Part shown: positions 1 to 35,681 of the stretch, one piece after another
Layout of the letters: each line of letters opens with the position of its first letter
How positions within the stretch are numbered: the first letter of the stretch is position 1
Assembly (NCBI GenBank): GCA_022706825.1
Contig: JAKJBU010000010.1
Coordinates: 1-35,681 of the forward strand
Source: Bacillota bacterium
GTDB lineage: Bacteria > Bacillota > Clostridia > Lutisporales > Lutisporaceae
DNA: 35,681 nt
Direction of reading: 5' to 3'
Position numbers and translations under genes: made by a program
The notes under the pieces: model-generated
What the model saw: the letters and a program-made list of their open reading frames with translations, nothing else
The model's database searches: none
Told to the model about the DNA's origin: nothing

Positions 1-76
1 TTTGCGCCTTTTGGTAAGTAGTAAAAAACAAATGAATTCTTACTTATTTATCTCTTGACATAACACCGCTGGACTC

Positions 77-466
77 TTACACCGTTATCTCCAATCTGTT
101 TCCTTCAGGATCCAATATGCAGCTTTCATAATAGCCGTCTCCCGTATGACGAGGCTCACTGACTACCGTATAACCCGCTTTCTTTAATTCATCCGTAAGA
201 CTGTCAACCTTCTCGGCACTTCCTGTTGAAACAGCAATATGAGTTAATCCGATATGCTGATTGATTGTATCATCCGAATCTGATGAAAGCCCCGGCATCT
301 GCATAAGTTCAAGTCTTGCACCTGAATCAAATTTAATAAAATACGATTCGAAAAACTTCTTGGAATTTGTATATTTCTCTCCGGCAATCCCATCAAAATA
401 ATTTGTATAAAACATTTTTAATCTTTCAATATCTTTGGTCCATATAGCTATATGCTCGATTCTCAT
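77..466 (-). CDS. VOC-fold (glyoxalase/dioxygenase superfamily) protein
   Basis: A 129-residue single-module vicinal-oxygen-chelate protein. The N-terminal IEHIAIW strand, the central GLTHIAVS strand and the C-terminal DPEGNRLEI motif are the hallmarks of the fold. Likely metal ligands are H5, E53 (RLELMQ), H76 and E126, all in the expected places, so it is probably an active metal-dependent lyase, isomerase or dioxygenase, perhaps lactoylglutathione-lyase-like. Substrate cannot be told from sequence. The ATG is preceded by GGAGGAGGGA at good spacing. It is the last gene of the minus-strand group at the left edge, and a GC-rich repeat lies about 50 bp upstream of its start. A decayed fragment of a related gene lies at 1713-1772. 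Family is confident, specific function is not. Confidence 0.88.
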   Translation of the reverse strand: MRIEHIAIWTKDIERLKMFYTNYFDGIAGEKYTNSKKFFESYFIKFDSGARLELMQMPGLSSDSDDTINQHIGLTHIAVSTGSAEKVDSLTDELKKAGYTVVSEPRHTGDGYYESCILDPEGNRLEITV

Positions 467-517
467 GATTAATACAATCCCTCCTCCCTAAATTCTTGCG
501 AAAAGTTATATAAAAGG

Positions 518-668
518 CATATTTGAAGCGTAATGCGTCATGAGACGCGGGGACGCGGGGACATGGGGACGTTTCCCCTGTCCCACTTCCAGTGGGACAC
601 GCGAAACGTCCCCGTGTCCCCGGGAGAAACGTCCCCATGTCCCAGTCGCATTCTTCATATTATGCGAT
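518..668. repeat. GC-rich palindromic intergenic element, copy A
   Basis: Fills most of the gap between the VOC gene and the ACT-domain gene. The core (544-649) is made of GGGGACRYG modules followed by a hairpin (GTCCCAC, loop TTCCA, GTGGGAC) nested inside GGGGACGTTTC / GAAACGTCCCC arms. The flanks are AT-rich inverted ends: CATATTTGAAG..TAATGCG on the left and GTCGCATTCTTCATATTATG on the right. Shorter than copies C and D because it has fewer GGGGAC modules. The open frames crossing it are repeat translations, not genes. Confidence 0.85.
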
Positions 669-694
669 GCAATTAGTTATGCCTTGGTTAGATT

Positions 695-1084
695 TTATCT
701 GATTATTTCATACTTTTCAGCAGACAATGCATCTATCGCCATATCAATATTTTTATCCTTGACAAGGATATAATCTGTATCGTATGTAGAAATTGCAAAT
801 ATGCTTATCCCCTTATTTGCAAGTGTTGTACTGATTGAGGAAAGGATTCCGATCAATGAAAAATCCAATGGACCTTCAACCCTTAATATTCTCCAATCCT
901 TTTCACACTTTATTTTATCAGGAATACTATCTTGAGAACATACAACTGATAATTCATCCAGCGTTTTCGTAACAGAATAAAAGCTGCATTGGGATACCCA
1001 TTCGGGAATTGCCTCTTCCCTGTTTAACCTGCAGACTCCATACAATCCCTCCATTAACTTCATTGTTAAAACTCTTTCTGTCAT
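695..1084 (-). CDS. ACT-domain protein (amino-acid-sensing type)
   Basis: A 129-residue protein with two ACT-like halves. The C-terminal half (about 60-129) reads WRILRVEGPLDFSLIGILS..LANKGISIFAISTYDTDYILVK, the signature of the stand-alone ACT proteins related to the CASTOR/aspartate-kinase regulatory type, which bind small ligands such as amino acids. The N-terminal half carries the EWVSQCSFYSVTKTLDELSVVC segment seen in the same family. No catalytic domain is attached, so a sensing or regulatory role is inferred. The ATG at 1084 has AAAGGAGG about 10 nt upstream. A downstream Met (residue 8) is a possible alternative. Neighbours give no pathway link. Confidence 0.8.
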   Translation of the reverse strand: MTERVLTMKLMEGLYGVCRLNREEAIPEWVSQCSFYSVTKTLDELSVVCSQDSIPDKIKCEKDWRILRVEGPLDFSLIGILSSISTTLANKGISIFAISTYDTDYILVKDKNIDMAIDALSAEKYEIIR

Positions 1085-1151
1085 ATCTCCTCTTCCTCCT
1101 TTGATATCTTCGGCATATTATTGTCTCTTTTCATACATAATCAACAATTTT

Positions 1152-1658
1152 TTACCATTGCCCGACGCATATTATCCTTTCACATACTGCAACTAACAGC
1201 GTCGTAACGATATTGGACAATAGAATTGAAACAAGCAGATTTTTTCTGTTCAGAGAATCTTTCCTGAGCAGAAAATACACAATTGGCAGTTCTACAGCAA
1301 TAGTTAATATTAAGTATCCTGCCAGTACAATATAGTAGGGACCTTTGTTGAAAGCGGCAAATACGGAATAGCCGCCGCTGGTAGGAATAAATCTGTATGC
1401 CCTCTCCAAATATGGTGCAATAAAAGACATTAGGTTTGCAAGGCATATAATATAAAATGCTTTCCTGTAATCTGAAACCCTGCCCAGTTTTGTTACGGAA
1501 GCTGTTTCAATAAGAATTGTAAAAACAACTGCAAAGGGCAAGACCTTTATTGGGCTTGCAGTTACCCAATGCCAGGATGAATTTGCATAGACAATCGACG
1601 GAAATAGAAATAAGAAGGCACCAGCCCATATTGCTGCTTTATAGGCTTTATGTTTCAT
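1152..1658 (-). CDS. Unknown four-helix membrane protein with signal peptide
   Basis: I do not recognise the family. From the ATG at 1658 (preceded by GTGGGGGTGGGG) it is 168 residues. An in-frame TTG 21 nt further upstream would place the ribosome site inside the gene, so I reject it. It starts with a cleavable-looking signal (KAAIWAGAFLFLFPSIVYA) followed by four hydrophobic helices. Acidic residues sit in the first helix (FTILIETAS) and third helix (TIAVELPIVYF), and the last reads LLVSILLSNIVTTLLV. The same placement of Glu in helices 1 and 3 is seen in the next gene upstream (1764-2486), so the two may be distant relatives. Function unknown; a small membrane protein of the 1152-4475 minus-strand group. 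Confidence 0.7.
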   Translation of the reverse strand: MKHKAYKAAIWAGAFLFLFPSIVYANSSWHWVTASPIKVLPFAVVFTILIETASVTKLGRVSDYRKAFYIICLANLMSFIAPYLERAYRFIPTSGGYSVFAAFNKGPYYIVLAGYLILTIAVELPIVYFLLRKDSLNRKNLLVSILLSNIVTTLLVAVCERIICVGQW

Positions 1659-1712
1659 GTATACCCCACCCCCACTCAAAATTCTTCATAATACATAAAT
1701 ATTATGCAATAA

Positions 1713-1772
1713 CTGTCAACCTTTTCAATACCCCCTGCTGAAACAGCAATGTGTGTTAGTCCGTTATACCGG
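1713..1772 (-). pseudogene. Remnant of a second VOC-fold gene
   Basis: This 60-bp stretch aligns without gaps to 201-260, inside the VOC gene at 77-466, with 46 of 60 identical bases by hand count. In the matching frame it still reads GLTHIAVSAGGIEKVD against GLTHIAVSTGSAEKVD in the intact gene. Changes are mostly conservative, so the fragment comes from a diverged paralogue rather than a fresh copy. Both sides end abruptly. On one side it runs into the stop codon of the membrane protein gene 1764-2486, on the other into an AT-rich segment resembling the ends of the GC-rich elements. Confidence 0.7.
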
Positions 1773-2486
1773 CAGAACTGTAATTATATATCCTCCCGCA
1801 AACAAGCTCAGGAAATTTGCTGTAATAACATATAGAAGGGTTCTCCTGCGGCTATGCTCTTTTATCAATGTAAGGAATAAAATAATTTCAGCAATGAATA
1901 CAAAGAATTCTGCAAATATCAGTGAAAAAACCAGATAGCTTGCCAAAGGGACAGAGCTATTCAGCCAAATATTTAATGCTCCCTGGGTGATCAGATTTAT
2001 TATTAGAAAAGCAAGCCATGAGTTCTTTTTCCTAAAACCGAACAACCAGAATACAATTGCTTCTGTTATCAGTGTCAAAATAACACGCAGAGACACTAAA
2101 AGAATTGACCTTGACAACGATTTGCCGGGTGTAAGTGTTTGATTCTCCAAATCCAATGTATAGATGTTGTTATATGTTTTCAGAGGTTCTTCCAGTAATA
2201 TTTCAAAACTGTCCTCTCCCGTACTGATATTGATATTGTAATCCTTTGCTATCCTTAAATCTGCCGAGTAAAAAACATAATACCTTTCAATAATTTTATC
2301 CCTCATGCTTGCTTTAATATCTGCATTATCCGGGCCAATGCTTATCTCCAGTTCATCAGGCGCGTCAGGGGCTATAATCAGTATTGACGGCGGCTCTGCA
2401 GAATTTCCATAGCACACAGCAGAGACGATGATTAACATTACCATTGACAAAATCATTATCAGGAGCAGTTTGTCTTTTTTACACAT
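1764..2486 (-). CDS. Unknown exported/membrane protein, C-terminal four-helix domain
   Basis: A 240-residue protein with an N-terminal signal or anchor (LLLIMILSMVMLIIVSAVCYG), an extracytoplasmic domain of roughly 100 residues (PPSILIIAPDAPDELEISI..), and four C-terminal hydrophobic helices from about residue 128. The ATG at 2486 is preceded by AAGGAGG. I do not recognise the family. The extracytoplasmic part is rich in Asp and Glu. The helical part resembles the protein at 1152-1658 in length and in having Glu within helices 1 (LITEAIVFW) and 3 (FIAEIILFL). Its stop codon lies at the junction with the VOC remnant, so the 3' end may have been formed by a recombination event. Confidence 0.65.
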   Translation of the reverse strand: MCKKDKLLLIMILSMVMLIIVSAVCYGNSAEPPSILIIAPDAPDELEISIGPDNADIKASMRDKIIERYYVFYSADLRIAKDYNINISTGEDSFEILLEEPLKTYNNIYTLDLENQTLTPGKSLSRSILLVSLRVILTLITEAIVFWLFGFRKKNSWLAFLIINLITQGALNIWLNSSVPLASYLVFSLIFAEFFVFIAEIILFLTLIKEHSRRRTLLYVITANFLSLFAGGYIITVLPV

Positions 2487-2539
2487 CTATGATGGCCTCC
2501 TTTTAAAGCATTGGGGACGGTTCTTTTTGCTTCCGAAGC

Positions 2540-2779
2540 TCAACTTCTTTTCTTTAAATCCTTTCCAAAATGCACTATACTTGCACCTAATGCGGATAAT
2601 GCCGTATAAACAAGCACCCATACAAAAAAAGAACTATTGAATACTGTAAATGCAGCAATAGACCACACTGCAAAAGTTATTCCCGCAACTATAAATATTT
2701 TCTTTATCAATATTTGCCCGATAATGCCAAACAAAAAGGATAATAAAGGGAAGATAAGCAATGCCATCAGAAATTCCAT
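2540..2779 (-). CDS. Small membrane protein, possibly DUF2651-like
   Basis: A 79-residue protein with three hydrophobic segments: an N-terminal LLIFPLLSFLFGIIGQILI, a central IFIVAGITFAVWSIAAFTV, and FFVWVLVYTALSALGASIV. It ends in a basic tail (KDLKKRS). The ATG at 2779 has AGAGGAGGGG upstream. The size, the early FP..FxxGxxG motif and the FNSSFFVWVxVYT segment remind me of the small Bacillus/Clostridium DUF2651 membrane proteins, but that is memory rather than a search. No function is known for that family. A core-less copy of the intergenic element ends appears to lie about 35 bp upstream. Confidence 0.6.
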   Translation of the reverse strand: MEFLMALLIFPLLSFLFGIIGQILIKKIFIVAGITFAVWSIAAFTVFNSSFFVWVLVYTALSALGASIVHFGKDLKKRS

Positions 2780-2846
2780 AGTTAACCCCTCCTCTAAACA
2801 AAATGTCGTTAAAGAAGAATAATGCGTATTAATATGTATAGATAGC

Positions 2847-3284
2847 TTAGAATGACTTGTTAATTATTCTTTCTTCAATAATTCTAATTTCTTTGATAAA
2901 TGGCTCCATGCTGATTATTTGCTCTTTAGTCAGACCTTTTGCATCAAAAACGATCTCGCCGGATACATCTAAACTACTGCCTTTGATGACAGTCTTATTT
3001 ACGTGTATAACTGTATCTCTGTCTGAAACCCTATCTTGGAATTCCTGCGATAGCACCGGCTCAACAGAAACAATTTTAATATCTGATGCATCATTGTTTG
3101 TTAAGGTCATAATGTATTTAAAGCTTTGTGTTTCAAAGTCATTTGTATTTTCCCCCACTGCTCCGATGCTTGATGTTATACTGTTAATTTCTATGCCCAT
3201 GGTATTTAAGGCATTATTGCCGGAACACCCGGCAAGTAATAAAAAAACAGATAATAAAAGCATTATAGCGACTTTATTATTCAA
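2847..3284 (-). CDS. Unknown small lipoprotein
   Basis: A 145-residue protein with a clear lipoprotein signal: basic start, hydrophobic run, and lipobox LLAGC with the acylated Cys at residue 20. The mature part contains a beta-rich stretch (YIMTLTNNDASDIKIVSVEPVLSQEF..HVNKTVIKGSSLDVSGEIVFDAKGL). Its pattern of tolerance to backbone polarity resembles small immunoglobulin-like or DUF4352-type domains, though I cannot assign one. The start is a TTG at 3284 with GGGGAGGAT upstream. It sits 30 bp downstream of the larger lipoprotein gene, so the two are probably cotranscribed. Confidence 0.65.
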   Translation of the reverse strand: MNNKVAIMLLLSVFLLLAGCSGNNALNTMGIEINSITSSIGAVGENTNDFETQSFKYIMTLTNNDASDIKIVSVEPVLSQEFQDRVSDRDTVIHVNKTVIKGSSLDVSGEIVFDAKGLTKEQIISMEPFIKEIRIIEERIINKSF

Positions 3285-3314
3285 ATCTTAATCCTCCCCG
3301 TGGTTATCCAAATT

Positions 3315-4475
3315 TCAATACATAGCTCCGTCTAAGCCGTTTATGATTTCGATACCGGAAACCAATCCGTCTTTAATGAGAAAAACCACGCTTTTGGTTC
3401 CTTCTTCAGGGGTATAGGCATAAGCAAAATCACATTTGCCGAACCATACCTCGTCGTCGTAGGAGATGCTGTCCATCTTCTTTAGCGGTTTTCCGGTCCA
3501 ATGTTCTAAAAGGGTTTCCTCTGTGTCGCCTATGGTGACGCCCGCTAAGGAACAGCCTTCCTTGACAGTGCGGATAGTGATAACGGTATGCACACCTTCA
3601 TCAGGGTTAAGATACGTTACCTGCAGATTATCGCTTTCCACAACAGTTACGTTACCAAAGCTCTCAGCCCTGAAGCTCTTGCGGCTCTTCTCGGTCAGGT
3701 CCAAGCCGAAAGGAAAATCCACCGGGTACGCATTCAGAGACAGGGTGCCGGTTCCGGGGATAGCAAGAGAAAATATGCTTCCGTCGGAGCGTTGGTCTAA
3801 GCCCACATCCGCCTTGTTGTCGTCTTCAATTGGTTTTTCACAATACACATTTGATACAAAGAGATAGCTGCCGTCTTTTTCCTGCAGTGTCAGTATCTTT
3901 TTCCCGTCAACGAAGAAAACATCGTCATAGAAAAGGCGGATAATGTCTCCCTCCCGTTCGCCTCCGGAAAAGATAATCTCCATTCTATAATTGGTGTCAC
4001 CGTGGTAATAGTAATAGGCATCATATTCCTCCAGGTAAGTAAAATTCTCCAGCCCTATTTCATCTGTATCCGCTAAAGTCAGTCCCATATATTTGCCAAG
4101 CACCGACTCCATGTTGGAGCGGCTGATTTTCGTACAGACGCAATCCGGCTCCATATCCCAGTTGTTATATGCAACAACAGCTGCTCTTTCCTCTTCTGTG
4201 GAAATTTCTTCAATGCCGCTGCCGCAATAGAACAATTGAAACATATCTATTTCTTCGGGCCTTTCATATGTGGAACTCAAAAACTGGTTGCGGATATTCA
4301 TATATTCTCCGTTAAAGAATTTATCTCCGTTAAAGTATGAAAGCTCCTCATCAGTCAAAGCTGTTATTATCTCATGACTTTTTCCTGAATAAGTACATCC
4401 GGATACAAAGGCCATAATGAGAAACATGATAAGCATTGTACTAAGCAGCACATTAGGTTTTTTTACAATCATCAT
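3315..4475 (-). CDS. Unknown lipoprotein (386 aa)
   Basis: An exported lipoprotein. The N-terminus is basic then hydrophobic (LLSTMLIMFLIMAFVSGC) and ends in lipobox FVSGC with Cys at residue 27. The mature region is acidic and rich in Tyr, Asp and Glu. It contains a segment (about 110-210) with YLEEYDAYYYYHGDTNYRM followed by RLFYDDVFFVDGKKILTLQEKDGSYLFVSN, a beta-rich layout common in uncharacterised Firmicute lipoproteins. The first of two ATGs (MM) follows GAGGAGTAGATT. Its 3' half is noticeably more GC-rich than the genes to its left, which may indicate a separate origin. No family assigned. It is divergent from the radical SAM gene, with copy B of the GC-rich element between them. Confidence 0.65.
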   Translation of the reverse strand: MMIVKKPNVLLSTMLIMFLIMAFVSGCTYSGKSHEIITALTDEELSYFNGDKFFNGEYMNIRNQFLSSTYERPEEIDMFQLFYCGSGIEEISTEEERAAVVAYNNWDMEPDCVCTKISRSNMESVLGKYMGLTLADTDEIGLENFTYLEEYDAYYYYHGDTNYRMEIIFSGGEREGDIIRLFYDDVFFVDGKKILTLQEKDGSYLFVSNVYCEKPIEDDNKADVGLDQRSDGSIFSLAIPGTGTLSLNAYPVDFPFGLDLTEKSRKSFRAESFGNVTVVESDNLQVTYLNPDEGVHTVITIRTVKEGCSLAGVTIGDTEETLLEHWTGKPLKKMDSISYDDEVWFGKCDFAYAYTPEEGTKSVVFLIKDGLVSGIEIINGLDGAMY

Positions 4476-4573
4476 AATCTACTCCTCAATTTACTCAGAA
4501 ACTTTTTGATATAGCTAAAATTACCTGCTGTTCCATTCCTCTAATAATAGACGATTAAAGTTTCCAAATGTTT

Positions 4574-4722
4574 CATATATTATGAAGAATGCGACGGGGA
4601 CATGGGGACGTTTCTCCCGGGGACACGGGGACGTTTCCCCTGTCCCGCTTTCAGTGGGACACGCGAAACGTCCCCGTGTCCCCGCGTCCCCATGTCCCCG
4701 TCGCAATTTTCTTCTCATATGC
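4574..4722. repeat. GC-rich palindromic intergenic element, copy B
   Basis: Occupies the middle of the 380-bp divergent intergenic region 4476-4855. The core (4593-4704) carries GGGGACRYG modules and the nested hairpin, here with a changed stem (GTCCCGC / GTGGGAC) and loop. The left end reads CATATATTATGAAGAATGCG and the right end GTCGCAATTTTCTTCTCATA. The right end is the closest match in the window to the right end of the large structured element near 21893-21912, sharing GCAATTTTCTTC. The rest of the gap holds the promoter of the radical SAM gene and about 100 bp upstream of the lipoprotein gene with no other structure seen. Confidence 0.85.
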
Positions 4723-4796
4723 AATTTCCTCTTTCCATTATAACGCAAATCCAAATAAAACTTAACAATAATCGGATAATATATACGAACATATGT

Positions 4797-4825
4797 TTGC
4801 ATTCTCCGGCAAAGTTTGGTAATAT
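4797..4825 (+). promoter_or_regulatory. Candidate sigma-A promoter of the radical SAM operon
   Basis: TTGCAT at 4797-4802, a 17-bp spacer and TAATAT at 4820-4825 (overlapping TATAAT at 4823-4828) lie about 30 bp upstream of the ATG at 4856. The ribosome binding site is AGGGGTG. Spacing and both hexamers fit the vegetative consensus well. Not experimentally supported here. Confidence 0.55.
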
Positions 4826-4855
4826 AATAATATAAATATCTTCAGGGGTGTTTTT

Positions 4856-6139
4856 ATGAACCTTAATGAGAAAATCAAAATATTATCGGATTCTGCGAAA
4901 TATGATGTATCCTGCTCCTCCAGCGGAAGCAGCAGAAAGAACAAAAAAGGCGGTATAGGAAATGCTGCGCCTTCAGGCATCTGCCACAGCTGGACTCCTG
5001 ACGGCAGGTGCATATCACTGTTGAAAATACTGCTTACAAACTACTGCATATACGATTGCAAATATTGTGTCAACCGCTCTTCCAACGATGTTCCCAGAGC
5101 TGCCTTTACCATCGATGAACTGGTTAACCTTACAATAAATTTTTATAGGAGGAATTATATTGAAGGCCTTTTCCTAAGCTCCGCCGTATGCGTAAGCCCC
5201 GACCATACCATGGAGCTGCTCCTGAAATCTGTCAAAAGGCTTCGGGAGGAGGTCAATTTCAACGGATACATTCATGTAAAGGCCATTCCGGGAGCAAGCA
5301 ATAAGCTGATAGAGGAGACAGGAAAATATGTGGACAGGATGAGTGTCAACATTGAGCTTCCTTCGGGCGAAAGCCTCAAGCTGCTGGCGCCCCAGAAGAC
5401 CAAGGAATCAATAATCAAGCCTATGGGGCTCATAAAGTCAGGAATAATTCAATATCAGGAAGAAAAGCTTAAGTTTAAAAGCACTCCCCAATTTGTCCCG
5501 GGAGGCCAATCCACCCAATTAATCGTTGGTGCCACAAAGGATAATGATTTAAAGATTTTGAAGCTGTCCGAGTCTCTTTATAGCAGCTACAAGCTAAAAA
5601 GGGTATACTATTCCGCCTATGTGCCGGTATCAAATCACCCTAATCTTCCGGCAATCAGCGGTCCGCCCTTATTGAGGGAGCACCGGCTGTATCAGGCAGA
5701 CTGGCTCCTCCGGTTTTATGGTTTTAACTCCGGTGAGTTATTAAATGAAGAAAACCCGAACTTTGATGAGCTGTTGGATCCAAAAAGCGGCTGGGCTATC
5801 AGGAACCTTGACAAATTTCCCGTAGAAGTCAACAAAGCAGATTATTATACATTGCTGAGAGTACCCGGAATAGGAGTCAAATCAGCTCAACGGATAGTTC
5901 AGGGGAGAAGGGTATCCATGCTTGACTTTGATGACCTAAAAAAACTCGGAATAGTTCTAAAACGGGCAAAATACTTCATTACCTGCAAAGGCAGGTATTT
6001 CCCGCAAAAAAGCATACCAACCAATGCTGTATCCATAAAAAACAGGCTGCTGCTGGAGGATAATATTAAGAACCGCGGAAATATTGAGCAGCTCTCCATA
6101 TTTTCACTTTTCCCGGGCATAATGGATGGTGAATTTTGA
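4856..6139 (+). CDS. Putative DNA modification/repair radical SAM protein (TIGR03916-like)
   Basis: A 427-residue radical SAM enzyme. The 4Fe-4S cluster motif CxxxCxxC is C64, C68, C71 in TNYCIYDCKYCVNR. Typical family features follow: an N-terminal region with SGICHSWTPDGRCISLLKILL, a barrel with the IHVKAIPGAS strand, and a C-terminal helix-hairpin-helix DNA-binding motif (LLRVPGIGVKSAQRIVQGRR, about 343-362). This order is what I know for the TIGR03916 family, described as a putative DNA modification or repair protein with distant similarity to spore photoproduct lyase. The reaction is unknown; use of S-adenosylmethionine and binding to DNA are inferred. Its stop overlaps the start of the next gene (TGATG), so the two are translationally coupled. 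Confidence 0.88.
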   Translation: MNLNEKIKILSDSAKYDVSCSSSGSSRKNKKGGIGNAAPSGICHSWTPDGRCISLLKILLTNYCIYDCKYCVNRSSNDVPRAAFTIDELVNLTINFYRRNYIEGLFLSSAVCVSPDHTMELLLKSVKRLREEVNFNGYIHVKAIPGASNKLIEETGKYVDRMSVNIELPSGESLKLLAPQKTKESIIKPMGLIKSGIIQYQEEKLKFKSTPQFVPGGQSTQLIVGATKDNDLKILKLSESLYSSYKLKRVYYSAYVPVSNHPNLPAISGPPLLREHRLYQADWLLRFYGFNSGELLNEENPNFDELLDPKSGWAIRNLDKFPVEVNKADYYTLLRVPGIGVKSAQRIVQGRRVSMLDFDDLKKLGIVLKRAKYFITCKGRYFPQKSIPTNAVSIKNRLLLEDNIKNRGNIEQLSIFSLFPGIMDGEF

Positions 6140-6876
6140 TGCTGTATTATATCTATGACGGCAGCTTTGACGGGCTTTTGACAGCCATATATGATGCATA
6201 CTACAATAAAGATTTTCCTGAGCAAATAGTACCCCAGGACAGCTTCACAGACAACTTTTTGATTAGCAAGGTTTACATCCGGACGGAAGAAGAGAAATCA
6301 AAGAAAGTCCATGATGCCGTACTTCAAAAAATATCAAGACGGGCAATGGCTGGTATTATGTATGCTTATTTATCGGAAGATGAGAATGCCGGAATATCTA
6401 TTTTGGAATACCTGCGTTTTGGCTTCAAAGTCGGAAGAACTGTAGATTCTTATCTCGCCGATGACAGGGTAAACAATATTAACAGACTGGTAACAAAGGT
6501 TGCGCGGGAAAAGCATCTGCTGGCAGGAATTATAAGGTTTCGTCTGCTTCATAACAACATTTATTATGCTCCCATTGAGCCTCAGTATAATACATTATGC
6601 CTCCTGGGTAAACATTTTGCCGACAGGATGTCTGATCAGATATTTGTCATACATGATGTGAAAAGAAGCTATGGAGTTTTTTACGACAAGACGAAATGGT
6701 TCATGAGTGATATTGAAATGAATAAGGACATTGTATTGCACGAAAATGAACTATTCTACCAGGAGCTTTGGAAACGATATTTTGATAATATAACCATAAA
6801 AAGCAGGATAAACCCAAAGCTCCAGTCAAATCACATGCCTAAAAAGTATTGGAAGTATCTGATTGAAATGAAATAG
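6139..6876 (+). CDS. Partner of the radical SAM protein (TIGR03915-like, DUF4130)
   Basis: A 245-residue soluble protein starting YYIYDGSFDGLLTAIYDAYY and ending in the NPKLQSNHMPKKYWKYLIEM motif characteristic of the TIGR03915 / DUF4130 family. That family is almost always encoded next to TIGR03916 radical SAM proteins and is annotated as a probable DNA metabolism or repair protein. The HMPKKYWKYL tail is the most conserved part in homologues. The chosen ATG at 6139 shares one base with the upstream TGA. A TTG one codon earlier is also in frame. Function is not established; its strict pairing suggests it acts on or with the same DNA substrate. The gene ends directly against the convergent B3/4 gene, with no spacer. 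Confidence 0.85.
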   Translation: MLYYIYDGSFDGLLTAIYDAYYNKDFPEQIVPQDSFTDNFLISKVYIRTEEEKSKKVHDAVLQKISRRAMAGIMYAYLSEDENAGISILEYLRFGFKVGRTVDSYLADDRVNNINRLVTKVAREKHLLAGIIRFRLLHNNIYYAPIEPQYNTLCLLGKHFADRMSDQIFVIHDVKRSYGVFYDKTKWFMSDIEMNKDIVLHENELFYQELWKRYFDNITIKSRINPKLQSNHMPKKYWKYLIEMK

Positions 6877-7599
6877 TCATCTTGTAGTCAATGTGCTGTT
6901 GTTTCTGTCCATAATCACTTTTGCACTTACTTTACCGATCATGACTTTTTCGATCCATGCCGACAGAGTATCCAGCGCCGCTTCAAGGTCTTTGTGCCTT
7001 AAGGGGTCTACCGACTCAATAACAGCAATTGCATTTTTCGTATCTTCAGTCAGCATAGTTCTCTGCCCGTCCCTCCAATTCCAGCAGCGGCATACCGCTC
7101 CTTCATCATCTAAATAACAGATCTCCCCCGGGAGGGTGTAGTCTATTTCTTCATCGCCTAAAGCAAGAAATGGATTACCTCCATTTGTGACTGTCAGTTT
7201 AAGATCCCCTTTGAATGTATCAATATCCTCCATTCCGCACGGTAAGGCGAATCGGAGCGAAATTCCATTATAAATATCTACCAGCGGGTTAATCGCTCCC
7301 ACCTCATTTCCTTTTTCTATGCGCTTAAGCAAGGCTTCAATGGAGGACCTTGCCCCTTTTTTTGTCTTAAATTTTGAAAATGCATCCCTCCAAACGGATA
7401 TTACTTTGTTTTGGCTCAGTACAGGTTCCGTTAAATACTTCCTCGCTTCCTGGTTTGATTGTTCAAGGAATTCAATAATATCAGGCCGGAACTTTTCGCA
7501 TCCCCCCTCAGTGTTGTCAATATTACCAATCAGAAGTACACCAATCTCACATTCCGGGAAGATATCCCAGAAAGGCTGTTCAATTATAAATCTGCTCAT
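6877..7599 (-). CDS. B3/4 tRNA-binding-domain protein
   Basis: A 240-residue stand-alone protein of the B3/B4 type, the editing-domain fold found in phenylalanyl-tRNA synthetase beta subunit. Recognisable pieces are SVWRDAFSKFKTKKGARSSIEALLKRI, NPLVDIYNGISLRFALPCGMEDID, and the GDEEIDYTLPGEICYLDDEGAVCRCWNWRDGQRTML block. These free-standing domains are thought to act on mischarged or D-aminoacyl-tRNA, or to bind tRNA; the substrate here is inferred only. ATG at 7599 follows CGGAGGAAG. Its stop abuts the stop of the convergent upstream gene (6876/6877), so transcription termination between them must rely on sequence inside the coding ends. Confidence 0.85.
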   Translation of the reverse strand: MSRFIIEQPFWDIFPECEIGVLLIGNIDNTEGGCEKFRPDIIEFLEQSNQEARKYLTEPVLSQNKVISVWRDAFSKFKTKKGARSSIEALLKRIEKGNEVGAINPLVDIYNGISLRFALPCGMEDIDTFKGDLKLTVTNGGNPFLALGDEEIDYTLPGEICYLDDEGAVCRCWNWRDGQRTMLTEDTKNAIAVIESVDPLRHKDLEAALDTLSAWIEKVMIGKVSAKVIMDRNNSTLTTR

Positions 7600-7626
7600 T
7601 TTCTTCCTCCGTTCTTTTTTCGTCGT

Positions 7627-7654
7627 ATTATATAAAAAATTTGCACTAACTCAA
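7627..7654 (-). promoter_or_regulatory. Candidate sigma-A promoter of the B3/4 gene
   Basis: On the minus strand TTGAGT (7649-7654), a 16-bp spacer and TATAAT (7627-7632) lie about 30 bp upstream of the ATG. The perfect -10 box and T-rich spacer support it. Confidence 0.5.
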
Positions 7655-7681
7655 CCATCAATTATGCTCATTATCAGAAGG

Positions 7682-8668
7682 TCATTTTACCCGTTCTCTG
7701 ACGGGCATAAGTAAATCAAGTTGTAAATCCCCTAGTTCTGTATTATTTAGATAGATATGGTTCACATAATTGAGATGTTCCTCAATCAGTCCGCACATAT
7801 GCTCTTGATCTTGCATATCTCCTGCAAACTCATATTTTTCGTTCTTATCTACCCAATCAAGAAGCAATTCCCACTCATTAAAATTGCCCATTGCAATCAT
7901 ATGAGCAGCATACAATCCTCCAACAAAATACTTTTTGATAAGAGGGAACGGAGGTTCCATATCATCTGGGATTGTCACCCATATTTCATAACCGTGGTAA
8001 CCAGTTTCATCCATAGGATTTGGATGATTAAATCCATAATGCCTTAAATCCGGTTTGATTTTGCACAGACCAGTCTCCTGCACAAACCTGTCAATCATCA
8101 TATAGGCATGATGCTCGGGATCGTCTCCGATGTAATGAGCGGCAGCAACGGTTGCAGGTGGTAAATAGACAATCCTTACATCGTTCAGCTTTGACAGATG
8201 CCCATCTGCTTTTTTTAGTTTATCCATAGCCTTATCCTCCTTAAAATTGATACTTGTCAAAGATAAGGACTCTATAGAAGCTAATATAGTATCATCTTGT
8301 GTAATCAAACTATGAATTTGAATATCCGCCGCTTTCTGCAATTCATCAACAAAACGGCTGAGAATACTTTTAATGGTTGATAATGCTGCTATCTCATCAT
8401 CCAGTTCACTTATATTTTGTTGAAAAACCTCTATGGCTGTAACAACATCAGGTTTCTGTAGTATCTCTTGGATTTGCTTTAAAGGGATCCGCAGTTTACG
8501 CAATATCAAAATTTGACTTAATCGGGAGAGTGCAGTTTTATTGTACATACGATAGGCGTAATCTTCTTTTTTAAAGCTTTCTATAAGTCCTATTTGCTCA
8601 TAATAACGTAACATTCTTGTAGAGATGCTATAGCTTTTTGAAACTTGGCTAATCGTCATGGCTTCCAT
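7682..8668 (-). CDS. MerR-family regulator with GyrI-like effector-binding domain
   Basis: A 328-residue transcription factor. The N-terminal winged helix-turn-helix (MTISQVSKSYSISTRMLRYYEQIGLI, about 4-29, then YRMYN and LSQILILRKLRIPLKQIQEIL) is typical MerR. A helical dimerisation segment follows (about 85-130). The C-terminal half (about 155-325) is an AraC-E/GyrI-like ligand pocket (VRIVYLPPATVAAAHYIGDDPEHHAY .. GYEIWVTIPDDMEPPFPLIKKYFVGGLYAAH), as in BmrR-type multidrug sensors. It probably senses a hydrophobic small molecule and activates transcription by untwisting a long-spacer promoter. One such promoter lies directly upstream of the gene itself, so autoregulation is likely. No efflux gene is adjacent. 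ATG at 8668 follows AAGGAGGTAAGG. Confidence 0.9.
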   Translation of the reverse strand: MEAMTISQVSKSYSISTRMLRYYEQIGLIESFKKEDYAYRMYNKTALSRLSQILILRKLRIPLKQIQEILQKPDVVTAIEVFQQNISELDDEIAALSTIKSILSRFVDELQKAADIQIHSLITQDDTILASIESLSLTSINFKEDKAMDKLKKADGHLSKLNDVRIVYLPPATVAAAHYIGDDPEHHAYMMIDRFVQETGLCKIKPDLRHYGFNHPNPMDETGYHGYEIWVTIPDDMEPPFPLIKKYFVGGLYAAHMIAMGNFNEWELLLDWVDKNEKYEFAGDMQDQEHMCGLIEEHLNYVNHIYLNNTELGDLQLDLLMPVRERVK

Positions 8669-8694
8669 ATTTCCTTACCTCCTTTCTCAATTGG

Positions 8695-8725
8695 AGTATA
8701 AACTACGACACGATGTCAAAGTCAA
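8695..8725 (-). promoter_or_regulatory. MerR-type promoter and operator with 19-bp spacer
   Basis: On the minus strand TTGACT (8720-8725) and TATACT (8695-8700) are separated by exactly 19 bp. That is the over-long spacer by which MerR-family activators work. The spacer is filled by a dyad at 8702-8722 (plus strand ACTACGACA, CGA, TGTCAAAGT), with 7 of 9 arm positions matching and a perfect GACA/TGTC inner part. It lies about 25 bp upstream of the MerR gene start. Confidence 0.75.
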
Positions 8726-8775
8726 TATGTATTTATAGATTATATTCATTATTTTTCTCCGCTGCCTTATGTGCC

Positions 8776-11562
8776 TCATTGTTCTCTTCTTTTTTTCTTT
8801 TTAAGCAGTGTGGATGTATCCAGATTTTCCGTCTTAGGTTTTTCCGGTTTTGCTCCCGTCTCCTTTGCCTCAGGCTTTCCCTCAGCCTGCGAAGGCATAT
8901 GAACCTTCTTTTCAACGGCCTTGGGTGCTTCACCCATAGAATTATTCGGCCCTTTCACTTTTGCAGGCCTTTTAATCTGTGGAATCAGCTTTGCCTTTGC
9001 GGCCGAAAGCTTTTCCTCCACTGCTGCCAGAGGCAGATTCAGCCTTCTTAAGGCAATATCAAGCATATACAATATAAGCGCAAGTATAAGAAGCGTGGGG
9101 GTCAAATCAACCGTCCCGAATATATCCTTCATTTCCCCTTTGTATACATCTTCAGGGGAACTTATAACGGTTCCTCTGGCTTCCTTTATTAATCTATCCA
9201 AATAGCCCCTCTCAGGCTGTATTCTGTACTCCGGAGAGTATTGCACCGATATTCCGGTACTGGCGGCATTTATCGTCTCCCCATCCTTCTGTTGAAGCGC
9301 CTTAATAATATATGCTCCTGTCTCGGTTATTTCAAAGTCTCCCCTGTACTGCCCCGGTGCAACAGGATAGAGAGTGATCTCACTGCTCCCCAGAGAAGGA
9401 AACACTATTGCGGCTTTAGTCTCAAACTCACCTTTATCCGCCTTGTTGTTAAGAGTTATAATGCCTTTTCCTCCCTGCACTTCAGTCTCTACAGTTATAT
9501 CGTCCTCCCGGTATTTTTCAATAGTCCAGTTGATAAGATTCTGCCACAGCTTTATGTTATTTTCCCAGCCTACATAATTCCTGCTCCATCTTCCGTTTAT
9601 ATCGGAGTTCCATGCAGCGGTCTTACCCAGGCCATACTGCCATACTGTAAGTATCGGATCCTCCTGGTCGCTTGCCAGCACCACCCGGGAGGCACTCTTG
9701 GGACTGGCTGCCACATAGCCCAGAAGGGCCGGCAGTCCTTCCTCGGCTGCTCCTTCCAGCACCGGATGAGCATTGGTTATAGCAGGCACAAATTCCCTGT
9801 TATTAAGATACGCCCTTGCAGCCATAAAGGTCTCTTTGGCAAATATCCTCGGAATGTTTGCAAACTCATCAGTATAATAGAAACGTCCGTTGGCTCCCTT
9901 TGCTATATCCTGAAGGAGCTGGACATCAGAGCCCTGTCCTACCGCTACGGTTGATACCGTAATATTGTCCCCGGCAAGCTTCTCAACGAGTTCCGTGTAT
10001 CCGGTCCTCTCAGCCTGGCCGTCTGTGAGAAGTATTATATGCTTTATTTTTGTATCGGTTTTCTTTATTGAATCATATCCTTCCTGCAAGGCAGGAATTA
10101 TGCTTGTTCCCCCACCCGGCCTTATGGTGCCTATGTCATCCCTTATTTTTTCCGCATCATCCGCCTTGCGGGTGGGAACCACCCAGTAGTTGGTATCGTC
10201 AAAGGTCAGCACCCCTATCTGATCATTGGGTCTTAAGGACTCCAGGGTTCTTGCCGCAGCTTCCTTGGCAAGATCAAGCTTCATTATCCCCCCCCCGCCT
10301 TCTGTCATGCTTCCGGATTTGTCTATTACAAGGACAATGGACATATCCGGTATTTCCTTCCTGCCCTTTAGCTCCATATGTACCGGAAGCACCTTTTCCA
10401 GGGGTGTTTTGTAATAACCTCCCAAAGCGAAGGAATTTTCCCCGCCGGCAGCAATAAAGCCTCCTCCCATATCTTTGACATAGGAATCCAAAGAATTCAG
10501 AAAGCCGTCGCTTAGGTTTTCCGCGGATACATTGCAGGTAATTATTGACTTGTATGCAGACAAGCCCTCCAAGGTCCCCGGTACACCGGCAGCATTAACC
10601 CTGACATAGCTCATGTCGGTAGCTTCAAGCATCCTAGCCACCTCATCCGCCTCTCCTGCCACGTCCTCAACAACCAATATTCTGGGCCTGTCAAGGACAT
10701 TTGTGAAGGTTGAGGCCTCATTATTCCTGCTTTCGGTGTCGGTATCCGGCTCCAGTAGCGCCTTATAGCTCTTGAAGCCTCCTGTTTCCGCCGTATCCCG
10801 GAATACAAACCTGTTGCTTCCCTTCTGCAGCGCTACCCTCTCTTCAGCCCCCTTATCCTTTCCGCTGATAAGTGTAAGCTTTGCCTCTGTCTGAACAGTG
10901 CTTTCCACAGTCACTATAATGTTGAATCCTTCTCCGATCCTCAGGCTTTTGGGGACAGTAACACTTTCTACTGCAGCCTCTTTGCCTATTTCACGGTTTA
11001 TCCTGTATACCTTGAAATCGATATCCTGCCCCATCAGGCTGGAAGCCAGATTTGCGCTGTTCCCTTCATTTTCCTCTCCATCGGTTATCAGTACTATTCT
11101 TTTTTTGCTGCCCTGGGGCAGCAGCGACACCGATGTTGTCAGGGCATTTTCTATATTTGTGTATATTCCCCTTGGCTCAGTTTCAATTGTATTAAACCCC
11201 GAATCTACGGATACAAAGCTCTCAATGAGAGAGTTATCCCCAAAAGCCACAACACCGGACTGGTCCTTGGAACCCATCATTTCCAGTGCTTTCCTGACAA
11301 ACTCCTCTGCGGTTGTCCTGTATTCCCTCATGCTGTCCGAGACATCCACCACGAATAATGTGGTGGTTGTATCCACAATCCATTTGATATTGACCCCCGT
11401 AAGGGCAAGTATCAGAAGTACAAACACGCTGTTTCTCAGGAACAGTATGAGCCTTCTTCTGAGCTTGTACATCTTGCCCAGCTTTCGGGCAGTGTACAGT
11501 ACAAAAAATATGGCTAATGGAATTAAAAAAAGCAGCTGCGGTCTTTCAAAATCAATAACCAC
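8776..11562 (-). CDS. Large membrane protein with two VWA domains and a GATase-like domain
   Basis: A 928-residue membrane protein and last gene of the eight-gene MoxR/VWA/ABC operon. Order: two N-terminal helices (about 8-24, 41-58); VWA domain 1 with MIDAS motif D73-x-S75-x-S77 (VVDVSDSM) and LITDGEEN near 161; a class-I glutamine-amidotransferase-like fold without catalytic Cys context (PRILVVEDV about 293-395, GGGFIAAGG); VWA domain 2 with D414-x-S416-x-S418 (VIDKSGSM), GGGTS at 483-487 and D514; a beta-rich region (690-780); a C-terminal helix (823-840); and a Lys/Pro/Glu-rich cytoplasmic tail ending KKKKRREQ. Both MIDAS sites look intact, so metal-dependent protein binding outside the membrane is likely. 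The GTG start overlaps the previous gene by 11 bp and follows GGGTGGTG. Partner of the MoxR ATPase by family knowledge. Confidence 0.88.
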   Translation of the reverse strand: MVIDFERPQLLFLIPLAIFFVLYTARKLGKMYKLRRRLILFLRNSVFVLLILALTGVNIKWIVDTTTTLFVVDVSDSMREYRTTAEEFVRKALEMMGSKDQSGVVAFGDNSLIESFVSVDSGFNTIETEPRGIYTNIENALTTSVSLLPQGSKKRIVLITDGEENEGNSANLASSLMGQDIDFKVYRINREIGKEAAVESVTVPKSLRIGEGFNIIVTVESTVQTEAKLTLISGKDKGAEERVALQKGSNRFVFRDTAETGGFKSYKALLEPDTDTESRNNEASTFTNVLDRPRILVVEDVAGEADEVARMLEATDMSYVRVNAAGVPGTLEGLSAYKSIITCNVSAENLSDGFLNSLDSYVKDMGGGFIAAGGENSFALGGYYKTPLEKVLPVHMELKGRKEIPDMSIVLVIDKSGSMTEGGGGIMKLDLAKEAAARTLESLRPNDQIGVLTFDDTNYWVVPTRKADDAEKIRDDIGTIRPGGGTSIIPALQEGYDSIKKTDTKIKHIILLTDGQAERTGYTELVEKLAGDNITVSTVAVGQGSDVQLLQDIAKGANGRFYYTDEFANIPRIFAKETFMAARAYLNNREFVPAITNAHPVLEGAAEEGLPALLGYVAASPKSASRVVLASDQEDPILTVWQYGLGKTAAWNSDINGRWSRNYVGWENNIKLWQNLINWTIEKYREDDITVETEVQGGKGIITLNNKADKGEFETKAAIVFPSLGSSEITLYPVAPGQYRGDFEITETGAYIIKALQQKDGETINAASTGISVQYSPEYRIQPERGYLDRLIKEARGTVISSPEDVYKGEMKDIFGTVDLTPTLLILALILYMLDIALRRLNLPLAAVEEKLSAAKAKLIPQIKRPAKVKGPNNSMGEAPKAVEKKVHMPSQAEGKPEAKETGAKPEKPKTENLDTSTLLKKKKRREQ

Positions 11563-13360
11563 GTATATACACCACCCATTCTATAGCTGCCGCCATCAGC
11601 AGCAAACCCAGGAACAACTCCTGAAGCCTTGTTCCCCCGGGTACATTACCTGCTTCAGAAGCTTCCTGAGCAGCTGATGCATCAGGTTTGCCGCCTGCCG
11701 ATTCGGTTTCTGCCGGAAAGTTGACGGCAAAGCTTGAAACCGCTTCAGCCTCACCTATCCTTTGTGTCAGTTCATATACACCGTACTGCCCGGTATTATC
11801 AAAGGGCAGCATGGGATACGTCAATTCCAGCTTATATTCTACACCCTCCGGGGTTTTTACAACAACCTCCTCAGCCTCTGGATTCGGATTCAAATCTATT
11901 GCATCACCGCACACATATGAGGTTTTACCTTTTAAATCAATCCCGACAAGGTATGCAGCCAGATTATACATAAAAATAGGATACTCCGTAGTCAATGCAA
12001 AGTCACTGTCGTGCAGGTCGAAGCCTATTACAGCCGTTTTTCTGCCCCGGTACTCCCCTGAAATGACAGCCGCATTTCCATCCAAGGTTATCAGCACATC
12101 AGCCCAAAAAGGCACTTCCATTTTCTTATACTTTGAAACGGTAAAGCTTGCTTCCTCCATATATTTTGTTAAAGGGTGGGCTGCAATATCAGCAATTCCG
12201 CCTTCAAGCCCCGCTCCGGCCTCAATAATTCCGTTGCCCAAGGAAGGATTTATAAGCATCACGCTGCCTGATTCCGGCAGCTGAGATATTTCGGCCGAAT
12301 CAAAAATATAAAGGTCATAGCCCTCGTATAAATTCTCATCAGGATTTGTCTTGTAAAGCTCAAGACCTTCTATATTGGACAGAGCCTTTTCCAAAAAAAC
12401 ATTTCCCGCTGATACCAATAAAGCCTTTTTGGGTTTTGCGGGATCCAGGATGCAATATACCTGGTTGTCTTCCGCCAAATCGTCCTTCTCGGTAAGCTCC
12501 GCCCATATATATGGGGCATTAGCGGATATTCCCTCAAAATATACCGACATTGTCTCACCTGCAGGTATTTCAACATTCTTTATATCCAGCACCTTGTCGT
12601 TTCCATAAAGTGATATTTCCCTTTCGAGAGAAGTATTTGACCTGTTGGATGCACGCACCAGGACCGTCAGCCTTCCGTTATCATCGGAATAAGAAATATA
12701 ATCCAGGCTAACATTCTGAAGCTCCGATGCAAGAGACACCACCTCTGCATTCAAATCCTCAGTATTCACCGGACTGTCGGTATAGAATACAGCCTTATAG
12801 CTGTCCCCGCCCTCATACTGCTTGATCATAGCCCTTACGAGGCTCACACTGTCATTGATGTTTCCCGAGGAATTGCCGGGATTTATATCTCTCAGCTTGC
12901 TTATTGCCTCCCCCTTATCTGTTGTCTTCCCGATTTCAACCCTGGGACTCCTGCCCGCCGTCAAAAGGGTTATATTGGCCTTTGTCCCCGAACGGCTTAT
13001 CATCTCTTCCGCCAGCTGCTTTGCTTTAGCCAGTCTTGTGCCATTCTCATATCTTGCATTCATGCTTCCGGTATTGTCTATTACAATTACCAGGTTGGAA
13101 TGCATACCTCCTCCGGTATAAAGATAGGGATCGGAAAGCGCAAAAACCAAAAAAAGAATCGATAAAAGCTGCAAAAAGAGGAGCAGGTTTTTCTTAAGCT
13201 TCTGCCAAGGGGTATTGACTTCGATATCCTTCAATACCTGCTGCCAAAGGTAGATGCTCGAAATCTGCCTCTCTTCGAATTTCTGCTTCAATATGTACAT
13301 AAGCACTACAAGGGGCATAAAGGATAAAAACCACAATGCCCAAGGTGAAAACAGCGTCAT
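11552..13360 (-). CDS. BatA-like VWA membrane protein
   Basis: A 602-residue protein from the ATG at 13360, which has GGGAAGTGA upstream overlapping the preceding stop. An upstream in-frame start at 13402 would lie inside the DUF58 gene and lacks a site. Order: BatA N-terminal domain (FSPWALWFLSFMPLVVLMYIL..IYLWQQVLKDI), a second helix (LLLFLQLLSILFLVFAL, about 59-75), a VWA domain with D95-x-T97-x-S99 (VIVIDNTGSM), a GATase-like region (KKALLVSAGNVFLEKAL and following), and a C-terminal helix (LFLGLLLMAAAIEWVVYI). The first Ser of the MIDAS motif is Thr; that substitution usually keeps a hydroxyl ligand, so metal binding may persist. Expected to work with the MoxR ATPase and DUF58 protein encoded just upstream. 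Confidence 0.88.
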   Translation of the reverse strand: MTLFSPWALWFLSFMPLVVLMYILKQKFEERQISSIYLWQQVLKDIEVNTPWQKLKKNLLLFLQLLSILFLVFALSDPYLYTGGGMHSNLVIVIDNTGSMNARYENGTRLAKAKQLAEEMISRSGTKANITLLTAGRSPRVEIGKTTDKGEAISKLRDINPGNSSGNINDSVSLVRAMIKQYEGGDSYKAVFYTDSPVNTEDLNAEVVSLASELQNVSLDYISYSDDNGRLTVLVRASNRSNTSLEREISLYGNDKVLDIKNVEIPAGETMSVYFEGISANAPYIWAELTEKDDLAEDNQVYCILDPAKPKKALLVSAGNVFLEKALSNIEGLELYKTNPDENLYEGYDLYIFDSAEISQLPESGSVMLINPSLGNGIIEAGAGLEGGIADIAAHPLTKYMEEASFTVSKYKKMEVPFWADVLITLDGNAAVISGEYRGRKTAVIGFDLHDSDFALTTEYPIFMYNLAAYLVGIDLKGKTSYVCGDAIDLNPNPEAEEVVVKTPEGVEYKLELTYPMLPFDNTGQYGVYELTQRIGEAEAVSSFAVNFPAETESAGGKPDASAAQEASEAGNVPGGTRLQELFLGLLLMAAAIEWVVYIRGY

Positions 13361-13364
13361 AAAA

Positions 13365-14252
13365 TCACTTCCCAATAATACCCGCTCTGGTAAATTCCTC
13401 AAGAACTATCTTCTCTATGGGTTCTTCCGAAGAAACCTGTATATAGGCCGCTCCCATCCTGCTGCAGAATTCCCTGATATTATTCATAAATAAACTCAGC
13501 TCTTTATCATACTGCGAAAGCATTGCCGGAGTAACCGATATATCCCTGGCTTCACCGGTTTCACTGTCCAGCAGCCTCATCTGACCCTCCAATTCCGGAT
13601 TCAGTTCTTCAGGTGCCAATACATGAACCAGGATTACATCCTGCTTTTTATATAGCAGGTATTTTACCGCATCCTCAATTCCTCCCGGGGTGAAAAAATC
13701 GGAAAAGACTATTGAGACTCCGCTTCCCTTGAACTCTTTCTTCTTAATACAGGAATTCAAATCGGTGACGCCGTCAAATTGCATATTCTCCAGAAAATCT
13801 GCACATTGCCGGAACATCCCTCTGCCGCTTAAAACTGAAGACTGCTTGACAAGTGTTCCTGCCAGGCTGTTCAGGCATACTCTGTCCAGGTTGTTCAATG
13901 CCAGGTAAGCCAGTGCCCCTGAAAGCTTCAAGGCTGACAGGGACTTCTTTGGCTCTCCGAAGTTCATGGATCTGCTGCTGTCAACAAAAATATTGACCAT
14001 TGCCTCCCGCTCTTCCATGAAAAGCTTGACAAAAAGCCTGTCGAACCTGCCGTAGGCATTCCAGTCTATACGCCGGAAATCGTCCCCCAGGGAGTATTCC
14101 CTGAAATCGGAAAACTCTACGGAACTTCCCTTGCTGCGGGACTTCCTGTTGCCTCCCGAACCGGTATTCATCATAATCCTTACGTTTATCACTATTGTAT
14201 CAAGTTTTTTCAAAAAGTCTGAATCAAAGATCCGTTCACCCAAATCAAACAC
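13365..14252 (-). CDS. DUF58 protein of the MoxR/VWA cluster
   Basis: A 295-residue soluble protein with the DUF58 signature FSDFREYSLGDDFRRIDW followed by the WNAYGRFDRLFVKLFMEERE block (about 47-83). This leads into a VWA-like fold with D91-x-S93-x-S95 (FVDSSRSM). DUF58 proteins are regularly encoded beside MoxR ATPases and are thought to act as their partner or adaptor. The start is GTG at 14252, three bases after the MoxR stop, with AAGGGATAGCGG as a plausible site. The next gene begins four bases after its stop. No membrane segment is visible, so it probably acts at the cytoplasmic face. Confidence 0.9.
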   Translation of the reverse strand: MFDLGERIFDSDFLKKLDTIVINVRIMMNTGSGGNRKSRSKGSSVEFSDFREYSLGDDFRRIDWNAYGRFDRLFVKLFMEEREAMVNIFVDSSRSMNFGEPKKSLSALKLSGALAYLALNNLDRVCLNSLAGTLVKQSSVLSGRGMFRQCADFLENMQFDGVTDLNSCIKKKEFKGSGVSIVFSDFFTPGGIEDAVKYLLYKKQDVILVHVLAPEELNPELEGQMRLLDSETGEARDISVTPAMLSQYDKELSLFMNNIREFCSRMGAAYIQVSSEEPIEKIVLEEFTRAGIIGK

Positions 14253-14255
14253 CCG

Positions 14256-15269
14256 CTATCCCTTGATATGCCTTGCAGGCACAATATCAGCACTTATTTC
14301 ATCCAAAAGCTGGTCAATTAATCCGTCTGTGGTAATTCCGTCAGCCACGGCATCGAAGTTCAGGAAGAACCTGTGCCTCAGAGAAGGGTGCGCAACATAT
14401 TTAATATCTTCAAAGGAGACATTGTATCTGCCTTCCATGAGAGCCCTTGCCCTGGATGCGGTAATTATTGCCTGGGCGGCTCTCGGGCTTGCCCCAAACC
14501 GAATATACTTCTTTGCACCTTCAGGTGCCCCTTCAATTTCAGGATGTGTTCCCAATACCACCCTGAGGGCATATTCCTGTACGGGCTTGGCTATTGGCAC
14601 TTCTCTAATAATCTTACGCATCTCCAATATTGACTCCCCATCCATAATCTTATTAAGCTCCACTGCCTTATTGGAAGTCGTTATGTCCATTATGCCCTTC
14701 AGCTCATCAAAGCTTGGGAACAAAACGTTCAATTTAAATAGAAACCGGTCCATCTGCGCTTCGGGAAGGGGATATGTACCTTCCATCTCTATGGGATTCT
14801 GTGTTGCCAGCACCAGGAAAGGCTGGGGAAGGCTGTAGGTTACCTTTCCCACCGTCACTGTCTGCTCCTGCATGGCCTCCAGAAGTGCGGACTGGGTCTT
14901 GGGAGTAGCCCTGTTTATTTCATCAGCCAGCACAAGATTGGCAAACACCGGCCCCTTTTGGAACTCGAAACGGCTGTTGCCGCTGTCATCTTTTACAATT
15001 ATGTTTGTCCCCATAACATCGGCAGGCATCAAATCCGGCGTAAACTGTATCCTGGAAAAGGACAGCTCCATTACTTTAGACAGGGTCTTTACCAATTGGG
15101 TTTTTCCAAGCCCCGGAACCCCCTCAAGAAGCACATTCCCTCCTGCCAGGATTGAAATCAATACCTTCTTTACTATATCCTTCTGTCCGATTATTGCTTT
15201 TCCAATCTCAGTTTCAACCTTACTAACGGTATCTATTATCTCCCTGATCTGCTTTTCGTTGATTTCCAT
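14256..15269 (-). CDS. MoxR-family AAA+ ATPase
   Basis: A 337-residue AAA+ ATPase starting at the ATG at 15269, which has AGGAGGTC upstream. A 31-codon extension toward 15362 runs through a tandem repeat and has no ribosome site, so I reject it. Walker A is GVPGLGKT (50-57), Walker B LVLADE (112-117), sensor 1 LATQNP (154-159), and the MoxR arginine-rich region RFGASPRAAQAII is present. MoxR proteins are chaperone-like ATPases that remodel or activate VWA-domain partners, often during metal insertion or envelope stress. Here four downstream and neighbouring genes supply such partners. Strong family call; the client is unknown. Confidence 0.95.
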   Translation of the reverse strand: MEINEKQIREIIDTVSKVETEIGKAIIGQKDIVKKVLISILAGGNVLLEGVPGLGKTQLVKTLSKVMELSFSRIQFTPDLMPADVMGTNIIVKDDSGNSRFEFQKGPVFANLVLADEINRATPKTQSALLEAMQEQTVTVGKVTYSLPQPFLVLATQNPIEMEGTYPLPEAQMDRFLFKLNVLFPSFDELKGIMDITTSNKAVELNKIMDGESILEMRKIIREVPIAKPVQEYALRVVLGTHPEIEGAPEGAKKYIRFGASPRAAQAIITASRARALMEGRYNVSFEDIKYVAHPSLRHRFFLNFDAVADGITTDGLIDQLLDEISADIVPARHIKG

Positions 15270-15302
15270 ATATTGACCTCCTATTCTCAGATAACACCCC
15301 AC

Positions 15303-15355
15303 GGATGAACACTGTTCGTCCCCCCGTAACCTCGTACCCCGCAACCTCGTACCCC
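15303..15355. repeat. Hairpin plus tandem 15-mer between operon genes
   Basis: The 89-bp gap between the coiled-coil gene and the MoxR gene holds an imperfect hairpin (GGATGAAC 15303-15310, GTTCGTCC 15314-15321) followed by two tandem copies of CCCCGYAACCTCGTA (15322-15351) and a further CCCC. It is the only sizeable gap in the operon. It is GC-rich like the other intergenic elements but has a different unit. It may tune downstream expression in the transcript or be mobile-element debris. Confidence 0.65.
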
Positions 15356-15358
15356 ATA

Positions 15359-16960
15359 TCAATCCTCCAGTGACGTAAAATATTCTTTAACCATATCCTT
15401 CATTCCCGGGGGTATGTCTGATGCACTAATGCTTTCCATCGCTCTGTCCTTATACCGGCCGATTATCTGATTATACGGCACCGATGTTCCCCGAACCGTC
15501 CTGCTCTTGTCTGTTATGACCTGTTCAACAGTGCCTCCCGTACCTTTCTTTCCGCTGAGGTTGGAGGTTGTGCCGTCTCCCCCTAATGTCTGCGGGGTAA
15601 ATATCTTCTCATACTCCCCGTCTTTTTTCACTGAGCCGTCCTTTTTACTGATGCCTGAGCTGCCGGAAGGTATGGGGGCCTGATCCTCATTACCCATGTC
15701 CGTACCGCTTCCGGCTCCGCTTCCCTGTCCGGATCCCTGGCCGTTTCCAACCGGCTGATTGCCCTGGCCTTGCCGGCCATTGCCGCCGGCTGCGTTACCC
15801 TGGCCCTGGTGTCCTCCTCCATCTTGCCCGGTTTGGTTTTGCCCTTGGCTGCTTTGGCTGCTGTTTGCGGCTCCAAGCTCTTTTGCAAGCTCGGATATTG
15901 CATTCCTGATGCTTTCATTCTCCATAAGCTCGGAAATGCTTTTATCCAATTCGCCAAGCTCACTTGATATGTCCCCAAGCTCGCCGGAGGCAAGCTTCTC
16001 TGCCAGCCCTGCAAATGCCTTGCTTAACTCCGGATTATTCTTTATTTCCTGTGCCAGCCTGGACAATTCTTCCGCAAGCTTCTGCTTCTCGACCGTTGAA
16101 AGCTTCCTTAAAGCTTCCGCCATTTTCCTTATATTTTCCTTGAAAGCCTTCTCATCACCGTTTTTTATCATATCCGCAAGGGCTTTTGTCATCTCATTTT
16201 TTGAAAGAACATCTACTATATTTTCCAAATCTTCAACCTTTGCATATTTTTCCTTGATATACTCCAGCTTCTTTTCAGCTCTGCCAAGGGCTTTGCTTAT
16301 TTCCTTCTCATCCTTGGCTGCCTTAAGCTCCTGCTTAAGTTCCGCAAGCCTTGCCTCCAGTTCCTTTTTCTGTTCTTCGGAAAGCTTCGGATTTCTTTTT
16401 ACCTTCTCAACCAGCTTGTCAGCCTTCTTCTGCTGTTCGGTTATTTTTTCCTTTAGGCTGTGAAGCTCCTCTGCCCTTTCTGCCATAGGATTCGGAATGA
16501 AACCGGAAAGTGCAAGAACTATCGTCAAAATAACACATATCAATAAATACCTCCTGTTTGGCTTAAGAGGTATTTTCTTCTTGTAATCCGTTACTTTAAG
16601 ATGTGCCAGGGCATCATTCTTTTCAAGAACCGCAAAGGCGGATTGGCTGCCGATAAGCTCAAGGGCAGTGACTATCCTTTCCTGCAGGCCCATGGAATCT
16701 GCCTTAAGTGCGGCATAATCGTTTCCGGGTGTCTTGAAGGAGGAATACAGAAATGCAGCCAGCACAACCGATGCCGCTATCTTGATTATGGCCAGATATA
16801 CATTGTAAATGGGAACAAATCTTGCAGCAACAGCCACCCCTATTCCAAGACACAATGCCAATATAAACCCAAGTATAATACTGTTTATGATAAAAGCGGC
16901 ATGCAGCCTGTCTCTTATGCACCTCACCATTCTTATCAGTTCTTTATCGACAGGACTCAT
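15359..16960 (-). CDS. Coiled-coil membrane protein of the MoxR/VWA operon (DUF4175-like)
   Basis: A 533-residue protein from the ATG at 16960 (GAGGAG upstream). Three hydrophobic helices lie in the first 160 residues (FIINSIILGFILALCLGIGVAV; YLAIIKIAASVVLAAFLYS; YLLICVILTIVLALSGFI). Then come about 200 residues of Lys/Glu-rich heptad helix, and a Gly/Gln/Asn-rich linker (about 375-440) of short GQG and GNG repeats. A conserved-looking C-terminal domain follows (YEKIFTPQTLGGDG .. SVPYNQIIGRYKDRAMESI .. IPPGMKDMVKEYFTSLED). The architecture resembles DUF4175-type proteins found beside MoxR and VWA genes. Long cytoplasmic or extracytoplasmic coiled coil suggests a scaffold. Specific role unknown. 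Confidence 0.75.
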   Translation of the reverse strand: MSPVDKELIRMVRCIRDRLHAAFIINSIILGFILALCLGIGVAVAARFVPIYNVYLAIIKIAASVVLAAFLYSSFKTPGNDYAALKADSMGLQERIVTALELIGSQSAFAVLEKNDALAHLKVTDYKKKIPLKPNRRYLLICVILTIVLALSGFIPNPMAERAEELHSLKEKITEQQKKADKLVEKVKRNPKLSEEQKKELEARLAELKQELKAAKDEKEISKALGRAEKKLEYIKEKYAKVEDLENIVDVLSKNEMTKALADMIKNGDEKAFKENIRKMAEALRKLSTVEKQKLAEELSRLAQEIKNNPELSKAFAGLAEKLASGELGDISSELGELDKSISELMENESIRNAISELAKELGAANSSQSSQGQNQTGQDGGGHQGQGNAAGGNGRQGQGNQPVGNGQGSGQGSGAGSGTDMGNEDQAPIPSGSSGISKKDGSVKKDGEYEKIFTPQTLGGDGTTSNLSGKKGTGGTVEQVITDKSRTVRGTSVPYNQIIGRYKDRAMESISASDIPPGMKDMVKEYFTSLED

Positions 16961-16989
16961 AAATATCACTCCTCATAACCCCATAACCC

Positions 16990-17901
16990 CTATATGCTGT
17001 CCGAAGCCTTTTTCTTTTTTCTTCCTCGGAATCTTATATAACTGAATATGCTCTTTCTTACCGGATTTATCCTTGCAGCTGACAGTATCAGCAGCACTGC
17101 AGACAATACAATATCAAATATTATATTCCCAAGCCAGGGACTGATTGCATTCGCAGCATTGGGATTCTGGCCTGATCCTGCAGAAAGCCCTAAAAAAGCA
17201 TTTATACCTCCATAATACCCAAATTGCTCGGCAAGAAGCGAACCGAAGCCTGTCAACGGGTTTGAATATAATATCGGCAAGAATTTATTATAATCCCAAT
17301 TGTAAAAAATCCTTATATAGAATACTCCTATGAATATGGTTCCAAAAGCCAGGAACGCCAAGGTGCCATATGTAAAAACCGTGGAGGCTGTCGTCCTTTT
17401 CAGGTGCGCAGAGAAAAATATTCCGATACAGCCTATAGTCACCGCCGTCACAATATAAAAGCCGAAAAGCTGCATTACCTCCTTTATTGATATCCCCCCA
17501 AACAGAAATACCATGGAGAAAAGCGGAAAAGAAGCAATAATGAGCAGCAGAGTCTGGCTGGTAGAAGCAAAAAGCTTTCCCGTTATAATGGATATAGGTT
17601 TGAGTCTTGTACAAAGCACCAGATCCAGAGTCTGCTTCTCCCTTTCTCCCGATATGGCTCCTGCTGTAAGTGCCGGAACAATAAACATTATAAGCATGAA
17701 TTGAAACACGGCAAGAGCCGTATATGCACCTATGGATACCTGAGGATCAATGTTTGAGCTATAAGGGTCCATGAATGTGGTGTAGATGATAAAAACTGCT
17801 ACAACAGTAAGCACCAGGAGGTATAAAGCAATTATTCCCGCTGCCTTCCAGCCCCTCATTCTTACTTTCAGTTCCTTTAAAAGCACAGGATTTATGTTCA
17901 T
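16990..17901 (-). CDS. ABC-2 type transporter permease
   Basis: A 303-residue integral membrane protein. The start MNINPVLLKELKVRMRGWKAAGIIALYLLVL is typical of ABC-2 permeases (N-terminal KEL..R on the cytoplasmic side before helix 1). It is followed by the AGAISGEREKQTLDLVLCTRLKP coupling-helix block, which is diagnostic of the ABC-2 family, and about six hydrophobic helices in total. It overlaps the ATPase gene by 4 bp (ATGA), so the two form one transporter. ABC-2 systems usually export lipids, polysaccharides, drugs or peptides, and some are required for gliding or envelope complexes. The substrate here is unknown, but the context suggests a role tied to the MoxR/VWA machine. Confidence 0.9.
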   Translation of the reverse strand: MNINPVLLKELKVRMRGWKAAGIIALYLLVLTVVAVFIIYTTFMDPYSSNIDPQVSIGAYTALAVFQFMLIMFIVPALTAGAISGEREKQTLDLVLCTRLKPISIITGKLFASTSQTLLLIIASFPLFSMVFLFGGISIKEVMQLFGFYIVTAVTIGCIGIFFSAHLKRTTASTVFTYGTLAFLAFGTIFIGVFYIRIFYNWDYNKFLPILYSNPLTGFGSLLAEQFGYYGGINAFLGLSAGSGQNPNAANAISPWLGNIIFDIVLSAVLLILSAARINPVRKSIFSYIRFRGRKKKKASDSI

Positions 17902-18827
17902 TGCTCATCATCCCCCTTTGTCACCTTCATGAATACATCCTCCAGATTGCCGTCCATCTGTGCAAAGGATACAACAGGTATTCCCCTGTTTATCAAGTCA
18001 GACAGCACCCTGCTCATCTCCCCGTCGCCGCCTCCGAAGCCCGCCTGTATGGTATTCTCACCGATCACAAGCTTATCGACAAAAGGATACTCCTTCAGAA
18101 TCAATACCGCATCATCAAGCCTGTCTCTGACCTTAAGCCTCACAACCTTCTTATTATAAACCTGCTGCATTATCTCTTCGTTACTGCCGCTTATCACCAT
18201 TCTGCCCTGGTCTATGATCCCTATGCTGGTGCAAAGCTCCGCCAGCTCGGGAAGTATGTGGGAGCTTATGATTATCGTCTTTCCCATGCCTTTCAGGTTC
18301 TTCAATATTTCCTTCATTTCGAACCTTGCCCTGGGATCCATTCCGGAAGCCGGTTCGTCAAGCACAAGGAGCCTGGGGTTGTGAACCAGGCTGCGGGCAA
18401 GACAGAGCCGCTGCTTCATACCCCTTGAAAGGCTGTCTACATATGCTTCTCTCTTACTGCCGAGGTCTACAAGCTCCAAAAGGTCATCGGTGATTCTCTT
18501 CCTTTCCTGACCTTTAATATTATATATTGAGGCATAAAACTCCAGATATTCGTTTACCTTCAGGTCGTCATACACTCCGAAGAAATCAGGCATGTATCCG
18601 ATTTTTTCCTTCATCCTCCTGCTGTTCCGTATGATATCCACTCCATCCAGGGTTATTTCCCCGGAGGTAGCTCTTAAAAGCCCGCAGATAATTTTCATTG
18701 TAGTGGTTTTACCCGCTCCGTTGGGACCTACGAAACCGAATATTTCTCCTTCCGGAACATCCAGATTCAGCTCTGAGACTGCCTGGAACCTTCCGTACCT
18801 CTTGTTCAAATTCCTTATAGAAAGCAT
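17898..18827 (-). CDS. ABC transporter ATP-binding protein
   Basis: A 309-residue ATPase. Walker A is GPNGAGKT (34-41), the Q-loop region is IGYMPDFFGVYDDL (no Gln, as in many ABC-2 ATPases), the signature is LSRGMKQ (133-139), and Walker B is LLVLDE (153-158) followed by PASGMD. The switch His is in IIISSHILPE. The extra C-terminal segment of about 85 residues (VVRLKVRDRLDDAVLIL .. GVVSFAQMDGNLEDVFMKVT) is the usual tail of ABC-2 exporters. The ATG shares one base with the previous stop (TAATG), and the 3' end overlaps the permease by four bases. Translational coupling suggests fixed stoichiometry. Confidence 0.95.
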   Translation of the reverse strand: MLSIRNLNKRYGRFQAVSELNLDVPEGEIFGFVGPNGAGKTTTMKIICGLLRATSGEITLDGVDIIRNSRRMKEKIGYMPDFFGVYDDLKVNEYLEFYASIYNIKGQERKRITDDLLELVDLGSKREAYVDSLSRGMKQRLCLARSLVHNPRLLVLDEPASGMDPRARFEMKEILKNLKGMGKTIIISSHILPELAELCTSIGIIDQGRMVISGSNEEIMQQVYNKKVVRLKVRDRLDDAVLILKEYPFVDKLVIGENTIQAGFGGGDGEMSRVLSDLINRGIPVVSFAQMDGNLEDVFMKVTKGDDEQ

Positions 18828-21232
18828 TATTTGACACTTCCCTTCACAGAAATCCGAGGAAGCTGAGCATCGGCATCACTCAATTCTATTTTCAGCTTAA
18901 GCATGCTGCTGCCGTCCAAATATTTTCCAAGGAGTTCTCCATGTATTTCAAAGTCCCTGTAGTCTCCCTCATCCCATTCCTTCTTTTCATTATCCCATAT
19001 ATACTGCTTAACACGCTGGGTATCTCCTACCGTATACTGTATATTAATACTCTCAGCTCTGATGTCGTCAATTTTGTAATGTACTTCAAAGGAACCCCGT
19101 CCATAGAACGTCTTTCCGTAATCATCATAATTCCCTGCATCCAAATTATTGACAACCTCAGGCTTCAGAAAGCCAAGGGGGTATTCCACGTTTTTTCCGT
19201 CCCTGAATCTCAGATTCACCTTGGAGGTAATGAAGGCCTTTTCATACTTTCTGGTCTCCCTGCCGTTTACCAGCAGATCTTCGGCTACAGGGGTGCTGCT
19301 CCAGGCAATGAGCTGTGCCTCATAGCCCTGATACGCCTCATACATAAGGCTATGCTCCAGCACATGCCTTTTTTGAAGATTCAGCCTGAATTCCGTCATC
19401 TCTTCCGGAGTCAGCCTGGTATTTCGATTGACCCTATTAGATCCGGAATAGGGATCCTTGTATATTGCATTTATCAGTTCATATCTTTGTCCGAAATAAC
19501 TGCTGGGTTTTACATCTATCTGCTTTGTTTCCCCATTTTTTACAGGCCCTACACCGGCATATTGAGTCGGAGTAATTATATAGCATTCGTCCAGGTCAAA
19601 GCCTGAACTGTTGATTATTGTTCCTGTAAAAGAACCCTTTGCATAATTCAGATTACTCTCCAGCCTGCCGGAAAACTCTTTACCGGTCTCCATATCAAGG
19701 GTCTTCATGCTCCATACGCCGCTTTTGTAAAATTCCAGCACCGTCCTGGGAGCCAGGGTAATCTTTGAATCTATTCTTCCTGAAGTATTTTCATTGTCTA
19801 TAGGCCCTCTGTAGTAATTATCGTTCATTCTGAGAGGCTTAACCTTAAAATCTCCGGCTGCTTCAATCCTTATATTATCTTTATTGGGAGTGAAGACCCC
19901 TGCATAAACCTTGGGGCTTATAATTCCGCTGTTATCAATATCCACCAGTGATATGACATTTGTGACGGGTCCGGTCAGTCTGGTTCCCGCACCGGTAAGA
20001 TATACGACTCCCGAGAAGGCTATCGAAAGCACAGGTACGGTCAACCACATCAGCTCCCGTCTATCCATGCGCTTCAGTATAAAATAGCTTGTGGGGGCAG
20101 CCAGCAATATATATGCAATATATATGAACACCATATGGAAGGGTTTTGGCTGAGGCAGCTCCGGTATATTCCTGAGCGCATTATCTATGGCATAAAAATC
20201 ATCTCTGACTATAATTCTTTTTTGATATATGTCACTGAAATAGTACTGCGGCATTATGCCCACAATCAAGTTATCCGCAAAGGCGCTGTTCCCGACCCAT
20301 GTGGAAAGGGGCTCCATTCCGAAGTCAAAGGAGGCTACTCCCACCACGCCTTTGCCTTTCTCGATCTTCTGCAGCAATACAAAATCACCGTCTTTAATCC
20401 CTGGTGTGCTGTTATTCATGGTTATATCCGATACGCTTATGCTCATTGCCGGCCCGGTCTTGCTCCCTGCCATCTCATTCAGGCTTGAGGTTGTGAGTGT
20501 ACTCACTTCTCCTACCTCTCCCGTAATGAAATCATCCTTAAAGACTGCCAGGGTCTTATTATGGGAAGGCCCTGTTCCTATAATAAGCATTCCGCCCTCC
20601 GACACCCACCTCTTCAAAGTCTCATACTGTGCTGTACTGAGCCTTGAAGTGTCATAATTGTTTATGACTATTACATTGAATGCCTTCAACACATCCATGT
20701 CCTCCGGAAAACTATCCTCATCCAGCTTTACGTTTTTTGTGCTTATATTGCCGAAGCTCTTCATGGACACCTTATTTATATATTTAACACTGTCAAAATC
20801 GTCACTTAGTATCCCTATGGCATAGGTATCCGCACTTAATCCCGGATCTATCCTGAAGGATTTTTTACTTATAATGTTATCCCCTTCTGCAAGATTTACA
20901 TTAATCTTGGTGTTGAATACATTCATAGGAACATTCATCAGGAACTTTTTGACGGAATTCCTGGGCAGATTTACGTTTATCGCATATATTGTAATACTGC
21001 CGTATTGATTGGGCATTTCAACCTGCAGCTCACCGTTTATATCCCGAAGGCTGTTTTCTATTTCAAAATATACCGGTGCAGCAAAGCCAATTTTATAGAA
21101 TTTATCAAAGCCCACCTTCATATCGATTCTTATTTCATCCTTTGCCTCAGCCTGCAAGAGCTGCATCGCAGGCCGCCCAATAATCAAAGCAAGCATTAGG
21201 ATGAATGCAGCTGCTCTTAATACTTTTTTCAA
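18827..21232 (-). CDS. Exported GATase-like membrane protein, first gene of the MoxR/VWA/ABC operon
   Basis: An 801-residue protein with a signal or anchor (LRAAAFILMLALIIGRPAMQLL). A beta-rich domain follows to about 130, then a Rossmann-like GATase-fold segment (FNVIVINNYDTSRLSTAQ .. LKRWVSEGGMLIIGTGPS, about 185-223) lacking an obvious catalytic Cys. Two central helices (about 366-386, 394-414) and a large beta-rich C-terminal half with a Tyr-rich final domain complete it. GATase-like folds in exported proteins next to ABC-2 transporters recall the GldG and DUF4350 types, but no clear family match can be made by eye. The start is TTG at 21232 with GGGGG upstream. A candidate TATAAT (21289-21294, minus strand) lies upstream without a convincing -35. 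The structured element 21321-21913 ends 89 bp upstream. Confidence 0.75.
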   Translation of the reverse strand: MKKVLRAAAFILMLALIIGRPAMQLLQAEAKDEIRIDMKVGFDKFYKIGFAAPVYFEIENSLRDINGELQVEMPNQYGSITIYAINVNLPRNSVKKFLMNVPMNVFNTKINVNLAEGDNIISKKSFRIDPGLSADTYAIGILSDDFDSVKYINKVSMKSFGNISTKNVKLDEDSFPEDMDVLKAFNVIVINNYDTSRLSTAQYETLKRWVSEGGMLIIGTGPSHNKTLAVFKDDFITGEVGEVSTLTTSSLNEMAGSKTGPAMSISVSDITMNNSTPGIKDGDFVLLQKIEKGKGVVGVASFDFGMEPLSTWVGNSAFADNLIVGIMPQYYFSDIYQKRIIVRDDFYAIDNALRNIPELPQPKPFHMVFIYIAYILLAAPTSYFILKRMDRRELMWLTVPVLSIAFSGVVYLTGAGTRLTGPVTNVISLVDIDNSGIISPKVYAGVFTPNKDNIRIEAAGDFKVKPLRMNDNYYRGPIDNENTSGRIDSKITLAPRTVLEFYKSGVWSMKTLDMETGKEFSGRLESNLNYAKGSFTGTIINSSGFDLDECYIITPTQYAGVGPVKNGETKQIDVKPSSYFGQRYELINAIYKDPYSGSNRVNRNTRLTPEEMTEFRLNLQKRHVLEHSLMYEAYQGYEAQLIAWSSTPVAEDLLVNGRETRKYEKAFITSKVNLRFRDGKNVEYPLGFLKPEVVNNLDAGNYDDYGKTFYGRGSFEVHYKIDDIRAESINIQYTVGDTQRVKQYIWDNEKKEWDEGDYRDFEIHGELLGKYLDGSSMLKLKIELSDADAQLPRISVKGSVK

Positions 21233-21348
21233 TGCTTAACCCCCGTATCAAGTCAATTTTTCTTTCATTATGAACAGTCATACCCATTATTATAGACGCA
21301 ATGCATAGGGCAAATGTTTCGCAGTATATGAATAATGCGACACAACTA

Positions 21349-21604
21349 TAAGTTTGCATAACCCTCCGCAAGAGACAGTATAGTATATCGAGGCACACGG
21401 ATTATGATTTTGACAGGGCTACTAATATGCCTTTGGAAAAGTTCTGACGGTGTCAAAAGGCCCTCCATGGCCCGAGACACCTAAGCCGACCTCCTGTCGG
21501 CTTCACGAACTTTTTACCAAAGCCATATCAGAGGCCTGTTGACAAAATACATAAAAGTGTGCCCTGCTATACTATACAAGCTCTTGCTTGGTTATGCAAC
21601 TTAC
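21349..21604. repeat. Giant imperfect inverted repeat (256 nt)
   Basis: Successive segments of the left half pair in order with the right half. GCATAACC 21356-21363 pairs with 21590-21597. GCAAGAG 21368-21374 pairs with 21581-21587. GTATAGTATA 21378-21387 pairs with 21568-21577. GGCACAC 21392-21398 pairs with 21557-21563. ATTTTG 21407-21412 pairs with 21543-21548. ACAGG 21413-21417 pairs with 21535-21539. ATATG and CTTTGG 21425-21436 pair with 21517-21528. AAAAGTTC 21437-21444 pairs with 21507-21514. The apex holds two hairpins: GGTGTC/GACACC (21449-21481) and GCCGAC/GTCGGC (21485-21501). Symmetric internal loops interrupt the stem. No ORF runs through it. Confidence 0.85.
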
Positions 21605-21623
21605 AGAATATGCCTTGTATATC

Positions 21624-21905
21624 AAGAAAATGCAAATACCGACGTGGGGAAGCTATCTTCGACGAAACCTTCCACCTGACCTCGGAACGGGAATACCCCA
21701 GAGGAAAAGCTAGTCTCACGACGCTTTTCCTTCGCTAGGGAACCCTATGGTTCCCTTCGACGGATGCAAGCATCCTGAGCACCCTCCTTTATCGGCAGGG
21801 GGCTTCTCCCCCTTGCATCCCCCGCTTTGGAAGGTGAGGAGAACATACTTCCCCTACAGTCGGAGTACTTTACAAACCTGTAGGTATATATTGCGCAATT
21901 TTCTT
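21624..21905. ncRNA. Candidate multibranched structured RNA domain (unidentified)
   Basis: Nested long-range pairings enclose a row of hairpins. GAAAA 21626-21630 pairs with TTTTC 21899-21903. ATACC 21636-21640 pairs with GGTAT 21883-21887. GGGGAAG 21646-21652 pairs with CTTCCCC 21848-21854. ACCTTCC 21667-21673 pairs with GGAAGGT 21829-21835. Inside are perfect hairpins GGAAAAGC/GCTTTTCC (21703-21730), AGGGAACC/GGTTCCCT (21737-21756), GGATGC/GCATCC (21762-21775) and GGGGG/CCCCC (21798-21812). A further hairpin CTACAG/CTGTAG (21854-21883) competes with the outer stems. Strand and transcription are unknown. I could not match it to tmRNA, 6S, RNase P, SRP or a group II intron. Confidence 0.5.
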
Positions 21906-21915
21906 CATATGCGAA

Positions 21916-21957
21916 TTTAAATATAATTAAGTCTTGTCTGACTTAATTATATTTAAA
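21916..21957. repeat. Perfect 18-bp AT-rich inverted repeat at a gene end
   Basis: Arms 21916-21933 and 21940-21957 are perfectly complementary with a 6-nt loop. The hairpin spans the stop codon (21943-21945) and last codons of the minus-strand gene 21943-22515. No T-run follows on either strand, so it is an atypical terminator if it is one. It may instead protect the 3' end of the transcript or mark an element boundary. Confidence 0.75.
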
Positions 21958-22515
21958 GCTGATTTTCGTATTTTTGAGTCTTATATATCTTTTCAGCCTG
22001 CCAGAAACCTCCTGCCTGGCAAAAAAGAATAATGAAAATGCCTCCCATAAGAATACCCAACCGCCGACGGTAAGCCCCTCTATTAAGATAACGGTAAAAA
22101 AACCGGGCTCTGCTTTCTGTCCTGACAAGTATCCCACCGATAAGAAAGCAACAGCCATTACAATATAGAAAAATATTTTTTGCCTGATTTGCATTAACTC
22201 TTTTCTGATGAAATGAACGCTATAGTCAAAATAATTCTTTATCCCCACTCTTGAAAGTTTTTCTTTTTCCTTGTCATATTGGTCTTCAGGCAGGTAAAAC
22301 ATCAGTTCCAGAGGAAATTCAAGGGGAATATCGGAATCGCATTCTTCCAGAAAACTTATAAGTTCCGGATCCACATCCCTTCTCTTGATCGGAGAAGGAT
22401 CCCAGCCGTTGAAAATCTCATTGTAATCGATTAATGAGACCTCAATAATATACGCATTTGTATCCGGATTCATCTTATATATCTGTTTCAGATAGTTCTT
22501 CTTTTTCTTAAACAT
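21943..22515 (-). CDS. Unknown protein with two C-terminal membrane helices
   Basis: A 190-residue protein I cannot name. The N-terminal half is soluble and acidic, with a motif-like block (YIIEVSLIDYNEIFNGWDPSPIKRRDVDPELISFLEECDSDIPLEFP split over 22-69). I believe this recurs in uncharacterised clostridial proteins, where it precedes ..FYLPEDQYDKEKEKLS. Two hydrophobic helices follow (about 114-130 IFFYIVMAVAFLSVGYL; 138-160). It ends in a basic tail. The ATG at 22515 follows ACGGAGGTT. Divergent from the RocB-type gene and followed by the structured element, so it is probably monocistronic. Confidence 0.7.
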   Translation of the reverse strand: MFKKKKNYLKQIYKMNPDTNAYIIEVSLIDYNEIFNGWDPSPIKRRDVDPELISFLEECDSDIPLEFPLELMFYLPEDQYDKEKEKLSRVGIKNYFDYSVHFIRKELMQIRQKIFFYIVMAVAFLSVGYLSGQKAEPGFFTVILIEGLTVGGWVFLWEAFSLFFFARQEVSGRLKRYIRLKNTKISFKYN

Positions 22516-22697
22516 GAGGAACCTCCGTACATAGTATAAATACTGATGTTATGTATATATTATCCCAATTACTGGCTTTTGTAAACTTTCCGGATGCCAG
22601 GCACCATTTATTCTGGTAAAATGTAAGTATATATTTTGCACATGTGAATACAATGCAAAGTGTTTAGTGCAAAATACACGGAAGCGGAGGAGTATTA

Positions 22698-24350
22698 ATG
22701 AATATTGATAGAATGAAAAATCTGCTGATTGAACTTTGCAGTGTTCCAAGCATATCTGAAACACCTGGAGAAATTGAAATGGCAGAAAAGATCTATGAAA
22801 CAGTAATGAAGATGGATTATTTTAAGAATAACCCGGCTAATGCGGGAATCAACCCAATAAGGAATGACCCCTCCGGAAGATACTATGTCCATGCCTTGAT
22901 GGAGGGGAAACCGGAGAGCAAAAAAACCGTTATACTGCTGAGCCACTTTGATGTTGTAAATGTAGAGGATTATGGCACTTATAAGGATTATGCATTCAAG
23001 CCCTTGGAATATACCGAGCTTCTCAAAAAGGGCAGCGGCATCAGCCTCTCAGAAGAAGCCGGGACGGATCTCGCCTCGGGTGATTATATCTTTGGCCGCG
23101 GAATAATGGATATGAAGTTCGGATTAGCCCTTGATGTCGAAATCATGCATCAGATAGAAAATAAATTGGACAATTTCCCGGGAAATATCCTGTTGCTGTC
23201 GGTTCCTGACGAAGAAAACAATTCAGCAGGAATGCTGGCTTCTGTTGAAATGCTGGCCGCGTTGAAGAATGAGAAGGGGCTGGAATATGTATGCTGCATT
23301 GTATCAGAACCTCATTTTCCAAAATACCCCGGAGACAGCAGCAAGTACATGTATACAGGGGCTGTCGGAAAATTACTGCCGGTCTTTTACTGCGTCGGAA
23401 AGGAGACCCATGCGGGAGATCCTTTTTCCGGCTTGAATCCGAATCTTCTCACGGCAAAAATAATAGAGGAAATAGAACTTAATCCGGATCTGTCGGATGT
23501 ATCGGCGAGCTTCAGGACGCCGGCTCCTGTATGCCTTAAACAGTCAGACACAAAGAACTCTTATTCTGTCTCCACTCCGGCAGCAGCCTACACTTATTTT
23601 AATTTCATAACCGTAACTTCTTCACCGGATGAAGTACTTAATAAGCTTATGGGCATCAGCAAAAAAGCATTTGAGGAAGTACTTCACAGCATTGAAAACA
23701 AGGCTGACCGCCTCCAAGCCCTTACAGGCAGCAAACCGAAGCTTCCGACCATAAGACCAATGGTTATTACATTCCGGGAACTTTACAAAATGTGCCTTGA
23801 AGCCAGGGGAAAAGAATTTGATGAGCATATGGAGTCCTTTATAAAAAAATCCCCTGAAAGTGATCTTAGGGAGTTGTCCGTTGATATAGTCAGGGAAGCG
23901 CACAAATTCTGCCCCTATCGTGATCCTATGATAGTCCTGTTCCTCGCACCCCCTTACTACCCCCACTCGGGAGCAAGGGGACAGAACGGCAAAATAGCTG
24001 AAATAACAACGAAAATCATAAAAAAGGCAAACTCAAAATATGGTGTGAATCTATATTTGGAGCCCTTCTTTCCGGGCTTGTCCGATATGAGCTATCTGGG
24101 GCTGCCGGACAATATAGATGTTGAAAGCTTAAAGACAAATCTTCCACTATGGGGGGACAAATACACAATCCCCTTGGATGCGATAGCCAGCCTCAATATA
24201 CCATTTATGAATATTGGGCCTTTGGGAAAGGATGCACATAAATACACAGAAAGGATCAATATCCCATATTCCTTTGAAATAGCTTCAAAGCTTGTGTTTG
24301 AAGCAGTATTGTCAGCCCTTGATGCAAGCCCTGAAGATTTCGGGATATGA
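22698..24350 (+). CDS. M20-family metallohydrolase, RocB type
   Basis: A 550-residue zinc hydrolase of the M20/M25/M40 clan, matching in length and layout the arginine-utilisation RocB group. Metal and catalytic positions are visible: SHFD (first ligand His and Asp), GRGIMDMKFG (bridging Asp), VPDEEN (catalytic Glu plus ligand Glu), SEPHFPKYPG, and a C-terminal MNIGPLGKDAHKYTERI segment carrying the last His. An insert domain of about 300 residues (GKLLPVFYCVGKETHAGDPFSGLN and following) forms the dimerisation lid. It probably hydrolyses an amide or peptide bond in amino-acid catabolism; the exact substrate is unknown. ATG at 22698 follows GCGGAGGAG. Its last codons form one arm of a perfect palindrome shared with the convergent gene. 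Confidence 0.9.
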   Translation: MNIDRMKNLLIELCSVPSISETPGEIEMAEKIYETVMKMDYFKNNPANAGINPIRNDPSGRYYVHALMEGKPESKKTVILLSHFDVVNVEDYGTYKDYAFKPLEYTELLKKGSGISLSEEAGTDLASGDYIFGRGIMDMKFGLALDVEIMHQIENKLDNFPGNILLLSVPDEENNSAGMLASVEMLAALKNEKGLEYVCCIVSEPHFPKYPGDSSKYMYTGAVGKLLPVFYCVGKETHAGDPFSGLNPNLLTAKIIEEIELNPDLSDVSASFRTPAPVCLKQSDTKNSYSVSTPAAAYTYFNFITVTSSPDEVLNKLMGISKKAFEEVLHSIENKADRLQALTGSKPKLPTIRPMVITFRELYKMCLEARGKEFDEHMESFIKKSPESDLRELSVDIVREAHKFCPYRDPMIVLFLAPPYYPHSGARGQNGKIAEITTKIIKKANSKYGVNLYLEPFFPGLSDMSYLGLPDNIDVESLKTNLPLWGDKYTIPLDAIASLNIPFMNIGPLGKDAHKYTERINIPYSFEIASKLVFEAVLSALDASPEDFGI

Positions 24351-24370
24351 CAAGTATCATATCCCGTTTT
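24341..24370. terminator. Bidirectional terminator built from two gene ends
   Basis: CGGGATATGA (24341-24350) and TCATATCCCG (24357-24366) are perfectly complementary around a 6-nt loop and are followed by TTTT on the plus strand. Each arm encodes the last codons and TGA stop of one of the two convergent genes, so both proteins end in Gly-Ile. This compact design would stop transcription from the plus side. The minus-side T-run is weak. Confidence 0.75.
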
Positions 24371-24908
24371 CCAGCATGAATATTTTCCATCGGCCGAAGC
24401 TTCTCCTGTAATGTATATACCATATTTGAGGGGCTTCTTCCCCTTCTATAAAAACCTCAACTCCGGAGGCTATCGTTCCGTCATCCTCTGTTATATGCCA
24501 GCTCTGCCTTACCTGCATAAGCTTCCTGTCAGTGGCCATATAACCTTCCACATGCAAATCCCCTGAGGTGTACCTTATATAACTGGAATTATCCTCAGAA
24601 ACCACATACATCGTACCCTTGCAAAGCATACTCTCGACTTTTGACCTGTCCCTCTCAAAAGCCGCCTGTACAAATTCACAGGATTTTGAAGCAATGAATT
24701 CGCCTAATTCATCAATATTCATCACTTCTGCATTTTCTTGTACCTCCGGCTGAATTTGGATATTATTCACTTCGTTTAAGCCTTCCGGTGCAGAATCGGA
24801 GTTTTGCCCCCTGAACCCTGTCAGTGCGCCTCCAAGACAGAGATCGGTAACTGCAAGGACGAGAAACATGACAGCAAAATAGTTCAAATATCTCTTCACT
24901 GTGTTCAC
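24357..24908 (-). CDS. Unknown membrane-anchored protein
   Basis: A protein of up to 183 residues with one N-terminal membrane segment (YFAVMFLVLAVTDLCLGGAL), an acidic linker, and an extracytoplasmic domain of about 110 residues. The domain (LGEFIASKSCEFVQAAFERDRSKVESMLCKGTMYVV .. VEGYMATDRKLMQVRQSWHITEDDGTIASGVEVFIEGEEAPQIWYIHYRRSFGRWKIFMLENG, discontinuous) looks like an NTF2-like cone (helices then long strands ending in WKIF). That fold call is inference. The first GTG (24908) has only a weak site. A second in-frame GTG three codons later is better spaced from GGGGTGAA. It lies 72 bp downstream of the HD-GYP gene, so the two may be cotranscribed. Confidence 0.65.
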   Translation of the reverse strand: MNTVKRYLNYFAVMFLVLAVTDLCLGGALTGFRGQNSDSAPEGLNEVNNIQIQPEVQENAEVMNIDELGEFIASKSCEFVQAAFERDRSKVESMLCKGTMYVVSEDNSSYIRYTSGDLHVEGYMATDRKLMQVRQSWHITEDDGTIASGVEVFIEGEEAPQIWYIHYRRSFGRWKIFMLENGI

Positions 24909-24980
24909 CCCAATTATTATTGAAACTCATAGTGAAGTTATTATTTGCCAAGCTGCTTAATATAATACAGAGTATATTAT

Positions 24981-26057
24981 CTATATTATTGCTTTAATGA
25001 ATCTTTTATCCTTATCCCTGGACAAATCAATATAATCTGCCCCGGACCTGACTATAGGCTGCCAAATTCTATTGGGGTTTATGAACACGACCTCACACAG
25101 TTCACCGCTATTGAGTTCCACGAAATCATTAATATAAGAATTGGCAATATTCTTCAGAAACACTGTCAGCACTTTGGTATCCAGCTTGCCAAAGGTATGC
25201 ATTTCAAAATTCTTGATTACCTCAAAGGGGCACATCCTGTTCCGGTAGGATCTGTTGGAGGTCATTGCATCATATATATCGGCTATTGCTACTATCTTGG
25301 GAAACAGGGGTATGTCTTCGTCCAATGAGCCTATGGGATACCCTGAACCATCTATTTTCTCGTGATGCATCAATACTGAATACTTCATATTAGCTGTAGC
25401 ATCCAAGATATTATCCATCATCATATATCCAAAAATAGTATGCTTCTTTACCTCTTCAAACTCGCTTTTCGTAAGCTTTCCGGGTTTCTGCAGAAGCCTT
25501 TCGGGTATCTTGGTCTTCCCTATATCATGAAGCAATCCTGCTGTCGCAATCTCGTCAATTTCTTCATTGCCAAGATTCAGCCATTTCGCAATTATGATTG
25601 ACATAAGCGATACGTTCAGTGAATGGGAATATGTATAATCATCCAAAGGCCTTGCCAGATGAAGATAGTTTATAACTTCACTTACAGTGCTGAATTCCCT
25701 TATTATATGCTTGCTGATCTGGCCGACTGTTTGTACGTCTACAGCAGCACCTCTGCCAATTTCTTTAATAACGTAAGTTACCTCGTCAACTTTGGCAACA
25801 TACTTTTCTTTAAAAGCTCTTATTTTCCCCGGATCATAGATACTGGGTATCTCTTCTTCCTGAACTGCATATAAACTATCATTCTCGGTGAGTCTGACCC
25901 TGACTCTATCTACACCGTTCGCATGGATTTTCTCAATCTGCCATTGATCCAGTATAGTATTCTTGTTGAGAATCAAAACCCCTAAATCATTAAAAATATC
26001 TTCATATGCTGTCATCCCGGGTTTTAGTATGCTTGATGGAAGATTCATCACTTTCAC
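24981..26057 (-). CDS. HD-GYP domain phosphodiesterase (cyclic-di-GMP turnover)
   Basis: A 358-residue protein. An N-terminal region of about 120 residues resembles the DUF3391-like segment that precedes HD-GYP domains. The HD-GYP domain shows H145 in YSHSLNVS, the HD pair H177/D178 in LLHDIGKTKIP, H206 in KKHTIFGY, HHEKIDGSGYP with GYP at 239-241, and ADIYDAMTSNRSYR. All residues expected for the two-metal centre are present, so it should be an active phosphodiesterase degrading cyclic di-GMP or a related dinucleotide. No membrane segment or receiver domain is seen. The GTG start at 26057 follows TAGGAGGTG. A diguanylate cyclase is encoded about 4 kb away. Confidence 0.93.
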   Translation of the reverse strand: MKVMNLPSSILKPGMTAYEDIFNDLGVLILNKNTILDQWQIEKIHANGVDRVRVRLTENDSLYAVQEEEIPSIYDPGKIRAFKEKYVAKVDEVTYVIKEIGRGAAVDVQTVGQISKHIIREFSTVSEVINYLHLARPLDDYTYSHSLNVSLMSIIIAKWLNLGNEEIDEIATAGLLHDIGKTKIPERLLQKPGKLTKSEFEEVKKHTIFGYMMMDNILDATANMKYSVLMHHEKIDGSGYPIGSLDEDIPLFPKIVAIADIYDAMTSNRSYRNRMCPFEVIKNFEMHTFGKLDTKVLTVFLKNIANSYINDFVELNSGELCEVVFINPNRIWQPIVRSGADYIDLSRDKDKRFIKAII

Positions 26058-26199
26058 AGACTCTCACCTCCTAAACGATACATAGGTAATATAGTAATTG
26101 TAATTATTGTAAATGTATGCAATTATTATATCACTTTCTTCCGTCAAAATAAACCGGATATTTACATGATATTACAATTATTGAATAATTATTATTCTT

Positions 26200-27198
26200 T
26201 CATCTTAACCTATAATAAAGCTTCCCGATGCCAAAAAGCAGTTTGGAAATCTCCTCGTTCCTGATCACACGGCTGCATATTGCCGGTTTGTATGGCTTAG
26301 CTCTTTCCATAGCAGCAAGATAACCCAACAGTTTGCTTTCTTCAATAATACCGTCCAAGCTGAACAGGGAAAAACTGTTAATTCCTATTTCCTTTAGTAT
26401 CCCGATATCCTTTTCAAATTCGGAGATATTCTCATAGTATGGTTCATTGCCCATTTTCCCTGCATTTGTCACTCCAATTGAAACAGCAAGTCTATCCTTC
26501 AGAACTTCTTTCAAATATGATATCTGGTGATACATCAAGTAATCCACATCTGCCTTCCTGATTTTTCTCAGTTCGTTTTTTATCATTGTTGAGTAATACA
26601 TAAGATTGTATTTATCCCATCCCACACCAAAAACAGGTATTTCAAGGGCATTTTGAATCAGCTCTGATTTGAATCGTATGTCATAATAACAATGCCTTAT
26701 ACAGGCGGCATAGCTTTCCAGACCCTTTGAACTCAAAAACCGGGCAGTATCGGACAAAATTCTGCCGGCCTCAGCAAAGCGCTTTCTGTTAAGATTCGCA
26801 GTAAGCATTTTTCCGCATGTAATAAGAAGACTGATAATATTTTTAGGTTCACACAGACTTTTAATGTCCTGTAACGGTGATTCTAAATCAATACACAGTC
26901 CCTTTATTTTCAAACCTTTATACTCAAATCTCTCTGCCAATTTCCTCACATATCTGTCGAATTGCTCCGCATTTCTTTCATTTATCCAATATCCCATTTC
27001 ATCGGAAAGGGTTGCCCATATGGATAAAGGTACATGGTTATCATTGTAGGTTCTGACCATATTATAAAAGTCCTCGCTGTCGTGCCCGTATTCCAGCTTA
27101 TAGTTCAAGATTACATTATACCTTTTGAATGCATCGATTATATAATCTCTGCAAACTTCCTCCGGAGGAGTGAATTCGCACCATATCCTGGTTTCCAT
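26200..27198 (-). CDS. Unknown 332-residue soluble protein, possibly a barrel-type hydrolase
   Basis: I do not recognise the family. The alternation of short hydrophobic strands and helices (NVILNYKLEYGHDSEDF; VPLSIWATLSDEMGYWINE; LKIKGLCIDLESPLQDIKSL; IPVFGVGWDKYNLMYYSTM; DRLAVSIGVTNAGKMGN; IGINSFSLFSLDGIIEE) suggests a beta/alpha barrel of about eight units. Acidic residues sit at strand ends (LCIDLES, LFSLDG) as in glycoside hydrolase-like proteins, so a sugar-related activity is possible but unproven. No signal peptide is seen. ATG at 27198 follows GGAGGCAA. Copy C of the GC-rich element begins about 30 bp upstream. Confidence 0.65.
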   Translation of the reverse strand: METRIWCEFTPPEEVCRDYIIDAFKRYNVILNYKLEYGHDSEDFYNMVRTYNDNHVPLSIWATLSDEMGYWINERNAEQFDRYVRKLAERFEYKGLKIKGLCIDLESPLQDIKSLCEPKNIISLLITCGKMLTANLNRKRFAEAGRILSDTARFLSSKGLESYAACIRHCYYDIRFKSELIQNALEIPVFGVGWDKYNLMYYSTMIKNELRKIRKADVDYLMYHQISYLKEVLKDRLAVSIGVTNAGKMGNEPYYENISEFEKDIGILKEIGINSFSLFSLDGIIEESKLLGYLAAMERAKPYKPAICSRVIRNEEISKLLFGIGKLYYRLR

Positions 27199-27230
27199 AT
27201 TTGCCTCCTATATTCTGTGTACAAAATCTT

Positions 27231-27422
27231 ATGCGTATTAGAAGAGTAATGCGACGGGGACATGGGGACGCGGGGACACGGGGACGCGGGGACATGGGGA
27301 CGTTTCCCCTGTCCCACTTCCAGTGGGACACGCGAAACGTCCCCGTGTCCCCGGGGGAAACGTCCCCATGTCCCCGGGAGAAACGTCCCCGTGTCCTCAC
27401 GTCGCATTATTCATATTATGCC
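27231..27422. repeat. GC-rich palindromic intergenic element, copy C
   Basis: Fills most of the 320-bp divergent gap 27199-27518. From 27253 to 27419 it is identical by eye to copy D (33136-33302), 167 bp with no indels. Order: left end (GAAGAGTAATGCGAC), about five GGGGACRYG modules, nested hairpin, two GTCCCC/GGGG relay segments, right end GTCGCATTATTCATATTATG. The remaining 96 bp before the YigZ gene has a TATAAT (27478-27483) but no clear -35. Confidence 0.88.
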
Positions 27423-27518
27423 CTGTTGCGGCAAAAACCTTTGGATTTCGCAAATAGTGATTTTTGCCATAATGTTGTATAATAATATACAGCAAAAGTC
27501 AGAGGTGCAGGTGATATT

Positions 27519-28181
27519 ATGGCAGCAAGCTATAGAATGTTAAAAGGTTATGCTGATACTTGTTTCGTTGAAAAGAAATCAAGATTTATATCCTTTGCCC
27601 AGCCGGTATATTCAGAAGAAGAAGCCCTTCAATTTCTAGCAGGTATCAGAAAGAAACATTATGATGCTACACATAACTGCTATGCCTATATCCTTGGGGA
27701 ATCAATGAATATACAGCGTTCCAGCGACGATGGGGAACCTTCCGGGACTGCCGGAGTTCCTATCCTTGAGGTTCTAAAAAAGGAGGAACTCACTAATTCC
27801 ATAGTAATTGTCACCAGGTACTTCGGAGGAATAATGCTTGGAGCCGGCGGGCTTATCAGAGCATATACCCAGGGAGCGGTCAACGGCATTAAAGCCGCCG
27901 GCACTGTGAGGATGCAGCCCTTTGCAGTATATGAGCTTAAAATGGACTACAGCCTTTTGAGCAAGCTGCAATATGAGATATCTAAGAAAGATTATATAAT
28001 AAATAGCATAGAGTATCTTGAGAATGTAACAATGAGAGTCCTTGCAGCATCAGACCTTAAAGATGCTTTTGAAAAAGATATAGCCCAGTGGACAAATGGA
28101 GGTATTCTGACAAAGTCCCTGGGCGAACAAATGCTCAAAGTGGATGAAGAAAGCGGAATGATAATTACTCTTCAGTCATAA
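27519..28181 (+). CDS. yigZ: YigZ/YvyE family (IMPACT) protein
   Basis: A 220-residue protein of the UPF0029/IMPACT family. The N-terminal domain carries the diagnostic KKSRFISFAQPV, the DATHNCYAYIL strand, and the SSDDGEPSGTAGVPILEVL motif, followed by VTRYFGGIMLGAGGLIRAY. The C-terminal ferredoxin-like domain (DYSLLSKLQYEIS .. ) completes the bacterial form. Its molecular role is uncertain; structure-based suggestions point to nucleic-acid or ribosome binding, and the eukaryotic relative IMPACT modulates GCN2 signalling. Length is normal. ATG at 27519 follows CAGGTGATATT. Its last ten bases overlap the 3' end of the convergent coat-like gene. Confidence 0.93.
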   Translation: MAASYRMLKGYADTCFVEKKSRFISFAQPVYSEEEALQFLAGIRKKHYDATHNCYAYILGESMNIQRSSDDGEPSGTAGVPILEVLKKEELTNSIVIVTRYFGGIMLGAGGLIRAYTQGAVNGIKAAGTVRMQPFAVYELKMDYSLLSKLQYEISKKDYIINSIEYLENVTMRVLAASDLKDAFEKDIAQWTNGGILTKSLGEQMLKVDEESGMIITLQS

Positions 28182-28684
28182 TTATCATAATCAAAATCAA
28201 AGTCATCATTGTCAAAGTCAAAATCATATCCGCCGGAGGGGTAGCCATAGTAATTCCTTCTCCTGCGTCTTCGCCTTCTTCTGAAAAGCTCGTTCAATAA
28301 CAGCAGACGCAGAAGATCCCTTGAAAACCTTCTTACCGGATACTGTCTGGTTTCTTCTCCCTCCGCCATTTCAGGCATATCCTTCACCATTCTGTTATAT
28401 GCATTATCCGTCATCATATTTATCATTTCCCTATCGGGGCGGTAGTCGTGTATTTCTTTATCCTTCCCTTCCATCCTGTCAACTTCAACTTTTACGTATA
28501 TCATTATTTTCCTGCAGCTTTCAGGATACATCTTCATAAAATGCCTGTCGTCTTCCTCATCCTCATAAAAATTATCCATTTCAATTTCTTCTGCCACCGG
28601 CATATAAGGCATCATATCCATAGGGCTCATTCCATGCATCATATGCATATCGCACATCATCGGACATTTGAACTTTTTTCCCAT
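28172..28684 (-). CDS. Met-rich, Arg-run, Asp-tail low-complexity protein (possible spore coat)
   Basis: A 170-residue protein from the ATG at 28684, which has GGAGGTTG upstream. The longer reading to 28771 lacks a site. Three compositional zones are seen: a Met/His/Cys-rich N-terminus (CPMMCDMHMMHGMSPMDMMP), a middle with DRMEGKDKEIHDYRPDREMINMM (mixed charge), and a C-terminus with nine consecutive Arg (136-144) followed by Tyr/Gly and an alternating Asp/Phe/Tyr tail. The Arg run uses AGA, AGG, CGA and CGC codons, so it is kept at protein level rather than being a repeat slip. Such composition recalls spore-coat or exosporium proteins and metal-binding proteins, but no family is recognised. 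It overlaps the YigZ gene by ten bases at the 3' ends. Confidence 0.7.
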   Translation of the reverse strand: MGKKFKCPMMCDMHMMHGMSPMDMMPYMPVAEEIEMDNFYEDEEDDRHFMKMYPESCRKIMIYVKVEVDRMEGKDKEIHDYRPDREMINMMTDNAYNRMVKDMPEMAEGEETRQYPVRRFSRDLLRLLLLNELFRRRRRRRRRNYYGYPSGGYDFDFDNDDFDFDYDNYD

Positions 28685-28782
28685 TTGACAACCTCCAAAC
28701 TTATTCATCATAATACCAGTAATATGAAACGGTTTTGGGAACGTGCAAGTCTTATTGCAATGTGCATCCATATTTTTACATG

Positions 28783-28814
28783 AAAAAACCCATCCTTCCT
28801 CGAAAGATGGGTTT
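28783..28814 (-). terminator. Intrinsic terminator after the aminotransferase gene
   Basis: On the minus strand AAACCCATC (28806-28814) pairs with GATGGGTTT (28786-28794) around an 11-nt loop and runs into TTT. It lies nine bases past the stop of the aminotransferase gene. Confidence 0.8.
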
Positions 28815-28822
28815 GAGCCAAT

Positions 28823-30064
28823 CTATTCCACTGCCTTTTTTATTTTTTCAGCTATACCCTTCATTTTGTATAAAGGTACCGAACATATTGCAAATCTTAT
28901 CCCCCTTGAAATCGGTACTGCAAATATATTGTCCTTTTTCAGCAGCCTGCAGCTTTCTTCAGGTTGCGCGGCAGGTATGGTGACAAAAAATCCTGCGTTA
29001 TACGGGCATATATCCAGCTTGACGCTTTTTGCTTCATTAGTAAAAACTTCCGCCCTTTTCTCCAGCAGCAGTCTAACCTGTTCCCTCTCTTCATCCACTT
29101 TGTGCAGCAGCTCTTTATCATTCATAATAACAGAGAGCAGCTTCATACCGCATCTTGTTCCGTTGGACCAGGTACCCCTGTTGGAAGCCTCAAAGACACT
29201 GGAAAACTCTTCAGCTACACCCTTATCGGAGCTTACGCATACGGCAGCTCCTGTACGAAGCCCATACATCGTAAGGCTCTTGGATATGCTGAAGGCTACG
29301 ACAACCAGAACATTCGACGGCAATCCGGAGAAAAGTCTCATGAATCTCCTTGTGTCTGAAGCCCTTCCTGCATAGTCGATATATGCTATGTCACAAATAA
29401 GCGTAATTTTCTTGCTTTCATCCAAAGCTTCCCTTTTTATTATCATAATAACCTGCTCCCACTCTTCATCGCTTAGAGCATAACCGGTGGGGTTCTGTGC
29501 AGGGGAATTCAGCAGAATTACCAAGCTGTTCTGTCTTATCAGCAGTTCTTTGACTTTCATTTCAAAAGAATTAAGATTGAATCTCTTTTCATTGTCAAAA
29601 AGAGAAAACACGCTTAACTTCCTCAAATTCTCTTCTGCAAGAGTCTTATACGGTCCCCAGTACCAGTCGGAGGTCAGTATCGTATCTCCGATTTCTGAGT
29701 AATTCCAGATTGTTTGCCTTAAAGCTCCGCTGCCGCCCGGAGTCGCTGCGGCCTTTATGTATCCTTCAGGCCTGTATTCCTTGAAGGTAGCCTGGATTGC
29801 CGACTCAAGATAGTCAGGAGTCCCCAGTATAGGTGCATATGCCGCAAATTCAGAGTCCGGAAGATTTCTCAGTGTTTCCAGCACCGAAGGCAAAACTGCC
29901 AGCTTCTCATCCTCATCAAGTATAGAGCCTACGGTGGCATTCACTACCTTCTCCTTGCCGAACTGCAGTACTGCATTGCCTGCTTCTCTGTTTAAAGCAA
30001 AAATCTTATCCTCTGACCTGACAGTATTAACATGCTTCGCAACCATGGAAAATGATTCATTCAT
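28823..30064 (-). CDS. Class I/II PLP-dependent aminotransferase
   Basis: A 413-residue fold-type I aminotransferase. The N-terminal NATVGSILDEDEK and YAPILGTPDYLESAI blocks fit aromatic-aminotransferase-like enzymes. Catalytic landmarks are complete: NPTG at 191-194, D225 and Y228 (CDIAYIDY), K262 as Schiff-base lysine (SISKSLTMYGLR), R270 in the phosphate cup, and a C-terminal SRGIRFAICS segment carrying the substrate carboxylate Arg. It moves an amino group between an amino acid and a 2-oxoacid; aromatic or branched substrates are likely but not proven. ATG at 30064 follows TTGGAGGAA. It is followed by its own terminator and lies 58 bp after the diguanylate cyclase gene. Confidence 0.93.
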   Translation of the reverse strand: MNESFSMVAKHVNTVRSEDKIFALNREAGNAVLQFGKEKVVNATVGSILDEDEKLAVLPSVLETLRNLPDSEFAAYAPILGTPDYLESAIQATFKEYRPEGYIKAAATPGGSGALRQTIWNYSEIGDTILTSDWYWGPYKTLAEENLRKLSVFSLFDNEKRFNLNSFEMKVKELLIRQNSLVILLNSPAQNPTGYALSDEEWEQVIMIIKREALDESKKITLICDIAYIDYAGRASDTRRFMRLFSGLPSNVLVVVAFSISKSLTMYGLRTGAAVCVSSDKGVAEEFSSVFEASNRGTWSNGTRCGMKLLSVIMNDKELLHKVDEEREQVRLLLEKRAEVFTNEAKSVKLDICPYNAGFFVTIPAAQPEESCRLLKKDNIFAVPISRGIRFAICSVPLYKMKGIAEKIKKAVE

Positions 30065-30122
30065 ATTTTTTCCTCCAATTCTATATGTATTGCTTATTTA
30101 TAAATGTTTTTATTAACATATA

Positions 30123-32165
30123 TTATATGGTATTCTTAATGTCATCATGCCTTTCCTGTGTCCCCTCCCGTTCATTGTCATCTCCGAATATACAGGTTCT
30201 GTTCCTGCCTGAGTTCTTTGCTTTGTATAACGCCTTGTCTGCAGATTGTATAAGCTTGTCTATGTTATTGCCATGCAGAGGATAGACAGATATCCCCAGG
30301 CTGCAGGTTATCTTCGGGGGATTTTCATTGCTTATTGCGGTCAAGGACATCTCCTCAACCTTTTTTCTTAGTTTTTCTGCAACCCTATATGCTCCGCGGT
30401 GATTCGTTCTGGGAAGCACCACTATGAATTCCTCTCCTCCATACCTTGACACGACATCAGTCTCCCGAACATTGAACTTCAAGGTATCGGCAAAATACAT
30501 CAGTACATAATCCCCTGCATCGTGGCCATAAGTATCATTGAACCTCTTGAAGAAGTCAATGTCTATCATTATTATACTCAAGTGAAGATTATTCTCTTTT
30601 GATATTTTAATCTGCTCCTCAAGATATTTTTCAAGATACCTTCTGTTATATGCCTTTGTCAGTGTATCAATGGAAGCCATATTATTAAGGCTTTCCAGCA
30701 GCCTTATGTTGCTGATTACAGGAGCAATGTTATCTATGTAAACTTTTATCTCCTCTATCAAATCATTACTGAAATAATTCTTCCTATCGCTTTGTATCTG
30801 AATTACCCCTGAAACTATACCTCCGAGTATTATCGGAAGACAGATATAACTTACTGATTCACTGTAAAAATCCTTGCAGTCAAAATCATTGTTACTGCCA
30901 TTATTTATGAATTCTTTTCCTGACTTTACAGCCCAGCAGTTTTCTTCAATTGTCATTCTGTTTTTTATAGATTGTATCTTCTCCGTATCCATGGCCTTAA
31001 ATACCGTCAACTGTTTGTCATTGTACTCCTTTTTCGCTACCACGACTTGAGTTATGCCGCTTTTTTTCTTCAGTACGTCAAACAATATTTCATAAACCTC
31101 ATCTTCATTGGAAGCTTGCCTTACCAAATCCGAAAACCTTTTTATGCTGCTCAGCCTGTTTGAAAACTGCTTCTCCTTAAGAAGAACCTTCCGTGTTTTG
31201 ATATAAGACCATACAATTATTGAAAAAACTGCAGCCAGCAGTATAACTGCAATAACGGTAAAATCCCTTATTTGTCCAAGTGTAGTCTCAGCCAAAGGGT
31301 CATTATGAATAATTCCCTGGACTCCTATTATACTTCCTTCAATATCCTTTATAGCCCTAAATGCACCAAAGTATGAGTCTTTATCTTCCCGGTTTCCTCT
31401 GAAAATCTCAAGCCTCTTAACAAATGACGTATCCTTTTCAAGCACTTCCTTACGGATATCTTCCGACAAACTGCTTCCTTTGTTTAATCTATACAGCCCT
31501 GATTCAAGACTGCTAGCAATAATCCGATCCTTTGCGGATATTATACTGTGCATGCCTGTATCATTCATTATCTTTCCGATTATATTATCATCCCCGTCAA
31601 GGTTCATCAATGTTATGATTCCCCCTATGACATCCTTCTCATTTTCCATCACAGGCACTATCACATATTGAGCTAAGGTAAGCTCACCCCTGCTGCCTAT
31701 AGGAATCAGCTCTGTACCTGTAATAACAGTTCCTGATGATAATGCCTCTTCTACAATCCCTTGAATCCTTGTTTTGCCGGAGGTCTTTATCAGCAGGCCT
31801 TTTCCCTTTCCCGCCGAAGATATGATATTCCCGTCTTCTCCTACAACATACCATTCATCTACGTAGTCTCTGTGCTCTCCCCATTTTTTCAGCAGATCCT
31901 CCAGGGCAGCGCCATCCTTTTCGGTAATCAGCTCTTTAATACTCGTTTCTACCGATGCCTGCAGCATTCCCATTTTCATCTGGTTCATAAATACGCCGTA
32001 GGAGCTTTCTGCAAATCTCAGGTTGTTGTTCATGGATTCAAAAACATTTGCATAAATGCGGCTGGAAAAAGCATTGTATATGGAATATCCAAGAAGAATA
32101 CTGATAACCAGCAAAGTGCCCCATAAAAGAAGCGTTTTCTTTATATATGCCTTATTATCTTCCAT
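30123..32165 (-). CDS. Membrane diguanylate cyclase with extracytoplasmic sensor, GAF and GGDEF domains
   Basis: A 680-residue protein. The chosen ATG (32165) has GAGGGGGATGG upstream; an ATG eight codons earlier is possible. Order: helix (LLLWGTLLVISILLGYSIYNAF), an extracytoplasmic Cache-like sensor of about 250 residues, a second helix (FTVIAVILLAAVFSIIVWSYI), a GAF-like domain (VYEILFDVLKKKSGITQVVVAKK .. ), and a C-terminal GGDEF domain. The active site reads RYGGEEF. An inhibitory I-site R-E-T-D lies five residues before it, so the enzyme should make cyclic di-GMP and be limited by product. The signal sensed is unknown. A strong promoter with an inverted repeat lies upstream. Confidence 0.93.
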   Translation of the reverse strand: MEDNKAYIKKTLLLWGTLLVISILLGYSIYNAFSSRIYANVFESMNNNLRFAESSYGVFMNQMKMGMLQASVETSIKELITEKDGAALEDLLKKWGEHRDYVDEWYVVGEDGNIISSAGKGKGLLIKTSGKTRIQGIVEEALSSGTVITGTELIPIGSRGELTLAQYVIVPVMENEKDVIGGIITLMNLDGDDNIIGKIMNDTGMHSIISAKDRIIASSLESGLYRLNKGSSLSEDIRKEVLEKDTSFVKRLEIFRGNREDKDSYFGAFRAIKDIEGSIIGVQGIIHNDPLAETTLGQIRDFTVIAVILLAAVFSIIVWSYIKTRKVLLKEKQFSNRLSSIKRFSDLVRQASNEDEVYEILFDVLKKKSGITQVVVAKKEYNDKQLTVFKAMDTEKIQSIKNRMTIEENCWAVKSGKEFINNGSNNDFDCKDFYSESVSYICLPIILGGIVSGVIQIQSDRKNYFSNDLIEEIKVYIDNIAPVISNIRLLESLNNMASIDTLTKAYNRRYLEKYLEEQIKISKENNLHLSIIMIDIDFFKRFNDTYGHDAGDYVLMYFADTLKFNVRETDVVSRYGGEEFIVVLPRTNHRGAYRVAEKLRKKVEEMSLTAISNENPPKITCSLGISVYPLHGNNIDKLIQSADKALYKAKNSGRNRTCIFGDDNEREGTQERHDDIKNTI

Positions 32166-32212
32166 ATTGCCATCCCCCTCATAATGCATGCTTTACATCA
32201 ATCCATTGTCTT

Positions 32213-32274
32213 TATTAATATATCGACAGCATTCGACACGATATTAATATAACCTATTCCGTTTCCAAAAGCAA
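32213..32274 (-). promoter_or_regulatory. Promoter of the diguanylate cyclase gene with overlapping inverted repeat
   Basis: On the minus strand TTGCTT (32269-32274), a 17-bp spacer and TATATT (32246-32251) form a good sigma-A promoter. An inverted repeat with arms TATTAATATATCG (32213-32225) and CGATATTAATA (32239-32249) overlaps the -10 box and the expected start site. This is the usual place for a repressor operator, or for a hairpin at the 5' end of the transcript. Confidence 0.6.
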
Positions 32275-32282
32275 ATCGGCAA

Positions 32283-33095
32283 TCAATAGTTATTCTGAAC
32301 CTTTACATCTCTTTTTACCCCTTGTTTTGTGCATCTTAACTCCGACTCTTTTTCCTCCAACTCCGTAAGAATTTCCTTAAGCTGCAGCATATCAACTGTC
32401 GTGTTGGTACAGTATCCGTTTGGCCTCTGATTTATTACGCCCATAACAGGTATCCTGCCTACATCTGCCATACCGCTCAATAACTCTCTTTCACATGCAA
32501 CAGCAAGTATAAAATCAGGCTTGAATTCCTTTGCGGTATTTCTGGCCGCTGTACCACCCTTTACAACAATGGCCCTGATAGCACACCTTTCAACCAGGTT
32601 TGCAGCTTCTCCAATCCTGCAGCCGCCGCACCTGCGGCAATTTCCCATGTCATCGGTTATCTTGCAGCTGCAGTCCTTGTTCTGCATACAACCGGGGAGA
32701 AGCATAAGTATTTTGGACGGGGGATTCTTTTGAATATTATGTCTTACCGCAATGTTATTAATGTTTATATATAACCTTCTGATATCATCCTTGTCTCCGC
32801 TTAATAATCCTGTCAAATAAATATATAACGGCAGCAGAATACTGATTCCCGCTTCCAGTATATATATGCTGAAGCCTTTCGCCTTGCCTGACCTGTATGC
32901 TCTTGACAATTCCAGGGATACCCCCCATATTAACAGCAAAGACACCGATACGCCGGCAATCATATAGACGATTATCCTTCGGTTCGAAGCGGGATATATC
33001 TTTAATACATATAGAAAGGATATTAATGCTGTAATTGATAAAATACTCGTTATAATTGCTGATATTTGCATCAGTTTTTTTATTTCCTTTTCCAA
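32283..33095 (-). CDS. DUF116 protein (membrane-anchored, Cys-rich)
   Basis: A 270-residue protein with three N-terminal hydrophobic helices (about 11-31, 42-60, 76-98) and a C-terminal DUF116 domain. The domain shows the Cys cluster C136, C142, C144, C153, C156, C159, and further C171, C201 and C229. It contains the family markers LLPGCMQ, CRRCGGC, VVKGGTAARNT, AVACERELLSG and GVINQRPNGYC. Cysteine spacing suggests an iron-sulfur or zinc site; no reaction is known for the family. The start is TTG at 33095 with ATGGAGGAAG upstream. Copy D of the GC-rich element begins 20 bp upstream. Confidence 0.9.
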   Translation of the reverse strand: MEKEIKKLMQISAIITSILSITALISFLYVLKIYPASNRRIIVYMIAGVSVSLLLIWGVSLELSRAYRSGKAKGFSIYILEAGISILLPLYIYLTGLLSGDKDDIRRLYININNIAVRHNIQKNPPSKILMLLPGCMQNKDCSCKITDDMGNCRRCGGCRIGEAANLVERCAIRAIVVKGGTAARNTAKEFKPDFILAVACERELLSGMADVGRIPVMGVINQRPNGYCTNTTVDMLQLKEILTELEEKESELRCTKQGVKRDVKVQNNY

Positions 33096-33114
33096 ACTGC
33101 TTCCTCCATAGTAC

Positions 33115-33306
33115 TACGTATTCGAAGAATAATGAGACGGGGACATGGGGACGCGGGGACACGGGGACGCGGGGACATGGGGACGTTTCCCCTGTCCCAC
33201 TTCCAGTGGGACACGCGAAACGTCCCCGTGTCCCCGGGGGAAACGTCCCCATGTCCCCGGGAGAAACGTCCCCGTGTCCTCACGTCGCATTATTCATATT
33301 ATACGG
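33115..33306. repeat. GC-rich palindromic intergenic element, copy D
   Basis: Fills most of the 313-bp divergent gap 33096-33408. It is identical to copy C over 167 bp (33136-33302 here), with differences only in the outer left end (GAAGAATAATGAGAC instead of GAAGAGTAATGCGAC). The remaining 100 bp before the plus-strand membrane gene holds no convincing promoter. Confidence 0.88.
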
Positions 33307-33408
33307 ATTATTAGGTTTATATATTCAGGCTTGGATTAATCAGACTGTCTTGGGTCATACTAATAAAAATTGAGCATTATTTACAGAAAACCGGAGGAAG
33401 ATATTTAA

Positions 33409-33864
33409 ATGGCACTGGCATGTTTTTACGGCGCTATAGCAGCTGCATGGATCATATTTCTAATATGCGCTCTGAAGAAGTCAATATCCTTCAAGCATAT
33501 AATGGTTGCTATTGCCGGCATGGGATTTTCCCTGCTTTATGAAACAGCATTGGGGGAATATGCCGGGCTATACCACTATATCAACCAATCAGACTCACTC
33601 TTATATATTATAATATCAGGTGTATTTCTTTATCCGGTGATTGAAATGCTATATGCATTATTCCTGCCCGAAAGGATTAAACCTGCCATCGTGTACACCG
33701 TCATATGTATAATGCTTTTACTGGTTTTTGAAATTCTAAGCCTGTATACAAGAACAATAGTGTTTACGGGCTGGAGGATTGTTCCTTGGTCCATAGCAAC
33801 ATATATCTTAACTTTTGTCTGGGTGAACCTATTGTTCAGATATCTGAAAAAAAAAGGCCTGTGA
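33409..33864 (+). CDS. Small membrane protein, possibly CBO0543-like
   Basis: A 151-residue protein with four or five hydrophobic helices (FYGAIAAAWIIFLICAL; HIMVAIAGMGFSLLYETAL; LLYIIISGVFLYPVIEMLYALFL; IVYTVICIMLLLVFEILSLY; IATYILTFVWVNLLFRYL). The pattern of GxGFxLLYET in helix 2, YPVIEMLYALFLP, and WRIVPWSIATYILTF resembles the CBO0543 family of clostridial and Bacillus membrane proteins of unknown function. I recall this rather than having searched. ATG at 33409 follows CCGGAGGAAG. The codons for its last residues (KKKGL) double as the A-tract and half of the terminator of the opposing gene. Confidence 0.7.
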   Translation: MALACFYGAIAAAWIIFLICALKKSISFKHIMVAIAGMGFSLLYETALGEYAGLYHYINQSDSLLYIIISGVFLYPVIEMLYALFLPERIKPAIVYTVICIMLLLVFEILSLYTRTIVFTGWRIVPWSIATYILTFVWVNLLFRYLKKKGL

Positions 33865-33871
33865 TCAGGCC
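33847..33871 (-). terminator. Intrinsic terminator overlapping the end of the opposing gene
   Basis: On the minus strand GGCCTG and CAGGCC (33866-33871 and 33856-33861) form a stem with a TGAT loop, followed by nine T (33847-33855). It serves the lipoprotein gene ending at 33953. The T-run and one arm lie inside the last codons of the plus-strand gene. Confidence 0.85.
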
Positions 33872-33952
33872 CGATTCCTTCATTGATTATTTCTCCCATG
33901 CTTTTTCATCAATTTGAACCGTGCATAGATATTATTCTTGTCAGCTCTAATT

Positions 33953-35437
33953 CTATTCCGTTACCGCTCCTTCCGAATACCTGTTTCCGGCATTCCAAAG
34001 AAGATATTCTCCAATGCCATTCTCCTCAAGAGCTCTTATTTGTTCCTTTACCTGCTTGTCCGAATACTTGATATGCCCAGGTACCCAAGGTGCAGAAAAA
34101 TCCTGTATCCATGGCCTTATGGCCCCGGGTGTCTCTATATTCTTGTTCCGGGCTGCAGAATCCTTGGCGGAATTGAAAACAGTTTCGTATGGATATGCAT
34201 CAGGTACCGGAAGTCCATAAGTGCCGTTGGCATAATGGCTTGGATACATCATCGGACAAATATAGTCAACTGCGTTGCTGACCGCTTCCCAGTACTGTCC
34301 CAGCGACATGTCATCCGCTACCGAGCCTACAAGGCCATATACATCGGCCGATATATATACATTCAAAGGTGCCAGCTGCTCCCTTGCATATTTCAGGTAA
34401 TCCTGTATAGCCTGCGGTTTTGATTCCCCTTCGTTATTCCTGTAGTCCAGGGATTTGTCCAATTTCCCTCCGTCCGATGCAGGGAATCTTACATAGTCAA
34501 ATTGTATTTCATTAAAGCCTGTTTCCGCTGCTTCCTTTGACACTTCCAGGTTATATTCCCACAGAACCTTGTCGTAGGCAGATGCCCAAATCAAACCGTC
34601 GCTGTTTGTAAAAGGCTTTCCGCTGTCCCTGTATATAATGGCCCTGTCAGGATGTTGTTTGGTATAAGTAGGATCCTTAAAGGATACTATCCTGGCAACT
34701 GTATATATATTATTTTCCTTAAGCTTTTTCATAAGTGCCCCAATGTCCTTGACAGTAGCATACTTATTGGCTTCAGGACTGTACTTTTCCGCAGCCTTGG
34801 TGGGAAAAAGCATATGTCCTTTGTCGTCCTTGACATCTATAACAAATGTATTTATCTTTGTCCTTTTTGTCATTTCAATAAGCTTGTCCAGCCTGTCATT
34901 CGAAGCAGAATATTTGGTGAGGTATATTCCCCTTGCTTGTACTCTGGGATTCCCCGGATATTCATAGGTCTTATTTTGAGGTGAAAAATCAAGCTTCTTC
35001 AGATTTTCATCCAGAAGCTCGGTCCTGTCCCTGACTGTATACTCGGCAGCTATCCAACCTTCATTACTTCCTGTTATACCGTCATAGCTTATCCTGTACC
35101 AGGCCTTCCCCGAATCATCCATTTTTTCTTCAACTATATCTACAGCAGTGCCTTTGATAAGATCATCCAATGCCTTTGCATCAGTTCCCGCCGACTCTCT
35201 TACCTTGAGTTTACTGGCACTTATGTATACCACTCCAAGCTTTTCATCTTGATCTGATTCTATAGGATCCGGAGCCTCGTATACCTCGGTAACAGTTGTC
35301 TCTTGGGGTTGTTCAGCGTCGGCAGGTATGGGATTTGTGGTTATTGCCGGTGCAGCCTGATTGTATGAGCAGCCGACAGCAAGCATTAATACGAATAATA
35401 GTGCAATAATTACGGCAAAAAACTTCTTCTCTTTCAT
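33953..35437 (-). CDS. Lipoprotein with SH3b domain and putative glycosidase (DUF4015) domain
   Basis: A 494-residue exported protein starting at the ATG at 35437 (GAGGTG upstream). A Met 11 codons earlier lacks a site. Order: lipoprotein signal with lipobox LAVGC (Cys at 23), a Pro/Thr/Glu-rich linker, a bacterial SH3 domain (VYISASKLKVRESAGTDAKAL .. EGWIAAEYTV, about 70-145), then a barrel-like DUF4015 domain from about 160. The barrel opens with RGIYLTKYSAS, then FVIDVKDDKGHMLF, ARIVSFKDP, GFNEIQFDYVRFPASDG, ISADVYGLVG, DYICPMMYPSHY and PWIQDFSAPW. These strand-end Asp residues are typical of the putative glycosyl hydrolase family, which is thought to act on cell-wall or polysaccharide substrates. 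SH3 domains bind peptidoglycan, which supports a wall role. A TATAAT lies upstream without a clear -35. Confidence 0.9.
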   Translation of the reverse strand: MKEKKFFAVIIALLFVLMLAVGCSYNQAAPAITTNPIPADAEQPQETTVTEVYEAPDPIESDQDEKLGVVYISASKLKVRESAGTDAKALDDLIKGTAVDIVEEKMDDSGKAWYRISYDGITGSNEGWIAAEYTVRDRTELLDENLKKLDFSPQNKTYEYPGNPRVQARGIYLTKYSASNDRLDKLIEMTKRTKINTFVIDVKDDKGHMLFPTKAAEKYSPEANKYATVKDIGALMKKLKENNIYTVARIVSFKDPTYTKQHPDRAIIYRDSGKPFTNSDGLIWASAYDKVLWEYNLEVSKEAAETGFNEIQFDYVRFPASDGGKLDKSLDYRNNEGESKPQAIQDYLKYAREQLAPLNVYISADVYGLVGSVADDMSLGQYWEAVSNAVDYICPMMYPSHYANGTYGLPVPDAYPYETVFNSAKDSAARNKNIETPGAIRPWIQDFSAPWVPGHIKYSDKQVKEQIRALEENGIGEYLLWNAGNRYSEGAVTE

Positions 35438-35559
35438 AGGCACCTCACAATTTAAAATATATTGCTTCATAAACTAATTATAGCATGAAATATGACGTTT
35501 TCTGCCATGATATTGTTGCAATTTGTCATGTAAATAAATACATTTTGCTAAAAATCTTC

Positions 35560-35583
35560 AAAAAAAAGACTTCATCTGAAGCC
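35560..35583 (-). terminator. Intrinsic terminator of the partial gene at the right edge
   Basis: On the minus strand GGCTTC (35578-35583) pairs with GAAGTC (35568-35573; one G-T pair) around AGAT, followed by eight T (35560-35567). It begins two bases after the stop of the partial gene. Confidence 0.8.
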
Positions 35584-35584
35584 T

Positions 35585-35680
35585 TTATACTTCTTTCATA
35601 ATTTTTACTTGGTGTTTTCCTACTTCCAACAGGAACCTGTCTTTAAGCTCCTCGCCGTTTTCTACAAATGATACCGGGAT
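35585..35680 (-). CDS. C-terminal end of an unidentified gene (partial)
   Basis: The last 31 codons of a minus-strand gene enter from the right edge. The visible tail reads IPVSFVENGEELKDR then FLLEVGKHQVKIMKEV and stops with TAA at 35585-35587. A terminator follows at once, which supports a real gene end. The piece is too short for a family assignment. Confidence 0.6.
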   Translation of the reverse strand: MPVSFVENGEELKDRFLLEVGKHQVKIMKEV

Positions 35681-35681
35681 T

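Follow-up and report, generated by a model that had tools for sequence, protein, structure and literature searches.

A TwoAYGGAY RNA core within a dispersed, MITE-like hairpin element of Clostridia

The hairpin at positions 21349-21604 of the window studied here, a stretch of 35,681 nucleotides from a Lutisporaceae genome (Bacillota; assembly GCA_022706825.1, contig JAKJBU010000010.1), belongs to a family of mobile elements that carry a TwoAYGGAY RNA. The RNA family and the MITE-like repeat are each ordinary; the combination, a TwoAYGGAY RNA that travels in a mobile element family, is new. In a partial literature search, we found no description of TwoAYGGAY as mobile or as part of dispersed elements with common termini. 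Our overall account has a MITE-like snap-back element whose minus strand would encode the TwoAYGGAY RNA, together with inferred binding of CsrA, an RNA-binding global regulator, and transposition in trans, and we give it a probability of about 70%.

Results

The hairpin and its dispersed copies

In the computed fold, 21349-21604 is a single rod from the first to the last base, with symmetric internal loops and a two-hairpin apex, just as a preliminary description of this DNA had proposed. Its MFE of -118.9 kcal/mol compares with a mean of -58.1 kcal/mol (sd 4.6) for shuffled sequences (z -13.2), and not one of 200 dinucleotide shuffles folded as well. The preliminary description had also called the interval free of open reading frames; no convincing ORF runs across the hairpin, but mechanical ORFs of up to 83 aa do overlap it. 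As for the reported interval itself, 21349-21604 captures the body of the repeat (element H), which the fold, the shuffles and nine near-full-length copies define as an imperfect inverted repeat over its whole length, with no strand assigned to it. The true ends lie further out, at ~21318 on the left and, for the composite described below, in a paired right terminus at 21890-21915.

A search for homologues in the window's own genome and its relatives returned many dispersed copies of the 21349-21604 repeat, which goes beyond the preliminary description and rules out a unique structural RNA confined to the window locus. From the own genome (G000; 1.8 Mb in 180 contigs, 71% complete), similarity searching recovered nine near-full-length copies, the window copy included; the other eight are 90-96% identical, and several truncated or interrupted copies occur besides. 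Further copies are present in three genomes of the same genus (G001, G002, G005), and more distant ones (~73% identity) in three others of the same family (G010, G016, G021). Those relatives that bear a name, Go_SlDig_bin_83 and AS22ysBPME_45 among them, are MAGs of uncultured Clostridia. The flanks of the dispersed H copies are mutually unrelated, and comparison of the element with plasmids and phages gave zero matches. At the window locus, both genes flanking the element lie on the minus strand, and the sole Pfam family among the flanking proteins is peptidase M20, further to the right.

Common termini and composite layout

Alignment of copies with their flanks shows that in many of them both ends are TTGCRYAWWAGAAGAAKAATGCGACATA, a sequence that is itself quasi-palindromic (CGCAT-9 nt-ATGCG), and that similarity and pairing extend past 21349-21604. 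The pattern AAGAATAATGCGACATA has 59 matches with at most 3 mismatches in the own genome, compared with 9 for a reversed control. In the window, the left terminus, the quasi-palindromic TTCGCAGTATATGAATAATGCGACACAA, occupies 21318-21345 on the plus strand, as defined by the consensus of many element ends and by the point, ~21318, at which homology to the orthologous intergenic region of a related genome (G004) stops. Its inverted counterpart, the minus-strand TTCGCATATGAAGAAAATTGCGCAAT at 21890-21915, was placed from aligned element ends and forms the right terminus of a composite that extends from ~21318 to ~21915.

This composite consists of H joined to a second hairpin element, M. Arm A of M (21605-21699) adjoins H and arm C lies at 21824-21906, both without assigned strand; M is a separate repeat that occurs standalone elsewhere, for instance by itself with both termini at L053 1265-1489. 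Nested in M is module B (21713-21823, minus strand), a dispersed repeat of ~111 bp with ~11 standalone copies in the own genome and >20 in G006. Module B makes up most of a cmscan match to the Rfam family Clostridiales-2 (RF02937; 21750-21830, minus strand, 77.6 bits, E 2.4e-17), and what Rfam lists as an "sRNA" at 21713-21830 on the minus strand of the window may represent a mobile element instead of a gene for an sRNA. Directly to the right of the composite, at 21916-21958, we noted an AT-rich inverted repeat, AAATATAATTAAGTC...GACTTAATTATATTT, which is present as a single arm in G004.

The common termini bound several types of element, namely H (~295 bp), K (~294 bp), M (~224 bp), a GGGGACGTTTC type of 116-170 bp and a GGTAACGGGTAACACG type, and all types with these termini fold as hairpins over their whole length or nearly so. 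Tandem composites of H+K (605-609 bp), M+K (497 bp) and H+M were found. The window itself holds two nearly identical copies of the GGGGACGTTTC-type hairpin element, at ~27246-27420 and 33124-33301, with the terminus GTCGCATTATTC, which is of the same kind as that of the composite.

Evidence for mobility

Joined flanks of ten elements were compared with sister genomes, and for three of the ten (L032, L006 and L007) an empty orthologous site was found. The L032 site is filled in G002 and empty in the own genome, and the L006 site is filled in the own genome and empty in G002. The third (L007 1168-1777; L192) is filled in the own genome, and G002 keeps one complete 20-bp terminus there, where CGCAT occurs as a direct repeat across the junction; this "empty" site is compatible both with insertion into a terminus that was already present and with a near-precise slipped deletion of the hairpin. 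At two other sites the interior differs between sister species: identical site and flanks hold H+M in the own genome and H in G001 (L008 / L022), and the L049 site holds K in the own genome and H/M pieces in G002 (G002:C29:49462-50117). Such differences suggest that elements inserted more than once into the same termini or that the interior was exchanged. The window locus offers no clean empty site, since the element is absent from G004, where homology ends and an unrelated insert is present, and G005 carries part of H plus M.

Because the copies are dispersed, have unrelated flanks, share inverted termini and occupy sites that a sister species has without the element, we conclude with high confidence that the element is non-autonomous and MITE-like, with a snap-back hairpin body. 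No consistent target-site duplication was seen at the examined element sites. Nor was a transposase recognised beside any terminus examined, which is weak evidence of absence for an own genome that is 71% complete. RAYT genes of the relatives have no clear terminus inside 1.5 kb flanks, and RAYT/IS200 was rejected as the mobiliser: Y1 genes exist in these genomes, unlinked to the termini. An autonomous IS was also sought among ORFs less than 2.6 kb from strong termini, whose translations, judged by eye, look like those of ordinary neighbouring genes.

Identity of the core

At the default cut-off, an Rfam scan of the window reports Clostridiales-2 alone and no TwoAYGGAY, and the preliminary description had been unable to match the hairpin to any known RNA class. 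The core at 21402-21556 (minus strand) nevertheless has a class. In cmscan's E-value mode, the window copy matches RF01731 at 21401-21554 on the minus strand with 37.9 bits (E 2.2e-4) over model positions 1-168 of 168, compared with a gathering score of 43 bits for this family. Sister copies that are 92-96% identical to the window copy exceed 43 bits (L004 48.1, L008 45.8, L002 45.7). So do remote homologues found with R1, a covariance model built from our own alignment: 85.8 (L290), 59.8 (L291), 57.4 (L304), 53.3 (L288), 52.1 (L303) and 46.2 bits (L287). The window copy scores 179.4 bits with R1. Given the scores of the sister copies and remote homologues above the cut-off, the core is almost certainly a TwoAYGGAY RNA, and the window copy is, by these scores, a divergent member slightly below the Rfam cut-off.

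TwoAYGGAY was introduced, without an assigned function, as a motif that is probably an RNA and not cis-regulatory, with a distribution over human gut sequences, Gammaproteobacteria and Clostridiales (Weinberg 2010; PMC2864571). Gardner and Eldai (2014; PMC4333381) proposed from its loops, as a testable hypothesis, that it binds CsrA. A partial literature search found no experimental test of TwoAYGGAY-CsrA binding.

Matches to R1, nearly all of full length, occur in 23 of 391 Clostridia genomes, most of which carry several copies, and these genomes belong to five families (f1, f21, f22, f26, f49). Where copies were compared within a genome, similarity ends abruptly and leaves a common unit of ~250-300 nt. 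The remote copies that we looked at are intergenic, several of them between convergent genes, and their neighbouring genes differ; a consistent orientation relative to the flanking genes was looked for, and the orientation is mixed. K elements match R1 with E about 1e-17 and are by this match divergent members of the core family. M and G elements have the common termini yet do not match the core model. Paired TwoAYGGAY cores in opposite orientation, ~100-150 bp apart, were observed in G021, G003 and G012 (L036 1240-1658, L025 1521-1949, L302 3774-4185 and L320 101-559), an arrangement that resembles the tandem composites found in the genus of the window.

Covariation and apical loops

Two alignments were used for the covariation check on homologues that the preliminary description had put forward, and both bear out the pairing. 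A1, aligned with MAFFT, holds 35 cores in minus-strand orientation and was not fitted to a model; R1 was built from it. In A1, compensatory change is seen at 15 of the 53 pairs, pairing holds in 98.3% of cells compared with 93.8% after shuffling, and the covariation score was reached by none of 500 shuffles. A3 comprises 70 homologues fitted to the covariance model, and its figures therefore lean towards the structure: compensatory change appears in 51 of 53 pairs, with 1099 cells changed on both sides compared with 305 after shuffling, and a covariation of 0.734 compared with 0.199 for shuffled alignments and no more than 0.109 when partners are slid. These alignments show, at the level of sequence, that the structure has been kept by compensatory change over at least five Clostridia families.

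The two apical hairpins lie at 21459-21472, with the hexaloop AUGGAG (21463-21468), and at 21485-21501, with the pentaloop AGGAG (21491-21495), both on the minus strand and both closed by a C-G pair. They appear in the fold of every copy; A.GGA is found in all 35 rows of A1, and the AGGA and A.GGA loop letters are invariant there. Hairpin 1, the one with the pentaloop, is closed by C-G in all 69 A3 rows with letters at these positions, and its commonest loops, written with the closing pair, are CAGGACG, CACGGATG, CATGGACG and CATGGAGG. Across A3, A(N)GGA is present in both loops of 60 of the 70 sequences, in one loop of 8 and in neither loop of 2. Compared with AYGGAY, the window loops keep A(N)GGA but not the last Y, the first Y being absent too from the pentaloop; many homologues carry strict ACGGAC, AUGGAC or ACGGAU loops. 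In K elements, hairpin 1 is altered to GUGAG/GUGAU.

The functional strand

A G-U pair on one strand is an A-C mismatch on the other, and the ratio of the two therefore tells which strand stays paired as RNA. Read on the minus (GGA) strand, G-U outnumbers A-C by 60 to 6 in A1 and by 129 to 23 in A3, counts that include related sequences. For 55 pairs picked by independent folds of both strands, the figures are 37 and 13, again not independent events. The minus strand also folds more stably in 62 of the 70 sequences, by a mean of 7.4 kcal/mol. The wobble asymmetry favours a minus-strand RNA over a strand-neutral DNA hairpin or gene conversion from arm to arm. The preliminary description had left the choice between a folded RNA and a hairpin of DNA that an enzyme recognises. 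The first is strongly supported for the core, by covariation in 51 of 53 pairs and the strand-specific excess of G-U over A-C; the second may apply to the mobile element that surrounds it.

Within 21200-22100 we saw neither a convincing intrinsic terminator nor, ahead of the RNA, a convincing promoter of the sigma-70 type. The minus-strand transcript would come from read-through out of neighbouring genes or from a promoter that escaped our search. As both flanking genes lie on the minus strand here, we infer read-through from the upstream gene as the simplest source.

CsrA in motif-bearing genomes

The own genome encodes csrA (G000:C157, E 1.7e-22), and the gene was found in 15 of the 23 motif-bearing genomes. 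It was not detected in the other 8, four of which are 92-96% complete (G001, G010, G089, G185). A simple rule by which the motif occurs only with csrA is thus unsupported, and csrA is only weakly and not significantly enriched in genomes with the motif (Fisher p 0.17 for all genomes, 0.065 for near-complete ones). In most of the motif-bearing genomes without detected csrA the core loops are intact. They are degenerate in G185, which fits relaxed constraint, and CGA loops occur in G006 too, where csrA is present.

Discussion

Together, our data point to a candidate regulatory RNA that has apparently been spread around Clostridia genomes by transposition. On the basis of the A(N)GGA loop motif, the C-G closing pair, the twin sites and the presence of csrA in the own genome, CsrA is, by analogy, on balance a probable ligand of the twin loops. 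According to this model, the two loops of the minus-strand RNA would bind one CsrA dimer, and the RNA would either titrate the bound CsrA or regulate its host transcript in cis, and a transposase acting in trans would spread copies of the element. A tentative extension is that the element family spreads a CsrA-sponge RNA. Each insertion would then add a twin CsrA site to the transcriptome, copy number would set how much of this global regulator is free, and selection acting on the element itself would keep the loops even after loss of csrA.

The main rival, which we consider unlikely, is that the structure serves the movement of the element, with the A(N)GGA hairpins, either in RNA or in extruded single-stranded DNA, recognised by a transposase or a host transposition factor, and that CsrA is irrelevant. 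This would accommodate the intact loops in genomes without detected csrA, the whole-length hairpin form of every type with these termini, and of course the mobility of the elements. However, a DNA palindrome would be strand-symmetric, whereas the G-U excess and the more stable folding of the minus strand speak for a single-stranded RNA. The loop motif and the C-G pair that closes it match the CsrA/RsmE site, and M and G elements, which lack a match to the core model, show that the core is not needed for moving with these ends.

According to a second and strongly disfavoured explanation, the elements are plain MITEs without an RNA function, the palindrome being a by-product of their origin and its complementarity being kept by gene conversion between the arms or by hairpin repair. 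Homogenisation of the arms would indeed mimic compensatory change without selection, and the lack of a visible promoter is in keeping with this idea, but it explains neither the strand asymmetry nor the retention of a two-hairpin apex, and, across the five families, positions in the unpaired loops rank with the best conserved while the stems change. Less probable still is a transcription terminator, or an mRNA 3'-end or processing element, spread because intergenic regions tolerate such elements: the remote copies examined are intergenic and several lie between convergent genes, but nothing resembling a terminator with a T run was found, copies lie in either orientation to the genes beside them, and such a function does not require invariant GGA loops.

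The leading reading is a TwoAYGGAY RNA with CsrA as candidate ligand, carried by a mobile element. If the 2014 proposal is true, TwoAYGGAY would be one of the first RNAs outside Gammaproteobacteria that sequester CsrA. The present data extend its structure and loops to many more copies and indicate the functional strand, and they make two questions testable, namely CsrA binding and the distribution of a regulatory RNA by transposons. Natural controls are at hand in the genomes that apparently lack csrA and in copies whose loops are altered (GUGAG, CGA) or lost.

Comparison with known systems

With REP/BIME sequences and their RAYT (Y1) transposases, the elements share quasi-palindromic terminal units in inverted pairs; they differ in that RAYT and IS200-like Y1 genes occur but no clear terminus adjoins them. 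Like bacterial MITEs and other non-autonomous palindromic repeats, they are gene-less, 120-600 bp long, bounded by inverted termini, dispersed in intergenic copies, and present or absent in close relatives. Unlike these, they form tandem composites, exchange interiors at one locus and contain a conserved RNA domain, and neither a target-site duplication nor a partner transposase was found.

The CsrA-sequestering sRNAs CsrB, CsrC and RsmX/Y/Z, described from Gammaproteobacteria (PMC4333381), likewise have paired hairpins with A(N)GGA loops and C-G closing pairs, and csrA is present in the own genome here. In contrast to them, the RNA has two sites rather than many, shows no promoter or terminator of its own, and is multi-copy, mobile and also present in genomes without detected csrA. 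The closest known relative is TwoAYGGAY itself (RF01731, clan CL00106), with the same two apical A(Y)GGA-loop hairpins on one long stem, a full-length match to the model and a range that, on record, already included Clostridiales. What sets the present RNA apart are the AUGGAG and AGGAG loops in place of strict AYGGAY, the continuation of pairing through much longer arms, and its position in dispersed mobile elements with common termini.
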